Assembly (NCBI RefSeq): GCF_017303215.1
Contig: NZ_JAEMWU010000002.1
Coordinates: forward strand, 124,001-188,000
DNA: 64,000 nt
From: Microbacterium esteraromaticum
GTDB taxonomy: Bacteria > Actinomycetota > Actinomycetes > Actinomycetales > Microbacteriaceae
Direction of reading: 5' to 3'
Shown here piece by piece: positions 1 to 64,000 of this stretch. Position numbers and translations under genes: made by a program. Numbering within the stretch: the first letter of the stretch is position 1; each line of letters starts with the position of its first letter. A model generated the notes under the pieces. The model saw nothing but the letters and a program-made list of their open reading frames with translations. It searched no databases and was not told where the DNA came from.

Positions 1-71
1 CCGACGACGCCCAGACGCGCGGCTACGTCCGCACCGTCGCTCACCTCGTCAAGGTTGAGGAGATCGACTAA
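1..71 (+). CDS. rpmD: 50S ribosomal protein L30, C-terminal end only
   Basis: The last 22 codons of a gene that begins before the window. The visible C-terminus reads [20 protein letters not shown] and then ID, which matches the usual end of bacterial L30. Its TAA stop shares one base with the ATG of rplO (TAATG), the tight spacing expected inside the spc ribosomal operon. L30 is a small large-subunit protein, present in the order rpsE-rpmD-rplO in most bacteria. Confidence 0.9.
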
Positions 72-619
72 TGGCTGAGAAGAACGAGGCCGTCGAGGCC
101 GAGAAGGCCACGAAGAAGCCCGCCGCCAAGAAGGCTGCTGCATCCAAGAAGGCTGAGACGAAGGCTGCTCCGGCAGCGCGTCCCGCCGTTCTGAAGGTGC
201 ACCACCTCCGTCCCGTCCCGGGTGCCAACACCGCCAAGACCCGCGTGGGTCGCGGTGAGGGCTCGAAGGGTAAGACGGCCGGTCGCGGAACCAAGGGCAC
301 CAAGGCCCGCAACACCGTGCGGGTCGGCTTCGAGGGTGGGCAGATGCCGCTGCACATGCGCACCCCGAAGCTGCGCGGGTTCAAGAACCCGTTCCGCGTC
401 GAGTACCAGGTCGTGAACCTGGCCAAGCTCGCCGAGCTCTACCCGGCCGGTGGCGATGTCACCGTCAGCGACCTGGTCGCAAAGGGCGCCGTCCGCAAGA
501 ACGAGAAGGTCAAGGTCCTCGGCGACGGCGACATCTCGGTCAAGCTCACGGTGTCGGTCGACAAGGTCTCGGGCAGCGCCGAGCAGAAGATCGTCGCCGC
601 CGGCGGTTCGGTCAACTGA
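71..619 (+). CDS. rplO: 50S ribosomal protein L15 with a Lys/Ala-rich N-terminal extension
   Basis: L15 is a late-assembly protein of the large ribosomal subunit. The 182-residue product is longer than the usual 145-150. Residues 1-38 are a low-complexity Ala/Lys/Glu tail, and the family core starts near [12 protein letters not shown]. The glycine-rich rRNA-binding segment [18 protein letters not shown] follows, then the GGQMPLHMR motif. The ATG overlaps the rpmD stop by one base, so the extension is probably translated. The tail is presumably an unstructured rRNA-contacting extension. The identity is secure; the function of the extension is unknown. Confidence 0.95.
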
Positions 620-638
620 TAGTCCCGTCGTGAACGCG

Positions 639-670
639 AGGAGGGGTCGGAGATTCTCCGGCCCCTCCTT
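639..670 (+). terminator. Hairpin between rplO and secY
   Basis: A 14-bp stem (639-652 with 656-669, one G-T pair) around a 3-base loop, followed only by a short CTTT. The weak T-run suggests partial termination or attenuation, letting secY expression differ from that of the ribosomal genes. Confidence 0.6.
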
Positions 671-732
671 TGCGTTACTCTGGACATTCGGCCGTCCTTC
701 GACGTTCGGCAATCCCTTCAGGAGGAACGCCC

Positions 733-2055
733 TTGTTTAGCGCCATCGCGCGAATCTTCCGCACACCTGATCTGCGGCGGAAGATCCTTTTCACCATCGG
801 CATCATCGCGCTGTACCGTCTCGGCTCGAATGTGCCTGCTCCGTTCGTGAACTTCCCGAACGTCGAGCAGTGCCTCGCGGCGAACGCCGGCACTGACGGC
901 CTGCTGGGCCTCGTGAACCTGTTCTCCGGCGGCGCGCTGTTGCAGCTGTCGATCTTCGCGCTCGGTGTGATGCCATACATCACCGCGACGATCATCACGC
1001 AGCTGCTGCGTGTGGTCATCCCGCACTTCGAAGCACTGCACAAAGAGGGCCAGGCCGGCCAGAGCAAGCTGACGCAGTACACCCGCTACCTGACCATCGC
1101 CCTCGCACTGCTGCAGTCGGCGACCCTGGTGACGGTGGCGCGCAGCGGTCAGCTGTTCGGCACGACCGACGTCGCGGCCTGCAACAACCTGCTGACCAAT
1201 GACGTGTGGTGGGCGCAGCTGCTCATCATCATGGCGATGACCGCAGGCACGGGTCTGATCATGTGGTTCGCCGAGCTGGTCACCGAGCGCGGTATCGGCA
1301 ACGGCATGTCGCTGCTGATCTTCACCTCGATCGCCGCGACCTTCCCGGCCGCCATGTGGGGCATCTGGGAGGCCAAGGGCTTCGAGGTCTTCCTGCTCGT
1401 GCTGCTGATCGGCATCGTCGTGATGGGCATGGTCGTGTTCGTCGAGCAGTCGCAGCGCCGCGTGCCCGTGCAGTACGCGAAGCGCATGGTCGGACGCCGC
1501 ACCTACGGCGGGACGAACACCTACATCCCGATCAAGGTCAACATGGCGGGTGTTATCCCGATCATCTTCGCCTCGTCGCTGCTGTACCTGCCGATGCTGG
1601 TGGCGCAGTTCAACACCCCCACCGATGGCAGCGAGCCGGCCGCGTGGGTGGTCTGGGTCAACCAGTACCTCGCCTCGGGCGACCAGCCGCTGTACATGGC
1701 CGTGTACTTCCTGCTGATCATCGGCTTCACCTACTTCTACGTCGCGATCACGTTCAACCCGGTCGAGGTCGCCGACAACATGAAGAAGTACGGCGGGTTC
1801 ATCCCCGGCATCCGCGCGGGACGACCGACCGCGGAATACCTCGACTACGTGATCACGAGGATCACGTTCCCCGGTTCCCTCTACCTCGGCTTCGTCGCGC
1901 TGATCCCGCTGATCGCGCTGGCGACGGTGCAGGCGAACCAGAACTTCCCGTTCGGCGGCGCCTCGATCCTGATCATCGTGGGTGTCGGCCTTGAGACGGT
2001 GAAGCAGATCGACGCGCAGCTGCAGCAGCGCCACTACGAAGGGCTCCTGAGATGA
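733..2055 (+). CDS. secY: Protein translocase channel subunit SecY (TTG start)
   Basis: SecY forms the protein-conducting channel of the Sec translocon with SecE and SecG; secE is also in this window at 34.6 kb. The 440-residue product has about ten hydrophobic segments and begins FSAIARIFRTPDLRRKILFT, the usual SecY N-terminus. The TTG at 733 was chosen because AGGAGG lies 8 bases upstream; the in-frame ATG at 670 lies in the terminator and would add 21 non-family residues. The stop overlaps adk as ATGA. The length is normal for actinobacteria. Confidence 0.95.
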   Translation: MFSAIARIFRTPDLRRKILFTIGIIALYRLGSNVPAPFVNFPNVEQCLAANAGTDGLLGLVNLFSGGALLQLSIFALGVMPYITATIITQLLRVVIPHFEALHKEGQAGQSKLTQYTRYLTIALALLQSATLVTVARSGQLFGTTDVAACNNLLTNDVWWAQLLIIMAMTAGTGLIMWFAELVTERGIGNGMSLLIFTSIAATFPAAMWGIWEAKGFEVFLLVLLIGIVVMGMVVFVEQSQRRVPVQYAKRMVGRRTYGGTNTYIPIKVNMAGVIPIIFASSLLYLPMLVAQFNTPTDGSEPAAWVVWVNQYLASGDQPLYMAVYFLLIIGFTYFYVAITFNPVEVADNMKKYGGFIPGIRAGRPTAEYLDYVITRITFPGSLYLGFVALIPLIALATVQANQNFPFGGASILIIVGVGLETVKQIDAQLQQRHYEGLLR

Positions 2056-2648
2056 CCGCCACCGCACGACTGCTGATCGTCGGCCCGCAGGGCTCCGGAA
2101 AGGGCACCCAGGGTGTCCGTATCGCCGAGGCGCTGGGCATTCCCGTCGTCTCGACCGGAGACATCTTCCGCGCCAACATCAAGCAGGGAACCGAACTCGG
2201 CCAGAAGGTCACCGCGATCCTGGATGCCGGTGACCTGGTGCCCGACGAACTGACCAGCGAGATCGTTCGCGACCGGCTCTCGCAGGAGGACGCCGCCACG
2301 GGCTTCCTGCTCGACGGCTACCCCCGCAACACCGCTCAGGTCGCGCACCTCGACGCCTTCCTCGCAGATCAGGGTGCCTCGCTCGACGCCGTGCTGCTGC
2401 TGGATGTGCCGCGTGACGAGAGCATCGCGCGTCTCAGCCTGCGTGCCGTCGAGCAGGGGCGCTCGGATGACACGGAAGAAGCCATCGCGCACCGCCTGGA
2501 CATCTACGAGAACGAGACTGCTCCGATCATCTCGGTGTACGCCGAGCGTGGCATCGTCGACCGTATCGACGGCGTCGGCTCGCTTGACGACATCACCGCT
2601 CGGATTTCGGATGCCCTCGCCGCGCGCGGCATCGCACAGCTGGTCTGA
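2052..2648 (+). CDS. adk: Adenylate kinase, short form
   Basis: Converts ATP + AMP to 2 ADP in the cytoplasm. The 198-residue protein starts with the P-loop GPQGSGKGT (residues 11-19) and carries the NMP-binding STGDIFR and the LLDGYPRN motif. It lacks the inserted zinc-binding LID, so it is the short form typical of actinobacteria. It starts on the ATGA overlap with secY, indicating translational coupling, and map follows after 9 bases. The secY-adk-map order is conserved in many bacteria. Confidence 0.95.
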   Translation: MTATARLLIVGPQGSGKGTQGVRIAEALGIPVVSTGDIFRANIKQGTELGQKVTAILDAGDLVPDELTSEIVRDRLSQEDAATGFLLDGYPRNTAQVAHLDAFLADQGASLDAVLLLDVPRDESIARLSLRAVEQGRSDDTEEAIAHRLDIYENETAPIISVYAERGIVDRIDGVGSLDDITARISDALAARGIAQLV

Positions 2649-2657
2649 TCTGTTCTG

Positions 2658-3506
2658 ATGTTTCGAAAGTCGATCTACAAGAGCCCGGCGCAGCTGAGGT
2701 CGATGGTCGAGCCCGGCCGGATCACGGCAGCGGCACTCGAAGCGCTCCGCCCGCTCGTGCGGGCGGGCGTGAGCACCGCTGAGCTTGACGCCGAGGCGTC
2801 GCGGGTGATCATCGCGCGTGGAGCGGAGTCGAACTTCAAGCTCGTGCGCGGGTACCGGCACACAACGTGCATCTCGGTGAACGAAGAGGTCGTCCACGGC
2901 ATCCCCGGCGACCGTGTGCTGCAGCCCGGTGACATCGTCTCGGTCGACTGCGGCGCACAGTTCCAGGGGTGGAACGGAGACAGCGCCGTGACCTTCATCG
3001 TCCCCGGCGATGCGCCCGCTGATGTTCTCGCGCGACGAGAAGAGCTCTCCCGGGTCACGAACGGGTCGATGTGGGCGGGAATCGCGGCGATGGCATCCGC
3101 CTCGCACATCGGCGACATCGGCGCGGCGATTCAGGACTACGTCGAGGCGCAGGGGCCGTCCGTGGTTTCGGGGGAGAGCTACGGCATCCTGCGTGAGTAC
3201 GTCGGTCACGGCATCGGACGCAAGATGCACGAGGCACCCAGCGTGTTCAACTACCGCACGCCGGATCCTGGTGCAGAGGTCCGCCCGGGCCTGGCCCTTG
3301 CGATCGAGCCGATGCTCACCGCCGGTGGCGAGGCGACGTTCGTCGAGGACGACGACTGGACGGTATCGACGGTAGACGGTTCTGACGGCTGCCACTGGGA
3401 GCACAGCGTCGCCCGCCACGAGAACGGCATCTGGGTGCTCACTGCGCCGGATGGGGGAGCGGCCGGTCTTTCTCCGTTCGGCGTGACTCCGACCCCGATC
3501 GCCTGA
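2658..3506 (+). CDS. map: Type I methionine aminopeptidase
   Basis: Removes the initiator methionine from nascent proteins. The 282-residue protein has the pita-bread fold signature. The metal ligands can be placed at D97 (VSVDCGA), D108 (WNGDSA), H184 (YVGHGIG), E217 (AIEPML) and E248 (CHWEHS), with the substrate-contacting H80 in VVHGIP. All are intact, so the enzyme should be active. It lies 9 bases after adk. No N-terminal zinc-finger extension is present, so it is the short class. Confidence 0.94.
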   Translation: MFRKSIYKSPAQLRSMVEPGRITAAALEALRPLVRAGVSTAELDAEASRVIIARGAESNFKLVRGYRHTTCISVNEEVVHGIPGDRVLQPGDIVSVDCGAQFQGWNGDSAVTFIVPGDAPADVLARREELSRVTNGSMWAGIAAMASASHIGDIGAAIQDYVEAQGPSVVSGESYGILREYVGHGIGRKMHEAPSVFNYRTPDPGAEVRPGLALAIEPMLTAGGEATFVEDDDWTVSTVDGSDGCHWEHSVARHENGIWVLTAPDGGAAGLSPFGVTPTPIA

Positions 3507-3600
3507 GGTCTCACACGCCAGGCATAGCGACGTCCGGGCAGAATATTCGTTGAGGCAACAGGTTCGCCGACGCGGCGAGCCGTACACAGATCGGAAGTCT

Positions 3601-4260
3601 ATGGCTGCTGCGCAGGGCAGGAACAACTGGTTCGTCATCGGTATCTCGACCGCCGTCGTGGTGGTGCTCGTCGCACTCGGTGCGCTCGTGGTGTGGATGA
3701 ACAACCGTGCGAACGACCCGGGGGCCGCGCCCACCGGCGACATCATCAACGCGGAGTCGGGCGCGATCACCTTCGGCGAAGGCGACGATGTCGTCGCCAC
3801 GTACCTGGACTTCATGTGCCCCGCGTGCAACGCCTTCGAACAGTCGTACGGGCAGAGCCTGCAGTCGGCGGCGGCCAACGACGACATCACGCTGGAGATC
3901 TATCCGGTCGCGATCCTCGACCACCTCTCCCAGGGGACAAACTACTCGTCCCGCGCCGCGGGAGCGATGTACTGCGTTGCCGACGCCGCCCCAGACAAGG
4001 CGCTGGACTACATGAACGCGCTGTTCGCGAACCAGCCGCAGGAGTCGGGGCCCGGTCTGACCGATGAGCAGCTCGCGCAGATCGCGGAGCAGGTCGGTGC
4101 GGATGCCGCCGTCAGCTGCATCGCCGACGGCACCTACGAGAAGTTCGGTGCCGCCCAGGCCAAGAAGCACGATGTGCGCGGTACTCCGACGGTCGACATC
4201 AACGGCACGCGCCTGGACATCAGTGAGATCAACACCGAGCTGCCCAAGGTGCTGCCCTGA
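3601..4260 (+). CDS. Membrane-anchored DsbA-like thiol:disulfide protein
   Basis: A predicted extracytoplasmic thioredoxin-fold protein of 219 residues. It has a short cytoplasmic N-terminus, one membrane segment (about residues 10-33), then a domain carrying the redox motif C73-P-A-C76 in DFMCPACNAF and a GTPTVDING stretch that supplies the cis-proline. This matches the thioredoxin_4/DsbA-like family. It probably oxidises or isomerises disulfides in exported proteins. The ATG at 3601 was preferred; an in-frame TTG at 3550 would put a basic tail in front. It lies downstream of map but is not part of the usual ribosomal operon. Confidence 0.85.
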   Translation: MAAAQGRNNWFVIGISTAVVVVLVALGALVVWMNNRANDPGAAPTGDIINAESGAITFGEGDDVVATYLDFMCPACNAFEQSYGQSLQSAAANDDITLEIYPVAILDHLSQGTNYSSRAAGAMYCVADAAPDKALDYMNALFANQPQESGPGLTDEQLAQIAEQVGADAAVSCIADGTYEKFGAAQAKKHDVRGTPTVDINGTRLDISEINTELPKVLP

Positions 4261-4387
4261 TCTCCAGACGCTGACGGCGCACTCCGGGGGAGCGGCGGAG
4301 AGGCGATCGGTGAGTGGGTAGACTGGTTGGTTGATGTCCCGACCCGGGACCGACACCGCCTGTCGTCTTTCTGAAGGACCCACCACC

Positions 4388-6103
4388 ATGTCTCTTCGCC
4401 GCTCTTTTGCCGTGCTCGGAACCTTGGGCGTTGCCCTGGGCTCCGGCCTGATCGCTGTCAGCCCGGCAGTCGCCGCCACGTCGGCACCCGGCGCGACGGC
4501 AGGTCTCAGTGCTGCACTGTGCCCGCCCGAACTGCTCCCACCGCCCGCCAACGACAACCAGGTGTGGCACGACGACCAGATCGGCGTGTTCGCGGGTGGT
4601 GACTTCATCGCCGAATCGGCATCGGCTGAGTCCGAGGGGCTGCTTGTTGTTCTCGGCGACGCGACCTTCCGCAACGGCAAGGGGTTCAATGTCGGCACCG
4701 TGGGTGTCGGCTCGGGCGTCTCGCCCACGCCCGGTGAGGTTATGCTCGCGGTCGGCGGCGACATCCGTGTCGAAGGTGCGAACACGGTGCTGGATGTGGG
4801 TGCCAACGCGACCAACGCGGATGACGAGCTCGTCGGAGGCTCGGTGCAGGTCGGGGGCAACACGACTCCCGCCTACCCGGCACCCGCGTATCGCCTGAAC
4901 GAGGGAACCCTCACCGAGGGGATGGGGGCGGACGCCCTCAGCGCTTGGGCCGAGACCGACGTCGCGGCCATGTCGCAAGCGTTCTCCGGGCGGGACGACA
5001 CCGGCGAGGTGACAGGTGACCAGTGGAACCTGACGTTCACGGGTGACGGCGCTAGTTTGCGACAGGTGTTCACCGTGTCCGCTGACAAGCTCACCGTCGG
5101 GAACCCTGCGATTCACTTCCTGCAGATCCCCGAGCGCGCCAGCGTGGTCGTGAACGTGACCGGCTCCGGCGATGTCGTCTGGGCCCCGACCTACTTCACC
5201 GACAACGGCGACCGAGTCGACGGACTGGACGCTCCGCGGTTCGGCCAGGTGGCCGGGCGCACGCTGTGGAACTTCGCAGATGCCGATTCGGTGCACATCG
5301 ACGGCAGCAGCCAGGTGCTCGGTTCGCTCGTGGTTCCCGCGAAGGACTCCACCGACGCTCCGGCGATGCGCATCACGGCATCGACCAACGGCGTCATCTA
5401 CACCGCCGGCTCGATCATCATGGACGGCCAGGGTAACGAGCAGCACTTCTACCCGTGGATCGAGTACCCCTGCGGCTCCACGCCGGAGCCGGGGCCGGAG
5501 CCGGAGCCGCAGCCTGAGGTCGAGGGCGCCTTCACGATCACCAAGACGGTACAGGGCGAGAACGCTCCGCAGGTTGCCTTCAGCGGTGCGTACAGCTGCT
5601 CGATCGACGACGCGCAGGTCAGCACGGGAGTGTGGGAGCTCGCCGCCGGTGAGACGACAGACCCCATCGTCGCACCCGTCGGAGCATCCTGCGCGGTGAG
5701 CGAGGATCTTCCCACTGACACCGAGGCCGGCACCTGGGGTGCCCCAGTCGTGTCCGGTTCGCCGGCGATCATCACGAAGGCATCCGCGCAGGAGCCCGTC
5801 CGCATCTCGGTGCTGAACACGTTCGTGCCCGCGCCCGGCCCGGGCCCCGACCCCACGCCGACCCCCGAGCCGACGCCGGACCCGGAGCCCACGCCGGACC
5901 CGGAGCCCGCGCCGACCCCGGAGCCGACGCCGACCTCGGAGCCCACGGTCGAGCCGACGCCGGCTCCGACCACGCCGGCTGAGACGCCCGAGGGTGAACT
6001 TGCGACCACGGGTGGCACGATCGCGATCACGACCGTGGCTCTCGGAGCGCTGCTGTTGGTCGCCGGACTGCTTCTTCGCCTGCGTCACCGCGCGCAGCAG
6101 TAA
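4388..6103 (+). CDS. Cell-wall-sorted choice-of-anchor A protein with a DUF5979 domain and LATTG signal
   Basis: A secreted surface protein of 571 residues. A Sec signal peptide occupies about residues 1-30 (ending SPAVAAT). The next 330 residues resemble the choice-of-anchor A domain (IGVFAGGDF, DVGTVGVGSG-like turns, SQVLGSLVVP). After a short Pro/Glu spacer comes a DUF5979-like repeat (FTITKTVQG to NTF). A Pro-Glu-Pro-Asp-Thr wall spacer of about 45 residues follows. The C-terminus is a sorting signal: LATTG (538-542), a hydrophobic helix and an Arg-rich tail. LAxTG is the motif used by class E sortases in actinobacteria. The ATG at 4388 has GAAGGA upstream; an ATG 57 bases earlier lacks a signal-peptide context. 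The ligand is unknown. Confidence 0.8.
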   Translation: MSLRRSFAVLGTLGVALGSGLIAVSPAVAATSAPGATAGLSAALCPPELLPPPANDNQVWHDDQIGVFAGGDFIAESASAESEGLLVVLGDATFRNGKGFNVGTVGVGSGVSPTPGEVMLAVGGDIRVEGANTVLDVGANATNADDELVGGSVQVGGNTTPAYPAPAYRLNEGTLTEGMGADALSAWAETDVAAMSQAFSGRDDTGEVTGDQWNLTFTGDGASLRQVFTVSADKLTVGNPAIHFLQIPERASVVVNVTGSGDVVWAPTYFTDNGDRVDGLDAPRFGQVAGRTLWNFADADSVHIDGSSQVLGSLVVPAKDSTDAPAMRITASTNGVIYTAGSIIMDGQGNEQHFYPWIEYPCGSTPEPGPEPEPQPEVEGAFTITKTVQGENAPQVAFSGAYSCSIDDAQVSTGVWELAAGETTDPIVAPVGASCAVSEDLPTDTEAGTWGAPVVSGSPAIITKASAQEPVRISVLNTFVPAPGPGPDPTPTPEPTPDPEPTPDPEPAPTPEPTPTSEPTVEPTPAPTTPAETPEGELATTGGTIAITTVALGALLLVAGLLLRLRHRAQQ

Positions 6104-6126
6104 TCGGTAGCTGCGTCGTCGCGCAT

Positions 6127-6220
6127 TTGCCGCACGGGCATCGACGGTCTATCATAGATCTTTGGTGCCGTGCGCCTTGTTCTGGCGTGTCCCAACTCGG
6201 CGGCGCAGCACCGCTATCAT
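6127..6220 (+). promoter_or_regulatory. Two candidate promoters for infA-rpmJ
   Basis: The first has TTGCCG (6127-6132), a 17-base spacer, then TATCAT (6150-6155). A second TATCAT lies at 6215-6220 with a poor -35. These fit separate transcription of infA, rpmJ and the alpha operon after the interposed surface-protein gene. Confidence 0.5.
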
Positions 6221-6268
6221 CACCCATCCACCGCAGATCGACCGATCTGCAGAAGCGTCAGCGAGGCT

Positions 6269-6490
6269 ATGGCTAAGAAAGACGGTGTCATCGAGATCGA
6301 GGGCGTCATTTCCGAGGCGCTGCCCAACGCGATGTTCCGCGTTGAGCTCAGCAACGGACACAAGGTGCTCGCCACGATCTCCGGAAAGATGCGGCAGAAC
6401 TACATCCGCATCATCCCCGAAGACCGCGTGGTCGTGGAGCTTTCGCCCTACGACCTGACCCGCGGGCGCATCGTCTACCGCTACCGCTGA
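6269..6490 (+). CDS. infA: Translation initiation factor IF-1
   Basis: A 73-residue S1/OB-fold protein that binds the ribosomal A site during initiation. The sequence [20 protein letters not shown] to the terminal RGRIVYRYR is full-length and canonical. It is followed by rpmJ after 88 bases. infA-rpmJ-rpsM-rpsK-rpoA is the standard order in Gram-positive bacteria. Confidence 0.97.
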
Positions 6491-6578
6491 TCGGTCGAGA
6501 AGTAACGGCTGTCGACTGGCGAGTCCCTGTGACGGGGCTCGGCACGAGAGAGCACGAAGACAGCGAACAGGAAGCACT

Positions 6579-6695
6579 ATGAAGGTCAACCCCAGCGTCA
6601 AGCCCATCTGCGACCACTGCCGCGTGATCCGTCGTCACGGTCGCGTCATGGTGATCTGCAAGAGCAACCCGCGCCACAAGCAGCGCCAGGGCTGA
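6579..6695 (+). CDS. rpmJ: 50S ribosomal protein L36, zinc-ribbon form
   Basis: A 38-residue protein: [20 protein letters not shown] and on to a KQRQG end. The zinc ligands C11, C14, C27 and H32 are all present, so this is the C+ form. Actinobacteria often carry a second, zinc-free L36 elsewhere for zinc starvation; none is seen here. A CAGGAAG ribosome-binding site lies just before the ATG. Confidence 0.97.
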
Positions 6696-6719
6696 GCACC
6701 AGCTCCACAACTGAATACT

Positions 6720-6754
6720 CCGGTCGTCGAGTGAGTGCATCACTCCACGACCGG
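6720..6754 (+). other. Hairpin in the rpsM leader
   Basis: An inverted repeat (8 bp, one mismatch, 6 bp, 5-base loop) in the 165-base gap between rpmJ and rpsM, without a T-run. It is not a typical terminator. It could be a leader structure for autoregulation by a ribosomal protein of the alpha operon, but no known consensus was recognised. Confidence 0.4.
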
Positions 6755-6860
6755 GAAATGAACAGGCAGGTCGGATCCCGCGCAGGCGGGGGACACCCCG
6801 GGTTGGAGGCCCGGGAACGGACTCTGCTCCACACCTCCACCTCACTCCAGGAGATACCGC

Positions 6861-7235
6861 ATGGCACGTCTTGCCGGCGTTGACATCCCGCGCGACAAGC
6901 GCGTGGTGATCGCCCTCACCTACATCTACGGCATCGGCCGTACCCGCTCCGTCGAGATCCTTCAGGCGACCGAGATCGACGAGTCGATCCGCGTCAAGGA
7001 CCTCTCCGACGAGCAGCTTGTCGCACTGCGCGACCACATCGAAGGCAACTACAAGGTGGAGGGTGACCTGCGCCGCGAGGTCGCCGCCGACATCCGCCGC
7101 AAGGTCGAGATCGGCTCCTACGAGGGTCTGCGTCACCGCCGTGGCCTTCCGGTGCGCGGTCAGCGCACCAAGACCAACGCGCGTACCCGCAAGGGCCCGA
7201 AGCGCACCGTCGCCGGCAAGAAGAAGGCCCGCTAA
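6861..7235 (+). CDS. rpsM: 30S ribosomal protein S13
   Basis: A head-of-30S protein that contacts the P-site tRNA and the large subunit. The 124-residue product starts [21 protein letters not shown] and ends in the basic tail [10 protein letters not shown], including the conserved [18 protein letters not shown] segment. AGGAG lies 7 bases before the ATG. It opens the alpha operon core with rpsK, rpoA and rplQ. Length and motifs are normal. Confidence 0.97.
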
Positions 7236-7262
7236 GCGGCCAGGGAATAGGAGAACACTTTC

Positions 7263-7661
7263 ATGGCTGCACCCAAGGCCGCCGCGCGCAAGCCGCGCCG
7301 CAAGGAAAAGAAGAACATCGCGCTGGGCCAGGCCCACATCAAGTCGACGTTCAACAACACCATCGTTTCGATCACCGACCCGTCCGGCGCTGTCATCAGC
7401 TGGGCCTCGTCGGGTGGCGTGGGCTTCAAGGGCTCGCGCAAGTCGACCCCGTACGCGGCCGGCATGGCCGCCGAGTCGGCTGCCCGCCAGGCCGCCGAGC
7501 ACGGTGTCAAGAAGGTCGACGTCTTCGTCAAGGGCCCGGGCTCGGGTCGTGAGACCGCGATCCGCTCGCTGCAGGCCGCTGGCCTCGAGGTCGGTTCGAT
7601 CCAGGACGTGACGCCGCAGGCTCACAACGGCTGCCGTCCGCCGAAGCGCCGCCGCGTCTGA
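7263..7661 (+). CDS. rpsK: 30S ribosomal protein S11
   Basis: A platform protein of the small subunit. The 132 residues include [18 protein letters not shown]-like text (here [19 protein letters not shown]), the [15 protein letters not shown] loop and the C-terminal [18 protein letters not shown], all diagnostic of S11. The N-terminal 18 residues are Lys/Arg/Ala-rich, as in other actinobacteria. AGGAG lies 9 bases upstream, 27 bases after the rpsM stop. Confidence 0.97.
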
Positions 7662-7669
7662 TCTCGTCC

Positions 7670-7706
7670 CTGCCCGCCCGGCGCCGCTCAGGCGCCGGGC
7701 GGGCAG
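7670..7706 (+). terminator. GC-only 16-bp hairpin between rpsK and rpoA
   Basis: A perfect 16-bp stem (7670-7685 with 7691-7706), loop GCTCA, no T-run. It sits inside the alpha operon, so it more likely attenuates transcription, slows RNA polymerase or protects the upstream mRNA end than ends transcription. Confidence 0.55.
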
Positions 7707-7771
7707 GTCCACAACTCAAGACCTCACCCACACATGTCATATAGCGGGCATGTGATCGAAAGGAACACATA

Positions 7772-8761
7772 GTGCTCATCGCACAGCGTCCCACTCTCAC
7801 CGAGGAAAAGATCTCCGAGAACCGCAGCCGGTTCGTCATCGAGCCGCTGGAGCCCGGGTTCGGATACACGATCGGCAACGCGCTGCGCCGCAGTCTGCTG
7901 TCGTCGATCCCCGGCGCATCGGTCACCACCATTCGCATCGACGGCGTGCTGCACGAGTTCAGCACGATCCCCGGTGTGAAGGAGGATGTCACCGAGATCA
8001 TCCTGAACATCAAGCAGCTGGTCGTTTCCAGCGAGCGCGACGAGCCCATCACCGCGTACCTGCGCAAGACGGGCGCCGGCGAGGTCACCGCCGCTGACAT
8101 CTCCGCTCCGGCGGGTGTCGAGGTGCACAACCCCGAGCTGGTCATCGCGACGCTCAACGACACCGCTCGCTTCGAGCTCGAGCTCACCATCGAGCGTGGC
8201 CGCGGCTACGTCTCGGCTGCGCAGAACCGCAGCGAGTACGCCGAGGCCGGCCAGATCCCGATCGACTCGATCTACTCGCCGGTGCTCAAGGTCAGCTACC
8301 GTGTCGACGCCACCCGTGCCGGTGAGCGCACCGACTTCGACAAGCTGGTGCTCGATGTCGAGACGAAGTCGGCGATCAGCGCACGCGACGCCGTCGCATC
8401 GGCCGCGAAGACCCTCACCGAGCTGTTCGGTCTCGCTCGCGAGTTGAACACCGAAGCAGAGGGCATCGAGATCGGCCCCGCGCCGGTCGAGGCCGTGCTC
8501 TCCAGCGAGCTCTCCATGCCGATCGAGGACCTCGATCTGTCGGTGCGCTCGTACAACTGCCTCAAGCGTGAGGGCATCAACACCGTTTCGGAGCTGGTCG
8601 CCCTTTCGGAGACGCAGCTGATGAACATCCGCAATTTCGGACAGAAGTCGGTCGACGAGGTGCGCGACAAGCTCGTCTCGCTCGGTCTGTCGCTGAAGGA
8701 TTCGGTGCCCGGTTTCGACGGCGCCCACTTCTACAGCGCAGGCGAAGACGAGTCCTTCTGA
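7772..8761 (+). CDS. rpoA: DNA-directed RNA polymerase subunit alpha
   Basis: The alpha subunit nucleates polymerase assembly through its N-terminal domain (residues 1 to about 230, with [20 protein letters not shown]) and contacts activators and UP elements through its C-terminal domain (about 245-315, [19 protein letters not shown] ... [10 protein letters not shown]). At 329 residues it is of ordinary length. The start is GTG, with AAAGGA upstream. A short repeat (CACATG...CATGTG, 7731-7752) just before the gene may hold a secondary promoter. Confidence 0.97.
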
Positions 8762-8796
8762 AACCCGACCTCTTCCTGATCAGGAGCTAGACGAAC

Positions 8797-9303
8797 ATGC
8801 CCAAGCCCACCAAGGGTCCCCGCCTCGGAGGCGGCCCCGCACACGAGCGCCTTCTTCTCGCGAACCTCGCGGCAGCGCTCTTCACCAACAAGTCGATCCG
8901 CACGACCGAGACGAAGGCCAAGCGCCTGCGTCCGCTCGCGGAGCGTCTGATCACGCTCGGCAAGCGTGGCGACCTGCACGCACGCCGCCGTGCAGCGACC
9001 GTGCTGCGCTCGAACAAGGACGCCCTGCACGTTCTGTTCGCCGAGATCGCCCCGCTGGTCGCCGAGCGTGAGGGTGGCTACACCCGTATCACGAAGGTCG
9101 GCAACCGCAAGGGTGACAACGCGCCCATGGCCGTGATCGAGCTCGTTCTCGAGCCCGTCGCGCCGAAGAAGAAGGCCAAGCCCGCCGCTAAGGCCGCAGC
9201 GCCCAAGGCTGAGAAGGTCGAAGAGGCACCCGCCGAGGAGACCGTCGAGGCTCCCGTCGAGGATGCCGCTGCTGAGGCACCCGCGGAGGAGAAGGCCGAG
9301 TAA
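8797..9303 (+). CDS. rplQ: 50S ribosomal protein L17 with an acidic Ala/Glu tail
   Basis: The last gene of the alpha operon. Residues 1-120 are the conserved L17 fold ([36 protein letters not shown]). The final 45 or so residues are a low-complexity tail, first Lys/Ala then Glu/Ala/Pro, bringing the length to 168 against about 120 in E. coli. Such tails are common in actinobacterial L17. CAGGAG lies before the ATG. A strong terminator follows. Confidence 0.96.
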
Positions 9304-9320
9304 GGCCCTCCACGCGTTGT

Positions 9321-9356
9321 AAGAAGCCCGCCACCCTCTGGGGTGGCGGGCTTCTT
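9321..9356. terminator. Bidirectional terminator after rplQ
   Basis: A perfect 16-bp stem (AAGAAGCCCGCCACCC with its complement), loop TCTG. A-rich and T-rich arm ends make it usable on both strands. It lies between convergent rplQ and the acyl-CoA ligase gene. Confidence 0.85.
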
Positions 9357-9380
9357 CGCATCCGCTGGCGTAGTGAAGCG

Positions 9381-10952
9381 TTACGCGGCGCGAAGCTCCT
9401 TGCGCAGGATCTTGCCCGCGCTCGACTTCGGGATGGTCTCGATGAACTCGACCTGGCGCACCTTCTCGTGCGGGGCGACGCGCGCTGCGACGAAGTCCAT
9501 CACATCCTGGGCGCTGAGATCAGCATCCGCCTGACGCACCACGAAAGCCTTCGGGATCTCCTGGCCATCCTCGTCGTAGGCACCGATCACGGCGCTGTCG
9601 GCGATGAGCGGATGCTCGAGCAGGAGTGCTTCGAGCACGGCGGGCGCTACCTGGTAGCCCTTGTACTTGATGAGCTCCTTCAGGCGGTCGACGATCCGGA
9701 AGATGCCGTCGGAGGTGACGGTCGCGATGTCACCGGTGTGCAGCCAACCGTCGACGTCGAGCATCTCGGCGGTCGCCTCGGGGCGGTTCAGGTAGCCGCT
9801 CATGATCTGCGGGCCGCGCAACCAGAGTTCGCCGGCGGCGCTGGGGCCATCGGCGGGAACGTCGACGTCGATGCCGGTCTCGGGGTCGACGATACGGGCC
9901 TCGGTGTTGGGGACAAGCGGGCCGATCGACGACTTGTCGATGTCAGTGCGCTCGGCCGGGATGAGGTTGGCCGCCGGGCTCGTCTCGGTCATGCCGTAAC
10001 CCTGCACCACGCTGCAGCCCAGGCGCTGCTCGACCGCGGCCGCCAGTGCACCGTCCAGCGGCGCCGCCCCCGAGAAGATCACGCGCACCGACGACAGATC
10101 GTACTGGTCGACGATGGGGTGCTTCGCGAGCGCCACCGCGACCGGCGGAGCGATGAACACCCAAGACGTGCGGTGTTCCTGGATGATGCGCAGGAACTCG
10201 GGTAGGTCGAACTTCGGCATGGTGACCAGTCCGGCGCGCTGACGGATCGCGAAGTTCAGCAGCACCGTCATTCCGTAAATGTGGAAGAACGGCAGGATTG
10301 CGAGGATGCGGTCCTGCTCGCCGACGGTGAGCATGGAGCGGCACTGGGCAACGTTCGCGACCAGGTTGCGGTGTGTGAGCATCACGCCCTTCGGGCGACC
10401 CGTCGTCCCCGATGAATAGGGCAGCACAGCGAGATGCGTCGCCGGGTCGAAGACGACGTCCGGTGCGGCGTGGCCCTCTGCCAGCAGGGATCGCAGGTCC
10501 GGGTGGCCCTCTGCTCCGTCGAGCACGATGAGCCGGTCGTCGGGAATACCGCGCTGCGCGGCGGCTGCCTTCGCGCCCGCGAGCAGCGGTGTGACGGTGA
10601 TCAGCCACTCCGCACCGGCGTCCTCAAGCTGGTTCGCGATCTCGTCGGCCGTGTACAGGGAGTTGATGGTCGTCGCGGTGGCACCGGCACGCAGAATGCC
10701 GTGGAAGACCGTCGCGAACGCCGGGATGTTGGGGCAGAGGATGCCGATGCGTGAGCCGATCCCGATGCGACGGGCGGCGAGAGCACCCGCGAACAGGTCG
10801 ATCTGGGCGACGAGCTGTCGGTACGTCGTCTCGGCGCCGCTCGTGCCGTCGACGATCGCGACGGCATCCAGCTGAGTCTCGTCGAGATCGGCGAACAGGT
10901 ACTCGTGGATCGACGTGTTCGGGATCTCGATGTCGGGAAGTGTGCTGCGCAT
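9381..10952 (-). CDS. AMP-forming acyl/aryl-CoA ligase (4-coumarate-CoA ligase-like)
   Basis: Activates a carboxylic acid to an acyl-AMP and then an acyl-CoA. The 523-residue protein has the ANL-family motifs in order: YSSGTTGRPKG (P-loop-like), GYGMTE, the GYLNRPEAT ... WLHTGDIA hinge region, YKGYQVAP and the C-terminal PKSSAGKILRKEL with the catalytic Lys at about 514. It most resembles 4-coumarate-CoA ligases, but substrate choice cannot be read from sequence. The start at 10952 has AAGGAG upstream; an upstream in-frame ATG (11141) would run across the next gene's start. It stands alone between rplQ and a TSUP permease. Confidence 0.85.
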   Translation of the reverse strand: MRSTLPDIEIPNTSIHEYLFADLDETQLDAVAIVDGTSGAETTYRQLVAQIDLFAGALAARRIGIGSRIGILCPNIPAFATVFHGILRAGATATTINSLYTADEIANQLEDAGAEWLITVTPLLAGAKAAAAQRGIPDDRLIVLDGAEGHPDLRSLLAEGHAAPDVVFDPATHLAVLPYSSGTTGRPKGVMLTHRNLVANVAQCRSMLTVGEQDRILAILPFFHIYGMTVLLNFAIRQRAGLVTMPKFDLPEFLRIIQEHRTSWVFIAPPVAVALAKHPIVDQYDLSSVRVIFSGAAPLDGALAAAVEQRLGCSVVQGYGMTETSPAANLIPAERTDIDKSSIGPLVPNTEARIVDPETGIDVDVPADGPSAAGELWLRGPQIMSGYLNRPEATAEMLDVDGWLHTGDIATVTSDGIFRIVDRLKELIKYKGYQVAPAVLEALLLEHPLIADSAVIGAYDEDGQEIPKAFVVRQADADLSAQDVMDFVAARVAPHEKVRQVEFIETIPKSSAGKILRKELRAA

Positions 10953-11066
10953 GGGGATCTCCTTCGATCGCGCGTCCGATGTGGGACTCAGTCTCTCATG
11001 CTGTGACACGCAATGCCGAACCTGCGGGGCGCCGACCCCGTGCGCAACAGACACAGCGCGCGGGTT

Positions 11067-11072
11067 TAGTGT
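11067..11072 (+). promoter_or_regulatory. -10 box of the TSUP permease gene
   Basis: TAGTGT ends 7 bases before the GTG start at 11080, and no ribosome-binding site is visible. This fits a leaderless transcript. Confidence 0.5.
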
Positions 11073-11079
11073 TGACCGT

Positions 11080-11877
11080 GTGACTGAAGAGGATCTGTCC
11101 ATCACCCGAGAGCCTCGCGCGTACTTCACCTTCGTCTTCATCGGACTGCTGGCGGGCCTCCTCTCGGGGCTGTTCGGCGTCGGCGGCGGAACGGTGATCG
11201 TGCCCCTGCTCGTGCTGATGCTGCACTATGGTCAGCGCCGCGGTGCCGGCACGTCGCTCGCCGCGATCGTGCCGACGGCGAGCATCGGTGTCATCTCGTA
11301 CGCCCTGGCCGATGCGGTGGCCTGGATCCCGGCGCTCATCCTGGCCGGAGGCGCTGTCGTGGGGGCGCAGATTGGCACCTGGTTGCTGCCGAAGGTCTCA
11401 CAGTCGGCATTGCGCTGGGGCTTCGTGGCGTTCCTCGTCGCGGTCATCGTCAGCCTGTTCGTCGTGATCCCGTCGCGCGAGGCTGAGCTCGTGCTCGGGT
11501 GGGGCAACGGCATCGGCCTCGCGGGTGTCGGCGTCGGCACCGGCATCATCGCCGGGCTCATCGGCGTCGGCGGAGGCGTCGTCGTCGTGCCCGTGCTGAT
11601 GCTCGTCTTCGGCACCAGTGACCTGGTCGCCAAGGGCACGTCGCTGCTGATGATGATCCCCACCGCGATCTCGGGGACCATCGGCAACCTGCGTCACGGC
11701 AACGTCGACCTGCTGGCGGCCGGCATCATCGGACTCGCCGCTTGCACGACGACGGCGCTGGGCGCCTGGTTGGCGACGATCGTGGATCCGTTCGTCGGCA
11801 ACATGCTCTTCGCGGGCTACCTGCTGTTCATCGCGGTGCAGATGAGCGTGAAGGCCATCCGCGGACGCCGGCGCTGA
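11080..11877 (+). CDS. TSUP-family (TauE/SafE) membrane permease
   Basis: A 265-residue integral membrane protein with about eight hydrophobic segments in two similar halves. Each half carries the family GxGGG motif: LFGVGGGTVIVPLL near residue 33 and LIGVGGGVVVVPVL in the second half. Members export or import sulfite, sulfonates or other organic anions; the substrate here is unknown. The GTG start at 11080 was chosen because it begins the conserved N-terminal region and is preceded by a leaderless-type -10 box. An upstream in-frame ATG would overlap the divergent ligase gene. Confidence 0.85.
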   Translation: MTEEDLSITREPRAYFTFVFIGLLAGLLSGLFGVGGGTVIVPLLVLMLHYGQRRGAGTSLAAIVPTASIGVISYALADAVAWIPALILAGGAVVGAQIGTWLLPKVSQSALRWGFVAFLVAVIVSLFVVIPSREAELVLGWGNGIGLAGVGVGTGIIAGLIGVGGGVVVVPVLMLVFGTSDLVAKGTSLLMMIPTAISGTIGNLRHGNVDLLAAGIIGLAACTTTALGAWLATIVDPFVGNMLFAGYLLFIAVQMSVKAIRGRRR

Positions 11878-11938
11878 TCTCGCCCGCGCTGGAGGGTTTG
11901 TCCGGTCGTGGGCACCGGCGCTTCTGAGGCACGCTCGG

Positions 11939-11944
11939 TAGGAT
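11939..11944 (+). promoter_or_regulatory. -10 box of hadA
   Basis: TAGGAT lies 6 bases before the GTG at 11951; no ribosome-binding site. Leaderless-type promoter. Confidence 0.5.
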
Positions 11945-11950
11945 TGAGGG

Positions 11951-12415
11951 GTGCCTGTGAACAACGAACTGGTCGGCCGGGAGTTCCCGCCGACGGCCCC
12001 GTATCTGGTCGGACGAGAGAAGGTGCGCGAATTCGCCCGCGCAGTCTTCGCGGATGCTCCTCAGCACACCGACGTCGAGGCGGCCCGCGCGGCCGGCTAT
12101 GCCGACGTCGTTGCGCCGCCGACCTTCGCGATGGTCGTGCAGGACCTCACTCTTCAGCAGCTGCTCGCCGAGCCCGACTCGGGGATCGTGCTCGCCCGTA
12201 CGATCCACGCCGAGCAGCGGTTCGCCTACACGCGTCCGATCGTCGCGGGCGATGAGCTGACCGCGCAGCTGGCGGTCACGGGCATCCGCACTCTCGGAGG
12301 CAACGCGATGATCACGAGCGACGCGACGATCACCGATGGCGACGGCGCGCACGTCGTCACCGCCACCAGCGTTCTGCTGGTGGGCTCGGAAGCTACCGAC
12401 GAGGAGGCGAAGTGA
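11951..12415 (+). CDS. MaoC-like dehydratase, HadA-type subunit
   Basis: A 154-residue hot-dog-fold protein resembling the FAS1-like dehydratase region and HadA subunit. It pairs with the next gene. In mycobacteria HadA partners HadB to dehydrate 3-hydroxyacyl-ACP in type II fatty-acid elongation. Conserved blocks include VGREFPPTAPYLVGREKVREF and the VVAPPTFAMVVQ segment. It has no clear catalytic Asp-His pair, as expected for the non-catalytic partner. The stop overlaps the next start. The hadA-hadB-murB order is seen in other actinobacteria, but the precise acyl substrate is inferred. Confidence 0.8.
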   Translation: MPVNNELVGREFPPTAPYLVGREKVREFARAVFADAPQHTDVEAARAAGYADVVAPPTFAMVVQDLTLQQLLAEPDSGIVLARTIHAEQRFAYTRPIVAGDELTAQLAVTGIRTLGGNAMITSDATITDGDGAHVVTATSVLLVGSEATDEEAK

Positions 12416-12816
12416 TGGCCGAGTACACCGTTGGCGACATCGTCGCCGAGCGCACCGTGCACCTGACACGTGAGTCGCTGGTGCGTTACGCCGGGGCATC
12501 CGGTGATTTCAACCCGATCCACTACCGCGACGATGTGGCCGAGGCCGTCGGCCTTCCCGGCGTGCTCGCGCACGGCATGCTCACGATGGGGCTGGCCTCG
12601 TCGACGGTGCTGGCCGCGCTTCCCGCCGACGTCCGTGTGATCGACTACGGGGTGCGCTTCACGAAGCCGGTCGTCGTCGATCCCGAGCATGGCGCTGATG
12701 TGCACGTGCTCGCCAAGGTCGGCGCTGCCGATGAGACCTCGGCGCGCATCGATCTCACGGTGAAGGCCGCCGAGACCACGGTGCTCGCCAAGGCCCAGCT
12801 GCGCGTCGCGCTCTGA
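12415..12816 (+). CDS. MaoC-like dehydratase, HadB-type catalytic subunit
   Basis: A 133-residue hydratase-2 family protein. The hot-dog motif ASGDFNPIHYRDDVA supplies the catalytic Asp and His (D31, H36), and LAHGMLTMGL lines the active site. With the preceding subunit it likely forms the 3-hydroxyacyl-ACP dehydratase of fatty-acid synthesis, or a related enoyl-hydratase. ATG at 12415 was preferred because GAGGAGG lies 7 bases upstream; a GTG immediately before it is also in frame. It overlaps the hadA stop. Confidence 0.85.
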   Translation: MAEYTVGDIVAERTVHLTRESLVRYAGASGDFNPIHYRDDVAEAVGLPGVLAHGMLTMGLASSTVLAALPADVRVIDYGVRFTKPVVVDPEHGADVHVLAKVGAADETSARIDLTVKAAETTVLAKAQLRVAL

Positions 12817-12832
12817 AGGGGCGTCGGCTGAG

Positions 12833-13969
12833 ATGACAGAGATCGAACCCATCGCCCTGCGCGAGCTGACCACCCTGCGGACGGGCGCCGCCCCGCATCG
12901 GATGCTGGATGCCACCACGACCCCCGAGCTCATCTCCGCTCTCCGCGAGGTGTGGCAGGAGGGAGGCGAGTGGTTCGTGCTGGGAGGGGGATCCAATCTC
13001 TTCGTCGGTGACGAGCCGTTCGACGGCACGGTCATCCGCATCCTCACCACCGGTATCGAGGAGCTGCCGTCGCCGCACGAGGGCCGCATCCGGTTGCGTG
13101 TGCAGGCGGGGCATTCGTGGGACGACCTGGTCGCCTACGCGGTCGAGCGCGGATACGCGGGCATCGAGGCGATGAGTGGTATCCCCGGGACCGTCGGTGC
13201 GGCTCCCGTGCAGAACGTGGGCGCCTACGGGCAGGAGATCCAGGAGACCCTCGTCGAGGTCGAGCTGATCGACGAGCACGCCGACGACGCCGTCGTGGTT
13301 CCGGCCGCCGAACTCGGATTGGGGTTCCGTACCTCGGTGCTCAAGCACCACTACGGCGAGGTGCAGGAGCGCCGCGCCGTCATCCTCTCGGTGACCCTCG
13401 ACCTGGCTGTGACGGGCGATGGCGGACGCGTCGTGCGCGGTGACCAGCTGCGCCGGGCCCTGGGCCTGGAGGACTACGAGCCTGTGCCGCTGAGCTGGGT
13501 GCGCGCGCGGATCCTCGAGACCCGTGCGATGAAGGGGATGCTGCTCGACGAGGCCGATCCCGATACCCGTAGCGCGGGGTCGTTCTTCCAGAACGCGATT
13601 GTGTCCGAGGCCGTGGCGCGCACGCTGCCGGCGGAATGCCCGCGGTGGAAGGTCGAGCCCGACCTCGACGCGATGACAGTGATTCCGTTGGACGACTACT
13701 ACGGGCTCAGCCCGCGCGCCGAGCGGCCCGCGAGCATGGTGAAGGTCAGCGCCGCATGGCTGATCGAGAACTCGGGCATCCGCAAGGGCTTCAAACTGCC
13801 GCGTTCGCGCGCGGGCATCTCGACGAAGCACGCCCTCGCGGTGACCAACCGCGGCGGTGCGACCGCCGCTGAGGTGAGCGAGCTCGCCCGCTTCGTGCAG
13901 AGTCGCGTGCACGCCGAGTACGGTCTGCTGCTGCAGCCCGAGCCGGTTCTGGTGGGCGTCGAGCTCTGA
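12833..13969 (+). CDS. murB: UDP-N-acetylenolpyruvoylglucosamine reductase
   Basis: An FAD enzyme that reduces UDP-GlcNAc-enolpyruvate to UDP-MurNAc in peptidoglycan synthesis. The 378-residue protein has the FAD-binding motif LGGGSNLFVGD and the GIEAMSGIPGTVGAAPVQNVGAYG block. Active-site residues are R166 (GFRTS), S250 (SAGSFFQN) and E370 (QPEPVLVG). All are intact, and the arrangement is the type I (E. coli-like) class. It follows hadB by 16 bases and converges on the aspC-like gene across a long palindrome. Confidence 0.94.
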   Translation: MTEIEPIALRELTTLRTGAAPHRMLDATTTPELISALREVWQEGGEWFVLGGGSNLFVGDEPFDGTVIRILTTGIEELPSPHEGRIRLRVQAGHSWDDLVAYAVERGYAGIEAMSGIPGTVGAAPVQNVGAYGQEIQETLVEVELIDEHADDAVVVPAAELGLGFRTSVLKHHYGEVQERRAVILSVTLDLAVTGDGGRVVRGDQLRRALGLEDYEPVPLSWVRARILETRAMKGMLLDEADPDTRSAGSFFQNAIVSEAVARTLPAECPRWKVEPDLDAMTVIPLDDYYGLSPRAERPASMVKVSAAWLIENSGIRKGFKLPRSRAGISTKHALAVTNRGGATAAEVSELARFVQSRVHAEYGLLLQPEPVLVGVEL

Positions 13970-13973
13970 CGCC

Positions 13974-14056
13974 GCCGACACCCCCAGTTCACGCCGAGAC
14001 CCCTACGTGGCTGCGCAGCTACGTAGGGGTCTCGGCGGTAGAACGGGGGTGTCGAC
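13974..14056. repeat. Long palindromic intergenic element, copy 1
   Basis: An 83-base near-perfect inverted repeat between convergent murB and aspC. The core stem is CGCCGAGACCCCTACGT (13992-14008) with its complement (14021-14037), extended inward by the CTGCGCAG centre and outward by GTTC/GAAC, CCCCC/GGGGG and GCGACA-like arms. It probably acts as a two-way terminator. Its outer text GCCGCCGACACCCCCA and core GAGACCCC recur near 63.3 kb (copy 2). Confidence 0.75.
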
Positions 14057-14064
14057 GCGCGGGG

Positions 14065-15267
14065 TCAGGAGGCGAACAGGCGCTGCAGGCGCTGCACGCC
14101 CTCCAGCAGCTGGTCGTCGCCGAGCGCGTACGACAGGCGCAGGTAGCCGGACGGGCCGAAGGCCTCGCCGGGGACGACGGCGACCTCGGCCTGTTCGAGG
14201 ATCAGATCGGCCAGCTCGAGCGACGTCGTGGGAGTCACACCGCCCCAGGTTCGGCCGAGGAGGCCCTGCACATCGGGGTACACGTAGAAAGCGCCCTGCG
14301 GGTTGGGCACCACGAGCCCGTCGATCTTCGACAGCTCCGACACGATCAGACGGCGACGGCGGTCGAACGCCTCGCGCATCTGCTCGGCCTCGGTCTGAGG
14401 CCCGGTCAATGCAGCGATGGCTCCGCGCTGCGCGACGTTGTTGACGTTGCTCGACAGGTGCGACTGCAGGTTGGCGGCGATCTTGATGGCATCCGCCGGC
14501 CCCACCATCCAGCCCACCCGCCAACCGGTCATCGCATACGTCTTGGCGACGCCGTTGACCAGGATCGTCTGACCGGCGACCTCGGGCAGCGCCTCGACGA
14601 TCGAGGTGGCCTTGACGCCGTCGTAGGTGAGGTTCTGGTAGATCTCATCCGAGATCACCCAGATGCCGTGCTCGACGGCCCAGGCGGCGATCGCGGCGGT
14701 CTCGTCGGCCGAGTACACCGAACCGGTCGGGTTCGACGGCGAAACGAACACCAGCACTGTGGTGCGGTCGGTGCGCGCGGCTTCGAGCTGCTCGACGGTG
14801 ACCTTGTAGTCCTGGTCGGCGCCGGCGAACACCTCGACGGGCACGCCGTCCGCCAGGCGGATCGCCTCGGGGTAGGTGGTCCAGTACGGCGCGGGCAGCA
14901 GCACCTCGTCGCCGGGGTTCACCACGGTCTGGAAGGCCTGGTACACCGACTGCTTGCCGCCGTTGGTGATCAGCACCTGCGAGGGCGAGACTTCAAGGCC
15001 CGAGTCGCGCAGCGTCTTCGCGGCGACGGCTTCGCGCAGCGCGGGAAGTCCGGCCGCCGGCGTGTACCGGTAGTTGGCCGGGTCGGCGAGGGCCTCGGCG
15101 GCGGCATCCACGATGAACTGCGGCGTCGCGAAATCGGGTTCGCCGGCCGCGTACGAGATCACGGGGCGGCCTTCGGCCTTGAGGGCCTTGGCCTTGGCAT
15201 CCACCTTCAGCGTGGCGGACTCGGCGATGGCGGACAGCTTGCGGGAGAGAGGGGCGCGTTCGGTCAC
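14065..15267 (-). CDS. aspC: Class I PLP-dependent aminotransferase (aspartate aminotransferase type)
   Basis: Transfers amino groups between aspartate (or a similar amino acid) and 2-oxoglutarate. The 400-residue fold-type I enzyme has the subgroup Ib look: [32 protein letters not shown] with N179, [12 protein letters not shown], the PLP lysine K242 in [15 protein letters not shown], and R250. The C-terminus ends in the GYLRLSYA motif with the carboxylate-binding Arg. The start is GTG with a TACGAT box 7 bases upstream and no Shine-Dalgarno. In other actinobacteria this gene sits just before tRNA-Trp-secE; here 19 kb intervene. Confidence 0.88.
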
Positions 15268-15274
15268 GATCTTG

Positions 15275-15280
15275 ATCGTA
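15275..15280 (-). promoter_or_regulatory. -10 box of the aspC-like gene
   Basis: TACGAT on the minus strand, 7 bases before the GTG start. Leaderless-type promoter. Confidence 0.5.
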
Positions 15281-15298
15281 CTCGGGTGGCGCTACTCA

Positions 15299-15328
15299 TT
15301 GAATCCTCTCCCGCGCTGCTCGTAGCGT
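15299..15328 (+). promoter_or_regulatory. Candidate promoter of the PL8 lyase gene
   Basis: TTGAAT (15299-15304), an 18-base spacer, TAGCGT (15323-15328), giving a leader of about 35 bases before the ATG at 15371. It lies back to back with the aspC promoter. Confidence 0.45.
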
Positions 15329-15370
15329 CGGCGGCGATCGGCTGTGGCCGGCGCGACCGAAGGAGCTCGA

Positions 15371-17779
15371 ATGCACACGACCAGACGCGGATTCCTGCAG
15401 CTCGGAGGCACGGCGCTCGCCGCGTCGCTGATCCCCGGACTGCTGCCGAGCAGCGCCGGCGCGGCGCCCCCGCCGCTGTCCATCGCGGGAGGGACGGAAG
15501 CGCTGCGTGCGCGCTGGGTCGACGCGCTCACCAGCCGATCGATCATCACCGCCGATCCGACAGGGTTCGACGACGCCATCGCCGCGCTCGACCGGGGGAC
15601 CACTGCGCTGATGCAGCAGATCGCCCCCACCGGCACCCGGTACTTCACCTCGACCGACTGGACGGTTGGCGCCACGGATTTGCTGCGTTCGAACCAGATG
15701 CGGCTGAACTACGTCAACCTTGAGAAACTCGCCACGGCGTGGGCCACCCCCGGCTCGACGCACGAGGGGTCGTCCGAGGTGCTCGATGCGGTGCGCACGG
15801 GGCTTGCGCACATGCACGAACAGATCTACCACCCCGGCACCGCGTGGTGGGGCAACTGGTGGTCGTGGAACATCGGTGCCGCGCAACCCCTGGCCAATGT
15901 CATGGCGCTGATCCGCGACGAGCTCGATCAGGCCGACATCGACCGCTACTGCGTGGCGTTCGATCATTTCCTGCCCGAGCGCGACCCCCGACTCCAGCAG
16001 CATCCGAGCGGCGTGCAGGAGTCCAACGGCGCCAACCGCGTCGATATCTGCCAGGCCGTCATCGTGCGCGCCGTCGTCCAGCCCGATGAGCCGCTGCTGC
16101 GCGCGGCGGTCGACGCGCTCAGCCCCACCTGGCAGTACGTGACCGAGGGCAACGGCTTCTTCGCCGACGGCTCGTTTGTGCAGCAGTCCACCATTGGCTA
16201 CACCGGCACCTATGGTCTTGTACTGCTGGGCGGCCTGTCGAAGCTGTTCGCCCTGCTCGCCGATTCCGACTTCCCCATCGTCGACCCCACGCGCAGTAAT
16301 CTCACCGGTGTGATCGAGGGGTCGTTCGCGCCCTTCATGTTCAACGGGCAGATGATGGACGCGGTGCGAGGGCGTGCGGTCGCACGCTATGCCCTGCGCA
16401 GCAAGGACAATGGTGACGAGCTCATCGAGCACACGCTGCGCCTGGCGAAGGCCGCCGACCCCGATACCGCGGCACGATGGCGGGGTCTGTGCCGGCAGTG
16501 GATCGAGTCGAACGCTGCCGCCGACATCGCCGAGTCGACGAAGATCGGCCGCCGTGCACTGGTCGCGGAGCTACTCGACGCCGAGGTCGTAGCCAGACCG
16601 GATGCCACCGGCCCGCGGTTCTTCCCCGCGATGGACCGTCTTGTGTACCGTTCGACCGACGGCTCCTGGGCACTATGCGTCGCGATGTGCTCGAACCGGA
16701 TCGCGTGGCACGAAGGAACGGGCGCCGAGAACATGCGGGGTGTCAAGACCAGCCAGGGGATGACCTATCTCTACCTCGCTGACGACGACACGCACTTCGA
16801 CGATCACTTCTGGGCGACATCCGACCTCGAGGCGCCTGTCGGTGCCACCGTAGATCTCACTCCGCTGCCGGACAATCCGGAAGGGCAATGGGGTGAGACG
16901 ACCCCGGCGAACGAGTGGACGGGCGGCGCGACGCTCGACGAGTTCGCGGTCTCGGCCATGCACCTGGTCGCGCCGGGCGGAACCGGACTCGTCGCCCGCA
17001 AGGCGTGGTTCTTCCAGGACGATCTCGTCGTCGCGCTCGGCAGCGACATCTCGTCGCGCAGCGGGGCCGAGGTGCGCACGGTCGTCGAACACCGAAACCT
17101 CGGTGGCACTCCGCGCACACTCACCGTGGACGGCGAGGCGATCACCGCCCCGCGCACTCTGCGCGGCGCGCGCTGGGCGCACCTCGCCGACGTCGGCGGC
17201 TATGTGTTCCTCCCCGGCTCGCCCGCCCTGCGCGCCGAGCTGGTCGAGCGGCAGGGTCGATGGACCGACAACGCGACCCGTTCGGTGCCCGAGACACAGC
17301 AGGTGCGTCGCCGTCAGTACGCGACGCTGGCGTACACGCACGGACCGGATGCCACCGATGCGTCGACGTACGCCTATGCACTGCTGCCGGGTGCCGACGC
17401 GGCGCAGACTGCCGCCCGCGCCGGCGACCTCGGCGTGCGGGTGCTGCGCAACGACTCCGCCGTGCAGGCGGTGCGGTTGCCCTCCGGCGCGATCTGCGCC
17501 GCGGTGTGGGCAGGCGCCGCGTTCGACAGGGTGCGGATCTCATCGAGCGCGACGCTCATCCTCAAGAAGATCCCGACCGGTCTGGAGGTGTCTCTCGCCG
17601 ACCCCACCCAGACTCAGGACGCCCTGGACGTCGTGCTGGTCGGCATCGCCGGTGACCGCGTGTCCGGGCCGGACGCGGACCGCGTCTCGCTCACCCGCGT
17701 CCGATCCGAGGTACGACTGCGCGTCGATACCCGCGGCACCGCGGGCAGGTCGCTGCGCTTCTCGGTGCATCGACGCTGA
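15371..17779 (+). CDS. Tat-exported polysaccharide lyase family 8 protein with altered catalytic motif
   Basis: A secreted lyase-like protein of 802 residues of the hyaluronate/chondroitin/xanthan lyase family (PL8), whose members cleave acidic polysaccharides by beta-elimination. It begins with a twin-arginine signal (TTRRGFLQL, residues 3-11). The alpha/alpha-toroid half holds the aromatic patch GNWWSWNIGA (161-170), the Asn motif GANRVDIC with N222, and DGSFVQQSTIGYTGTYG (266-282) containing the general-base Tyr (Y281). The family's catalytic His, in the Q/D-H position of this motif, is Gln here (Q272). The C-terminal half is beta-rich, as expected. AAGGAG precedes the ATG. Substrate unknown; activity uncertain because of the Gln. 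Confidence 0.82.
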   Translation: MHTTRRGFLQLGGTALAASLIPGLLPSSAGAAPPPLSIAGGTEALRARWVDALTSRSIITADPTGFDDAIAALDRGTTALMQQIAPTGTRYFTSTDWTVGATDLLRSNQMRLNYVNLEKLATAWATPGSTHEGSSEVLDAVRTGLAHMHEQIYHPGTAWWGNWWSWNIGAAQPLANVMALIRDELDQADIDRYCVAFDHFLPERDPRLQQHPSGVQESNGANRVDICQAVIVRAVVQPDEPLLRAAVDALSPTWQYVTEGNGFFADGSFVQQSTIGYTGTYGLVLLGGLSKLFALLADSDFPIVDPTRSNLTGVIEGSFAPFMFNGQMMDAVRGRAVARYALRSKDNGDELIEHTLRLAKAADPDTAARWRGLCRQWIESNAAADIAESTKIGRRALVAELLDAEVVARPDATGPRFFPAMDRLVYRSTDGSWALCVAMCSNRIAWHEGTGAENMRGVKTSQGMTYLYLADDDTHFDDHFWATSDLEAPVGATVDLTPLPDNPEGQWGETTPANEWTGGATLDEFAVSAMHLVAPGGTGLVARKAWFFQDDLVVALGSDISSRSGAEVRTVVEHRNLGGTPRTLTVDGEAITAPRTLRGARWAHLADVGGYVFLPGSPALRAELVERQGRWTDNATRSVPETQQVRRRQYATLAYTHGPDATDASTYAYALLPGADAAQTAARAGDLGVRVLRNDSAVQAVRLPSGAICAAVWAGAAFDRVRISSSATLILKKIPTGLEVSLADPTQTQDALDVVLVGIAGDRVSGPDADRVSLTRVRSEVRLRVDTRGTAGRSLRFSVHRR

Positions 17780-17804
17780 GCACGCCACGGATACCGGTGC
17801 TATC

Positions 17805-18269
17805 TCAGCGCTCGACGAGGATGCCGTCCTCGTCGGCATAGAGCCGGGCGCCGGGGCGGAAGACGACGTCGCCGAACTCGACAGTGACATCGACCTCGCC
17901 GACGCCGTCCTTGGCGCTCTTGCGCGGGTTGGTGCCCAGCGCCTTCACTCCGAGCGGCATCCCCGCGATTGCGGCGCTGTCGCGCACGCAGCCGTGGATG
18001 ACGACGCCGGCCCAGCCGGCATCCACCGCGAGCTGCGCGATCATGTCACCCATCAGTGCGGTGCCGAGCGAGCCGGCGCCGTCGACGACGAGCACGGCAC
18101 CGTCACCGGGGGAGGAGAGCAGCGTCTTCACGAGCGCATTGTCCTGAAAGCAGCGCACCGTGCGGATCGGGCCCTCGAACGCGGTCACCCCGCCGAAGGA
18201 GCGCAGTTGAAGCGGGAGCGACTGCAGGGCGTCGCCGTGCTCGTCGTAGAGGTCTGCGGTGGAAGTCAT
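17805..18269 (-). CDS. rraA: RraA-family protein (RNase E regulator or HMG aldolase-like)
   Basis: A 154-residue RraA/MenG-like protein. Family features are FGG..F.GP.RTV near the N-terminus and GDMIAQLAVDAGWAGVVIHG followed by CVRD, which supplies the Arg-Asp pair. Family members either inhibit RNase E or act as divalent-metal 4-hydroxy-4-methyl-2-oxoglutarate aldolases / oxaloacetate decarboxylases; the name RraA does not settle which. It follows aceA on the same strand across a strong hairpin, a context compatible with a keto-acid enzyme. ATG at 18269 was chosen; a 20-residue upstream extension overlaps the aceA terminator. Confidence 0.8.
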   Translation of the reverse strand: MTSTADLYDEHGDALQSLPLQLRSFGGVTAFEGPIRTVRCFQDNALVKTLLSSPGDGAVLVVDGAGSLGTALMGDMIAQLAVDAGWAGVVIHGCVRDSAAIAGMPLGVKALGTNPRKSAKDGVGEVDVTVEFGDVVFRPGARLYADEDGILVER

Positions 18270-18306
18270 CGAGGCGTCCTGTCTGCGGGGTGATAGCGGA
18301 AAGAGA

Positions 18307-18340
18307 CGAGAGGTCGGATGCCGTGGCATCCGACCTCTCG
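18307..18340. terminator. Terminator after aceA
   Basis: A perfect 16-bp stem, CGAGAGGTCGGATGCC with its complement, around GT. It is built from an inverted pair of the GGATGC/GCATCC word. It lies between aceA and rraA, both on the minus strand. Confidence 0.75.
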
Positions 18341-18359
18341 GTGAGTCAGGTCAGCCGTG

Positions 18360-19955
18360 TCAGCTGAACTGGTTCATGGTGTTGTGCTGGCCGCCTGCCT
18401 TGAGAGCGGCGTCACCGGCGAAGTACTCCTTGTGGTTGTCGCCGATGTCGGAACCGGCCATGTTCTGGTGCTTCACGGTGGCGATGCCCCCGCGGATCTC
18501 GCGGCGCTGCACGTCCTTGACGTAGGCGAGCATGCCCTCGTCGCCGAAGTAGCCCTTCGCGAGGTCGTCGGTCGACAGGGCGGCCGTGTGGTAGGTCGGC
18601 AGGGTGATGAGGTGGTGGAAGATGCCGGCGCGCGCTGAACCGTCGCGCTGGAACGTGCGGATCTTCTCGTCGGCCAGGCGGGCCAGCTCGGTGTCGTCGT
18701 ACTCGACGCTCATCAGGGCGCTGCGGTCGTAGGCCGAGACGTCCTCGCCCTGCTCGGCGAGTGCGTCGTAGGCCTGCTGACGGAAGTTCAGCGTCCAGTT
18801 GAACGACGGGCTGTTGTTGTAGACCAGCTTCGCGTTCGGGATGACCTCGCGGATCGCGTCGACCATGCCCGCGATCTGCTCGACGTGCGGCTTCTCGGTC
18901 TCGATCCACAGCAGATCGGCACCATTGCGCAGCGACGTGATGCAATCGAGCACGCAGCGCTCCTCACCGGTGCCGGCGCGGAACCGGTACAGGTTGCTGG
19001 CCAGGCGACGCGGCCGCATGAGCTTGCCGTCGCGCTTGATGACGACATCGCCGTTGCCGAGGTCTCCGTCGGCGATCTCCTCGACGTCGAGGAAGGAGTT
19101 GTACTGGTCGCCGAGGTCGCCGACCTCGGTCGTCACGGCGAGCTTCTGCGTCAACCCGGCGCCGAGAGAGTCGGTGCGTGCGACGATGATGCCGTTGTCG
19201 ATGCCGAGCTCGAGGAAGGCGTAGCGCACCGCGTTGAGCTTGGCGATGAAGTCCTCGTGCGGCACGGTGACCTTGCCGTCCTGGTGGCCGCACTGCTTCT
19301 CGTCCGAGACCTGGTTCTCGATCTGGATCGCGCAGGCACCCGCCTCGATCATCTTCTTGGCGAGCAGGTAGGTCGCCTCGGGGTTGCCGAAGCCGGCGTC
19401 GATGTCGGCGATGATCGGCACGACGTGGGTCTCGTACTCGTCGATCTGTGACTGGATGAACTCGGCGGCGGTCTCGTCGCCAGCGGCGCGCGCGGCGTCG
19501 AGCTGGGTGAACAGCAGGTCCAGCTCACGGGCGTCGGCCTGACGCAAGAACGTGTAGAGCTCTTCGATCAGCGCCGGCACCGCGGTCTTCTCGTGCATCG
19601 ACTGGTCGGGGAGCGGGCCGAACTCGGACCGCAGCGCCGCGACCATCCAGCCGGACAGGTACAGGTAGCGCTTGTTCGTCGACTTCAGGTGCTTCTTGAT
19701 CGAGATCAGCTTCTGCTGCCCGATGAAGCCGTGCCAGACGCCCAGCGACTGGGTGTACAGCGACGAGTCGGCGTCGTACTCGGCCATGTCGCGGCGCATG
19801 ATGTCGGCGGTGTACTGGGCGATCTCGAGTCCGGTGCGGAACCGGTTCTGTGCGCGCATGCGGGCAACCGACTCGGGGTCGATCGCGCTCCACGGGGAGC
19901 CCTGCTCGTCCTTCAGCGCCTGGACGGCGGCGATGTCATCCTGGTAGCGGGTCAT
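18360..19955 (-). CDS. aceA: Isocitrate lyase, long form
   Basis: Splits isocitrate to glyoxylate and succinate, the first step of the glyoxylate shunt. The 531-residue protein is of the longer AceA type, about 100 residues more than the E. coli enzyme. The signature is DEKQCGHQDGK (K220, C222, H224), the variant with Gln in place of the second Lys of KKCGH. Metal and substrate motifs include IIADIDAGFG, VARTDSLGA and NNSPSFNW. It follows aceB by 49 bases on the same strand, so aceB-aceA is likely one transcript. A RamB-like regulator gene lies divergently upstream of aceB. Confidence 0.93.
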   Translation of the reverse strand: MTRYQDDIAAVQALKDEQGSPWSAIDPESVARMRAQNRFRTGLEIAQYTADIMRRDMAEYDADSSLYTQSLGVWHGFIGQQKLISIKKHLKSTNKRYLYLSGWMVAALRSEFGPLPDQSMHEKTAVPALIEELYTFLRQADARELDLLFTQLDAARAAGDETAAEFIQSQIDEYETHVVPIIADIDAGFGNPEATYLLAKKMIEAGACAIQIENQVSDEKQCGHQDGKVTVPHEDFIAKLNAVRYAFLELGIDNGIIVARTDSLGAGLTQKLAVTTEVGDLGDQYNSFLDVEEIADGDLGNGDVVIKRDGKLMRPRRLASNLYRFRAGTGEERCVLDCITSLRNGADLLWIETEKPHVEQIAGMVDAIREVIPNAKLVYNNSPSFNWTLNFRQQAYDALAEQGEDVSAYDRSALMSVEYDDTELARLADEKIRTFQRDGSARAGIFHHLITLPTYHTAALSTDDLAKGYFGDEGMLAYVKDVQRREIRGGIATVKHQNMAGSDIGDNHKEYFAGDAALKAGGQHNTMNQFS

Positions 19956-20004
19956 GTCGTCTTCCTTCGTTGGGATGCTGGTGTTCCGGTGCGTTCAGCG
20001 GTGG

Positions 20005-21669
20005 TCAGTCGGTCAGGTGGCGGGAGTAGGCGGGCAGGGTCAGGAAGGCCGGGAAGGTCTCCTGCAGCGCCACCTCGCGGAAGATCTCTGCCGCGTCGTC
20101 GTACCGGTCCTCGTCACCGCGGGGAACGGTGGCCAGCACGTCGGTGATGATGTCCTCGACGTACGCGGCCGTGATCGGCGTGCCGTCCTCGGTGGTGCGG
20201 TCCTGCTGGATCCACTGCCACACCTGCGAGCGCGAGATCTCGGCGGTGGCGGCGTCCTCCATCAGCCCGTCGATGGCGACGGCGCCCAGTCCGCGCAGCC
20301 AGGCCTCGATGTAGCGGATGCCCACCGACACGTTGTCGTAGACACCGCGCGCGGTGATCGGGCGACCGATGCGCAGGTCGAGCAGCTGAGCGGCGGTGAC
20401 GTTCACATCGTCGCGCTGGCGGTCGACCTGGTGGGGACGGTCGCCGAGCACGGCGTCGAACTCGGCGCGTGCCGCGGGGATCAGGTCGGGGTGGGCGACC
20501 CAGGTGCCGTCGAATCCGTCGCCGGCTTCGCGGCGCTTGTCGGCGGCGACCTTCTGCAGTGCCTGCTGGGTCATCTCGGGGTCGCGGCGGTTCGGGATGA
20601 ACGCGCTCATGCCGCCGATCGCGTGGGCGCCGCGCTTGTGGCAGGTCTGCACGAGCAGGTCGGTGTAGGCGCGCATGAAGGGCACCGTCATGGTGACCTC
20701 ACTGCGGTCGGGCAGCACGAACCGTGCGCCGCGGCCGCGGTAGGTCTTGATGATCGAGAAGATGTAGTCCCAACGGCCGGCGTTGAGTCCGGCGCAGTGG
20801 TCGCGCAGCACGTAGAGGATCTCGTCCATCTCGAATGCGGCCGGCAGCGTCTCGATCAGGACGGTGGCGCGGATCGTGCCGTGCGGGATGCCGATGTACT
20901 CCTCGGCGAAGGTGAACACGTCGTCCCACAGGCGGGCTTCTTCGCTGGACTCCAGCTTGGCGATGTAGAAGTACGGGCCGCGGCCGGCGTCGATCAGGGC
21001 CTGCGCGTTGTGGAAGAAGTACAGACCGAAGTCGACCAGAGAGCCCGAGGCCGCCATCGTGCGACCGGTGCGGTCGGTGAAGTCGACGTGCTTCTCGGTG
21101 AGGTGCCAGCCGCGGGGACGCATCACGATAGTGGGCGTGCGCTCGGCGGTGACGTGGTATTCCTTGCCGTCGGGAGAGGTGTACGAGAGCTCGCCGCGGA
21201 TCGCGTCGCGCAGCGACAGCTGACCGCCGATGACGTTCTGCCAGGTCGGGCTGGTGGCATCCTCCTGGTCGGCGAGCCACACCCGCGCGCCCGAGTTGAG
21301 GGCGTTGATGGTCATCTTCGGGTCGGTGGGGCCGGTGATCTCGACGCGGCGGTCCTCCAGGCCGGGGCCGGGGCCGGCGACGCGCCAGTCGGCGTCCTCG
21401 CGGATGTGGCGGGTGTCTTCGCGGAACCGCGGGTCGTGACCGTTGCCGATCTCGAACCGGCGGCGCATGCGGTCGGCGAGCCGGTCATGGCGGCGGTTCG
21501 AGAAGCGGTGGTGCAGCTCGGTGATGAAGGCCAGAGCCGCCGGGGTGAGGATCTCGTCGAACCGCTCGTGGATCGGTCCGGTGATGTGGATCGCCGGTCC
21601 CTGGTGTGCGCCGACGGCGACGCCGGCATCCTGGATCGGCGTGGTCTGTGACGCAGTGGGAGCGGTCAT
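20005..21669 (-). CDS. aceB: Malate synthase A
   Basis: Condenses glyoxylate and acetyl-CoA to malate, completing the glyoxylate shunt. The 554-residue length is that of the A isoform. Key blocks are RVWLADQEDATSPTW, IVMRPRGWHLTEKH (catalytic Arg), GPYFYIAKLESSEEARLW and the late DGLMEDAATAEISRSQ (catalytic Asp). ATG at 21669 has GGAGGAGA upstream; much longer in-frame extension (to 23253) is only antisense to the regulator gene. First gene of the aceB-aceA operon, divergent from ramB. Confidence 0.94.
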   Translation of the reverse strand: MTAPTASQTTPIQDAGVAVGAHQGPAIHITGPIHERFDEILTPAALAFITELHHRFSNRRHDRLADRMRRRFEIGNGHDPRFREDTRHIREDADWRVAGPGPGLEDRRVEITGPTDPKMTINALNSGARVWLADQEDATSPTWQNVIGGQLSLRDAIRGELSYTSPDGKEYHVTAERTPTIVMRPRGWHLTEKHVDFTDRTGRTMAASGSLVDFGLYFFHNAQALIDAGRGPYFYIAKLESSEEARLWDDVFTFAEEYIGIPHGTIRATVLIETLPAAFEMDEILYVLRDHCAGLNAGRWDYIFSIIKTYRGRGARFVLPDRSEVTMTVPFMRAYTDLLVQTCHKRGAHAIGGMSAFIPNRRDPEMTQQALQKVAADKRREAGDGFDGTWVAHPDLIPAARAEFDAVLGDRPHQVDRQRDDVNVTAAQLLDLRIGRPITARGVYDNVSVGIRYIEAWLRGLGAVAIDGLMEDAATAEISRSQVWQWIQQDRTTEDGTPITAAYVEDIITDVLATVPRGDEDRYDDAAEIFREVALQETFPAFLTLPAYSRHLTD

Positions 21670-21770
21670 GATCTGTCTCCTCCGTGAGATGTCGGTCGCT
21701 GGTGTTCGGCCGGGGTGGCTTGACATCCACTCTGGGAGAGGAATGGCCCCAGCGCCGACCAAATCAGGAG

Positions 21771-21783
21771 AGAAGTTTGATGG
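21771..21783 (+). promoter_or_regulatory. Candidate RamB-like operator
   Basis: AGAAGTTTGATGG matches the first nine positions of the C. glutamicum RamB box as I remember it (RRAANTTTGCAAA-like) and diverges after. It sits in an unusually AT-rich patch between divergent aceB and the regulator gene and overlaps the regulator's -35 region, consistent with autoregulation. Confidence 0.35.
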
Positions 21784-21806
21784 AATTTCTGTTTTTGTGA
21801 CAGACT
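21777..21806 (+). promoter_or_regulatory. Candidate promoter of the RamB-like regulator gene
   Basis: TTGATG (21777-21782), 18-base spacer, CAGACT (21801-21806), with the ATG 7 bases further on. No ribosome-binding site; leaderless-type. Confidence 0.45.
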
Positions 21807-21813
21807 GCTCGGC

Positions 21814-23265
21814 ATGAGTCATCCCGAAGCGGTAGAAGAACCGGACGCCCTCACGATCGGGCGCCGCATCCGACAGCTGCGCACCGCGCAGGGGATGACG
21901 CTCGAAGACCTCGCGGCACGGATCGATCGTGCACCCAGCCAGGTGTCGATGTTCGAGACCGGCAAGCGCGAGCCGAAGCTGACCTTGCTGCAGTCGATCG
22001 CCCGTGCGCTGGGCACGGGCCTCGATGGTCTGCTCGAGGGTGAGCCGCTCGACGAGCGCAGCACTCGCGAGATCGCGTTGGAACGCGCTATGAAGGGGCA
22101 GACCTTCCAGGCGCTGGGCATCCCGGCGTTCCGCATCGCCAAGACGATCCCCGATGAGGCGCTCGAGGCGATGCTCGCGCTGCACGGCGAGATCGAACGG
22201 TTGCGCGATGAACGGTCGGCGACTCCCGAAGAGGCGCGGCGGGCCAACGTCGAGCTGCGTCATCTGATGCGCACGCAGGACAACTACTTCGTCGAGCTCG
22301 AGCAGCACGCCGCGCAGATCCTGGCCGCCGTCGGGCACCCCGGTGGTCCGATCACCCAGCGGACGGCATCCGAGATCGCCGCGCACCTGGGTTTCACCCT
22401 GCACTACGCGCCCGACCTGCCGCAGACGACGCGCAGCGTCGCCGATCTCGCGCACGGGCGGCTGTACCTCTCCAGCAGCATCCCCGCCAAGGGCGACGCC
22501 CGTACCGCGGTGCTGCAGGCCCTGTCCAGTCGCATCCTCGGCCACGGGGAACCGCGCAGCTACGCCGAGTTCCTGCGTCAGCGGGTCGAGACGAACTACC
22601 TCACCGGCGCGCTGCTGGTGCCCGAGGCGCACGTGGTGCCGGTGCTGCAGGAGGCGAAGTCGCGTCGCGCCATCTCGATCGAAGACGTGCGCGACGCCTA
22701 CTCGGTGTCGTACGAGACGGCGGCGCACCGGTTCACGAACCTCGCCACGCGGCACCTCGACATCCCGGTGCACTTCTTGAAGGTGCACGAGTCGGGAACG
22801 ATCACCAAGGCGTATGAGAACGACGACGTGAACTTTCCGACTGACCGTCTCGGATCCATCGAGGGCCAGATGTGCTGCCGTCGCTGGACGAGCCGGGTGG
22901 TGTTCGACGTCGAAGACCGCTTCAACCCGTACTACCAGTACACCGACACCGGCAACGGCACGTACTGGTGCACGGCCCGCGTCGAGCCCTCCAGTGAAGG
23001 CCTGCATTCGGTGAGCGTGGGGGTGCGTTTCGACGACACCCGCTGGTTCGTCGGGCGCGACACGAACAATCGCGGCGTGTCGAAGCACTCGGTCGAGACC
23101 TGCTGTCGCCGTGCTCCCGCCGAACTCGAGGAGCGCTGGCGGCAGCACTCCTGGCCGAACGTCCGCACGCCGCGCACGCTGCTGGCCACCCTGCCGACCG
23201 GCGCGTTCCCCGGCGTCGACAGCACCGACGTGTACGAGTTCCTCGAGGCGCACGCGCCGGCCTGA
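21814..23265 (+). CDS. RamB-like XRE-family transcriptional regulator
   Basis: A 483-residue DNA-binding regulator. Residues 16-70 are an XRE helix-turn-helix (IGRRIRQLRTAQGMTLEDLA ... PSQVSMFETGKREPK). The middle carries an ImmA/IrrE-like peptidase-type region (about 230-330), and the Cys-rich C-terminus (MCCRRW, CCRR) is typical of RamB/short-chain-fatty-acyl regulators. In Corynebacterium RamB represses aceA, aceB and other acetate genes on glucose. The divergent placement next to aceB-aceA supports the same role here. AceBA, pta-ackA (56.5 kb) and its own gene are plausible targets. Confidence 0.82.
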   Translation: MSHPEAVEEPDALTIGRRIRQLRTAQGMTLEDLAARIDRAPSQVSMFETGKREPKLTLLQSIARALGTGLDGLLEGEPLDERSTREIALERAMKGQTFQALGIPAFRIAKTIPDEALEAMLALHGEIERLRDERSATPEEARRANVELRHLMRTQDNYFVELEQHAAQILAAVGHPGGPITQRTASEIAAHLGFTLHYAPDLPQTTRSVADLAHGRLYLSSSIPAKGDARTAVLQALSSRILGHGEPRSYAEFLRQRVETNYLTGALLVPEAHVVPVLQEAKSRRAISIEDVRDAYSVSYETAAHRFTNLATRHLDIPVHFLKVHESGTITKAYENDDVNFPTDRLGSIEGQMCCRRWTSRVVFDVEDRFNPYYQYTDTGNGTYWCTARVEPSSEGLHSVSVGVRFDDTRWFVGRDTNNRGVSKHSVETCCRRAPAELEERWRQHSWPNVRTPRTLLATLPTGAFPGVDSTDVYEFLEAHAPA

Positions 23266-23304
23266 GCGGCCGCGGCACGCTCGCTCAGGCGGGGCGGATG
23301 CCGC

Positions 23305-24816
23305 TCACTCGCCGGCGGCGTGCAGGGCGATCCACAGCTCGGCGCGGGCCGGGAAGGTCGCCAGATCAACGCCGAGCAGCGCGGATGCCTGTGCGATGCG
23401 ACTGCGCAGGGTGTGCCGGTGCACGCCGAGCGCGTTCGCGGACGCATCGAGCACGGCGTCGTGCTCCAGCCAGACGCGCAGGGTGCGTTCCAGGTCGCTG
23501 CCCGACGCGGCGTCGACCTGCCGGATGGGGGCCAGGCGCGACTCGGCGACCAGGCGTGCCTCGTCGGTGCTGAGCGCGCCGATCATGCTCGCGCTCGCCG
23601 TGTCCGCATAGCGGGTGACCGCATCGTCGCTGCGGCCCAGCGCGAACACCGCCTGCTCGTGCATGCGCGCGAACGACCCGTACCCGTCCGCCGCCGAAAC
23701 CCCCCACTGCACCGAGAAGCGATCGGCGATCTGAGCGTAGACCTGTTCCTGCGCGGCGGAGACGACCAGCACCATGCCACTGGGGGCGGCCGCGCCGAAG
23801 TATGCCAGGCCGTCCTCCAAGCGGCGGCGTTCGCACCATTCCACGATCGCCTCGGCCGGGGCATCCGCCGAGGCGACACCGACCAGGACGGGCGCGACGG
23901 GCAGTGAGCCGAGCACGCGGCGCGCCAGCGCCGGGTCGTCTCGCAGGAGCGACTGGAGCACCTGGCTGTGTAATCGCGCCCGGCTGCGGTTGAGCTGCTC
24001 GCTCTGCTCTCTGGCCAGGCCCGCCATCGCGATCACCGAGGTGACCACCGTGCGCGCCTCGGGGTCGAGGGCGTCGGTGGCCAGCGCGATCACGCCGCGC
24101 AGGTGGCCGCCGCGCCCCAGGGTGAACAGCAGAAAAGGCTGACCGTCGGCGGTGACCGATTGGGCGGCCTGCGCGCCGCGCGCAAGGAGCTCGCCCACGT
24201 GTGCCGACAGGTCGGCAGCAGCGGGCTCGGCGAGAGATCGCGGCGGATGCTCGTGCGTGAGCGCTCCGCCCGCATCGAACATCCCGACCCAGACGTCGAT
24301 CCGGCGGGCCAGTTCGCTCAGCGTCGACTCGAGTCCGCGGGGTCGCAGTGCGGCGATCGCGAGTGCTCGCTGCGCATCGAGTGCCCAGGAGCGCCGGGCG
24401 TACGCCTGAGCGGCGATCGCCTCGGCGTGCGCCCTTGCCACGGCGATGAACGGTGTGCGGTAGGGCACCTCGAACAGGGGCATCCCCAGTGCGGCGCATG
24501 CGGCGATGAGCTCGCTGGGAGCGCCGGCGTGGTGCACGTCGGCGCCGAACCCGAGGCCGGCGACCCCGCGATCGGCGAGTCGGGTCACGTAGGCCTGCGC
24601 CTGTGCCGCGTCGCCGTCGGTGAGCTGGGTGCCCGTGGTCAGCAGCAGCAGGTCATCGGCGAGGAACGGGGTCGGGTCGAGGAGATCCGAGCTGTGCACC
24701 CACCGCAGGGGACGATCGAGGCGATCGCCGACCTTGGCCTCCGTGGGCGACAGGAGCGTCAGTTCGAGGTCACGTCGGCGCAACAGAGTGCGCAGGGTGG
24801 GATCGTCCACGGCCAC
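23305..24816 (-). CDS. PucR-family transcriptional regulator
   Basis: A 503-residue regulator. The N-terminal third resembles the purine-catabolism regulatory domain (DRPLRWVHSSDLLDPTPFL, LLLTTG, GVAGLGFGADVHH), a GGDEF-like linker follows, and the last 60 residues are the PucR helix-turn-helix (TLRVWLEHDAVLDASANALG ... HRHTLRSRIAQA). It is divergent from the putrescine/GABA operon with only 93 bases between, so it probably senses a polyamine or GABA pathway intermediate and controls that operon. The start is GTG at 24816; a second in-frame GTG six bases later has the better-spaced GAGAGG. Confidence 0.85.
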   Translation of the reverse strand: MAVDDPTLRTLLRRRDLELTLLSPTEAKVGDRLDRPLRWVHSSDLLDPTPFLADDLLLLTTGTQLTDGDAAQAQAYVTRLADRGVAGLGFGADVHHAGAPSELIAACAALGMPLFEVPYRTPFIAVARAHAEAIAAQAYARRSWALDAQRALAIAALRPRGLESTLSELARRIDVWVGMFDAGGALTHEHPPRSLAEPAAADLSAHVGELLARGAQAAQSVTADGQPFLLFTLGRGGHLRGVIALATDALDPEARTVVTSVIAMAGLAREQSEQLNRSRARLHSQVLQSLLRDDPALARRVLGSLPVAPVLVGVASADAPAEAIVEWCERRRLEDGLAYFGAAAPSGMVLVVSAAQEQVYAQIADRFSVQWGVSAADGYGSFARMHEQAVFALGRSDDAVTRYADTASASMIGALSTDEARLVAESRLAPIRQVDAASGSDLERTLRVWLEHDAVLDASANALGVHRHTLRSRIAQASALLGVDLATFPARAELWIALHAAGE

Positions 24817-24896
24817 CTCTCAAGCTGGTAGACGTCAGGGCGAACGCCTTGGCAGAATTGTACGCTTCGGCGAGTGCATCGGGCGTCTGCGGCTCG

Positions 24897-24902
24897 TACA
24901 GT
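24897..24902 (+). promoter_or_regulatory. -10 box of gabT
   Basis: TACAGT ends 7 bases before the gabT ATG at 24910, with no ribosome-binding site. A TTGGCA at 24850 may belong to an upstream promoter or an operator. Confidence 0.5.
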
Positions 24903-24909
24903 CGCCATC

Positions 24910-26271
24910 ATGACTCGTTCCGACGCAGATTCCGCAGCCCTTCCCGTCGGCGGCCCCGGCCTTCCCCAGGAGCGCCGCGTCGTCACCGCTCTTCCCGGTC
25001 CGCGCTCGGCGGAGATCCTCGCCCGCAAGGCGCAGGCCGTTCCCGCGGGCGTCGGACACACCGCCCCGATCGCGGCCGTCGCCGCCGGCGGCGGAGTCAT
25101 CGTCGACGCCGACGGCAACTCGCTCATCGACCTCGGATCGGGCATCGCAGTGACCTCGGTCGGCAATGCACACCCGAAGGTCGTCGAGGCCGTCGCGGCG
25201 CAGGCCGCGCAGTTCACGCACACCTGCTTCATGGTCTCGCCCTACGAGTCGTACATCGACGTCGCCGAAGCACTCAACCGCGTCACCCCCGGCGACTTCG
25301 CCAAGAAGACCGCGCTGTTCAACTCGGGCGCCGAGGCCGTCGAGAACGCCATCAAGATCGCCCGCAAGCACACCGGCCGCCAGGCCGTCGTCGCCTTCGA
25401 TCACGGGTACCACGGCCGCACCAACCTCACCATGGCGCTGACCGCCAAGTCGATGCCCTACAAGAGCGGCTTCGGTCCCTTCGCCCCCGAGGTGTACCGC
25501 GCACCGATGTCGTACCCGTTCCGCGACGGCCTCAGCGGCCAGGAGGCCGCGGCCCGCGCCATCCTGCAGCTCGAGAAGCAGATCGGCGCCGATAACCTCG
25601 CCGCTGTCATCATTGAGCCCATCCAGGGTGAGGGTGGCTTCATCGTGCCCGCCGACGGGTTCCTGCCCGCAATCGCCGAGTGGTGCCGCGCCAACGGCGT
25701 GGTGTTCATCGCCGACGAGGTGCAGACCGGCTTCGCCCGCACCGGGGCGATGTTCGCCAGCGAGATCTTCGGCATCGAGCCCGACCTGATCACCACCGCC
25801 AAGGGCATCGCCGCGGGCCTGCCGCTGGCGGCCGTCACCGGACGCGCCGAGATCATGGACGCCTCGCACGCGGGCGGCCTCGGCGGCACCTACGGCGGCA
25901 ACCCGATCGCGTGCGCCGCCGCGCTCGCCGCCATCGACGCCTTCGAGAACGAAGGACTGATCGAACGCGCCCAGCAGATCGGCGCGCTGCTCACCGACCG
26001 GCTCTCCCGGATGCAGGCATCCGACGCCCGCATCGGCGACGTCCGCGGCCACGGCGCAATGATCGCCGCTGAGTTCGTCGACCCCGAGACCAACGCGCCG
26101 GACGCCGCACTGACCGCTGCCGTCGCCAAGGCCTGCATCGCCGCTGGTGTGATCGTGCTCACCTGTGGCACCTACGGCAACGTCATCCGGTTCCTGCCGC
26201 CGCTGTCGATCAGCGACGAGCTGCTGGGCGAAGGCATCGACGTCGTCGCCGACGCCCTGGCTTCGGCCTAA
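24910..26271 (+). CDS. gabT: 4-aminobutyrate aminotransferase
   Basis: A class III PLP aminotransferase that converts GABA and 2-oxoglutarate to succinate semialdehyde and glutamate. The 453-residue protein has the family blocks NSGAEAVENAIKIARKHTGR, FDHGYHGRTNLTMALT, IEPIQGEGGF, FIADEVQTGFARTG and the PLP lysine K298 in TTAKGIAAGLPLAAV. It opens the operon gabT-amine oxidase-usp-permease-gabD-ALDH. The ATG at 24910 was chosen for the leaderless-type -10 box; an ATG 36 bases upstream lacks support. The context specifies putrescine/GABA use rather than ornithine. Confidence 0.92.
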   Translation: MTRSDADSAALPVGGPGLPQERRVVTALPGPRSAEILARKAQAVPAGVGHTAPIAAVAAGGGVIVDADGNSLIDLGSGIAVTSVGNAHPKVVEAVAAQAAQFTHTCFMVSPYESYIDVAEALNRVTPGDFAKKTALFNSGAEAVENAIKIARKHTGRQAVVAFDHGYHGRTNLTMALTAKSMPYKSGFGPFAPEVYRAPMSYPFRDGLSGQEAAARAILQLEKQIGADNLAAVIIEPIQGEGGFIVPADGFLPAIAEWCRANGVVFIADEVQTGFARTGAMFASEIFGIEPDLITTAKGIAAGLPLAAVTGRAEIMDASHAGGLGGTYGGNPIACAAALAAIDAFENEGLIERAQQIGALLTDRLSRMQASDARIGDVRGHGAMIAAEFVDPETNAPDAALTAAVAKACIAAGVIVLTCGTYGNVIRFLPPLSISDELLGEGIDVVADALASA

Positions 26272-26277
26272 CAGACT

Positions 26278-26320
26278 GCCGGCCGCGGCCCGTATCGGGG
26301 GATATCGGGCCGCGGCCGGC
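26278..26320 (+). terminator. Strong hairpin between gabT and the amine oxidase gene
   Basis: A perfect 15-bp GC stem (26278-26292 with 26306-26320), extended by TATC/GATA around a G-rich loop, no T-run. Likely an attenuator or mRNA-stability element that uncouples gabT from the genes downstream. Confidence 0.6.
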
Positions 26321-26368
26321 ACACACAACATGCTCCGAGAACGGCCTCGAGAACGAAGGAAAGTGCAC

Positions 26369-27727
26369 ATGACCGAGATCAACCGCGACGTGCTGATCGT
26401 GGGCGCCGGCGCAGCCGGGCTCACCGCGGCCAACGAACTGCGCAAGGCCGGCCTGTCGGTGGCCGTCCTCGAGGCGCGTGACCGCGTCGGCGGCCGCCTG
26501 TGGACCGACGTCATCGACGGCGCGATGCTCGAGATCGGCGGACAGTGGGTCTCGCCCGATCAGGATGCCCTCATCGAGACGATCGACGAGCTCGGACTGG
26601 AGACGTACAGTCGCTACCGCGAGGGCGACAGCGTGTACATCGGACCGGACGGCACCGTCAGCCGGTTCACCGGTGAGATGTTCCCGGTCGCCCCCGAGAC
26701 CGAGCGCGTGATCGACGAGATCACCGAGCGCCTCGACCGGATGGTCGCCGAGATCGACCCCGACAGCCCGTGGGAGCACCCGAACGCCGCCGAGTGGGAT
26801 GCCGTCACGTGGGACGCCTGGCTGCGCTCGCAGACCGACGACGACGAGGCCGTTCGCAACCTCGCCTTCGCCACCGGATCGGCCATGCTCACCAAGCCGA
26901 CGCACACGTTCTCGCTCCTGCAGTCGTTGCTGATGGCCGCATCCGCCGGGTCGTACTCGAACCTCGTCGACGCCGACTTCATCCTCGACAAGCGTGTGGT
27001 CGGCGGACTCCAGCAGGTCCCGCTGCTGCTGGCCGAGCGCCTCGCCGAGGACGTGCTGCTGAACCAGCCGGTGCGCTCGCTCGAGTGGGGCGATGCCGGC
27101 GTGACCGCCACCACCGACGACACCACCGTCCGTGCCCGCTTCGCGATCCTGGCCCACGCGCCGGTGCTGTACGACCGCATCTCGTTCGTGCCCGCACTGC
27201 CGCGCCGGCAGCACCAGCTGCACCAGCACCTGTCGATGGGCTTCGTCATCAAGGTGCACGCCGTCTACGATCGTCCGTTCTGGCGCGAGCAGGGGCTCAG
27301 CGGCACCGCCTTCAGCCCGTACGAGCTCTCGCACGAGGCCTACGACAACACCAACCACGGCGACGAGCGCGGCACCCTCGTCGGCTTCGTCAGCGACCAG
27401 AACGCCGACGACCTGTTCACCCTGTCGGCCGAGGAGCGCAAGGAGCGCATCCTGGAGTCGCTGTCGCACTACTACGGTCCCGAGGCGAAGAACCCGGTCG
27501 TGTACTACGAGAGCGACTGGGGCAGCGAGGAATGGACCCGCGGCGCGTACGCCGCCAGCTTCGACATGGGCGGGCTCCACCGCTACGGAAGCGACCTGCG
27601 CACGCCCGTCGGGCCGATCCACTTCGCCTGCTCCGACATGGCCGGTGCCGGTTACCAGCACGTCGACGGCGCCATCCGGATGGGTCGTCTGGCGGCCACC
27701 CGCATCATCGAGCAGAGCCGCGCATGA
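26369..27727 (+). CDS. puo: Flavin amine oxidase, probably putrescine oxidase
   Basis: An FAD enzyme that would oxidise putrescine to 4-aminobutanal, releasing ammonia and peroxide. The 452-residue protein begins with the dinucleotide-binding motif DVLIVGAGAAGLTAANELRK and EARDRVGGRLWTD, followed by the GGQWVSPDQ motif of the monoamine-oxidase family. The C-terminal FAD-contact segment DMAGAGYQHVDGAIRMGRLA is intact. Similarity in style to Rhodococcus and Kocuria putrescine oxidases and its place beside gabT/gabD support the call; another amine substrate is possible. AAGGAAAG precedes the ATG. Confidence 0.82.
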   Translation: MTEINRDVLIVGAGAAGLTAANELRKAGLSVAVLEARDRVGGRLWTDVIDGAMLEIGGQWVSPDQDALIETIDELGLETYSRYREGDSVYIGPDGTVSRFTGEMFPVAPETERVIDEITERLDRMVAEIDPDSPWEHPNAAEWDAVTWDAWLRSQTDDDEAVRNLAFATGSAMLTKPTHTFSLLQSLLMAASAGSYSNLVDADFILDKRVVGGLQQVPLLLAERLAEDVLLNQPVRSLEWGDAGVTATTDDTTVRARFAILAHAPVLYDRISFVPALPRRQHQLHQHLSMGFVIKVHAVYDRPFWREQGLSGTAFSPYELSHEAYDNTNHGDERGTLVGFVSDQNADDLFTLSAEERKERILESLSHYYGPEAKNPVVYYESDWGSEEWTRGAYAASFDMGGLHRYGSDLRTPVGPIHFACSDMAGAGYQHVDGAIRMGRLAATRIIEQSRA

Positions 27728-28614
27728 GCCCTTCGTCGATCGTCATCGGATACACCGCGACGCCGGCCGGCGCCGACGCCCTGGCACTGGGCGTGCGCCT
27801 GGCCCGCGGCCTCGGCATGCGCCTCGACCTGGTCGTCGTGCTGCCCGCCGAGGGCACCCGCAACGCCGCCGTGCCGCCCGAGCGCGCCTACGTCGACCAC
27901 ATCCGCCGCCAGGCGCAGGAGTGGTTGCGGACGGCATCCGCCACGATCACCGACGACATCGAGCGCATGGGGCATGTGCGCTTCGGTGACTCCTTCGCGG
28001 CGGGACTCATCGCCGCCGCCGAGGAGTTCGACGCGCGACTGATCGTCGTGGGGGCCGCCGGTACCAGCGCCTTCGGTCGGCACCGGCTCGGTTCGGTGGC
28101 ATCCGACCTCGTGCACTCGTCGCCGATCCCCGTCGCGCTGGCGACGGCCGGCTCGGCAGAGGACGTCGATCTCGCCCTGCCCATCACGCGAGTGAGCGCG
28201 GCGATCGGCACCAGGGAGGGCTCGGACGTCCTCCTGGAGGAGGCCGTCGCCTTCACCCGAGCCAGCGGCGGATCACTGCGGCTGATCTCGCTCGTCCCGT
28301 TCGACACCCCGGCCGGACTCGACACCGCCGCCATCACCTTCGTGCGCAACTCGCACGGCGGCGATGTGCTCGCGCAGGCGCGCGAGGCGCTGCCCGCGGG
28401 CGTCGAGGCGACCGTTGAGCGCGCGACCGGAGACAGCGTCGAGGATGCTGTCGCTCACCTGCCGTGGGAGCCGGGCGAGATCGTTCTCGTCGGCTCCAGT
28501 CGGCTCGCGCAACCGCGCCGGCTGTTCCTCGGCTCGACCGCGGCCAAGATGCTGCACGAGCTGCCCGTCCCCATGATCGTCGTTCCCCGCACCCGCGGCA
28601 CCGGAAAGGCCTGA
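27724..28614 (+). CDS. Tandem universal stress protein
   Basis: A 296-residue protein with two UspA-like domains. The first (residues 5-140) holds the ATP-binding motif G-2x-G-9x-G-S as GAAGTSAFGRHRLGS. The second (about 150-290) has the corresponding VGSSRLAQPRRLFLGS, in which the second Gly is Arg, so only the first domain is predicted to bind ATP. It overlaps the amine oxidase stop as ATGA and precedes the permease. Its role in the pathway is unclear; possibly protection against peroxide made by the oxidase. Confidence 0.85.
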   Translation: MSPSSIVIGYTATPAGADALALGVRLARGLGMRLDLVVVLPAEGTRNAAVPPERAYVDHIRRQAQEWLRTASATITDDIERMGHVRFGDSFAAGLIAAAEEFDARLIVVGAAGTSAFGRHRLGSVASDLVHSSPIPVALATAGSAEDVDLALPITRVSAAIGTREGSDVLLEEAVAFTRASGGSLRLISLVPFDTPAGLDTAAITFVRNSHGGDVLAQAREALPAGVEATVERATGDSVEDAVAHLPWEPGEIVLVGSSRLAQPRRLFLGSTAAKMLHELPVPMIVVPRTRGTGKA

Positions 28615-28623
28615 GGCCACAGC

Positions 28624-30165
28624 ATGTCCCAGAAATCGCACAGCGTCGTGCCGGACCCGGTCACCACCGGTATCTCCCGCAAGGGTCTGAGCAGCGGCAC
28701 CGTCGGTCTGCTCGGAGCCGTCGTGATCGGTATCTCGTGCATCGCGCCCGCGTACACCTTCACCGCGGCCGTCGGACCGACAGCATCCGAGGTCGGATCG
28801 CAGATCCCCGCGATCATCCTCGTCGGCTTCATCCCGATGCTGCTGGTCGCCTTCGGGTACCGCGAGCTGAACCGCCAGATGCCGGATGCCGGCACCTCGT
28901 TCACGTGGGCGGCCCGCGCCTTCGGCCCCTGGGTGGGGTGGATGGCCGGATGGGGACTGGTCGTCGCGACCATTCTCGTGCTGTCGAACCTCGCCGGCGT
29001 CGCCGTCGACTTCCTGTTCCTGCTGCTGTCGCAGATCACCCGCGATCCCGCCATCGCCGACCTCGCCGGCATCACCTGGATCAACATCGCCGTCTGCCTG
29101 CTGTTCATGCTCGGCGCCACCTTCATCTCGTACCGCGACATGAAGACCACGCAGAAACTGCAGTACTGGCTGGTCGGGTTCCAGCTGCTCGTGCTGGTGT
29201 TCTTCGCCGTCGCCGCGATCAGCCAGGCCGTCTCGGGCAACGGCTTCGACTTCCAGCCGTTCGATCCGTCCTGGTTCAACCCGTTCGAGGTCTCGTCGTT
29301 CAGCGCGTTCGCGGCGGGCCTGTCGCTGTCGATCTTCATCTTCTGGGGCTGGGATGTCACCCTGACGATGAACGAGGAGACCAAGGACCCCGAGCGCACG
29401 CCGGGACGCGCGGCGACCGTGACCGTGCTGACCATCGTGTCGCTGTACCTGCTGCTGTCGGTCGCGATGATCATGTACGCCGGCGTCGGCACCGGTGAGC
29501 TGGGGCTGGGCAACGAGGGCATCCAGGAGAACGTCTTCTTCCACCTGTCGGGACCGATCCTCGGCCCGCTGGCGTTCCTGGTATCGCTGGCCGTGCTCAC
29601 CAGCTCGGCATCGTCGCTGCAGTCCACATTCGTGGGTCCTGCGCGCACGCTGCTGGCGATGGGGCACTACGGGGCACTGCCCTCGGCGTACGCCAAGGTC
29701 AGCCCGCGCTTCTTCACCCCCGGCTACGCCACGATCGTGTCGGCCATCGTCGCCTCGGCGTTCTACGCGATCATGCGCGTCGTCAGCGAGGACACCCTGT
29801 GGGACACCATCCTGACGCTGGGCATGATGATCTGCTTCTACTACGGCATCACGGCGTTCGCGTGCGTGTGGTACTTCCGCAAGCAGTGGTTCGACTCGGC
29901 GCGCAACGTGTTCTTCACCTTCCTGTTCCCGCTCATCGGCGGCATCCTGCTCGCGGTGCTGTTCTTCACCACGCTGATCGACTCGATGGACCCGGCCTAC
30001 GGCTCGGGCACCGAGATCGGCGGAGTCGGCATCGTCTTCATCCTCGGCATGCTCATCATCGGGGTCGGGATCGTGGTGATGATCATCAACGCGATCCGCC
30101 GCCCCGCCTTCTTCCGAGGTGAGACGCTGGGTATCGACGCCCCGCCGAGCCTGCGCCGCCGCTGA
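28624..30165 (+). CDS. APC-family amino acid/polyamine permease
   Basis: A 513-residue membrane transporter with about twelve hydrophobic helices. The first helix has the substrate-binding IGISCIAPAYTFTAAVGPT unwound segment, and the sixth carries IFIFWGWDVTLTMNEETKDPERTPGRA, both typical of APC transporters of the GABA/putrescine branch. Its position between the amine oxidase/usp and gabD genes makes it the likely importer of putrescine or GABA. It lies 9 bases after usp, so it is co-transcribed. Confidence 0.87.
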   Translation: MSQKSHSVVPDPVTTGISRKGLSSGTVGLLGAVVIGISCIAPAYTFTAAVGPTASEVGSQIPAIILVGFIPMLLVAFGYRELNRQMPDAGTSFTWAARAFGPWVGWMAGWGLVVATILVLSNLAGVAVDFLFLLLSQITRDPAIADLAGITWINIAVCLLFMLGATFISYRDMKTTQKLQYWLVGFQLLVLVFFAVAAISQAVSGNGFDFQPFDPSWFNPFEVSSFSAFAAGLSLSIFIFWGWDVTLTMNEETKDPERTPGRAATVTVLTIVSLYLLLSVAMIMYAGVGTGELGLGNEGIQENVFFHLSGPILGPLAFLVSLAVLTSSASSLQSTFVGPARTLLAMGHYGALPSAYAKVSPRFFTPGYATIVSAIVASAFYAIMRVVSEDTLWDTILTLGMMICFYYGITAFACVWYFRKQWFDSARNVFFTFLFPLIGGILLAVLFFTTLIDSMDPAYGSGTEIGGVGIVFILGMLIIGVGIVVMIINAIRRPAFFRGETLGIDAPPSLRRR

Positions 30166-30198
30166 CCCACCCTCCCCACACAGAATCGAGAACCACCC

Positions 30199-31671
30199 AT
30201 GAGCACAGCACTCGCATCCAACGAGCAGGAACTGCTCGGCCGGGTACCCACCGGTCTCTTCATCGGCGGCGAGTGGATCGACGCCGAAGAGGGCCGCACC
30301 TTCGACGTGCGCGACCCCGCGACCGGTGAGGTCATCGCCTCGATCGCCGATGCGACGCCGACCGACGGCATCCGCGCGCTCGACGCGGCCGTCGCCGCGC
30401 AGGAGTCGTGGGCGGCGACCCCGCCCCGCACGCGCAGCGACATCCTGCGCCGCGCCTTCGACCTCGTGCAGGAGCACAAGGAGGACCTCGCGCTGCTGAT
30501 GACCCTCGAGATGGGCAAGCCGCTGGCCGAGGCCCGTGGCGAGGTCGTCTACGGCGGTGAGTTCCTGCGCTGGTTCAGCGAGGAGGCCGTGCGCATCACG
30601 GGTCGCTACGGCACCAGCCCTGAGGGCACCGGACGCATGATCGTCTCGCAGCGTCCCGTCGGACCGTCGTTCTTCATCACGCCGTGGAACTTCCCGTTCG
30701 CGATGGCGACCCGCAAGATCGCCCCTGCGCTCGCCGCGGGCTGCACCGTGGTCATCAAGCCGCCGGCACTGACCCCGCTGACGACGATCTTCTTCACCCG
30801 TCTGCTCGAAGAGGCGGGCCTGCCTGCCGGTGTCGTCAACGTGGTGCAGACCTCGTCGTCGTCGAAGCTGTCGGCGCCGATCATCGCCGACCCGCGCCTG
30901 CGCAAGCTCTCGTTCACCGGATCGACCGGCGTCGGCCAGAAGCTCATCGAGCAGGCCGCTCAGGGCGTGCTGCGCGTGTCGATGGAGCTCGGCGGCAACG
31001 CGCCGTTCGTCGTCTTCGAGGATGCTGACCTCGACAAGGCTGTCGACGGTGCGATGGCCGCGAAGTTCCGCAACATCGGCCAGGCATGCACGGCCGCGAA
31101 CCGGTTCATCGTGCACGAGGACATCGCCGAGGAGTTCGCGCGCCGGGTCACCGAGCGCGTGCAGGCGATGAAGATCGGACGCGGCACCGAAGAGGGCGTC
31201 ACCATCGGCCCGCTGATCGACGCGGATGCCGTCGGCAAGGCCGCCGAGCTCGTCGGCGATGCTGTTGAGCGCGGGGCCCGTGTGCTCGCCGGCGGCGCGG
31301 CCGTCGAGGGCACCGGAACGTTCTACCAGCCGACCGTGCTCACCGACGTGGTCGCCGGCAGCGACATCCTGCGCGAGGAGATCTTCGGACCCGTGCTGGC
31401 CATCGCCACCTTCGCCGACGAGGCCGAGGCCGTGCGCCTGGCCAACGACACCGAGTACGGGCTGGTCTCGTACGTTTTCACTCAGGACCTCGCGCGCGGA
31501 CACCGCATGATCGAGGCGCTTGAGACGGGCATGATGGGGCTGAACGTGGGCGTCGTCTCGAACGCCGCGGCACCCTTCGGCGGCGTCAAGCAGTCCGGCA
31601 TCGGCCGCGAAGGCGGCTTCGAGGGCATCCACGAGTACCTGTCCACCAAGTACACGCTCATCCCGGCGTGA
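30199..31671 (+). CDS. gabD: NAD(P)+ succinate-semialdehyde dehydrogenase (GabD type)
   Basis: Oxidises succinate semialdehyde (made by GabT) to succinate. The 490-residue aldehyde dehydrogenase has TPWNFPFAMATRKIAPALAA, the catalytic Glu E263 (MELGGNAPF) and catalytic Cys C297 (GQACTAANRF). The C-terminus GVKQSGIGREGGFEGIHEYL is characteristic of GabD. It follows the permease by 33 bases. With the next gene it gives the operon two aldehyde dehydrogenases; this one has the stronger GabD signature. Confidence 0.9.
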   Translation: MSTALASNEQELLGRVPTGLFIGGEWIDAEEGRTFDVRDPATGEVIASIADATPTDGIRALDAAVAAQESWAATPPRTRSDILRRAFDLVQEHKEDLALLMTLEMGKPLAEARGEVVYGGEFLRWFSEEAVRITGRYGTSPEGTGRMIVSQRPVGPSFFITPWNFPFAMATRKIAPALAAGCTVVIKPPALTPLTTIFFTRLLEEAGLPAGVVNVVQTSSSSKLSAPIIADPRLRKLSFTGSTGVGQKLIEQAAQGVLRVSMELGGNAPFVVFEDADLDKAVDGAMAAKFRNIGQACTAANRFIVHEDIAEEFARRVTERVQAMKIGRGTEEGVTIGPLIDADAVGKAAELVGDAVERGARVLAGGAAVEGTGTFYQPTVLTDVVAGSDILREEIFGPVLAIATFADEAEAVRLANDTEYGLVSYVFTQDLARGHRMIEALETGMMGLNVGVVSNAAAPFGGVKQSGIGREGGFEGIHEYLSTKYTLIPA

Positions 31672-31699
31672 GCCACCACACACGAAGCGAGGAACCGAC

Positions 31700-33061
31700 A
31701 TGACCGACTACGCCGTCGTCAACCCGGCCACCGGCGAGACCGAAGCCGCGTTCGAGACGTTCACCGACGCCCAGATCGAGGATGCCGTCGCCCGTGCCGC
31801 GAGCGCCGCCGTCACGTGGGCGGCGACCCCGCCCGCCGAGCGTGCGGAAGTGATCCGTCGCATCGCGCAGCTGCACCGCGAACGTCGCGACGAGTTCGCC
31901 GCGATCATCGTGCGCGAGATGGGCAAGCCGATCGCCGCGGCCGAGGGTGAGGTCGACTTCGCCGCCGACATCATCGAGTACAACGCCGACAACATCGACA
32001 AGATCACCGGCGACACCCCGCTCGACATCCTGGGCGAGGGCAGCGCCGTCGTGCGCCGCGCGCCCCTGGGCGCCCTGCTGGGCATCATGCCGTGGAACTT
32101 CCCCGCGTACCAGGTGGCACGCTTCGCGGCCCCCAACCTGGCGGTGGGAAACACGATCATCCTCAAGCACGCCCCGCAGTGCCCCGAGTCGGCCGCGCTG
32201 CTCGAGCGCATCTACCGCGATGCGGGCCTGCCCGACGGCGCGTACGTCAACGTCTACGCCACCAACGAGCAGGCTGCGACGATCATCGCCGACCCGCGCG
32301 TGCATGGGGTTTCGGTGACCGGTTCCGAGCGCGCCGGCGCGGCCGTCGCGGAGGTCGCCGGGCGCAACCTCAAGAAGGTGGCGCTGGAACTCGGTGGGTC
32401 CGACCCGTTCCTCGTGCTCTCGACGGATGACATGGATGCTGTCGCTCAGGCCGCGGTCGATGCACGCCTCGACAACAACGGCCAGTCCTGCAACGGCGCC
32501 AAGCGCTTCATCGTGGTCGACGAGCTCTACGACGCCTTCACCGAGAAGTTCGTCGCGGGCCTCGCCGCTGTCTCGGCCGAGGACCCGACGCAGCAGGACA
32601 CCGTGCTGGGCCCGCTGTCGTCGACGGCGGCCGCCGAGCGCCTGCAGCAGCAGGTCGACGAGGCACTCGCACAGGGCGCGACGCTGCTGACCGGCGGCAC
32701 CCGCAACGGCACGTTCTTCGCACCGACCGTCCTCGCCGACGTCACCGCCGACATGAACGTGTATCGCGAGGAGCTGTTCGGGCCCGCCGCGGTCGTGTAC
32801 CGCGTGGCCGACGAGGCCGCCGCGGTCGCGCTCGCCAACGACACCTCGTTCGGTCTCGGCTCGTACGTGTTCACCACCGACCCGGCGCAGGCCGAGCGCG
32901 TGGCGGATGCCATCGAGGCCGGCATGGTCTACATCAACCTGGTGCTCGCCGACAGCCCCGAGCTGCCCTTCGGTGGCGTGAAGCGCAGCGGTACCTCGCG
33001 CGAGATGGGCCTGCTGGCCGCCGACGAGTTCGTCAACAAGAAGCTCATCCGCACCGCCTGA
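31700..33061 (+). CDS. Aldehyde dehydrogenase (Sad/YneI-like), candidate 4-aminobutanal dehydrogenase
   Basis: A second aldehyde dehydrogenase, 453 residues. It has MPWNFPAYQVARFAAPNLAV, E230 (LELGGSDPF) and C264 (NNGQSCNGAKRF). Its shorter form and SCNGAKR motif resemble Sad/YneI succinate-semialdehyde dehydrogenases. The pathway needs an enzyme for 4-aminobutanal to GABA as well as one for succinate semialdehyde, so this could be either. It ends the operon; a clear hairpin terminator follows. Confidence 0.85.
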   Translation: MTDYAVVNPATGETEAAFETFTDAQIEDAVARAASAAVTWAATPPAERAEVIRRIAQLHRERRDEFAAIIVREMGKPIAAAEGEVDFAADIIEYNADNIDKITGDTPLDILGEGSAVVRRAPLGALLGIMPWNFPAYQVARFAAPNLAVGNTIILKHAPQCPESAALLERIYRDAGLPDGAYVNVYATNEQAATIIADPRVHGVSVTGSERAGAAVAEVAGRNLKKVALELGGSDPFLVLSTDDMDAVAQAAVDARLDNNGQSCNGAKRFIVVDELYDAFTEKFVAGLAAVSAEDPTQQDTVLGPLSSTAAAERLQQQVDEALAQGATLLTGGTRNGTFFAPTVLADVTADMNVYREELFGPAAVVYRVADEAAAVALANDTSFGLGSYVFTTDPAQAERVADAIEAGMVYINLVLADSPELPFGGVKRSGTSREMGLLAADEFVNKKLIRTA

Positions 33062-33075
33062 TCCGTGCGACCATG

Positions 33076-33111
33076 ACCCTCCGGATGCCCGTTGCGTGGC
33101 ATCCGGAGGGT
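33076..33111. terminator. Terminator after the putrescine/GABA operon
   Basis: A 14-bp perfect stem (ACCCTCCGGATGCC with its complement), loop CGTTGCGT. Another inverted GGATGC/GCATCC pair. The T-run is weak (TCTCTC). Confidence 0.7.
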
Positions 33112-33180
33112 CTCTCGCATCCGTCCGCGAATCTCGTTACGATCGGCCCAAGGGACGTCCACCGCGAAGGGAGGCACAGC

Positions 33181-33378
33181 GTGTCCGCACCCGAGTACTC
33201 CTTCGTCAGCGTTCCGTTGCGCCGAGACCGTGCGGGGTGGGAGTTCGCCTTCGACTATCAGACCGTCATCACCGAGCGCGCCGCCGACGGGTGGGGCTTC
33301 GTGCAGTTGATCCTGCTCGAGCACCACACCGAACCGCGTGCCGACCTCGTCTTCGTGCGAAAGGGTCAAGAGCAATGA
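33181..33378 (+). CDS. Small DUF4177-like protein
   Basis: A 65-residue protein, SAPEYSFVSVPLRRDRAGWE ... EQ, resembling the DUF4177 family of small proteins with a beta-strand-rich core (YSFV..PLR.....W, AADGWGFVQL). The GTG start at 33181 has GGGAGG upstream. Its stop overlaps the DUF2165 gene as ATGA. Function unknown; co-transcribed with a membrane protein and a flavin-binding protein. Confidence 0.75.
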   Translation: MSAPEYSFVSVPLRRDRAGWEFAFDYQTVITERAADGWGFVQLILLEHHTEPRADLVFVRKGQEQ

Positions 33379-33887
33379 AGCATCCGTTGCGTCTGCTGCA
33401 GTCATTCGTCGTGTTCATCGCGGGACTGTTCGGGTTGTTCGTGTTCGCGGGTAACCTGATGGACTACGACTCGAACTATCAGTTCGTCGTGCACGTGCTG
33501 TCGATGGACACCACTTTCGAGGGCAACGCGTTGATGTGGCGCGCGATCGACAGCCCGGTGATCCACACGATCGGCTACATCGGCATCATCATCGCCGAGG
33601 GCGTCTTCGCGGGTCTCGCACTCTACGGCGGTGTGCTGCTGTTCTTGCGGCGCAATGCCGACATCGCCGCCTACGACCGGGCCAGGGGCTGGGGCTACGC
33701 CGCCTTCGCCCTGGGCTTCGCGATCTGGTTCCTCGGCTTCATCGTGGTCGGCTCGGAATGGTTCGCGATGTGGCAGTCGGGCATCTGGAACGGCAAGGAC
33801 ACTGCGATGGGCATCGTCACGCTGTGGGCCGCGTTCGCGGTGCTGCTCGCGATGAACGAGCCTGCGCGTGAGGGGAGTGCAGCATGA
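33375..33887 (+). CDS. DUF2165 family small integral membrane protein
   Basis: A 170-residue membrane protein with four hydrophobic segments (about 10-32, 70-95, 112-135, 145-162). It matches the DUF2165 family, with the recognisable MWRAIDSPVIHTIGYIGIII segment and a polar loop between helices 1 and 2. Function unknown. It is translationally coupled at both ends (ATGA overlaps) to DUF4177 and a PNPOx-like gene. Confidence 0.8.
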   Translation: MKHPLRLLQSFVVFIAGLFGLFVFAGNLMDYDSNYQFVVHVLSMDTTFEGNALMWRAIDSPVIHTIGYIGIIIAEGVFAGLALYGGVLLFLRRNADIAAYDRARGWGYAAFALGFAIWFLGFIVVGSEWFAMWQSGIWNGKDTAMGIVTLWAAFAVLLAMNEPAREGSAA

Positions 33888-34321
33888 GCCTCTACGACAA
33901 CCCGGTCACCGTGCTTCCGGAGCAGCGGTGTTGGGAGCTGGTGCGTACTCAGGAACTCGGAAGGCTCGTCACGCACGTCGGCGACGTCGTCGACGTCTTC
34001 CCGGTGAACTACGCGGTCGACGATGAGGGCATCATCTTCCGCACGGCACCCGGAACCAAGCTGCTTGAGCTGACGGTCAACGCCGATGTGATCTTCGAGG
34101 TCGATGATCACACCGACACCGAGGCGTGGAGCGTCATCATGCGTGGCCGCGCGACGGCTTTGGAGAGCGAGGCCGACATCGAGCGGGCCGAGAACACCGG
34201 CCTGCGCCCGTGGATCCCCACGCTCAAGCGCGTCTTCGTGCGCATCGAGCCGACGCGTATCAGCGGCCGGGGCTTCCGTCGAGACCCCGAGCCCGAGCGC
34301 ACCGGCGTCGCAGAGTACTGA
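33884..34321 (+). CDS. Pyridoxamine 5'-phosphate oxidase-like flavin protein
   Basis: A 145-residue split-barrel protein of the FMN-binding PNPOx-like superfamily. Recognisable segments are LVRTQELGRLVTHVGDVVDV, FPVNYAVDDEGIIFRTAPGTK and VIFEVDDHTDTEAWSVIMRG. Members include F420/FMN reductases of stress operons; the precise reaction is unknown. It overlaps the DUF2165 stop (ATGA) and ends the three-gene operon just before the tRNA-Trp promoter region. Confidence 0.8.
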   Translation: MSLYDNPVTVLPEQRCWELVRTQELGRLVTHVGDVVDVFPVNYAVDDEGIIFRTAPGTKLLELTVNADVIFEVDDHTDTEAWSVIMRGRATALESEADIERAENTGLRPWIPTLKRVFVRIEPTRISGRGFRRDPEPERTGVAEY

Positions 34322-34362
34322 TGGGCTGTGCACCGCGCGAATCACCCGGGATTTCGGTTCGG

Positions 34363-34392
34363 TTCGGTCGGATGCCGCGGATGCCGTACACT
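34363..34392 (+). promoter_or_regulatory. Candidate promoter for tRNA-Trp-secE-nusG
   Basis: TTCGGT (34363-34368), 18-base spacer, TACACT (34387-34392). About 80 bases before the tRNA. Confidence 0.5.
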
Positions 34393-34471
34393 GATCTAGC
34401 AGTTGTCTGCATCCTTCACCGTGCCCCACACGGCACGCGGAGGAGGTAGACCCAGAGGTCGCAAGGTCTCT

Positions 34472-34544
<73 letters not shown>

Positions 34545-34585
34545 CGCGTCAGCGCACATGCTGGCTCACGAAAGGTACGTACCGG

Positions 34586-34855
34586 ATGGAACAGGACGAC
34601 GTTCGCGGCGACATCGTCGCAGCAGGCCCGTACGCACTGCGCGAGAAGAAGCTGGGCTTCTTCGGGCGCATCGCTCTGTTCTTCCGCCAGGTGATCGGCG
34701 AACTGAGCAAGGTCGTCACCCCGACTCGCAAAGAGCTGGTCAAGTACACCGCCGTGGTCTTCGTGTTCGTGCTGATCGTGATGGGCATGGTGTACGGCCT
34801 CGACTGGATCTTCGGGAGCCTGACGCACGTCGTGTTCGGAGTCCCGCTCGGCTGA
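34586..34855 (+). CDS. secE: Preprotein translocase subunit SecE
   Basis: The small essential subunit that clamps SecY. It has 89 residues, with the amphipathic FFRQVIGELSKVVTPTRKEL signature followed by a single C-terminal transmembrane helix (YTAVVFVFVLIVMGMVYGLD). The ATG at 34586 is 42 bases after the tRNA and has AAAGG upstream. It is followed by nusG after 59 bases. Confidence 0.95.
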   Translation: MEQDDVRGDIVAAGPYALREKKLGFFGRIALFFRQVIGELSKVVTPTRKELVKYTAVVFVFVLIVMGMVYGLDWIFGSLTHVVFGVPLG

Positions 34856-34914
34856 CGCACCCTCGACGTCCGCAGGAACCCCTGGGAACGTCGCAGTGAA
34901 CGGAAAGAAGCAAC

Positions 34915-35931
34915 GTGTCTGAACGATATTCCGACGATGCGGACTGGGCGACAGCCGCAGAGCAGTCGAGTGAAGAGGACGAGTCCCAGGAGGGCAACGT
35001 CCTCGCCGAGCAGGAGCAGTCGGCCACGGCCGCCGAGCACGTGGCTTTGCACGTCGAGGGCGACGGGGATGACGCCGAGAACTTCGGCGGCGACACGGAT
35101 GACATCGAGATCGAAGACCCGGAGGCAGACGCGATCGTGAACGACGCTCTCAACCTGGACGAAGCAGCTGAGTCAGAAGCAGCCGCAGAGGTCCTCAACG
35201 ACGCCGTGGCGGAAGACACCGCCGACGCAGAGGCCGCAGCCGCTGAAGAAGTGGCACCCTACGACGGCCCCGAGGTCGACGGCGACAGCGCCGATGAGCC
35301 TGCGGAGGAAGACCCCTACGAGGCCTTCCGCATGGATCTGCGGATGCTGCCCGGCAAGTGGTACGTCATCCACTCCTACGCCGGCTTCGAGCGCAAGGTG
35401 AAGGCCAACATCGAGCAGCGCAAGTCGACGCTCGAGGTAGAGGACGACATCTACCAGATCGAGGTCCCGATGGAGGACGTCGTCGAGATCAAGAACGGCC
35501 AGCGCAAGATGGTCACGCGCGTGCGCATCCCCGGCTACGTGCTGGTGCGCATGGAGCTCAACGAGGACACCTGGTCGGTCGTGCGTCACACGCCCGGCGT
35601 CACGGGCTTCGTGGGCAACGCCCACAACCCCACACCGCTCCGCTTCGAAGAGGCCTTCAACATGCTGAAGTCGCTCGTCGAGGTCAAGGATGTGCCGACC
35701 GCGAAGTCCATTGCCGCCAAGGGTGGCGTCGCCGTCGCCCGCCCGGTGGCTGCTGAGGTCGACTTCGAGATCGGCGAGACGATCACGATCAAGGAAGGGT
35801 CGTTCGCGGGCCTTCCCGGTTCGATCAGCGAGATCAAGCCCGAGAGCGGCAAGCTCACGGTTCTCGTCTCGCTCTTCGAGCGCGAGACTCCGGTCGAACT
35901 GTCGTTCGACCAGGTCACCAAGATGGCCTGA
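34915..35931 (+). CDS. nusG: Transcription antitermination factor NusG with a long acidic N-terminus
   Basis: NusG binds RNA polymerase and Rho or ribosomal protein S10. The 338 residues include a 145-residue acidic low-complexity N-terminal extension (Asp/Glu/Ala-rich). The NGN domain then starts at [20 protein letters not shown], followed by [10 protein letters not shown] and a C-terminal KOW domain ([20 protein letters not shown]). E. coli NusG is about 180 residues. Actinobacterial NusG often has an acidic extension, but this one is among the longer ones I know. The start is GTG; GAAAGAAG lies upstream. Confidence 0.94.
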
Positions 35932-35945
35932 CCCGCACAGCATTC

Positions 35946-35980
35946 ACGAACGGCCGCCCCGGAACAGGGCGGCCGTTCGT
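35946..35980 (+). terminator. Terminator after nusG
   Basis: A perfect 14-bp stem (ACGAACGGCCGCCC with its complement), loop CGGAACA, followed by GCGTTCTC. Confidence 0.7.
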
Positions 35981-35991
35981 GCGTTCTCGGG

Positions 35992-35997
35992 TATACT
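35992..35997 (+). promoter_or_regulatory. -10 box of a candidate rplK-rplA promoter
   Basis: TATACT, an excellent -10 hexamer, just after the nusG terminator and 111 bases before rplK. No convincing -35. It implies that rplK-rplA has its own promoter and a leader that may be bound by L1. Confidence 0.5.
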
Positions 35998-36107
35998 TGG
36001 ATGGTTTGTGCGCCCGTTTCTCGTGCGCGCGAGCAACCGCAGCCCGGAACCGCCGGGTTCGCGGGAGAACGGATGCGTGCCGCATCCGCTCGATGAAAGG
36101 AAAGAGA

Positions 36108-36539
36108 ATGGCACCGAAGAAGAAGGTGACCGGCCTGATCAAGCTTCAGATCAACGCCGGTGCAGCCAACCCGGCGCCGCCGATCGGCCCCGCGCTCGGT
36201 CAGCATGGCGTCAACATCATGGAGTTCTGCAAGGCGTACAACGCCGCGACCGAGTCGCAGCGCGGCAACGTCATCCCCGTGGAGATCACCGTCTACGAGG
36301 ACCGCAGCTTCACGTTCATCCTGAAGACCCCGCCGGCAGCCGAGCTGATCAAGAAGGCCGCTGGCGTTGCGAAGGCCTCGCCCACGCCGCACACGGTCAA
36401 GGTCGGAAAGCTCACCAAGGAGCAGGTCCGCCAGATCGCCGAGACCAAGCAGCCCGACCTGAACGCGAACGACATCGACGCTGCGTCGAAGATCATCGCC
36501 GGTACCGCCCGTTCCATGGGCATCACGGTCGAGGACTGA
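36108..36539 (+). CDS. rplK: 50S ribosomal protein L11
   Basis: L11 forms the GTPase-associated centre with 23S rRNA. The 143-residue protein starts [20 protein letters not shown], and has [20 protein letters not shown], the proline-rich loop, and [14 protein letters not shown] at the rRNA-binding end. The ATG at 36108 follows GAAAGGAAAGAG. It is coupled to rplA (12 bases). Confidence 0.97.
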
Positions 36540-36551
36540 GGGGGATAAATC

Positions 36552-37238
36552 ATGGCTAAGTCCAAGGCATACCAGGCTGCCCTCGCCAAGATCGAGGCAG
36601 ACCGTTTCTACACTCCCGCTGAGGCTGTCGCCCTGGCCAAGGAGACCGGCTCGGCGAAGTTCGACTCGACCGTCGAGGTCGCGCTGAAGCTCGCTGTTGA
36701 CCCCCGCAAGGCAGACCAGATGGTGCGCGGCACCGTCATGCTGCCCCACGGCACCGGTAAGACCGCCCGCGTCATCGTGTTCGCCAACGGCCCGGCCGCT
36801 GAGGCCGCGATCGCCGCTGGTGCGGACGAGGTCGGTGGCACCGAGCTGATCGAGAAGGTCGCCGGCGGCTGGACCGACTTCGACGCCGCGGTCTCGACCC
36901 CCGAGCTGATGGGTCAGGTCGGTCGTCTGGGTAAGGTGCTGGGTCCCCGTGGCCTCATGCCCAACCCCAAGACCGGCACCGTGACTCCGAACCCGGCCAA
37001 GGCCGTTGAGGAGATCAAGGGCGGAAAGATCGAGTTCCGCGTCGACAAGCACGCCAACGTGCACTTCATCGTCGGCAAGGCCTCGTTCAGCGCTGAGCAG
37101 CTGAACGAGAACATCGACGCCGCTCTCGAAGAGATCGTGCGTCTGAAGCCGTCGAGCGCGAAGGGCCGCTACATCCAGAAGGGCGCCGTGTCGACCACGT
37201 TCGGCCCCGGCATCCCGCTGGACGTCAACGCCATCTGA
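36552..37238 (+). CDS. rplA: 50S ribosomal protein L1
   Basis: L1 forms the mobile stalk that guides the E-site tRNA and often represses its own mRNA. The 228-residue protein has the [14 protein letters not shown]-like block (here [14 protein letters not shown]), [20 protein letters not shown] and the C-terminal [16 protein letters not shown]. All core motifs are present. GGGG lies upstream of the ATG. A strong terminator follows. Confidence 0.97.
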
Positions 37239-37256
37239 GTCTGAGACTCGCTTTCG

Positions 37257-37288
37257 AAGACCCTCACCCCGCTCGGGGTGAGGGTCTT
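37257..37288. terminator. Bidirectional terminator between rplA and lysE
   Basis: A perfect 14-bp stem (AAGACCCTCACCCC with its complement), loop GCTC, T-rich end on the plus strand. It separates convergent rplA and lysE. Confidence 0.8.
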
Positions 37289-37300
37289 CTGCGTTGCGGC

Positions 37301-37966
37301 TCAGCTGAAGAGCACGGGCAGCACCAGGTTCACACCGAGCGCGATCATCACGACGGCGATACCGGCATCGAGCATCCGCCACGCGCGCGGTGTACGCAGC
37401 CATCTACCGAGGTGACGTGCGCCGAATCCCAGCGCGGTGAACCACATGAAGCTGGCGATCACGGCGCCGGTCGCGAACAACCAGCGGCCGTCGCCATGTG
37501 TCGCGGCGACTGAGCCCAGCATGAGCACCGTGTCGAGGTACACGTGCGGGTTCAGCCAGGTCAGCGCGAGCACCGTCGCCAGGGTGGGTGCCAGACGGGT
37601 GCGGGCCAGCGTCGTGCTCGCGGACCCGGATGTCGGGTGGCTCGGCCCCGGGGATGCGGTGTCGTCGGATGCGATCAGCTCGCCCCCTCCCCGCCAGGCT
37701 CGTCGGGCAGCGACCAGTCCGTATCCGACGAGGAAGGCTGCGCCCGCCCAGCGCGCGACGACCACGAGCCAGGGTGCGGTCTCGATCAGCAGTCCGAGGC
37801 CGGCGACGCCGCCGACGATGAGCACCGCATCAGAGAGAGCGCACACCAGCACGACCGGGAGAACGTGCTCACGCCGTAAGCCCTGCCGCAGCACGAAGAC
37901 GTTCTGCGCGCCGATGGCGATGATCAAGGAGAGGCCGAGGCCGAGGCCGGCGAGCACGGTGAGCAT
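37301..37966 (-). CDS. lysE: LysE/ArgO-family amino acid exporter
   Basis: A basic-amino-acid exporter of 221 residues with about six membrane helices. The N-terminal LSLIIAIGAQNVFVLRQGLRREH and the LTWLNPHVYLDTVLMLG block are diagnostic. In Corynebacterium LysE exports lysine and arginine under control of LysG; the lysG homologue is divergent here. ATG at 37966 is preferred by homology, though GAGGGA sits unusually close to it; an in-frame GTG at 37987 is the alternative. It was inserted between rplA and rplJ. Confidence 0.86.
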   Translation of the reverse strand: MLTVLAGLGLGLSLIIAIGAQNVFVLRQGLRREHVLPVVLVCALSDAVLIVGGVAGLGLLIETAPWLVVVARWAGAAFLVGYGLVAARRAWRGGGELIASDDTASPGPSHPTSGSASTTLARTRLAPTLATVLALTWLNPHVYLDTVLMLGSVAATHGDGRWLFATGAVIASFMWFTALGFGARHLGRWLRTPRAWRMLDAGIAVVMIALGVNLVLPVLFS

Positions 37967-38024
37967 TCCCTCACGGTATCGAGGCACGGATCATTAGCGC
38001 CAACAAAGATTCGTGCTCGGCCAT

Positions 38025-38030
38025 TAGAAT
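38025..38030 (+). promoter_or_regulatory. -10 box of lysG
   Basis: TAGAAT lies 7 bases before the GTG start at 38038. Leaderless-type. The T/A-rich 37990-38030 stretch between the divergent lysE and lysG genes also has TNNNA-type dyads where a LysR-type operator is expected. Confidence 0.5.
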
Positions 38031-38037
38031 TGCTTAT

Positions 38038-38940
38038 GTGAAGATCGATGCGCAGCTTGCCGCGACCATCGCCGCGGTGATTGACGAGGGCAGCTTCGAA
38101 GCGGCCGCGCGCAGACTGCACATCACTCAGTCGGCGGTGAGTCAGCGGGTGCGGGTTGTCGAGCAGCAGATCGGGCGGGCGGCGCTCGTGCGTTCCCGCC
38201 CTGTGCGCGCGACCGAGGCGGGCGAAGCGCTCGTGCGCCTTGCGCGTCAGGTCGAGCTGCTGGAGCACGATGTGATGGTGGCCTTCGGTCTCGGAGATGC
38301 CGAACCCGAAGCCGCTGTCGAGACCGCGGCGCGCGTGCGGATCCCGCTCGCCGTGAATGCTGACTCCATGGCAACGTGGTTCCTGTCTCCGATCGCGCGG
38401 ATCGCGCGACAGCATCCGATCGATGTCGATCTGCACCGCGACGATCAGGACTACACCGCGCGAATGCTCGAGTCGGGCGAGGTCATGGCAGCCGTCACCA
38501 GCGAGGCAGAGCCGGTGGGCGGCAGCGCGGTGACACCCTTGGGCGTGCTCGAGTACCGAGCCATGGCGACGACCGACTACTTCGAGCGCTGGTTCGCCGA
38601 CGGTGTTTCGAACGACGCGCTGCGCAAGGCGCCCTTCGTCGATTTCGATCGGCGCGACGCGCTGCAGCAGGGGTGGCTGCGGGCGCGGGGAGTCGATCCG
38701 TGGTCGGTGCCCAGGCACTACGTACCGGCGTCGCACGACTTCTCTCACGCCGTGCGGCTGGGGCTCGGATGGGGACTGATCCCGATGCCGCAGGCGACCG
38801 AAGACCTGATCGAGCTGGGGGAGCCGCGCATTCGCGTGCCCTTGTACTGGCAGCAGTGGAACCTGCGCTCACCGCTGCTCGATGCGATCGCTGCAGAGGT
38901 CGCCGACGAGGCATCGCGCGTGCTGGTGCCGTTGCGCTGA
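38038..38940 (+). CDS. lysG: LysG/ArgP-type LysR regulator
   Basis: A 300-residue LysR-family activator. The winged helix-turn-helix is in residues 1-60 (ALAATIAAVIDEGSFEAAARRL-like, here LAATIAAVIDEGSFEAAARRLHITQSAVSQRVR). The effector domain follows (about 90-295). ArgP-type markers include NADSMATWFL near residue 105. It should activate divergent lysE when lysine or arginine accumulates. The start is GTG at 38038. Confidence 0.86.
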   Translation: MKIDAQLAATIAAVIDEGSFEAAARRLHITQSAVSQRVRVVEQQIGRAALVRSRPVRATEAGEALVRLARQVELLEHDVMVAFGLGDAEPEAAVETAARVRIPLAVNADSMATWFLSPIARIARQHPIDVDLHRDDQDYTARMLESGEVMAAVTSEAEPVGGSAVTPLGVLEYRAMATTDYFERWFADGVSNDALRKAPFVDFDRRDALQQGWLRARGVDPWSVPRHYVPASHDFSHAVRLGLGWGLIPMPQATEDLIELGEPRIRVPLYWQQWNLRSPLLDAIAAEVADEASRVLVPLR

Positions 38941-38942
38941 GA

Positions 38943-39620
38943 TCAGTCGCTGAGGGCGAGCGCGCGGAACATGTCGCGCTCGCGGAGTGAGTCGCGGCGG
39001 CTCTCGGCGGGCGCGGCGCCGGTGGGAGGACGTTGACCAGTCGTGCGGTGATACAACTCGTCGATCAGACGGGTCGCGAGGTCGACGAGGCGGCCGATCT
39101 CTTTCTCGTCACGGTCGATCCACACTGAACGGGGCTCGTCGTGCAGCGGTCGGAAGTCGTCGTGCTCTTCCCACACGAACAACGTGCGCTCGGCGCCCAG
39201 CACGTGCTGCTGCCACCACACCTGCCGTAGGTAGTTGCGTGGGATGGTGCGCCAGGACTTGTTGGTCGTCTTGATCTCGGCGAGCAGTACTCGGCCCTCG
39301 CCGTTGACACAGACGCCGTCCGGCGTCGCGAGATGGCGTTTCTCGACCGCGGCGTGGAACAGCGCCGACGAGGGCAGGATGCCGTGAGTCGAGGCGACCC
39401 ACGCGGCGATCTCGGGCTCGCGACGGCGGCCGTGATCTGTGTACGCGTTGCCGCCGAACCGCGGCCCACCGCCGAGCTTGGAGTCCGCGGCGCGAATGAT
39501 CGAGGCGTCTCCCGAGAGCCCGGCGACATCTGTTGCGGTGATCCCCCGTGCCCGAGCGCGAAGCCACGCGACCCGGTCGCGGGAGTCCGCGACGATCCGG
39601 GCTTCGAGTTCGGGGGTCAC
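38943..39620 (-). CDS. YqaJ-like (phage exonuclease family) nuclease
   Basis: A 225-residue PD-(D/E)xK nuclease-like protein. The YqaJ/lambda-exonuclease signature is complete: RARGITATDVAGLSG, HGRRREPEIAAW (E70), ATPDGVC (D101), LAEIKTT (E115, K117) and WWQQHVLG (Q138). Such domains are usually phage recombinases with a RecT partner, but no phage gene is nearby. In actinobacteria stand-alone copies are found in chromosomes. The GTG start has a TAGCCT box 6 bases upstream and no Shine-Dalgarno. Role unknown; DNA repair is an inference. Confidence 0.78.
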   Translation of the reverse strand: MTPELEARIVADSRDRVAWLRARARGITATDVAGLSGDASIIRAADSKLGGGPRFGGNAYTDHGRRREPEIAAWVASTHGILPSSALFHAAVEKRHLATPDGVCVNGEGRVLLAEIKTTNKSWRTIPRNYLRQVWWQQHVLGAERTLFVWEEHDDFRPLHDEPRSVWIDRDEKEIGRLVDLATRLIDELYHRTTGQRPPTGAAPAESRRDSLRERDMFRALALSD

Positions 39621-39674
39621 TCCACGAGGCTACCCCGAGCCGTGGGGGTCCTTGACCCTCCCACGCCGCGTGAT

Positions 39675-39703
39675 TTGGGGTGGGCGGTCGGATGCCGTAG
39701 ACT
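39675..39703 (+). promoter_or_regulatory. Candidate rplJ-rplL promoter
   Basis: TTGGGG (39675-39680), 17-base spacer, TAGACT (39698-39703). A leader of about 190 bases precedes rplJ. Confidence 0.55.
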
Positions 39704-39803
39704 TCACGTAACCGAAGACCGCCGGTCATCGTCATGTGCGCAAGCACGCGTCGATCGAAGCACTGCATCGCAGGGGCCCGCGCAGGTGTGCGATTTCTTT
39801 CTG

Positions 39804-39834
39804 AAGCTCCGTGCGCTTGCGCCGGAGCTTTTCT
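39804..39834 (+). terminator. Attenuator-like hairpin in the rplJ leader
   Basis: An 8-bp stem AAGCTCCG with its complement, with an internal GCGC/GCGC closing it, followed by TTTTCT. It lies about 65 bases before rplJ in the long leader where L10-type autoregulation (L10-L12 complex binding mRNA) is known in bacteria. Confidence 0.55.
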
Positions 39835-39900
39835 CATGTGGTGGGCAGTCAAGGTCGACGCCCCGCATCCGTGTGGCGTCCGTACACAGAAGGAGTGACC

Positions 39901-40389
39901 ATGGCGCAGAAGGATGCAACGGTTGCCGAGCTCACGAAGTCTTTCGAGAGCTCGAACGCCGTCCTGCTGACCGAGTACCGCGGTCTGACGGTTGCCCAGC
40001 TCAAGGAGCTGCGAAACGCTATCCGTCAGGACGCGGAATACGCCGTGGTGAAGAACACGCTGACCAAGATCGCCGCGAACAACGCGGGGATCACGACGCT
40101 GGACGAGGGCCTCAAGGGCCCGTCGGCCGTCGCGTTCGTGCACGGTGACTTCGTCACCACCGCCAAGGCTCTGCGTGACTTCGCCAAGGCCAACCCGCTT
40201 CTCGTGATCAAGGGCGGCGTCTTCGAGGGCAACGCTCTCGACGCCGACGAGGTCAACAAGTACGCCTCGCTCGAGAGCCGTGAGGTTCTGCTGGCGAAGG
40301 CAGCGGGCATGATGAAGGCGACGATGGGCAAGGCTGCTGCCACCGTCGACGCGCTTCGCGAAAAGCTGGAGACCGCCGAGGCCGCGTAA
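39901..40389 (+). CDS. rplJ: 50S ribosomal protein L10
   Basis: L10 anchors the L7/L12 stalk. The 162-residue protein begins [20 protein letters not shown] and has [30 protein letters not shown] and the C-terminal alpha-helical stalk-binding segment. GGAG lies before the ATG. It is followed by rplL after 48 bases; the pair is transcribed from a long leader. Confidence 0.97.
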
Positions 40390-40437
40390 GCGTCCGGCGT
40401 CTTCCTCACACAAACCCCATTTATTAGGAGATACATC

Positions 40438-40821
40438 ATGGCGAAGCTCACCACTGAGGAGCTGCTGGAGCAGTTTGCGGACCTGACCCTCATCGAGCTC
40501 AGCGAGTTCGTGAAGGCGTTCGAGGAGAAGTTCGACGTCACCGCGGCCGCTCCGGTCGCCGTTGCCGGCGCAGCCGGTGGCGCTGGCGATGCCGCTGCCG
40601 AGGAGGAGAAGGACTCGTTCGACGTCATCCTCGAGGCTGCTGGCGACAAGAAGATCCAGGTCATCAAGGCCGTCCGCGAGCTCACCTCGCTGGGTCTCGG
40701 CGAGGCCAAGGCTGTCGTCGACGGTGCTCCGAAGGCCGTCCTCGAGGGCGCCAACAAGGAGACCGCTGAGAAGGCCAAGGAGGCCCTGGAGGGCGCCGGC
40801 GCCACGGTTACCCTCAAGTAA
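40438..40821 (+). CDS. rplL: 50S ribosomal protein L7/L12
   Basis: The stalk protein that recruits translational GTPases. The 127 residues divide into an N-terminal dimerisation domain ([20 protein letters not shown]), an Ala/Gly hinge ([19 protein letters not shown]) and the C-terminal domain ([20 protein letters not shown]). Ends ATVTLK. TTAGGAG lies 7 bases upstream. Confidence 0.97.
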
Positions 40822-40836
40822 GACTTCTTACTGACA

Positions 40837-40868
40837 CAGAAGGCCCCGGGTTCGCCCGGGGCCTTCTG
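40837..40868. terminator. Terminator after rplL with a UUCG loop
   Basis: A 14-bp perfect stem (CAGAAGGCCCCGGG with its complement) around the extra-stable tetraloop TTCG. It lies between rplL and the convergent LacI-family gene; rpoB and rpoC do not follow here. Confidence 0.85.
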
Positions 40869-40878
40869 CGTACCCGGA

Positions 40879-41883
40879 TCAGCGCGGCACCGTCGTCGAC
40901 GCGCGCATGATCAACTCCGAGGGCAGCACCCGATGCACGGTTTCCGCGCCGGGTGAGTCCATGCGGTCGCGCAGCATGCGGACCGCCTCACGGCCCTGCT
41001 CTTTCGGATGCTGCAGGACGGTCGTCAGTGAGAACATCTCCGCGTGCGCATGGTCATCGATGCCGACCACGCTGAGATCGGCGGGGGAGGACACCCCCAG
41101 TCGTCGCGCGGCGATGATGCCTCCGATGGCCACTTCGTCGCAGACGGCGACCACCGCCGTCGGGCGGGAGCGCCGGTCTCCCAGCATCCGCACCGCCGCT
41201 TCGTACCCGCCGGGCATCGTCGCCTCGCCCGAAGCGTGGCGGATGCCGGCTTCGAGACCTGCGGTGCTCATGGCCGCGCGGTAGCCGGCGAGCCGCTGCT
41301 CGTCACCGAAGGCGTGTGTCGCGGCATCCGCTCTACCGCCGAGGAACGTGATGTCGCGGTGTCCGAGGTCGATGAGGTGTTCGGTCGCGAGTCGCCCAGC
41401 GGCCGTGTCATCGATCGAGATCGCGCTGGTGCCCTCGGCGTACGAGCCGACGCTCACCAAGGGCGAGCCGACGAGCATGAGCCGTTCGAGCTCGCGGGCG
41501 CTGGGTTGGATGCCGACGGCGATGATGCCGTCGAGGCGACGCTGCGGCAGGATCTCTTCGAACAGCCGGGTGCGTTCCGCTGACCCCTCTCGGCTGCCGT
41601 AGAGCACCAGGTCGTGCCCGGACGTGAGCAGTTCCTGCTGGATGCCGCTGAGCAGCTCAGAGAAGAACCAGCGGTCGAGGGTGGGGACGATCACGCCTAC
41701 CGACAGCGTGCGGCCCGTCGCCAGGCTCTGCGCCGAGGAGTGCACGACGTACGCGAGCTCGCGGGCCGCGGCGTGTACGCGTTCACTGGTGTCGTCGGCG
41801 ACGTAGCCGCTGCCGCTCAGAGCGCGGCTGGCGGTCGCTTTCGAGACGCCGGCGCGGGCTGCGACATCGGCAAGCGTGCTCAT
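40879..41883 (-). CDS. LacI-family transcriptional regulator of the agl importer
   Basis: A 334-residue repressor. Residues 1-50 are the LacI helix-turn-helix (STLADVAARAGVSKATASRA) plus hinge helix (SAQSLATGRT-type). The rest is a periplasmic-binding-protein-like effector domain (VGVIVPTLDRWFFSELLSGI, SIDDTAAGRLATEHL). It is divergent from the sugar ABC genes. Palindromes GGAACCGGTTCC and TGGGAGCGCTCCCA in the gap are its probable operators. The ligand is unknown, but an alpha- or beta-glucoside is likely. Confidence 0.88.
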   Translation of the reverse strand: MSTLADVAARAGVSKATASRALSGSGYVADDTSERVHAAARELAYVVHSSAQSLATGRTLSVGVIVPTLDRWFFSELLSGIQQELLTSGHDLVLYGSREGSAERTRLFEEILPQRRLDGIIAVGIQPSARELERLMLVGSPLVSVGSYAEGTSAISIDDTAAGRLATEHLIDLGHRDITFLGGRADAATHAFGDEQRLAGYRAAMSTAGLEAGIRHASGEATMPGGYEAAVRMLGDRRSRPTAVVAVCDEVAIGGIIAARRLGVSSPADLSVVGIDDHAHAEMFSLTTVLQHPKEQGREAVRMLRDRMDSPGAETVHRVLPSELIMRASTTVPR

Positions 41884-41928
41884 CGTTCGTCCTCTGGGGG
41901 AGAGTCGGGATTCCGAACACCGTGTCGC

Positions 41929-41940
41929 GGAACCGGTTCC
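41929..41940. promoter_or_regulatory. LacI-type operator 1
   Basis: GGAACCGGTTCC, a perfect 12-bp palindrome with the central CG typical of LacI-family sites, near the divergent regulator's start. Confidence 0.65.
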
Positions 41941-41952
41941 ACACGCTATGCT

Positions 41953-41968
41953 GTGGGAGCGCTCCCAC
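41953..41968. promoter_or_regulatory. LacI-type operator 2, CebR-like
   Basis: GTGGGAGCGCTCCCAC, a perfect 16-bp palindrome. It contains the 14-bp TGGGAGCGCTCCCA that binds the Streptomyces cellobiose repressor CebR (recalled consensus). Confidence 0.7.
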
Positions 41969-42018
41969 GCAACGGGTCACGGCGGGACAACGGTTGTCGA
42001 GAACGGCTCGTGCGGGCA

Positions 42019-42048
42019 TTGTGTCGGGGCGTCCAAGACAAGTAGGTT
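42019..42048 (+). promoter_or_regulatory. Promoter of the agl importer operon
   Basis: TTGTGT (42019-42024), 18-base spacer, TAGGTT (42043-42048). The operator-3 palindrome overlaps the expected start of transcription, explaining repression. Confidence 0.55.
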
Positions 42049-42053
42049 GTTCT

Positions 42054-42065
42054 GGAATCGGTTCC
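42054..42065. promoter_or_regulatory. LacI-type operator 3
   Basis: GGAATCGGTTCC, operator 1 with one central mismatch, at the expected transcription start of the agl genes. Confidence 0.6.
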
Positions 42066-42125
42066 TCATTGTTGCGGGACACGCCGCGTCGGGGAGCAGA
42101 GACCCACTCGAAGAGGAGAAATGAC

Positions 42126-43451
42126 ATGGCACAGTCACAGCGCTATCGGCGCCTCGCGCCGCTGGCACTGCTCGGTGCGGCGGGCGTCGCACTGGCAGGG
42201 TGCGGAGCTCCTGGCGCACCGGACGGCGGCAGCGACGCCGGCAGTGAAGACGTGGCCGGCGAGACCGTCACGATCTACGGCACGATCGTCGACAGCGAGG
42301 CAGAGCTGCTCCAGGAATCCTGGGCCGGTTTCGAGGAAGAGACCGGGATCGAGATCAAGTACGAGGGCAGTCAGGACTTCGAGACGCAGCTCGGAACCCG
42401 TGCACAGGGCGGGAACCCGCCCGACATCGCGATCTTCCCGCAGCCGGGACTCTTCGCCGACTTCGCCACCCGTGACTTCCTTCTGCCCGCACCTGCCGAG
42501 GTCGAGCAGAACGCGAACGAGTACTGGACCGAGGACTGGGTCAACTACGGAACGGTGGACGGCACGTTCTACGGCGCGCCCCTGATGGCGAACGTCAAGG
42601 GCTGGATCTGGTATTCGCCGACGAAGTTCGCCGAGTGGGGCGTGGAGGTACCGACGACGCTCGATGAGATGCAGACGCTCACCGAGTCCATCCAAGCGGC
42701 GACCGGCGAACCGGCGTGGTGTGCAGGCTTCGAGTCCGGCACGGCGACCGGATGGCCAGGCACGGACTGGGTCGAGGACTACGTGCTGCGTCAGGCGGGC
42801 CCCGATGTGTACGACCAGTGGGTCACCAACGACGTGCCGTTCACCGATCCGCAGATCAAAGCCGCCTTCGACTCCGTCGGCGAGATCCTGCTCGACCCGG
42901 CCAACGTGAATGCCGGATTCGGTGACGTCCGCTCGATCAACTCGACCGCGTTCGGCGATGTCGCCCCGAAGGTCGCGGACGGATCGTGCGCACTCACGCA
43001 CCAGGCATCGTTCCTGTCGGGCTTCTTCCCCGATGGCACGACGATCGCTGAGGACGGCGACGTCTGGGCGTTCATGCTCCCTGGCGAGAGTGCGGACGCC
43101 AGCGCGGTCACGGGCGCAGGTGAGATCGTGGGAGCGTTCAGCGACTCCGCCGCAACGCAGCAGGTGCTCGCGTACCTCTCCAGCCCCGAGTGGGCGAACA
43201 GCCGCGTGAGCCTGGGCGGCGTCACCTCGGCCAACAACGGACTGGACCCCGCCAACGCGCAGGACCCGATCCTTCAGGAGACCATCAAGATCCTGCAGGA
43301 TCCCGACACCACGTTCCGGTTCGACGCCAGTGACCTGATGCCCGGTGCAGTCGGCGCGGGCACGTTCTGGAAGGGAATGGTCGCCTGGGTCAACGGCACG
43401 TCGACCGATGAGGTGCTCCAGCAGATCGAGACGGGCTGGCCCGCGGGCTGA
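42126..43451 (+). CDS. Sugar ABC transporter substrate-binding lipoprotein (AglE-like)
   Basis: A 441-residue family 1 solute-binding protein. The signal peptide ends in the lipobox ALAGC (lipidated C26). Sequence blocks such as GWPGTDWVEDYVLRQAGPDVYDQWV and DVAPKVADGSCALTHQASF resemble AglE, the alpha-glucoside binding protein of rhizobia and actinobacteria. ATG at 42126 follows AGGAG by 8 bases; an overlapping ATG at 42121 is out of frame. It is the first gene of the operon, and a stable hairpin after it should favour its expression over the permeases. Confidence 0.87.
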   Translation: MAQSQRYRRLAPLALLGAAGVALAGCGAPGAPDGGSDAGSEDVAGETVTIYGTIVDSEAELLQESWAGFEEETGIEIKYEGSQDFETQLGTRAQGGNPPDIAIFPQPGLFADFATRDFLLPAPAEVEQNANEYWTEDWVNYGTVDGTFYGAPLMANVKGWIWYSPTKFAEWGVEVPTTLDEMQTLTESIQAATGEPAWCAGFESGTATGWPGTDWVEDYVLRQAGPDVYDQWVTNDVPFTDPQIKAAFDSVGEILLDPANVNAGFGDVRSINSTAFGDVAPKVADGSCALTHQASFLSGFFPDGTTIAEDGDVWAFMLPGESADASAVTGAGEIVGAFSDSAATQQVLAYLSSPEWANSRVSLGGVTSANNGLDPANAQDPILQETIKILQDPDTTFRFDASDLMPGAVGAGTFWKGMVAWVNGTSTDEVLQQIETGWPAG

Positions 43452-43460
43452 CCGACTCGG

Positions 43461-43484
43461 GTGGGCCGCCTTCGGGCGGCCCAC
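43461..43484 (+). terminator. Attenuating hairpin between the binding protein and permease genes
   Basis: A 10-bp perfect stem (GTGGGCCGCC with its complement) around TTCG, no T-run. Such hairpins are common after binding-protein genes and raise their level relative to the permeases. Confidence 0.65.
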
Positions 43485-43548
43485 TCCACCTCTGACCTGA
43501 TCCGGGCAACGGTGCACGGATCATCGCCACTCGTGCAAGGGAATCGAT

Positions 43549-44688
43549 GTGACCGCGACTGACTTCTTCCAATGGGTGGGCACGATGCCACCTGTCGTGC
43601 AGGCGGTGATCGTCGTCATCGCCTTCGCGATCGTCGTGGCCGTCATTCTGTTCCTCGTCGACGTCGCGCCGCGTTCCGGGCCCTGGTACACCGCCGCGCG
43701 ACTAGCGATGTGCCTGCTCGTCCCCTTCGCCGTGATGTGGTTCTTCCGCTCGTACTACTGGGCGATCGGTGTGGCAGTCGTCGTCGGGGGCGTGTTCTTC
43801 CTGCTCGACTATCGATCGCGCGCGGGGAAGGGCTACCTCATCCAACTCGTGGCGTTCATGGCGCCGGCGTTCCTGCTGCTGACGGTGGGCCTCGTGCTCC
43901 CGTCGATCCAGACGTTCGTCGCATCGTTCATGAACTCGTCGGGTAAGAGCTTCATCGGCCTCGACAACTATCTGTGGATCTTCGGTCAGCCCGACGGCAT
44001 CCGCGTCGTGGTCAACACGATCGTGTGGGTGCTGGTCGTCCCGACCGTCTCGACCATCGTGGGGTTGGCGTACGCGGTGTTCATCGACCGCACGCGCGGC
44101 GAGAAGGTCTACAAGGTACTGGTCTTCATGCCGATGGCGATCTCGTTCGTCGGCGCCGGCATCATCTGGCGGTTCATGTACGAGTACCGCGGGCCGCAGT
44201 ACGACCAGATCGGCCTGCTCAACCAGATCCTCGTGTGGTTCGGGGGAGAACCGCAGCAGTTCCTGCTGAACCCGCCGTGGAACACCTTCTTCTTGATCGT
44301 CGTCCTCATCTGGGTGCAGACCGGGTTCGCGATGGTCATCCTGTCAGCATCCATCAAGGGCGTGGCGACCGAGCTTCTCGAAGCCGCCGAGCTTGACGGT
44401 GCGAACGCCTGGCAGCGATTCCGATCCGTGACCGTCCCTTCCATCCGTCCCGCTCTCATCGTCGTGTTGACGACCATCTCGATCGCCTCGCTGAAGGTGT
44501 TCGACATCGTGCGCACGATGACCGCCGGAAACTACGAGACGAGCGTGCTCGCCAACGAGATGTACACCCAGTTCTCGAAATTCGAGGCAGGGCGCAGTGC
44601 AGCGCTCGCCGTCATCCTCTTCGTGCTTGTTGTGCCGATCGTCGTCTACAACGCACGTCAGATCCAGAAGCAGCGGGAGATCCGATGA
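43549..44688 (+). CDS. Sugar ABC transporter permease, AglF-like
   Basis: A 379-residue membrane subunit. The N-terminal third has two or more extra hydrophobic segments before the conserved LTVGLVLPSIQTFVASFM core, as in AglF. The EAA loop is VATELLEAAELDGANAWQRF, which contacts the ATPase. GTG start with AAGGGA upstream. It overlaps the next gene as ATGA. It should pair with the next permease and a shared MsiK/MalK-type ATPase that is not in this window. Confidence 0.87.
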   Translation: MTATDFFQWVGTMPPVVQAVIVVIAFAIVVAVILFLVDVAPRSGPWYTAARLAMCLLVPFAVMWFFRSYYWAIGVAVVVGGVFFLLDYRSRAGKGYLIQLVAFMAPAFLLLTVGLVLPSIQTFVASFMNSSGKSFIGLDNYLWIFGQPDGIRVVVNTIVWVLVVPTVSTIVGLAYAVFIDRTRGEKVYKVLVFMPMAISFVGAGIIWRFMYEYRGPQYDQIGLLNQILVWFGGEPQQFLLNPPWNTFFLIVVLIWVQTGFAMVILSASIKGVATELLEAAELDGANAWQRFRSVTVPSIRPALIVVLTTISIASLKVFDIVRTMTAGNYETSVLANEMYTQFSKFEAGRSAALAVILFVLVVPIVVYNARQIQKQREIR

Positions 44689-45671
44689 GCAGCGCGATGA
44701 ACCCAGGGACGGCGGCGACCCCGCAGTCCGACGTAGCGATGAGCACCCGCGCGATCACGACCGGGGGTGGGCTGAACGCCTCGGCAGGACGGGCCCGCAA
44801 GCGACTGAGCCGGCCATGGGCCTCGGCGGCATCGATCATCATCGCGGTGCTGTGGACGATCCCCACGCTCGGGTTGTTCATCTCGTCGTTCCGGCCGCGG
44901 GATCAGATTCTCACGAGCGGGTGGTGGGAGTTCTTCCTGAACCCCGAGGTCACCGGCGAGAACTACGTGGATGTGCTCTCGTCCGGTACGACGCAGCTGA
45001 CGATGCTCGAGTCGTTCGTGAACTCGATCGCCATCACCATCCCCGCGACCATCGTGCCGCTGATGATCGCGTCGATGGCGGCGTACGCGTTCGCCTGGAT
45101 CGACTTCAAGGGGCGCAACTTCCTGTTCATCTTCATCTTCGCGTTGCAGATCGTGCCGATCCAGATGGCGTTGGTGCCGTTGCTGAGCACGTTCTCGAGG
45201 GGATTGAACCTGTTCGGCCTGCAGGTGACACTGCCGCTGGGGGCATCCGGCGGTTACGCGCAGGTGTGGTTCGCGCACACGATGTTCGCGCTGCCGCTGG
45301 CGATCTACCTGTTGCACAACTTCATGTCCGAGATCCCGAGCGAGATCATCGAGGCGGCGCGTGTGGATGGCGCTTCGCGAGGGCAGATCTTCTTCCGTAT
45401 CGTTCTGCCGCTGACGATGCCGGCGATCGCCTCGGTCGCCATCTTCCAGTTCCTCTGGGTTTGGAACGACCTGCTCGTCGCCCTCGTCTTCGCCGACGGC
45501 GGCGCCGCGCCGATCACCAAGCTGCTGGCCGAGATCACGGGTACCCGTGGAAACGACTGGCACCTGCTCACCGCCGGAGCGTTTGTCTCGATCATCGTTC
45601 CGTTGATCGTCTTCTTCGCGCTGCAACGGTACTTCGTCCGCGGCCTGCTCGCCGGCTCTACCAAGGGGTGA
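44685..45671 (+). CDS. Sugar ABC transporter permease, AglG-like
   Basis: A 328-residue second membrane subunit, with six hydrophobic helices after a 45-residue cytoplasmic N-terminus. The EAA motif reads IPSEIIEAARVDGASRGQIFF. The C-terminal QRYFVRGLLAGSTKG is typical of AglG and of related sugar permeases. It starts on the ATGA overlap with aglF. Its stop (45669-45671) directly abuts the stop of the convergent cupin gene (45672). Confidence 0.88.
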   Translation: MSSAMNPGTAATPQSDVAMSTRAITTGGGLNASAGRARKRLSRPWASAASIIIAVLWTIPTLGLFISSFRPRDQILTSGWWEFFLNPEVTGENYVDVLSSGTTQLTMLESFVNSIAITIPATIVPLMIASMAAYAFAWIDFKGRNFLFIFIFALQIVPIQMALVPLLSTFSRGLNLFGLQVTLPLGASGGYAQVWFAHTMFALPLAIYLLHNFMSEIPSEIIEAARVDGASRGQIFFRIVLPLTMPAIASVAIFQFLWVWNDLLVALVFADGGAAPITKLLAEITGTRGNDWHLLTAGAFVSIIVPLIVFFALQRYFVRGLLAGSTKG

Positions 45672-46004
45672 TCAGCCGAGCAACACCAGCAGCACGTGCG
45701 AGGCGTCGACAGCCTCCAGTTCGTGCAGCATGCCGGCGGGGACCTGGATCGCGCCACCCGCGGTGAGATCGTGCTCGGCTCCGCCGACCCGGAACAGGAT
45801 GCGCCCCGACACGACCTGCACCAGGATCGGCACGGGGGCACGGTGCTCCCGCATGATGGCTCGGGCATCCATGACGAGGGTGCGGATCTTGTATCCGTCC
45901 CCGTCGAGGGTGCGGTGTGGCTTTACCCGGCCGGCCTCGACCGGGTGGGCAGCGACGAAGTCGGCGGCCGAAGCCGCGAGCAGGAACGGCTGGTCTGCGC
46001 TCAT
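45672..46004 (-). CDS. Small cupin-domain protein
   Basis: A 110-residue single-cupin protein. The beta-barrel motif region has VQVVSGRILFRVGGAEHDL and IQVPAGMLHELEAVDASHV, where the second motif His is present (MLHELE). The first motif lacks the full G(X)5HXH. Metal binding is therefore uncertain. Function unknown. TATCCT lies 6 bases before the ATG on the minus strand, so it may be leaderless. Confidence 0.78.
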   Translation of the reverse strand: MSADQPFLLAASAADFVAAHPVEAGRVKPHRTLDGDGYKIRTLVMDARAIMREHRAPVPILVQVVSGRILFRVGGAEHDLTAGGAIQVPAGMLHELEAVDASHVLLVLLG

Positions 46005-46048
46005 GCCCCGAGGATAGCCCTCGCTCTGGTGCGGATGCCCGAACCGGG

Positions 46049-46054
46049 CACAAT
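46049..46054 (+). promoter_or_regulatory. -10 box of the PAP2 gene
   Basis: CACAAT ends 6 bases before the ATG at 46061; no ribosome-binding site. Confidence 0.4.
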
Positions 46055-46060
46055 GGGGTG

Positions 46061-46726
46061 ATGACGAGACGGGCGCTACTGATCACCGGAGGGGCGCTGC
46101 TCGCCGCAGCGATCGCGTTGGGCATCCTCGTGGTGACGGTGCCCGCCGGGGCGACGAACGCCCTGGACGAGTTCTGGAACGGCGTGGCGGCGCAGCTGCG
46201 CGAACCGTGGGTGCTGTGGGGTGCGCTGTTCATGAACCGCGTCGGCGGAGGGTGGATCGCGGTGCTGCTGGTGCCGTTGCTGATCGTGGCGTCGTTGGTC
46301 GCGGTACGACGGTGGCGATCGGCGGTGTTCGCGGCCTCGGCGTTCATCGTGAGCGCGGGGCTTACCCAGCTGCTCAAGAACCTGTTCGCGCGTGCGCGCC
46401 CTGATGACATGCTGGTCGCATCGGACTTCGGATCGTTCCCCTCGGGGCACACCGCGAATGCGGCGACCATCGCCGTCGTGCTGTGGCTGGTGTTCCCCCG
46501 TGTCTGGGTCGCGGTGGTCGGTGTGCTGTGGGTGCTCGTCATGGCGCTGTCGCGCACGATCCTCGCGGTGCACTGGATCACCGACACGATCGGGGGAGCG
46601 CTGGTCGGCGCGTCGGCGGCTCTGCTCGTGGCGGGGATGCTGTGGGGCTGGGCCTCGCTAGGCTGGTCGGGTCCGCCAGCCGCATCAGCGAGGAGCCCCC
46701 GTGCCGAAGATCCGACCCTACCGTGA
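46061..46726 (+). CDS. PAP2-family lipid phosphatase
   Basis: A 221-residue membrane phosphatase. The three catalytic motifs are KNLFARARPDD (K-x6-RP), SFPSGHTANA (PSGH) and SRTILAVHWITD (SRx5Hx3D), with about six hydrophobic segments. Members dephosphorylate undecaprenyl pyrophosphate or phosphatidic acid; which one is not clear. The C-terminal tail extends past the last helix and overlaps the next gene by 26 bases. Confidence 0.88.
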   Translation: MTRRALLITGGALLAAAIALGILVVTVPAGATNALDEFWNGVAAQLREPWVLWGALFMNRVGGGWIAVLLVPLLIVASLVAVRRWRSAVFAASAFIVSAGLTQLLKNLFARARPDDMLVASDFGSFPSGHTANAATIAVVLWLVFPRVWVAVVGVLWVLVMALSRTILAVHWITDTIGGALVGASAALLVAGMLWGWASLGWSGPPAASARSPRAEDPTLP

Positions 46727-47306
46727 CGCCGACCGGGACGCCCTCTACGACATCTGCGTGAAGACCGCGGATGCCGGTGGCGATGCGACCGGGATGTTCA
46801 CCGACGACCGCCTGTGGGGCGACATCTTCGCGGTGCCGTACGCGGTGCGCGACGCGGGCCTGACCTGGGTCGTCGAATCCGACGACGGGCGCACGATCGG
46901 CTACGTCGTCGCGACGGATGACACCGAGGCTTTCGAACAGTGGTTCCGCGAGGAGTGGTGGCCGACGCACATGGGCGCGTACCCGCTGTCGGGTGCGGCG
47001 GAGCCGACCCGACAGGACGGCATCATCGGCTACGCCAGTCGGCGGGCGCCGGGAACGAACGCGCACGCCGCCGAGTACCCGGCACACCTGCACATCGACC
47101 TGCTGCCAGAGACCCAGGGGATGGGGCTGGGGCGACAGCTGATCGAGACGCTGTTCACCGAGCTGAAGCGGCGCGGCGTTCCCGGTCTGCACCTGGGTAT
47201 GAACGCCACAAACACGGGGGCGGGCGCGTTCTACGATCGCTTGGGCATGCATCGTCTGCAGGCCGATGCCGACACCGTCGTGTACGGGGTGCACCTGGTC
47301 GACTGA
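46701..47306 (+). CDS. GNAT-family N-acetyltransferase
   Basis: A 201-residue acetyltransferase. The acetyl-CoA motif is LPETQGMGLGRQLIETLFTEL, preceded by AHLHIDLLPE, and a C-terminal GAGAFYDRLGMH segment completes the fold. It resembles the GNAT domain fused to bacterial O-GlcNAcase-like proteins. The substrate is unknown. The GTG start at 46701 has GAGGAG upstream and overlaps the PAP2 gene. Confidence 0.82.
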   Translation: MPKIRPYRDADRDALYDICVKTADAGGDATGMFTDDRLWGDIFAVPYAVRDAGLTWVVESDDGRTIGYVVATDDTEAFEQWFREEWWPTHMGAYPLSGAAEPTRQDGIIGYASRRAPGTNAHAAEYPAHLHIDLLPETQGMGLGRQLIETLFTELKRRGVPGLHLGMNATNTGAGAFYDRLGMHRLQADADTVVYGVHLVD

Positions 47307-47360
47307 GCGGGCTGGTCCGAACCCGCCCTCGTCATCGGATAGGATGGACAGGTTGTTTCT

Positions 47361-47445
47361 GGTGACGTGTCCGAGCGGCCGAAGGAGCACGCTTGGAAAG
47401 CGTGTGTTGTGCAAGCAACCGAGGGTTCGAATCCCTCCGTCACCG
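47361..47445 (+). tRNA. trnS: tRNA-Ser (anticodon GGA)
   Basis: An 85-nt class II tRNA with a long variable arm. The acceptor arm GGTGACG pairs with CGTCACC, discriminator G. The anticodon stem CACGC/GCGTG presents GGA (47395-47397), reading UCC/UCU serine codons. The variable arm TGTTGTGCAAGCAACC is present. CCA is not encoded. Confidence 0.96.
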
Positions 47446-47449
47446 CCGA

Positions 47450-47477
47450 AAAGGGCCCCGCATCTGCGGGGCCCTTT
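47450..47477 (+). terminator. Terminator after tRNA-Ser
   Basis: A perfect 13-bp stem (AAAGGGCCCCGCA with its complement) ending in CTTTCTG. Confidence 0.8.
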
Positions 47478-47517
47478 CTGCATTCGTCGGCGACGGCGGA
47501 CTCTGAGCCACGCGACG

Positions 47518-47523
47518 TAGAAT
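47518..47523 (+). promoter_or_regulatory. -10 box of trhO
   Basis: TAGAAT ends 6 bases before the ATG at 47530; no ribosome-binding site. Confidence 0.5.
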
Positions 47524-47529
47524 CGGCTG

Positions 47530-48429
47530 ATGCCCACTCCGAAGATCGTGCTGTTCTACGCGTTCGCCCCGTTGGCCGATCCCGATGCGATTCGGCTGTG
47601 GCAGCGCGACCTCTGTGCGTCGTTGCAGTTGCGCGGGCGCATCCTGGTCTCGGAGCACGGCATCAATGGCACGCTCGGCGGTGACCTGCCGGCGGTGAAG
47701 AAGTGGCTGCGGCGGTTCCGCGACTATCCGGCGTTCAAGGACGCGGACATCAAGTGGAGCGAGGGCACTGGCCTCGACGCCGACGGCTTCAGCACCGATT
47801 TCCCGAAGCTCAGCGTCAAGGTGCGTGACGAGATCGTCTCGTTCGGTGCCCCCGGCGAGTTGGCGGTGGATGATCACGGCGTCGTCGGCGGTGGAGCGCG
47901 CCTGAGCCCCGAGCAGCTGCACGAGCTGATGGACGAGCGCGGCGATGAGGTGGTGTTCTTCGACGGACGCAATGCGCTGGAGGCCGACATCGGCCGGTTC
48001 CGGAACGCCGTGGTGCCCGACACCGACACGACCCGCGATTTCGTGGGGCTGCTCGAATCCGGCGCGTACGACGATCTCAAGGGCAAGCCCATCGTGACGT
48101 ACTGTACCGGCGGTATTCGCTGCGAAGTGCTGTCGAGTCTGATGATCGCGCGCGGGTTTGGCGAGGTGTATCAGCTTGAGGGCGGCATCGTCCGGTACGG
48201 CGAGAAGTACGGCGACGACGGTCTGTGGGAGGGATCGCTGTACGTGTTCGACGGGCGCGGGTCGATCGATTTCTCAGACCATGCCGCGGTGATCGGCGAG
48301 TGCATCGGGTGCGGGGGTGCGACCAAGCGCACCGCGAACTGCCCCGACCTCTCGTGCCGGCGCCAGTTCGTCGTCTGCGAGAGCTGCGACGTCGTGCTCT
48401 GCGACGAGCACCGCGCTCACGCCTCCTGA
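47530..48429 (+). CDS. trhO: tRNA uridine-34 hydroxylase (rhodanese-related TrhO/YceA)
   Basis: A 299-residue protein. An N-terminal acylphosphatase-like domain ([12 protein letters not shown], residues 40-51) precedes a rhodanese domain with the catalytic Cys C192 in [14 protein letters not shown] Cys-rich C-terminus follows ([23 protein letters not shown]). TrhO uses oxygen to 5-hydroxylate uridine-34 of some tRNAs. Leaderless-type start. The 3' end overlaps the convergent transglutaminase gene by 13 bases. Confidence 0.88.
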
Positions 48430-50678
48430 ACGCGTCCCCGAAGCGAAGCGGCACGGCGCCACAGCGACGCCGGCAGCAATCGTGCCGTCACGCGGCGGTG
48501 GCCGTCGACACTGCGTTCGAGTGCCGTGAGCACATCGCGCAGCGGCACGGACAGATCATCATCAGCGGATGGCTTCGGCGCATAGCTGCGGTGTTCGACA
48601 GCATCCACCAGTTGCCGCATCGCGTCGGCGTCCGCGCCGCGTTCGGCGACCACATAGCGAGCGCGGACGCGAGCCGTGTCGGCCGCGTGCAACGGTAGAC
48701 CGAGGTCGGCCATCGTGTCGCGCACTTCCTGCCACGCCGCCATGGCGTCTCCTCGACGGGCCCGGCTGATGCGCAGCATCCGCGTGCCACCACGCACCAG
48801 GGCGGGCAGCAGCGCGAGCAGGAGCGCTCCGAGGGCGACCAGCACGACGGGCAGCGGATTGAGCGTCTGCAGCTGCTGATCACCGATGGACTGCTCATCG
48901 AGGCGGTCGGGTCCGCCGGTCGGCACGTCGGACGGTGCTGTCGTCGGCGCCGTGGTGGGTGTCGGTGCGTCGGGCCCGTCGCCACTCCCACCCGCGGACG
49001 TCTCCGACAGAAAAGCGGTGGGCACACCGAGTGTGGCCGTCGGCTCGAAAGGCACCCATCCGATGCCGTCGAAGTGCACCTCGGGCCACGAATGCAGCTG
49101 GTCGCTCGAGACGGAGTAGACGATGTCGTCGTCGCGTCTCTGGTCGGTCGCGGTGCCGGGCAGATATCCGACGACGATGCGCACCGGCATGTCGAGGGCC
49201 TGCGCCATGAGCGCGAAAGCGCCCGCGAAGTGCACACAGTACCCGGTGCGCTTGTCGAGGAAGGTGGCGACGGCGTCAGCACCGGTACCGTCGAATCCCT
49301 CGTCGACCGGCGCATCGAGTGAGTAGGTGAACTCGCTGCGGAACCAGTCCTGCAGGGCGATCAGACGGTCGTAGTCGGTGTCGGCCTCAGCCGTCACCGA
49401 GCGGGCCGTGTCGGCAATGACCGGTGGCAGGTTCACCGTGCGCGGGAGGGCGCGTCCGAGGTCGGATGCCGGTGCCCGGCGGATCTGCTCGAGCGTCGGC
49501 GCCGCGGTCGCCGTGCGCACCGTGTAGTCGGCGCCCGCCGCGTTCTCGGTCGCACTGATGACGGTGCGTCCCGCGGGCATCGCCTGCCAGTCGCCGTCGA
49601 TGCCGGTGACGCGTTCGGGAGCATAAGGAACCGGCAGGCGGTCACTGGACACGTTGAGCACCCGGATCGAGACCCGACGTTCAGCCGTCTCGATCGCTTC
49701 GCCCCAGTCGCGCTCGCCGAAGCCCTCGCCGAGCGGTTGCAGATCGGTGCGGTCAGGTCGCCAGATCTCGCCGTCGAACCGTGACAGCGTGGCCAACCTC
49801 AGGTACGGGGGAGCGGTGCCCGAGGTGACCAGCGTCAGAGCCTCGACACTTTCGGGGCGGCGAAGATCATCGCCCAGGCGCAGGTCGGCCCGCACCGTCA
49901 ACGTCGGGCCGGTGCCCGACAGCGCCGCGCCCATCGGTAGCATCGGCGTCACCAGCAGAGTCACGGCGATCGCGGTGGCACCGGCGATCGCGGCGGCCAG
50001 CGCCGAGGTGCGTCGCGGCGCGGACGCATCGTGCCGGGCACCGAAGCGCAGCATGATCAGGATCATGACAGCCTGCATCAGGAACCACGCGATGTTCAGC
50101 GAGCCGAACGAGACCAGCATCGGCAGCACCCCGATCACCGAGGTGAGCAGCACGGTGAGCAGGATCTGCCGGTGCGCCAGCAGCTGGTCGACGAGGATCG
50201 TCACGCCGGCGAAGAGCACCCCGACTGCTGTCGCGAGCCCGGCGGATGCCGCGATCGGGGCGACACCGCCGGCGATCTCATCGATCGCCTGCTGCATCCG
50301 CACGGCGATCAGCTGCCCCGAAAGTCGCGTAGGGATCAGCCCGAGAAAGGCGGTATCGCTCGCCAGCAGGGCGGTGCACGCCATGATCGTGATGGTGACC
50401 TGCACCGCAAGGGCGAGCAGATCGCGGATGCCCGCGCGCAGCCGCCGGAAGATCACACGCCCGAGCGAACCCGCGCCGCTGGCGACGATGATCGCCAGGA
50501 AGGCCACGAACGTCCACGTGCCCGGCATGATCGCCCCGGTGTACGGCCAGAGCGCGACGAGCATCGCCGCTCCCGCGAGGAATCCCGGGACGATGGGGCT
50601 GATGGGACGCAGATCGGCGGTTCCCCTGCGCTCCGTGGCGCGGGTGGCCGCGGAGTCCGCCGTCACCGAATCAAACAC
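48417..50678 (-). CDS. Membrane-bound transglutaminase-like protein (TgpA family)
   Basis: A 753-residue membrane protein. The N-terminal region has about six transmembrane helices. A large extracellular region carries a transglutaminase-like core with Cys C481 in [20 protein letters not shown], and [20 protein letters not shown] supplying the His and Asp. A last helix and a C-terminal DUF4129-like cytoplasmic region follow. It sits after the MoxR and DUF58 genes, the usual order of this system, which is presumed to act at the cell envelope. Start chosen at GTG 50678, overlapping the DUF58 stop; a GTG at 50666 is the alternative. Confidence 0.85.
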
Positions 50679-51855
50679 CGGACACCTGCGCCTGAGGGAG
50701 GGCATCCGCCCACGTCTGATCCAGCTCATCGCCGGACGTGACCGCGGCGGTGTTCCAGCCGTGCGCGGCCGCAGCGCTCAGCGCGCCGCGCTCTGCGCCG
50801 GCGGCGAACAGCAGGGGTGCTGCCGCCCCCGCGGTGCTCAAGCGGTCAGCATCCGCCACCGAGATCCGCCCCGTGATCACGACGAGCGGTCCCGGGGGAG
50901 TGCTGCCGACGATCGCGCGCAGATCGCGCGCCTCACCGCGGGGCGTCACGGTGGCGAGAGCGACCATGAGGTCTTCACGGTCGTCCTCGTGTCCGCGCAG
51001 CGCGCCGAGCAGGCCGCCCGCGCTGTCGATGACGTCGACGCTGTAGCCATCCTGCACGAACCGCAGGGCCGCCGACGCGCACAGCGTCACCGCTGTCTCG
51101 AACTCCGGACCGGGCCCATCGGCGGGTCGCTCCCAGCGTGCGGCGGAACGGTCGAGCACGACGACGGCGTCGGGACTGGCCTCTTCCTCCTCCTGGCGCA
51201 CCATGAGCTCGCCGTGATGCGCCGTCGCACGCCAATGGATGCGTCGGCGGGAGTCGCCGGACGCGTACGGCCGAGGAATGAGGTTGTCGGCGCCCTGCCC
51301 GAGCCGCGTGGACCGGGTCTGAGCAGCACCGCCCGCGGCGCCCACCTTCGAGGGGAGCGACGGCAGCGCCACGACCTGAGGGACGACCGTGATCGTGCGC
51401 GTGTCACCGAACTCCTGTTCGCGCTGCGCGAGACCGAACGGGTCGACGGTGCGCAGCACCAGCGGGCCGAGGGTCGAGATGCCGCGCTGCACGCCCTCAA
51501 GCTCATAGCGCAGCAGCGCGGAGTCACCGGGATACTCGCCCTGCGCATCGCCGCGCACGGCATCCGGCAAGGTGTCGCGCCAGATACCACGGGGGACGCC
51601 CGGGGCGTACAGATCGAACCGCAGGGCGACGCGCGAGGACTCGCCCACGGTGAGCAGATCGGTCGAGATCTGCCGTGACACGGCGCCGCGGCGCCGCGGC
51701 GCGTACGCCACGAGCATCGAGACCAGCGGCAGCAGCACCAACAGCACGCCCAGGTACAGCAGCGGGCGAGCGCCAGCGACGTTGGCCGCGATCGCCAGCA
51801 GGATGCCCATGATCAGGCATCCCCATCCGCGGGCGGTCAACCTACGACGTCTCAT
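50671..51855 (-). CDS. DUF58 family protein (von Willebrand-like)
   Basis: A 394-residue membrane protein. Two N-terminal helices (about 10-50) are followed by a beta-sandwich and the DUF58 core PYASGDSRRRIHWRATAHHGELMVRQEEEE, which ends in a VWA-type fold with DAVVVLDRSA (MIDAS-like Asp). It is the middle gene of the moxR-DUF58-tgpA set. Function in the set is unknown; a MoxR chaperone substrate is the usual idea. It lies 32 bases after moxR. Confidence 0.84.
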   Translation of the reverse strand: MRRRRLTARGWGCLIMGILLAIAANVAGARPLLYLGVLLVLLPLVSMLVAYAPRRRGAVSRQISTDLLTVGESSRVALRFDLYAPGVPRGIWRDTLPDAVRGDAQGEYPGDSALLRYELEGVQRGISTLGPLVLRTVDPFGLAQREQEFGDTRTITVVPQVVALPSLPSKVGAAGGAAQTRSTRLGQGADNLIPRPYASGDSRRRIHWRATAHHGELMVRQEEEEASPDAVVVLDRSAARWERPADGPGPEFETAVTLCASAALRFVQDGYSVDVIDSAGGLLGALRGHEDDREDLMVALATVTPRGEARDLRAIVGSTPPGPLVVITGRISVADADRLSTAGAAAPLLFAAGAERGALSAAAAHGWNTAAVTSGDELDQTWADALPQAQVSGV

Positions 51856-51886
51856 GGTCTCTGTGGTCGAATCTGGTCTGCGTGGT

Positions 51887-52867
51887 TCAGACGCGTGCCC
51901 CGGCGAACGGCACGGGCACGCGCGAGACGATCTGCTTCAGGGCGCTCTCGACGGGCTGCGCCCCGGCACGGTGCACGCCACGCGCCGCGAGCAACCGGTG
52001 AGCAAACACCGGGATCACGAGGTCGGCGAGATCGTCGGGAACGACGAAGTCGCGACCATCGAGCGCGGCCGCGACCTTCGCCGCGCGCACGAGCTGCAGG
52101 GTCGCGCGCGGGCTCGCCCCCAGGTGAAGGCTCGGGTCCATGCGGGTCGCCTGTGCGAGCGCGACGGCATACTCCTCCAGCGACTCGGCGACGTGCACGC
52201 GCCGTGCCCAGGCGATCAACTGCTCCACGGTCGCCGCGTCGGTCACCGGCACGATCGCCGACAGCGGGTTGGACGTCTCACGCTGGCGCAGCATGAGAGT
52301 CTCGGACGCGGCATCCGGGTATCCCATCGAGATCCGCATCATGAACCGGTCGCGCTGGGCCTCCGGCAACGGATACGTGCCCTCCATCTCGAGCGGGTTC
52401 TGCGTCGCGACCACCAGGAACGGCTCGGGCAGACGGTGCGTGGCGCCGTCGACAGTCACCTGCTGCTCTTCCATCGCCTCCAGCAGTGCCGACTGCGTCT
52501 TGGGGGAGGCCCGGTTGATCTCGTCGGCGATGACGATGTGCGCGAACACAGCGCCGCGCTTGAACTCGAACTCCCGCCCCACCGGGTCGTACACGGCGAC
52601 ACCGGTGACATCGCTCGGCAACAGGTCCGGCGTGAACTGGATGCGCCGCACCGTGGCATCCACACTCGCCGCCAGCGCGCGAGCGAGCATCGTCTTTCCG
52701 ACGCCCGGCACGTCCTCGATCAGCAGGTGCCCCTCAGCGAGCAGGCAGATCAGCGCGCTGCGCACGGCATCCGGCTTGCCGTCGATCACCGACGTGACCG
52801 AGGCCGTGATGCGCGCGGTCTGCTCGGCGAACTGCTCGGCGGTGATCTGCGGAACGTTCTCGTGCAT
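51887..52867 (-). CDS. MoxR-family AAA+ ATPase
   Basis: A 326-residue AAA+ ATPase. The Walker A motif is EDVPGVGKTMLA (K58), Walker B IVIADEINRASP, and the MoxR sensor regions are VATQNPLEMEGTYPLPEAQRDRF and ASPRATLQLV. MoxR ATPases act as chaperones for VWA/DUF58 proteins; the next gene is such a protein. ATG at 52867 follows GAAGGG; an upstream in-frame extension to 53011 runs through the SRP RNA gene. Confidence 0.88.
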   Translation of the reverse strand: MHENVPQITAEQFAEQTARITASVTSVIDGKPDAVRSALICLLAEGHLLIEDVPGVGKTMLARALAASVDATVRRIQFTPDLLPSDVTGVAVYDPVGREFEFKRGAVFAHIVIADEINRASPKTQSALLEAMEEQQVTVDGATHRLPEPFLVVATQNPLEMEGTYPLPEAQRDRFMMRISMGYPDAASETLMLRQRETSNPLSAIVPVTDAATVEQLIAWARRVHVAESLEEYAVALAQATRMDPSLHLGASPRATLQLVRAAKVAAALDGRDFVVPDDLADLVIPVFAHRLLAARGVHRAGAQPVESALKQIVSRVPVPFAGARV

Positions 52868-52969
52868 GCGATGCCCTTCGTGCGCGACGGTGCGTGCCTC
52901 GATCGTAACCCGGTGTGAAGCGAGGGGTTCCCCGAGATGCCGGCGGTCAGCGCCGCGCGCAGCGTCGGG

Positions 52970-52975
52970 TAGACT
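52970..52975 (+). promoter_or_regulatory. -10 box of the SRP RNA gene
   Basis: TAGACT, 7 or more bases before the RNA start. No strong -35 (TCAGCG at 17-base spacing). Confidence 0.55.
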
Positions 52976-52982
52976 GATCGAC

Positions 52983-53068
52983 GGCTCTCCGCGTGACGAC
53001 ACCCAGGCCAACTCCCCCAGGACGGAAACGTAGCAAGGGTAACCGGGCTCTGTCGGGTGCGCGGAGGG
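52983..53068 (+). ncRNA. ffs: Small signal recognition particle RNA (4.5S type)
   Basis: The 5' and 3' arms pair (CTCCGCG with CGCGGAG, about 52987-53066), and the apical part contains the conserved helix 8 core: CCCAGGACGGAAACG with its GGAA tetraloop, followed by TAGCAAGGGTAACCGGG, giving the symmetric and asymmetric loops that bind Ffh. Length about 85 nt. A run TCTTTTCTTTT right after it (53069-53079) gives the 3' end. Ends are approximate. Confidence 0.88.
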
Positions 53069-53090
53069 TCTTTTCTTTTGCCGGGGGCGC

Positions 53091-53600
53091 TCAGCTCACG
53101 CAGCGCACGTTCGTCACACTGCCGAACACGTTCGCCGATGCGCCCGCCTTCGCCGTGGCCCGGACCGTCGTGCCGCTGCGGGCCTGGAGGTAGCCGGTCG
53201 AGCGCGCGTTGGCGATGGAGCGCACGGTGAACGCGCTGATCGAGAACGTGCCGCACGTCGACCAGCTGAGTCGGCTGCCGCTGAGGTTGCCCCCTGAGAA
53301 GGCGCACACCCTGCCGCTGGCGCAGGAACCGACCGAAGCCGTGCCGACGGCGGACGACCCGACCGCGGATGACGAGAGAGTGCGTGTCGAAACACCACTC
53401 GCCGAGGTCATCTCCAGCCCGAGCGCCGGCCACGTCGCATGGTGCGCATCCAGCAGCACGCCGCCGGGCACCGCTGCCATCACCGCGGCGATATCAGCGC
53501 TCGGCTCCGGCGGGGCATCCGTGGCGAGTGCCGCCGGTCCCGACAGTACGAGGGCGACGGCGGTGGTCAGGGCCGCGAGTATCGTGCTGCTGCGCTTCAT
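53091..53600 (-). CDS. Secreted peptidase-inhibitor-like protein (I36/crystallin fold)
   Basis: A 169-residue exported protein. The signal peptide is residues 1-36 (ending PAALATDA). The mature C-terminal region from CASGRVCAFSGGNLSGSRLS carries the Cys spacing of the family I36 metalloprotease inhibitors and crystallin-like proteins, ending VTNVRCVS. It is the third gene of the sigma/anti-sigma operon; the first in-frame ATG (53606) overlaps the previous stop as ATGA, but the ATG at 53600 has the better AGGAG spacing. The inhibitor function is inferred from fold family. Confidence 0.7.
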   Translation of the reverse strand: MKRSSTILAALTTAVALVLSGPAALATDAPPEPSADIAAVMAAVPGGVLLDAHHATWPALGLEMTSASGVSTRTLSSSAVGSSAVGTASVGSCASGRVCAFSGGNLSGSRLSWSTCGTFSISAFTVRSIANARSTGYLQARSGTTVRATAKAGASANVFGSVTNVRCVS

Positions 53601-53602
53601 GG

Positions 53603-54589
53603 TCATTGCTCCTCTTGTGAGTCCCACATCCGGTACTCGACAACGGTGCCTGCGGGTACCGTCTCATCCGCCACGGTGCGCATCGTCTCCACTCCGACGA
53701 TCCGTCCCGAGTCCGACGAGAGCAGCACGGTGTCGGTCAAGCCATCGATGGTCGAAGCGATCTGCACTCCCGCAACGTCCCGGCCGAGGCGATCCACGGA
53801 CTGCCCCAACGAGGCCGCCCCACCGGTGCTCACGAGCATCTCCAACAGCACTGCATGCTGCGTATCGCTGAGCGTCCAGTAGTCCATCACCGTGACCATC
53901 GACTGCACCAGATCTCCCGCGCTCGGGCGTTCGGGCATGCCGTACATCGTCAGCAGCTCTGTCATGCCGGCCACGGTCGCTGGGGGAGCCTCCGGACTCG
54001 GCACACCGAACTCACCCGGGGCGAATGTCACTTGCGACACCACGGTGTCGGTGGCGCTGACGCGTCCCGGCCCGCCATCGCTCCCGGGCTGCACACGGCC
54101 TTCGACGACGAGCGAGTGGCCCGAGAGATCGGGGTTCCACTCCAGCTCGACGATCTGCGGGGTCACCGCTGCCTGCAACTCCCCGTCATCGATCGAAATC
54201 GCCCATGAGATCGTGTGCACCCGCCGAGCCGGGTTCTCGGCTCCGGCGGGTCCGCTCAGAGCATCCGTCGCCTCGGCGACCACCTGCGGCACCGGCGCCG
54301 GAGCCGTGAACGACAGCGGAACGGGGCTGACGGCCTCGGCACGCTGACCACCCAACGCCACCGACACCGACACGGTGGCCACCACCACCAGGGATGCGAC
54401 AGCCAGAGTCCAGCCGAAGCGCCGCGATGCGCGGCGGCGCTCGCGACTGCGGGCCGCGGCCTGTTCGGCGGCGAGGCGGTCGCGCAGTGCGCGCAGAAAT
54501 GCCGGCGGACCGGCGTCGGATGCCGCCTGGGCCGGATCGATGCGCCGCAGCAGCGAACGCAGTCGTTCATCGTCACGCAGATCGGACAT
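53603..54589 (-). CDS. Putative membrane anti-sigma factor (CU044_5270-like)
   Basis: A 328-residue single-span membrane protein. The N-terminal cytoplasmic domain (1-58) has the DPAQA and Arg-rich segment typical of anti-sigma regulators, one helix occupies about 59-80 (WTLAVASLVVVATVSVSVAL), and the extracytoplasmic part has no known motif. Such proteins follow ECF sigma genes in many actinobacteria. Its start overlaps the sigma gene by 17 bases. Regulation of that sigma factor is inferred from position. Confidence 0.7.
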   Translation of the reverse strand: MSDLRDDERLRSLLRRIDPAQAASDAGPPAFLRALRDRLAAEQAAARSRERRRASRRFGWTLAVASLVVVATVSVSVALGGQRAEAVSPVPLSFTAPAPVPQVVAEATDALSGPAGAENPARRVHTISWAISIDDGELQAAVTPQIVELEWNPDLSGHSLVVEGRVQPGSDGGPGRVSATDTVVSQVTFAPGEFGVPSPEAPPATVAGMTELLTMYGMPERPSAGDLVQSMVTVMDYWTLSDTQHAVLLEMLVSTGGAASLGQSVDRLGRDVAGVQIASTIDGLTDTVLLSSDSGRIVGVETMRTVADETVPAGTVVEYRMWDSQEEQ

Positions 54590-55112
54590 GCTCACCTCCC
54601 GCTCGGAGGCCGACCTCGGCGGCGAACAGCAGCGCATGGAGCTTCTGCCGTGCGCGCTGAAGGCGTTTGCGCGCCACGGCCTGGCGAAGCCCCAGCATCT
54701 TGGCTGCCGTGGCGACGGTCCAGCCGTCCATGTCGACCAGTTCGATGAGATGGCGCTCCCCAATGGACAGGCCTGAGAACACCCACTCCAGATCGATCCG
54801 CAGATCGCCTTCCGGCGACGCGGCAGCGCGCAGCACCTCGCCGAGTAGCGCCGGGGCCTGCCGAACAGGCGCCGGGGTCTGGCCGTCTCCGCTGGAGGTG
54901 TCGATGACGCGCAGCAGCCAGCTCAGGTTCACCGACCCGCCATCGCGCACAACGACCCAGGCGCGCTCGAACGCATTCTCGACCGCGTCCTGGGCATCCT
55001 CCAACGTCATGAAGACGCGTTGCGCATGACGCAGCGCGGCCGCGCCGAAGCGATCCACCAGCGCATCGAACGTTCGGCGGTTCTCCTCGAGGACGATGCG
55101 TCGACGCCTCAT
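54573..55112 (-). CDS. ECF-family RNA polymerase sigma factor
   Basis: A 179-residue extracytoplasmic-function sigma factor. Region 2 (about 15-60) has RRTFDALVDRFGAAALRHAQRVF and DAQDAVENAFERAW; region 4 (about 110-165) has LSIGERHLIELVDMDGWTVATAAKMLGL and the recognition helix RQAVARKRLQRAR. There is no sigma 1.1 or region 3. It probably directs transcription of its own operon or envelope genes. Followed by the anti-sigma and I36-like genes. Confidence 0.82.
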   Translation of the reverse strand: MRRRRIVLEENRRTFDALVDRFGAAALRHAQRVFMTLEDAQDAVENAFERAWVVVRDGGSVNLSWLLRVIDTSSGDGQTPAPVRQAPALLGEVLRAAASPEGDLRIDLEWVFSGLSIGERHLIELVDMDGWTVATAAKMLGLRQAVARKRLQRARQKLHALLFAAEVGLRAGGEHVRSA

Positions 55113-55219
55113 CGCCAGACCACCCGCGGAACACCGTCATACTGCATGGCCCGATCCTCCCACAGCGGCGAGGCGTCGACGCCCAGCCTCCTCCCGCTCT
55201 GTCCTGCGAAGATCGTCGT

Positions 55220-55819
55220 GTGACCGCATCCGCTCCCGCCCCGGCCTCTCCCTACTTCACGCGCTTCCTCGCCCCAGTGGGGCTGCTCGCGCTGATGTGG
55301 GTGATCCAGCTCGCGGATGCCGTCCTCCCGGGCAGCTTCGTCGGATGGGGCCTGCGGTCGTGGGATCTGGGGAGTCTGCAGGGCGTTGTGCTCGGTCCGC
55401 TGTTGCACGCCGGCTGGGCGCACCTGATCGCGAACTCCGTGCCGTTCCTGGTGCTCGGCTGCCTCGTCGCCGTTGAAGGGGCGAAGCGCTTCTGGGCGGT
55501 GACCGCCATGGTCGCGCTCATCGGAGGCGCGGGCACCTGGCTGGTGAACGCACCGGGCACCCTCACTGTCGGATCGTCCGTGCTCGTCTTCGGCTACTTC
55601 GGGTACGTCGTCGTGCGGGTGCTCGCCCCCGGTCGCCTCGCACACCGGTTCGCGTACGCCGGGATCGCCGTGATCGTCGTGGTGATGTACGGCACGACGA
55701 TGTTCACCGGCATCTTCGGCGTGCACAGCGGTGTGTCGTGGCAGGCGCATCTGTTCGGGGCCATCGGCGGCGGCCTGACCGTGTTCGTCCGCCGCAGAGA
55801 GGTCGGCAGCCGTGAGTGA
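55220..55819 (+). CDS. Rhomboid-family intramembrane serine protease
   Basis: A 199-residue protein with about six hydrophobic segments. Conserved features: LLHAGWAHLIANSVPFLVLG with H63/H68 and N72, the active-site Ser in the GSSVLVFG segment (S120, GxS), and the partner His H177 in WQAHLFGAIGG. The GxSG motif is relaxed here (GSSV). It is divergent from the sigma operon and translationally coupled (GTGAGTGA) to the next gene. Cleavage of the anti-sigma factor is speculative. Confidence 0.82.
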   Translation: MTASAPAPASPYFTRFLAPVGLLALMWVIQLADAVLPGSFVGWGLRSWDLGSLQGVVLGPLLHAGWAHLIANSVPFLVLGCLVAVEGAKRFWAVTAMVALIGGAGTWLVNAPGTLTVGSSVLVFGYFGYVVVRVLAPGRLAHRFAYAGIAVIVVVMYGTTMFTGIFGVHSGVSWQAHLFGAIGGGLTVFVRRREVGSRE

Positions 55820-56447
55820 GCGGCGCACACGCGCCGCGCGGATGCGGCGCCGCGCCCGGCGCCGTCGACAACGACGTCGGATGCTGAAGATCGCCGGCAT
55901 CACAGCATCCGCCGCCATCGTGATCACGGGCGCGCTCGCCGTGGTCGGGGTGCTGACGGCCACGCGATCCGACGCCTACTGCGTCGATGAGCCGCGGACG
56001 TTCCCCGACGCGGGGGTCGACGGGTGGCAGGGCGAGCAGCTCGAGAACGCGGCGATCATCATCCGCACCGCCGACGAGTTCGGCCTCGAAAGGGACGGAC
56101 AGATCCTCGGTGTGATGGCGGCGATGGGCGAGAGCTCACTGCGCAACATCGACTACGGCGACTGGGAGACCTCGGGCGTCACCAACCCCGATGGCACCCG
56201 AACCTCGAGCATCGGGCTGTTCCAACAGCAGGACTGGTGGGGGAGCGTCGAGGACCGGATGGACCCGGCCACCGCCGCTCGTCTGTTCTTCACCCGCCTC
56301 GAACGCGTGCCGCAGTGGCAGACGCTCGAACCCTCACACGCCATCCATCGCGTCCAGATCAACAGCGACCGCGACCACTACGCGCGCTTCGAGGACGACG
56401 CCACCCGCGTCGTCGTGGCGCTGTCTGCGGAGTGCCCGTCGCCGTAG
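55812..56447 (+). CDS. Membrane-anchored lysozyme-like (Rpf/transglycosylase-type) protein
   Basis: A 211-residue protein. A strongly basic cytoplasmic N-terminus (Arg-rich, 1-23) is followed by one membrane helix (about 24-48) and an extracytoplasmic domain. The domain has GVMAAMGESSLRN (a lysozyme-like catalytic Glu, about E107), TSSIGLFQQQDWWGS and MDPATAARLFFTRLERV, as in actinobacterial transglycosylases. It probably acts on peptidoglycan. The GTG start overlaps the rhomboid stop by 8 bases. Confidence 0.75.
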   Translation: MSERRTRAARMRRRARRRRQRRRMLKIAGITASAAIVITGALAVVGVLTATRSDAYCVDEPRTFPDAGVDGWQGEQLENAAIIIRTADEFGLERDGQILGVMAAMGESSLRNIDYGDWETSGVTNPDGTRTSSIGLFQQQDWWGSVEDRMDPATAARLFFTRLERVPQWQTLEPSHAIHRVQINSDRDHYARFEDDATRVVVALSAECPSP

Positions 56448-56450
56448 GCT
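56445..56450 (+). promoter_or_regulatory. -10 box of pta
   Basis: TAGGCT ends 6 bases before the GTG at 56457; a CTGTCT lies at an 18-base spacing upstream. No ribosome-binding site. Confidence 0.5.
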
Positions 56451-56456
56451 GGAGCC

Positions 56457-58562
56457 GTGGCACGCAGCATCTACATCACCTCGGCCGAGGGGCACACGGG
56501 CAAGTCGACCATCGCGCTGGGCGTGCTCGACGCACTGATGCGCGTGTCGGAGCGCGTCGGGGTGTTCCGCCCCGTCGCCCGTTCGACCGACGAACGCGAC
56601 TTCGTCGTCGAGCTGCTGCTCGCCCACGACGGCGTGCACCTCGACTACGACGAGTGCATCGGCGTGAGCTACGACGACGTCCGGCAGGACCCCGAAGGTG
56701 CGCTCGGCACGATCGTGGCCCGCTTCAAGGCGGTCGAAGCGCAGTGCGACGCCGTCGTCGTGCTCGGCAGCGACTACACCGATGTCGCCAGCCCCGCAGA
56801 GCTCAGCTACAACGCGCGCATCGCCGCGAATCTCGGCGTTCCGGTGTTGCTCGTGCTCTCGGGGCGCGACAGTCAGAACCAGGCCGAGCAGCTCGGCACC
56901 ACCACGGCCCGCACACCCGATCAGATTCAGCAGATGGCGGCGCTCGCGCGCAGCGAGCTCGCCACCGAGCGGGCCGAACTGTTCGCCATCATCGTCAACC
57001 GCGCCGAACCCGACATGCTTGGTGAGATCGTCGAGCGCATCGATGACCTGCGCACCCCGGTGTGGGCCGTGCCCGAGGACCGGGCGCTGGTCGCGCCCTC
57101 GATGCGGGGCATCCTGCGGGCGGTCGACGGCACGCTGGTGCGCGGCGAAGACGAGTTGCTCGAACGCGAGGCGTACAACATCGTCATCGCCGGCATGTCG
57201 ATGGTCAATGTGCTGCCGCGCCTCACCGAGAGTGCCGTCGTCGTGATCGCCGCCGACCGCACCGAGACGTTGCTGGCGACGCTGCTCGCCGCAGCATCGG
57301 GGACGTTCCCCGATCTCGCGGGCATCGTGCTCAACGGCCCCTTCCCGCTGCCCGATCCGGTGCTGCAGCTGATCGACGGCATCGAGTTGACCGTGCCGAT
57401 CGTGACCACCGATCTGGGCACCTACGACACCGCGGTGCGCATCATGAACACCCGTGGCCGCGTCAGCGCCGAGAGCAGCCGCCGCTACGAGAGCGCACTG
57501 GCGCTGTTCCAGACCCACGTCGACATCTCCGAGCTGACGATCGAGATGGGGCTGGCCGAATCGACCGTCGTCACGCCGCTGATGTTCGAGTACGGGCTCA
57601 TCGAACGCGCGCGCAACGACCGCAAGCGCATCGTGTTGCCCGAGGGCGGCGATGACCGCATCCTGCGGGCCGCCGCCGTGCTGCTGGCCCGCCAGGTCGC
57701 CGACCTGACGATCCTCGGCGACGAGACCGAGATCCGGGCCCGCGCTGTCGCCCTCGGGCTCGACATCAGCGAGGCGCAGATCCTCAGCCCCACGGATCCG
57801 GTCATGGTCGAGCGGTTCGCCGCCGAGTACGCGCGGCTGCGTGCGCACAAGGGCATCACCGTGCAGCAGGCGGCCGACACCGTCACCGATGTGTCGTACT
57901 TCGGCACGATGATGGTGCACCTCGGGCTCGCCGACGGCATGGTGTCGGGTGCCGCGCACACCACCGCGCACACCATCCGGCCCTCGTTCGAGATCATCAA
58001 GACCAAGCCGGGCGTCGATGTCGTCTCCAGTGTGTTCCTCATGGCACTCTCTGACCGCGTGCTCGTGTACGGCGACTGCGCCGTGATCCCCGACCCCACC
58101 AGCACGCAGCTCGCCGACATCGCGCTGTCGTCGGCGGGCACAGCGAGGCAGTTCGGCATCGATCCGCGGGTGGCGATGCTGTCGTACTCCACCGGCGAGT
58201 CGGGTAGCGGCGCCGACGTCGACAAGGTGCGTGAGGCAACTGCTCTCGTGCGCGCTCGCGACCCGCAGCTGCCGGTCGAGGGGCCGATCCAGTACGACGC
58301 CGCGGCGGATGCGGCCGTCGCGAAGGCCAAGCTGCCGGATTCTGCCGTGGCGGGCCGGGCGACCGTGTTCGTCTTCCCCGACCTGAACACGGGCAACAAC
58401 ACCTACAAGGCGGTGCAGCGCTCGGCCGGCGCCGTGGCGATCGGGCCCGTGCTGCAGGGGCTGAACAAGCCGATCAACGATCTCAGCCGGGGCGCGCTGG
58501 TCGACGACATCGTCAACACGGTGGCGATCACGGCCATCCAGGCGCAGGGGACGGACGAATGA
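56457..58562 (+). CDS. pta: Phosphate acetyltransferase, long BioD/DRTGG form
   Basis: Converts acetyl-CoA and phosphate to acetyl phosphate and CoA. The 701-residue protein has three parts: an N-terminal P-loop BioD-like domain (TSAEGHTGKSTIALG, K16), a DRTGG domain (about 215-320), and the C-terminal PTA/PTB catalytic domain (about 375-700) with KGITVQQAADTVTDVSYFG, MVSGAAHTTAHTIRPSFEII and TVFVFPDLNTGNNTYKAVQR. It is coupled to ackA by an ATGA overlap. GTG start. Confidence 0.93.
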   Translation: MARSIYITSAEGHTGKSTIALGVLDALMRVSERVGVFRPVARSTDERDFVVELLLAHDGVHLDYDECIGVSYDDVRQDPEGALGTIVARFKAVEAQCDAVVVLGSDYTDVASPAELSYNARIAANLGVPVLLVLSGRDSQNQAEQLGTTTARTPDQIQQMAALARSELATERAELFAIIVNRAEPDMLGEIVERIDDLRTPVWAVPEDRALVAPSMRGILRAVDGTLVRGEDELLEREAYNIVIAGMSMVNVLPRLTESAVVVIAADRTETLLATLLAAASGTFPDLAGIVLNGPFPLPDPVLQLIDGIELTVPIVTTDLGTYDTAVRIMNTRGRVSAESSRRYESALALFQTHVDISELTIEMGLAESTVVTPLMFEYGLIERARNDRKRIVLPEGGDDRILRAAAVLLARQVADLTILGDETEIRARAVALGLDISEAQILSPTDPVMVERFAAEYARLRAHKGITVQQAADTVTDVSYFGTMMVHLGLADGMVSGAAHTTAHTIRPSFEIIKTKPGVDVVSSVFLMALSDRVLVYGDCAVIPDPTSTQLADIALSSAGTARQFGIDPRVAMLSYSTGESGSGADVDKVREATALVRARDPQLPVEGPIQYDAAADAAVAKAKLPDSAVAGRATVFVFPDLNTGNNTYKAVQRSAGAVAIGPVLQGLNKPINDLSRGALVDDIVNTVAITAIQAQGTDE

Positions 58563-59782
58563 GTCACGTACTGGTCATCAACAGCGGGTCGTCGTCGCTG
58601 AAGTACAGCCTGCTCGACATGACCCGCGAGGTCGAGCTCGCCGGCGGACTCATCGAGCGCATCGGCCAGCCCATCAGCACCGTCGCGCACACCGTCCACA
58701 CGGTGGCCTCTCCCGGCGAGCCCACACCGACCATCCTCGAGGCGCGATACGAGGACGACCGCCCCATCGCCGACCACGATGAGGCCTTCGCGGCGATGCT
58801 CGCGCTGTTCGCCGAGCACGGCCCCGTCCTGACTGAGCATCGGCCCGTCGCCGTTGGCCACCGCGTGGTGCACGGCGGCGCACGCTTCTACGCACCGACC
58901 GTCGTCACGCCCGACGTCGAACGCCAGATCGGCGAGCTCAGCGTGCTCGCCCCGCTGCACAACCCGGCCAACCTCGCCGGCATCGTCGCCGCGAAGGCCG
59001 TCTTCGACGACGTGCCCCACGTGGTCGTGTTCGACACGGCGTTCCACCAGACGCTCCCACCGGCCGCCTACACCTACGCCATCGACGCCCAGATCGCCCG
59101 TGAACACCGGGTGCGCCGCTACGGGTTCCACGGCACCAGCCACAAGTACGTCAGCGAGCATGCCGCGGAGTTCCTGGGGCGGGCGAACGACAGCATCCGA
59201 CAGCTCGTCTTCCATCTCGGCAACGGGGCATCCGTCACCGCCGTCGACCGCGGACGCTCGGTGGAGACGTCGATGGGGCTCACCCCGTTGGAGGGCCTGG
59301 TCATGGGCACCCGCTCGGGCGACATCGATCCGGCCGCACTGCTGCACCTCTCCCGTCGCGCCGGGCTCGGTATCGACGAACTCGACGATCTGCTGAACAA
59401 ACGCAGCGGTCTGCTGGGGCTTGCCGGGCACAACGACATGCGCGACATCCTCGCGGGAGCGGATGCCGGTGACGAGGCCTCCCGGCTGGCCTACGACGTC
59501 TACATCCACCGGCTGCGTGCGTACGCCGGCGCGTACATCGCGCAGCTCGGCGGCGTCGACGTGATCTCGTTCACCGCCGGGGTCGGCGAGAACGCCGTGA
59601 AGGTACGTGCCGATGCGCTCGCGACCCTGGGGTTCGTCGGCGTGCGGATCGATCCCCACCGCAACGCCGAGCGCGCGCCCGGCATCCGACGCATTTCGGC
59701 CGACGACTCGGTCGTCGATGTGCTGGTCGTGCCCACTGACGAGGAGCTCGAGATCGCGCGGCAGACGCTCAGTGTGATCTGA
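58559..59782 (+). CDS. ackA: Acetate kinase
   Basis: Converts acetyl phosphate and ADP to acetate and ATP. The 407-residue protein begins SHVLVINSGSSSLKYSLLDM (N8). Other motifs: VGHRVVHGG, FDTAFHQTLPPAAYTYAID, RRYGFHGTSHKYVS, FHLGNGASV and FTAGVGENA. All fit the ASKHA-fold catalytic set. It overlaps pta; the two form one operon for acetate overflow or use, probably under RamB control in this genus. Confidence 0.95.
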   Translation: MSHVLVINSGSSSLKYSLLDMTREVELAGGLIERIGQPISTVAHTVHTVASPGEPTPTILEARYEDDRPIADHDEAFAAMLALFAEHGPVLTEHRPVAVGHRVVHGGARFYAPTVVTPDVERQIGELSVLAPLHNPANLAGIVAAKAVFDDVPHVVVFDTAFHQTLPPAAYTYAIDAQIAREHRVRRYGFHGTSHKYVSEHAAEFLGRANDSIRQLVFHLGNGASVTAVDRGRSVETSMGLTPLEGLVMGTRSGDIDPAALLHLSRRAGLGIDELDDLLNKRSGLLGLAGHNDMRDILAGADAGDEASRLAYDVYIHRLRAYAGAYIAQLGGVDVISFTAGVGENAVKVRADALATLGFVGVRIDPHRNAERAPGIRRISADDSVVDVLVVPTDEELEIARQTLSVI

Positions 59783-59783
59783 G

Positions 59784-59805
59784 CGTCGGATGCCGGCATC
59801 CGACG
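59784..59805. terminator. Palindrome after ackA
   Basis: A perfect 22-bp palindrome (CGTCGGATGC / GCATCCGACG around CG) built from an inverted GGATGC/GCATCC pair. It has no loop bases or T-run of its own and may be a weak terminator. Confidence 0.55.
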
Positions 59806-59958
59806 TTCATCGGTGCGCGACGTTCCCGTCGGAAATCCCAGACGCGCGCGGCGTGTCGCCGCGCAGGGCGACATGACACGCCTCGGTGGGTGGGATGGGT
59901 CTGTGATTTCCGGATGCACGATTCGGGCGCGCGCTTCGGAACAGGGCCCCGCGTTCAT

Positions 59959-59964
59959 TAGGCT
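59959..59964 (+). promoter_or_regulatory. -10 box of the HAD gene
   Basis: TAGGCT, 29 bases before the ATG at 59994; a leader with GGAGGT follows. Confidence 0.45.
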
Positions 59965-59993
59965 TGACGCGCACGTCCGATTCCGGAGGTCCC

Positions 59994-60761
59994 ATGGTTC
60001 ACGAACTTCCCGATCCGCTCCACATCCTCGACCTCAGCAGCGCCCCCGGCGTGCTGTTCGACCTGGATGGGGTGCTCACGCCGACCGCTGAGGTGCACAT
60101 GCGCGCCTGGCAGAGCGTGTTCGATGATGTCCTCGCCCGATGGGGGGTCGTCGAGCCGTATACGGATGCCGATTACTTCGCCTACGTCGACGGCAAGAAA
60201 CGGTACGACGGCGTGGCGAGTCTGCTGCGCAGCCGCAACATCGAGATCCCGTGGGGCGAGGTCACCGATCCGCCCGAGGCCGAGACGGTGTGCGGCGTCG
60301 GGAACCGCAAGAACGCTGCGTTCGCGGCCGCACTGCGCGCGGGCGGCATCGCCCCGTATCCGGGGTCGCTCGCGGTACTGGTGAGCCTGCGCGACGCCGG
60401 TGTGCCGATGGGTGTCGTGTCGAGTTCGAAGAACGCCGAAGAGGTGCTGAGCACAGCGGGCATCCGGGACTTCTTCCGCATCGTCGTCGACGGTGTCGTC
60501 GCTGAACGCGACCACCTCGCCTCGAAGCCAGCGCCCGACATGTTCCTCGAAGGGGCGCGGATGCTACAGGTCGACCCGGCCTCGGCGGTCGCCGTCGAGG
60601 ATGCCGTCGCCGGCGTAGGGTCTGCGGCCGCGGCGGGCTTTGGCGTCGTGGTCGGAGTCGACCGTGGCGCGGGACCCGAGGTGCTGCGCGCTGCCGGCGC
60701 GACGGTTGTCGTCGACGACCTTTCCCAGCTGCTGAGCGAGCGGAGCGAGACGAATGATTGA
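59994..60761 (+). CDS. HAD-family beta-phosphoglucomutase-like hydrolase
   Basis: A 255-residue HAD-superfamily enzyme. The nucleophile motif is LFDLDGVLTP (D23, D25), the middle cap region has FAYVDGKKRYDGVASLL, motif II is GVVSSSKNA, and K-containing motif III plus DAVAGVGSA (about 200) complete the set. The beta-phosphoglucomutase subfamily matches best. It overlaps the GH65 gene by 8 bases. With the phosphorylase it should convert beta-glucose 1-phosphate to glucose 6-phosphate. GGAGGT sits 4 bases before the ATG. Confidence 0.85.
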   Translation: MVHELPDPLHILDLSSAPGVLFDLDGVLTPTAEVHMRAWQSVFDDVLARWGVVEPYTDADYFAYVDGKKRYDGVASLLRSRNIEIPWGEVTDPPEAETVCGVGNRKNAAFAAALRAGGIAPYPGSLAVLVSLRDAGVPMGVVSSSKNAEEVLSTAGIRDFFRIVVDGVVAERDHLASKPAPDMFLEGARMLQVDPASAVAVEDAVAGVGSAAAAGFGVVVGVDRGAGPEVLRAAGATVVVDDLSQLLSERSETND

Positions 60762-63243
60762 CCGCGAACGCCACCCCGTCGACCCGTGGCGGCTCATCGA
60801 GAACACCTACGACGCCAGCGGGGTGTCTGAGACCGTCTTCACGGTCGCCAACGGCTACCTCGGCCTGCGCGGAAATCACATCGAAGGGCGCGGTGCCCAC
60901 GAGCACGGCACGTTCATCAACGGTCTGCACGAGACCTGGCCGATCCGGCACGCCGAACAGGCGTACGGCTTCGCCGAGGTGGGGCAGACGATCGTCAACG
61001 CCCCAGACGCCAAGGTGATGCGCGTCTACATCGATGACGAGCCGCTGTCGTTCGACGCGACCGAGATGCACGAGTACTCGCGTGTGCTCGATATGCGCAC
61101 CGGTGTGCTCTCGCGCGATGTGTTGTGGGTGACCCCGTCGGGCAAACGCGTGCGCATGCGCGATGAGCGCCTGGTGAGTTTCGATGAGCGTCATCTGGCG
61201 GTGCTGCGCCTGGAGATCGTCGTCGAGAACGCCGATGCTCCGGTGACGGTGAGCTGTCAGCTGCTGAACAGGCAGGATGGCGCCGGTATCTACGCTGGCG
61301 ACCCGATGGCCTCCAAGTCCGAGCGCAAGGGATTTGACCCGCGCAAGGCCGAGAAGATCACCGAGCGGGTGCTGCAGCCGGTCGAGTACTGGCAGGACGG
61401 GCTGCGCTCGGCGCTGTCGTACCGCGTCACCGATTCGGGGATGACCGTGGCGGTCGTCGCCGACCACGTCGTCGAGACCGAGAACGACTACAGCGCGCGG
61501 TCGCTGATCGAACCCGACATCGCGAAGAACGTCTTCCGGGTGCAGGCGAAGGCGGGTGTGCCGATCCGCATCAGCAAGATTGTCAGCTACCACAGCTCAC
61601 GCGGCGTGCCGCCGCGTGAGCTCGTCGACCGGTGCCGCCGTTCGCTCGACCGGGCGGGTGTCGAGGGGGTGGATGCCCTCTTCCAGGCCCAGTCGCGGTG
61701 GTTGAGCGACTTCTGGGAGCGCTCGGATGTGCGCATCGCCGGTCACGACGATCTGCAGCAGGCGACGCGCTGGTGCCTGTTCCAGCTCGCCCAGGCCGCA
61801 TCGCGCGCCGACGGCAGCGGTGTGCCGGCGAAGGGCCTGACCGGGTCGGGCTACAGCGGGCACTACTTCTGGGACACCGAGGTCTATGTGCTGCCGTTCT
61901 TGACGTACACGTCGCCGCAGTGGGCGAAGAACGCCCTGCGCGCACGGGTGCTGATGCTGCCGGCGGCTCGCCGGCGCGCGGCGCAGCTGAACGAGGCGGG
62001 CGCACTGTTCCCGTGGCGCACGATCAACGGTGAAGAGGCGTCCGCTTACTATGCGGCCGGCACGGCGCAGTACCACATCAACGCCGACGTGAGCTTCGCG
62101 CTCGGCAAGTACGTGCGCGCCACGGGGGATGAGGACTTCCTTCGCAGGGAGGGCGCCGACATCGCGGTCGAGACGGCGCGTCTGTGGGCGACGCTGGGGT
62201 TCTGGCGGGGCATCAACGGTGAGAGCTCGTTCCACATCCACGGTGTGACCGGGCCCGATGAGTACACCACGGTCGTCAATGACAATCTGTTCACGAACGT
62301 GATGGCGCGGTACAACCTGCGCTTCGCCGCCCGTGTCGTGCGCGAGATGCACGCTGCCGATCCCGCCGCGTATGCAGCCCTGGTCGAGCGGGTCGGTCTC
62401 GACTTCGGTGAGGCCGAGGCGTGGGAGCGCGCGGCCGAGGCCATTCACATCCCGTACAGCGAAGGACTGGGCATCCACCCGCAGGACACGTTCTTCTTGG
62501 AACGCGAGGTGTGGGATCTGGAGGGCACGCCCGCCGAGAAGCGCCCGCTGCTGCTGCACTATCACCCGCTGGTGATCTACCGCTTCCAGGTGCTCAAGCA
62601 GGCCGACGTCGTGCTCGCGCTGTTCCTGCAGGGCAACCACTTCACCGACGACGAGAAGCTCGCCGACTTCGACTACTACGACCCGCTGACGACGGGGGAT
62701 TCCACGCTTTCGGCGGTCGTGCAGTCGATCATGGCGGCCGAGGTCGGGTATCAGGACCTCGCGCGCGAGTACTTCGAGCACGCCCTGTACGTCGACCTCG
62801 CAGATCTGCATCACAATGCCTCGGATGGCGTGCATGTCGCGTCGGCGGGTGGCGTGTGGACGGCGCTGGTGAGCGGCTTCGGCGGAATGCGCGACCACGC
62901 CGGAGAACTGAGCTTCGATCCGCGGCTGCCGGCGGACTGGCCCGAGCTGTCGTTCCCCCTGCAATGGCAGGGGTCGGCGCTGCACGTCACCGTGACGCGC
63001 GATGCGCTGCGTGTCGAGGTGCGTTCGGGCGACGCGGTGGAGTTCGCGGTGCGCGGCGCCGTGCACCGCGCAGCCGTCGACGAACCGGCCGTCGTGCGGC
63101 TGGTCGATCAGGGCCCGGTGCGCCCCGGGCGCCCGACGCTGCGCAAGTTCGAGGATGCCCGTCGCGATGACGGAACGCGCCTGTCGGCGTCGGTGCCCGT
63201 CACCACCAGCGCGCTCCCGGTGCTCGACGCATACGACGACTGA
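60754..63243 (+). CDS. Glycoside hydrolase family 65 disaccharide phosphorylase
   Basis: An 829-residue GH65 enzyme. An N-terminal beta-sandwich domain precedes the (alpha/alpha)6 barrel with GLTGSGYSGHYFWDTEVYVLPFL and the catalytic Glu E503 in HGVTGPDEYTTVVNDN. GH65 enzymes phosphorolyse maltose, trehalose, kojibiose or nigerose; the substrate cannot be assigned from sequence. The neighbouring phosphoglucomutase-like gene supports a phosphorylase that releases beta-glucose 1-phosphate. It follows the HAD gene with an 8-base overlap. Confidence 0.88.
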   Translation: MIDRERHPVDPWRLIENTYDASGVSETVFTVANGYLGLRGNHIEGRGAHEHGTFINGLHETWPIRHAEQAYGFAEVGQTIVNAPDAKVMRVYIDDEPLSFDATEMHEYSRVLDMRTGVLSRDVLWVTPSGKRVRMRDERLVSFDERHLAVLRLEIVVENADAPVTVSCQLLNRQDGAGIYAGDPMASKSERKGFDPRKAEKITERVLQPVEYWQDGLRSALSYRVTDSGMTVAVVADHVVETENDYSARSLIEPDIAKNVFRVQAKAGVPIRISKIVSYHSSRGVPPRELVDRCRRSLDRAGVEGVDALFQAQSRWLSDFWERSDVRIAGHDDLQQATRWCLFQLAQAASRADGSGVPAKGLTGSGYSGHYFWDTEVYVLPFLTYTSPQWAKNALRARVLMLPAARRRAAQLNEAGALFPWRTINGEEASAYYAAGTAQYHINADVSFALGKYVRATGDEDFLRREGADIAVETARLWATLGFWRGINGESSFHIHGVTGPDEYTTVVNDNLFTNVMARYNLRFAARVVREMHAADPAAYAALVERVGLDFGEAEAWERAAEAIHIPYSEGLGIHPQDTFFLEREVWDLEGTPAEKRPLLLHYHPLVIYRFQVLKQADVVLALFLQGNHFTDDEKLADFDYYDPLTTGDSTLSAVVQSIMAAEVGYQDLAREYFEHALYVDLADLHHNASDGVHVASAGGVWTALVSGFGGMRDHAGELSFDPRLPADWPELSFPLQWQGSALHVTVTRDALRVEVRSGDAVEFAVRGAVHRAAVDEPAVVRLVDQGPVRPGRPTLRKFEDARRDDGTRLSASVPVTTSALPVLDAYDD

Positions 63244-63301
63244 CCCGGCGCGGTGGTGTTGCGTGCGTCGCGTGTCGTGCGTGTTGCTCGCGTTGCGCGC
63301 G

Positions 63302-63387
63302 CCGCCGACACCCCCACGTGTCGTCGAGACCCCCAGGTGCGGATGCCCGTAGCTGGGGGTCTCGGCAGAAGCTAGGGGTCTCGGCGG
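63302..63387. repeat. Palindromic intergenic element, copy 2
   Basis: A second copy of the element seen near 14.0 kb. The inner stem is CGAGACCCCCAG (63325-63336) with its complement (63353-63364). The outer arms CCGCCGACACCCC (63302-63314) and GGGGTCTCGGCGG (63375-63387) pair with one mismatch. It shares GCCGCCGACACCCCCA and the GAGACCCC core with copy 1. Here it lies between two genes on the same strand (GH65 and dnaX). Confidence 0.75.
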
Positions 63388-63404
63388 ACGTCGGTCGCAC
63401 GCCG

Positions 63405-63410
63405 TAGGCT
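63405..63410 (+). promoter_or_regulatory. -10 box of dnaX
   Basis: TAGGCT ends 6 bases before the GTG at 63417; same sequence and spacing as at pta. Confidence 0.5.
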
Positions 63411-63416
63411 GGATGG

Positions 63417-64000
63417 GTGACGACAGCCCTCTACCGCCGCTACCGGCCCGAGACCTTCGCGGAGATGATCGGGCAGTCCCAGGTGACCGATCCGCTCATG
63501 ACCGCGCTGCGCGGCGACCGGATCGGGCACGCGTACCTGTTCTCCGGCCCCCGCGGATGTGGAAAGACCACGTCAGCGCGCATTCTCGCGCGTTGCCTCA
63601 ACTGTGCCGAAGGGCCCACCGACACCCCGTGCGGTGTGTGCCCGAGCTGCATCGAACTGTCGCGCGCCGGCGGCGGCTCGCTCGATGTCGTCGAGATCGA
63701 CGCGGCCAGCCACAACGGTGTCGACGACGCTCGCGACCTGCGCGAGCGTGCGACCTTCGCACCGAGCCGTGATCGGTTCAAGATCTTCATCCTCGATGAG
63801 GCGCACATGGTCACACCGCAGGGCTTCAATGCCCTGCTGAAGCTGGTCGAGGAGCCGCCGGCGCACGTCAAGTTCATCTTCGCGACGACCGAGCCAGAGA
63901 AGGTGCTCGGCACGATCCGTTCGCGTACGCACCACTATCCGTTCCGGTTGGTGCCGCCCGCGGCGATGCTCGAGTACGTCGAGAAGCTGTGCGCCGAAGA
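63417..64000 (+). CDS. dnaX: DNA polymerase III gamma/tau subunit, N-terminal part
   Basis: The clamp-loader ATPase gene, running off the right edge; 194 complete codons are visible. The N-terminus is TTALYRRYRPETFAEMIGQS, then the P-loop FSGPRGCGKTTSARILAR, a zinc module (CLNCAEGPTDTPCGVCPSC, four Cys), and the Walker B region IFILDEAHMVTPQGFNALLKLVEE. All are canonical. GTG start at 63417, leaderless-type promoter. Whether the gamma form arises by frameshifting cannot be seen here. Confidence 0.93.
   Translation, partial: MTTALYRRYRPETFAEMIGQSQVTDPLMTALRGDRIGHAYLFSGPRGCGKTTSARILARCLNCAEGPTDTPCGVCPSCIELSRAGGGSLDVVEIDAASHNGVDDARDLRERATFAPSRDRFKIFILDEAHMVTPQGFNALLKLVEEPPAHVKFIFATTEPEKVLGTIRSRTHHYPFRLVPPAAMLEYVEKLCAE

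Follow-up and report, generated by a model that had tools for sequence, protein, structure and literature searches.

A sigma/anti-sigma cassette recurrent in Microbacterium and its putative insertion beside a rhomboid gene pair in Microbacterium esteraromaticum

We describe a locus of M. esteraromaticum at which a trio of genes, encoding an ECF-sigma-derived protein, a putative anti-sigma protein and a small exported protein, lies divergently to a rhomboid protease gene and its lysozyme-like partner. Our best explanation, to which we assign a probability of roughly 60%, is that two unrelated gene groups were joined here by insertion of a cassette that stands next to era in many Microbacterium species, and that this cassette would serve in envelope sensing. 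The neighborhood of the trio and the rhomboid gene is, in our assessment, mostly a coincidence.

Results

The analyzed sequence, here called the window, is a stretch of 64,000 nucleotides. All five open reading frames (ORFs) of the locus are present and form two divergent halves (Table 1), in agreement with an earlier note on this DNA. The tight coupling that it described for the sigma and anti-sigma genes is borne out by an overlap of 17 bases (54573-54589), and that of the rhomboid gene with the peptidoglycan hydrolase-like gene by an overlap of 8 bases. Its ATGA junction between the anti-sigma and small-protein genes exists if translation starts at the in-frame ATG at 53606, which overlaps the anti-sigma stop codon; it does not if the ATG at 53600 is used, which by our own reading has the better Shine-Dalgarno spacing. 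The arrangement is not due to chance, because both halves are conserved gene groups elsewhere, though at different places. The names era, leuA, recO, quinone oxidoreductase, pta, ackA and moxR are based on our own reading of the sequences.

Table 1. Features of the locus, in window coordinates
Feature	Positions	Strand	Remarks
Low-diversity tract, two genomes of the window species	52611-57610	.	Spans cassette, rhomboid gene and lysozyme-like gene
Bacterial small SRP RNA gene	52980-53076	+	RF00169, 61.4 bits; ancestral left neighbor of the rhomboid gene
Inserted cassette, approximate extent	53083-55195	.	By-eye comparison with relatives in which the SRP RNA gene adjoins the rhomboid gene
Small exported protein	53091-53600 or 53091-53606	-	Signal-peptide-like N terminus, PGG...W, four-cysteine domain at about 85-169
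Putative single-span anti-sigma protein, CU044_5270-like	53603-54589	-	Outer domain putatively LolA/RseB/MucB-like, residues about 96-326
ECF-sigma-derived protein	54573-55112	-	sigma4 intact, region 2.1-2.2 recognizable, region 2.3/2.4 rewritten, few basic residues
Rhomboid protease	55220-55819	+	PF01694; ancestral neighbor, outside the cassette
Lysozyme-like exported protein	55812-56447	+	Ancestral rhomboid partner; followed by pta, ackA

Judged by its gene neighborhoods, the trio is a recurrent cassette within Microbacterium, and the earlier view of sigma, anti-sigma and small protein as a real unit holds. Among 99 genomes of the genus, the small gene was found within 2 kb at 32 of 46 anti-sigma places, two of which are fragments, but not at the remaining 14; conversely, an anti-sigma match lay within 2 kb of 32 of the 37 small-protein places that remained of 40 rows once the second pieces of three split matches had been merged. 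A scan of named genomes revealed all three genes in one order in 32 of 35 loci, a count that leans toward the era-linked clade, as the scan used patterns from close relatives. The trio was adjoined by era in 33 of these 35 loci, in 14 of an initial set of 30 anti-sigma loci and in 21/21 further loci, some of them possibly from the same strains as the named-genome records. One trio was located in another family of the order.

In the window genome, the order era-quinone oxidoreductase-leuA-recO is found without the trio, which is instead placed between the SRP RNA and rhomboid genes. The SRP RNA gene, overlooked in the earlier note, is the key to the locus. Among the best-scoring 28 of 35 rhomboid places outside the window, it lies directly upstream of the rhomboid gene in 24, and trio genes are present in the rhomboid flanks (up to 1.5 kb) of none of the 28. 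The rhomboid and lysozyme-like genes are, from sequence comparison, old neighbors. In two genomes of the window species, the low-diversity tract holds 3 single-nucleotide polymorphisms (SNPs) in 5 kb, compared with 11.5 per kb over the window. The aligned window is free of SNPs for longest at 52610-55276, a stretch that includes the cassette, which we count, for this one genome pair, in favor of a recent arrival. GC content at third codon positions is 0.79 for the sigma gene, 0.80 for the anti-sigma gene and 0.86 for the small gene versus 0.85-0.92 for five neighbors in frame, a weak sign of foreign origin. Neither a target-site duplication nor an insertion sequence was seen by eye.

The sigma-like protein retains the sigma4 domain of an ECF sigma factor. 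Its Sigma70_r4_2 match (PF08281, 29.5 bits) exceeds the Pfam cut-off of 25.7, and this domain was matched by 16/16 family members at E<=0.01. Sigma70_r2 (PF04542) reaches 14.5 bits, under the cut-off of 24, with 5/16 members matching at E<=0.01. Of the whole-protein ECF profiles, PF07638 scores 21.3 bits against a cut-off of 21.1 with a match confined to the sigma4 part, and TIGR02937 scores 36.9 bits, under its cut-off of 42.9. We refer to the protein as ECF-derived rather than as a standard ECF sigma factor, because the promoter-reading motif of its relatives in region 2.3/2.4 (WLYRTARNL..N.YRRRDRE type) was not found in it. A 19-residue segment of this region, which reads and melts the -10 element, contains 2 basic residues in the window protein versus 4-8 in 41 relatives, and 4 Gly/Pro versus 0-3. 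The basic character of the segment is thus mostly lost in this species, and ordinary initiation is therefore doubtful, as far as sequence can tell. A frameshift does not account for the odd segment, as the motif is not restored in the other two frames. A graded erosion of the region was likewise rejected: similarity to canonical rows, chosen by eye, is 0.38 for the window protein, inside the era-linked clade range (0.03-1.86), and the sigmas of that clade keep 5-8 basic residues, the window protein alone having 2.

The window sigma changed extremely fast, with an end branch of 4.64 versus a median of 0.29; the corresponding values for its own anti-sigma protein are 1.08 and 0.37. It may have been re-specialized or be on its way out. 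Decay of the sigma gene since the cassette moved, with the anti-sigma and crystallin-like proteins persisting temporarily or on other grounds, is a possible though not a favored account. It would fit these branch lengths and the loss of basic charge in the window species only, and it is opposed by an ORF that is free of stops and frameshifts, keeps its overlap with the anti-sigma gene and shows the codon-position GC of coding DNA (0.77/0.48/0.79). The same intact frame, together with the identity of the protein in two genomes of the species and its sigma4 score, would suit a still ordinary ECF sigma factor whose -10 preference has changed, as would a 2.3/2.4 score within the range of a clade that may well be functional. 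We consider this rather unlikely in view of the basic and Gly/Pro counts and the sub-threshold Sigma70_r2 match. Improbable in our estimation, the sigma-like protein of a traveling envelope-sensing cassette would no longer be an initiator: its -35-binding domain and the surfaces that contact RNA polymerase and the anti-sigma protein would be kept, the -10-reading segment having been rewritten in one lineage with its basic charge retained and the charge then also lost in this species, and the anti-sigma protein, with a LolA/RseB-like sensor built into it, would have been kept as well, as would the crystallin-like output.

Upstream of the sigma gene, the palindrome GGCGTCGACGC was considered as an operator. 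It has 3 matches and is not evidence for one, because 8/100 shuffles reach 3 matches. In era-linked loci, the sigma gene follows the end of era after a short gap, and by eye no promoter was found that is common to these loci and the window.

The membrane protein probably holds the sigma-like protein in check, a role suggested by gene order and topology. It matches the NCBIfam family CU044_5270 (NF038083) over nearly its full length (59.9 bits, E 3.4e-16), under the curated cut-off of 100, and 23/23 aligned anti-sigma members match this profile at E<=0.001. As is the case for CU044_5270 relatives, it is encoded beside a sigma gene; in an order-wide search for the family, a sigma-type ORF was present in the flanks of 20 of the 25 loci read. 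The closest relative of the window protein among 366 genomes of the genus has 41% identity, and scanning named genomes with this protein alone detected no relative. Its outer domain appears to resemble LolA/RseB/MucB folds. Entries for LolA, RseB, MucB, LprG and LppX top the structural list, with moderate Z scores all below 8: 2yzy (Z 6.4, rmsd 5.5, 128 aligned), MucB (Z 6.0, rmsd 5.8, 132 aligned), RseB (Z 5.8, rmsd 5.3, 133 aligned) and LprG (Z 5.8, rmsd 4.7, 133 aligned). Foldseek returned 3bk5 (E 5.6e-4, TM 0.21) in a list with TM-scores of about 0.2 that also contains unrelated folds such as Mediator and cereblon.

The small protein looks beta-gamma-crystallin-like. Residues 85-169 align with 4ni3 (Z 7.6, rmsd 2.2, 75 aligned) and 1hdf (Z 7.3, rmsd 2.7, 84 aligned), and 79 of 274 chains reach Z>=5; Foldseek gave no match at E<=0.001 (best E 0.052). 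The family has four invariant cysteines and a conserved PGG...W stretch. SMPI, of peptidase inhibitor family I36, also has a crystallin-like fold. The earlier note had assigned the small protein to this family and proposed that it guards against extracellular metalloproteases, which our data do not support. With SMPI the protein shares cysteines, a leader peptide and, as it appears, the fold, and the Inhibitor_I36 profile gives a partial match of 20.3 bits. However, this match is just under the Pfam cut-off of 21.1 and spans 31 residues, only 3/18 small-protein members, the window's included, match at E<=0.01, and the N-terminal PGG...W stretch is extra. Moreover, the hydrophobic leader before the domain is absent in seven related loci, three low-scoring rows having been left out of this check, and an extracellular inhibitor role is therefore hard to square with the family. 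For the small protein, a genuine role as secreted metalloprotease inhibitor and output of the system thus appears quite improbable.

The rhomboid protein is supported by PF01694 (74.6 bits, cut-off 22.6). Ser120 and His177, which we take to be its catalytic residues, are present in 30/30 loci compared, two of the window species included. For its partner, neither Pfam nor NCBIfam gave a match above cut-off; it is called lysozyme-like on the basis of sequence matches to the solved structures 8b2h ("SH3b domain-containing protein," E 1.6e-8) and 8b2e ("Muramidase," E 1.3e-5). The earlier note had suggested that the rhomboid cleaves the anti-sigma protein and had proposed co-occurrence of the two halves as a check. 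A rhomboid ortholog, at a cut of our own choice (E about 1e-30 or better), was found in 37 of the 99 genomes (any match in 54), and an anti-sigma match in 40 (41 with one weak match, which was dropped). Both are present in 19 genomes (Fisher p 0.095) and the rhomboid with the full trio in 16 (Fisher p 0.023), neither value being corrected for shared ancestry. The halves adjoin only in two genomes of one species, that of the window; in the other 17 genomes with both, they are separated by more than 400 kb or lie on separate contigs, and among 113 partly overlapping loci the linkage is confined to two of the window species. The proposed cleavage fails on linkage, because the two halves adjoin only in the window species, and the rhomboid was rejected as site-1 protease on the same ground. 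Rhomboids mostly cut N-out spans, and the anti-sigma span is presumably N-in. A functional partnership of the rhomboid and lysozyme-like proteins with the sigma operon, to which adjacency and divergence here, the conserved catalytic residues and the somewhat more frequent rhomboid in trio genomes would speak, is very improbable given this restriction to one species, a span orientation wrong for most rhomboids, and the 18/37 rhomboid genomes without an anti-sigma match and 21/40 anti-sigma genomes without a rhomboid ortholog.

Discussion

Our preferred explanation, insertion of an era-type cassette, suggests a course of events at the envelope. In the cassette, found behind era in many Microbacterium species and here between the SRP RNA gene and the rhomboid/lysozyme pair, the anti-sigma protein would hold the sigma-like protein at the membrane, and its LolA/RseB-like outer domain might sense an envelope ligand such as a lipid or a lipoprotein. 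Once bound, this ligand might allow regulated proteolysis by a site-1 protease and the M50 site-2 protease, of which the window genome has one, and the freed sigma-like protein would alter transcription. The co-encoded crystallin-like protein could be a conserved output or the ligand.

Several known systems resemble parts of this arrangement. The CU044_5270 family beside ECF sigma genes is the same family by profile and likewise has sigma-type ORFs in its flanks; it differs in that the window protein is under the curated cut-off and in that the cassette additionally has a crystallin-like gene and a linkage to era. The name CU044_5270 was found in no paper in our literature search. E. coli sigmaE/RseA/RseB and Pseudomonas AlgU/MucA/MucB combine a membrane anti-sigma factor with a LolA-like sensor fold, as the cassette would, and a lipid frees the anti-sigma factor from its guard MucB, according to PMC7400510. 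In these systems, however, the sensor is a separate protein, whereas here the LolA-like domain is apparently fused to the anti-sigma protein, and the host is Gram-positive. PhyR and EcfP are sigma-type proteins without standard motifs that keep the sigma fold and lack parts for ordinary initiation, according to PMC8999054, which describes PhyR as a mimic of the sigma. In our protein, by contrast, the altered part is region 2.3/2.4; a Pfam profile search found no receiver domain in it, and the PhyR_sigma-like profile matched 1/16 sigma members. Among the matches listed, no paper joined ECF, anti-sigma and inhibitor I36, or ECF sigma factor, downstream gene and I36 family. In the literature on LolA/RseB-like anti-sigma factors, Microbacterium ECF systems and rhomboid with anti-sigma, the arrangement was absent from the titles and abstract beginnings of the matches listed.

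In place of a tempting but wrong link between rhomboid and anti-sigma protein, our analysis offers a testable module of three genes that is common in Microbacterium. Provided that the fold is assigned correctly, this Gram-positive lineage would have an anti-sigma protein with an RseB-type sensor fused to it. Region 2.3/2.4 changed in two steps, being rewritten in a clade and stripped of its charge in this species, and may offer a natural series on how much of a sigma factor is dispensable.

RESULTS

Rhomboid and lysozyme-like genes as probable bystanders to a sigma cassette

The five-gene arrangement that an earlier note had read from this DNA was borne out in its open reading frames (ORFs), strands, and overlaps, and an SRP RNA gene absent from that note was added. 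This gene and that of the small protein point towards each other, their ends about 15 bases apart (52980-53091).

Features of the locus, in window coordinates
Feature	Position	Strand	Remark
SRP RNA gene	52980-53076		absent from the earlier note
Small exported protein gene	53091-53600	minus	start possibly 53606
Anti-sigma-like gene	53603-54589	minus	overlaps sigma-like gene by 17 bases
Sigma-like gene	54573-55112	minus	
Rhomboid gene	55220-55819	plus	
Lysozyme-like gene	55812-56447	plus	8-base overlap with rhomboid gene

At a cut-off of about E 1e-30, rhomboid orthologs were found in 37 of 99 genus genomes, and their neighbourhood was compared at 28 of the 35 ortholog places outside the window species. 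SRP RNA lies directly upstream of the rhomboid gene, within about 150 bases, in 24 of these loci; it gave no match at L047 and L048 and is absent at L063. In L058 (genome G004), it lies on the opposite side of the rhomboid gene (2104-2197), a second rearrangement of the site. The lysozyme-like gene adjoins the rhomboid gene in 26 of the 28 loci, and pta is present as well in 25. The proposal that the rhomboid protease cleaves the anti-sigma-like protein failed the co-occurrence comparison set beforehand, as the flanks of none of the 28 related loci hold a gene of the sigma/anti-sigma/small-protein trio. Both the rhomboid gene and its lysozyme-like neighbour are probably bystanders to the sigma cassette.

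A recurrent trio, relocated in the window species

The anti-sigma family gave 46 matches in 41 of the 99 genomes; a small-protein gene lies within 2 kb at 32 of these, and an anti-sigma gene adjoins 32 of 37 small-protein places. Among 44 such places fetched with flanks, 39 carry an ORF matching the window sigma (E<=0.01), and a sigma-type ORF was read in four more. In L085, L154, and L155, the small-protein gene lies upstream of sigma and anti-sigma, a variant order. Sigma, anti-sigma, and small-protein genes are all present, in a single order, in 32 of 35 Microbacterium loci from a named-genome scan, the exceptions being L182, L201, and L202; at L182, an era-linked sigma/anti-sigma pair, a scripted search detected no small-protein gene. 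In locus sets that share strains, era precedes the trio or pair in 33 of the 35 named-genome loci; of the 30 best loci from the 99-genome anti-sigma search, 14 have era, as do all 21 loci newly found in a wider search of 366 genus genomes.

The window genome has the quinone oxidoreductase gene and leuA directly after era, and the trio is missing there. In the window species, then, the trio has another location, the SRP RNA-rhomboid site, which relatives show in its empty form. Judged by eye, the cassette is joined to its surroundings at about 53083 and 55195. A comparison of 62,130 bases between the two genomes of the species gave 715 differences (11.5 per kb), but only three SNPs fall within the 5 kb from 52611 to 57610, and the longest SNP-free stretch (2,666 bases) covers the whole cassette. 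For this one genome pair, the simplest reading is a recent recombination tract that would have brought in the cassette and its flank. No other anti-sigma more than 41% identical to that of the window was found among the 366 genomes (threshold E 1e-45); therefore, either the cassette diverged fast or its donor belongs to an unsampled lineage. Elsewhere in the window, a stretch at about 4261-6121 found no counterpart in the compared portion of the second genome (G071) and is perhaps strain-specific.

Altered region 2.3/2.4 of the sigma-like protein

The window sigma has a normal sigma4 and an abnormal region 2.3/2.4, which reads WLLRVIDTSSGDGQTPAPV, compared with WLYRTARNLIANEYRRRDRE in canonical relatives and WFLRTADNKLRDVARRDRS, WLLRTADNKVRDRDRRARS, and WLLRAADRRLGARSGRTSA in others. 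With a canonical set chosen by eye as the reference, the BLOSUM score of this region, averaged over columns, was 3.23 in canonical, 1.36 in small-gene-first (n=3), and 0.65 in era-linked loci, and 0.38 in the window; the corresponding values were 2.61, 2.31, 1.57, and 0.98 for sigma4 and 2.52, 1.25, 1.22, and 0.93 for region 2.1-2.2. The 15 era-linked rows (L066-L080, counting L066, whose flanks lack era) range from 0.03 to 1.86 in region 2.3/2.4. The window score lies inside this range; by similarity, then, rewriting of the segment had already taken place in that clade, from which the window is no outlier. However, of the 19 residues of the segment, two are basic in the window, whereas the era-linked rows have 5-8 and the remaining 26 rows have 4-8; Gly/Pro number four, versus 0-3 in relatives. 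Judged from these sequences, it is charge, not similarity, that sets the window segment apart from the era-linked rows.

Sigma factors are usually better conserved than their anti-sigma factors; identities to named relatives run the opposite way here (sigma, 20-29%; anti-sigma, 33-39%; small protein, 39-50%). Among 42 rows for each protein, the end branch is 4.64 for sigma (median, 0.29), too long to be placed with certainty, and 1.08 for anti-sigma (median, 0.37).

Anti-sigma and small exported proteins

Most of the anti-sigma matched the CU044_5270 family, with a score of 59.9, under the curated cut-off of 100; all 23 aligned members matched it at E<=0.001. Order-wide, 105 of 149 genomes gave a match at E<=0.001, 10 above the cut-off, and many of the weak matches were partial. 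A sigma-type ORF flanks 20 of the 25 loci read from this search (four from the same genus), and none was found in the flanks of L237, L241, L242, L243, and L246. One locus from another family of the order, L240, carries the small-protein gene as well. In the predicted anti-sigma structure (mean pLDDT, 79.5), the outer domain is modelled with confidence, and 2yzy, MucB, RseB, LprG, LprF, and LppX are among its best structural matches (Z, 5.2-6.4). The top three Foldseek matches were LolA-type, with low TM-scores, only 3bk5 falling below 0.001 (E, 5.6e-4), and unrelated folds followed lower in the list. The agreement of the two comparisons, at moderate scores, is telling for a putative LolA/RseB-like outer fold in the predicted model.

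The N-terminus of the small protein resembles a signal peptide; its PGG...W stretch is invariant, as are four cysteines. The predicted C-terminal domain looks like a beta-gamma-crystallin, with Z values reaching 7.6 and 79 of 274 chains scoring Z>=5; Foldseek returned nothing at E<=0.001 (best, 0.052). The I36 match behind the inhibitor suggested earlier is marginal and partial, and the inhibitor role is putative. Seven related loci (L083, L087, L088, L089, L092, L156, and L158) lack a hydrophobic leader before the domain, their best 12-residue mean hydropathy being 0.05-0.57, versus at least 2.3 in the readable others. In L083, the leaderless ORF begins inside the anti-sigma stop.

DISCUSSION

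The comparisons show the cassette, its relocation, the protein families, the folds as predicted, and the sigma change; beyond these, a mechanism may be proposed. The anti-sigma would bind the sigma-like protein, and its LolA/RseB-like domain might sense a ligand, as MucB does with lipid A (PMC7400510). Proteolysis, with the single M50 protease found in the window genome, would then free the sigma-like protein, and the small protein would be the output of the system.

The window sigma may retain an ordinary function with a new specificity, or it may be decaying, yet its reading frame is open, with gene-like codon-position GC, and it is unchanged between both genomes of the species. Alternatively, it may have acquired a new, putatively non-initiating role; EcfP and PhyR (PMC8999054) are precedents for sigma-type proteins that lack standard motifs or act as mimics. 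At this locus, the recurrence of the trio and the change in the sigma are the points worth attention.
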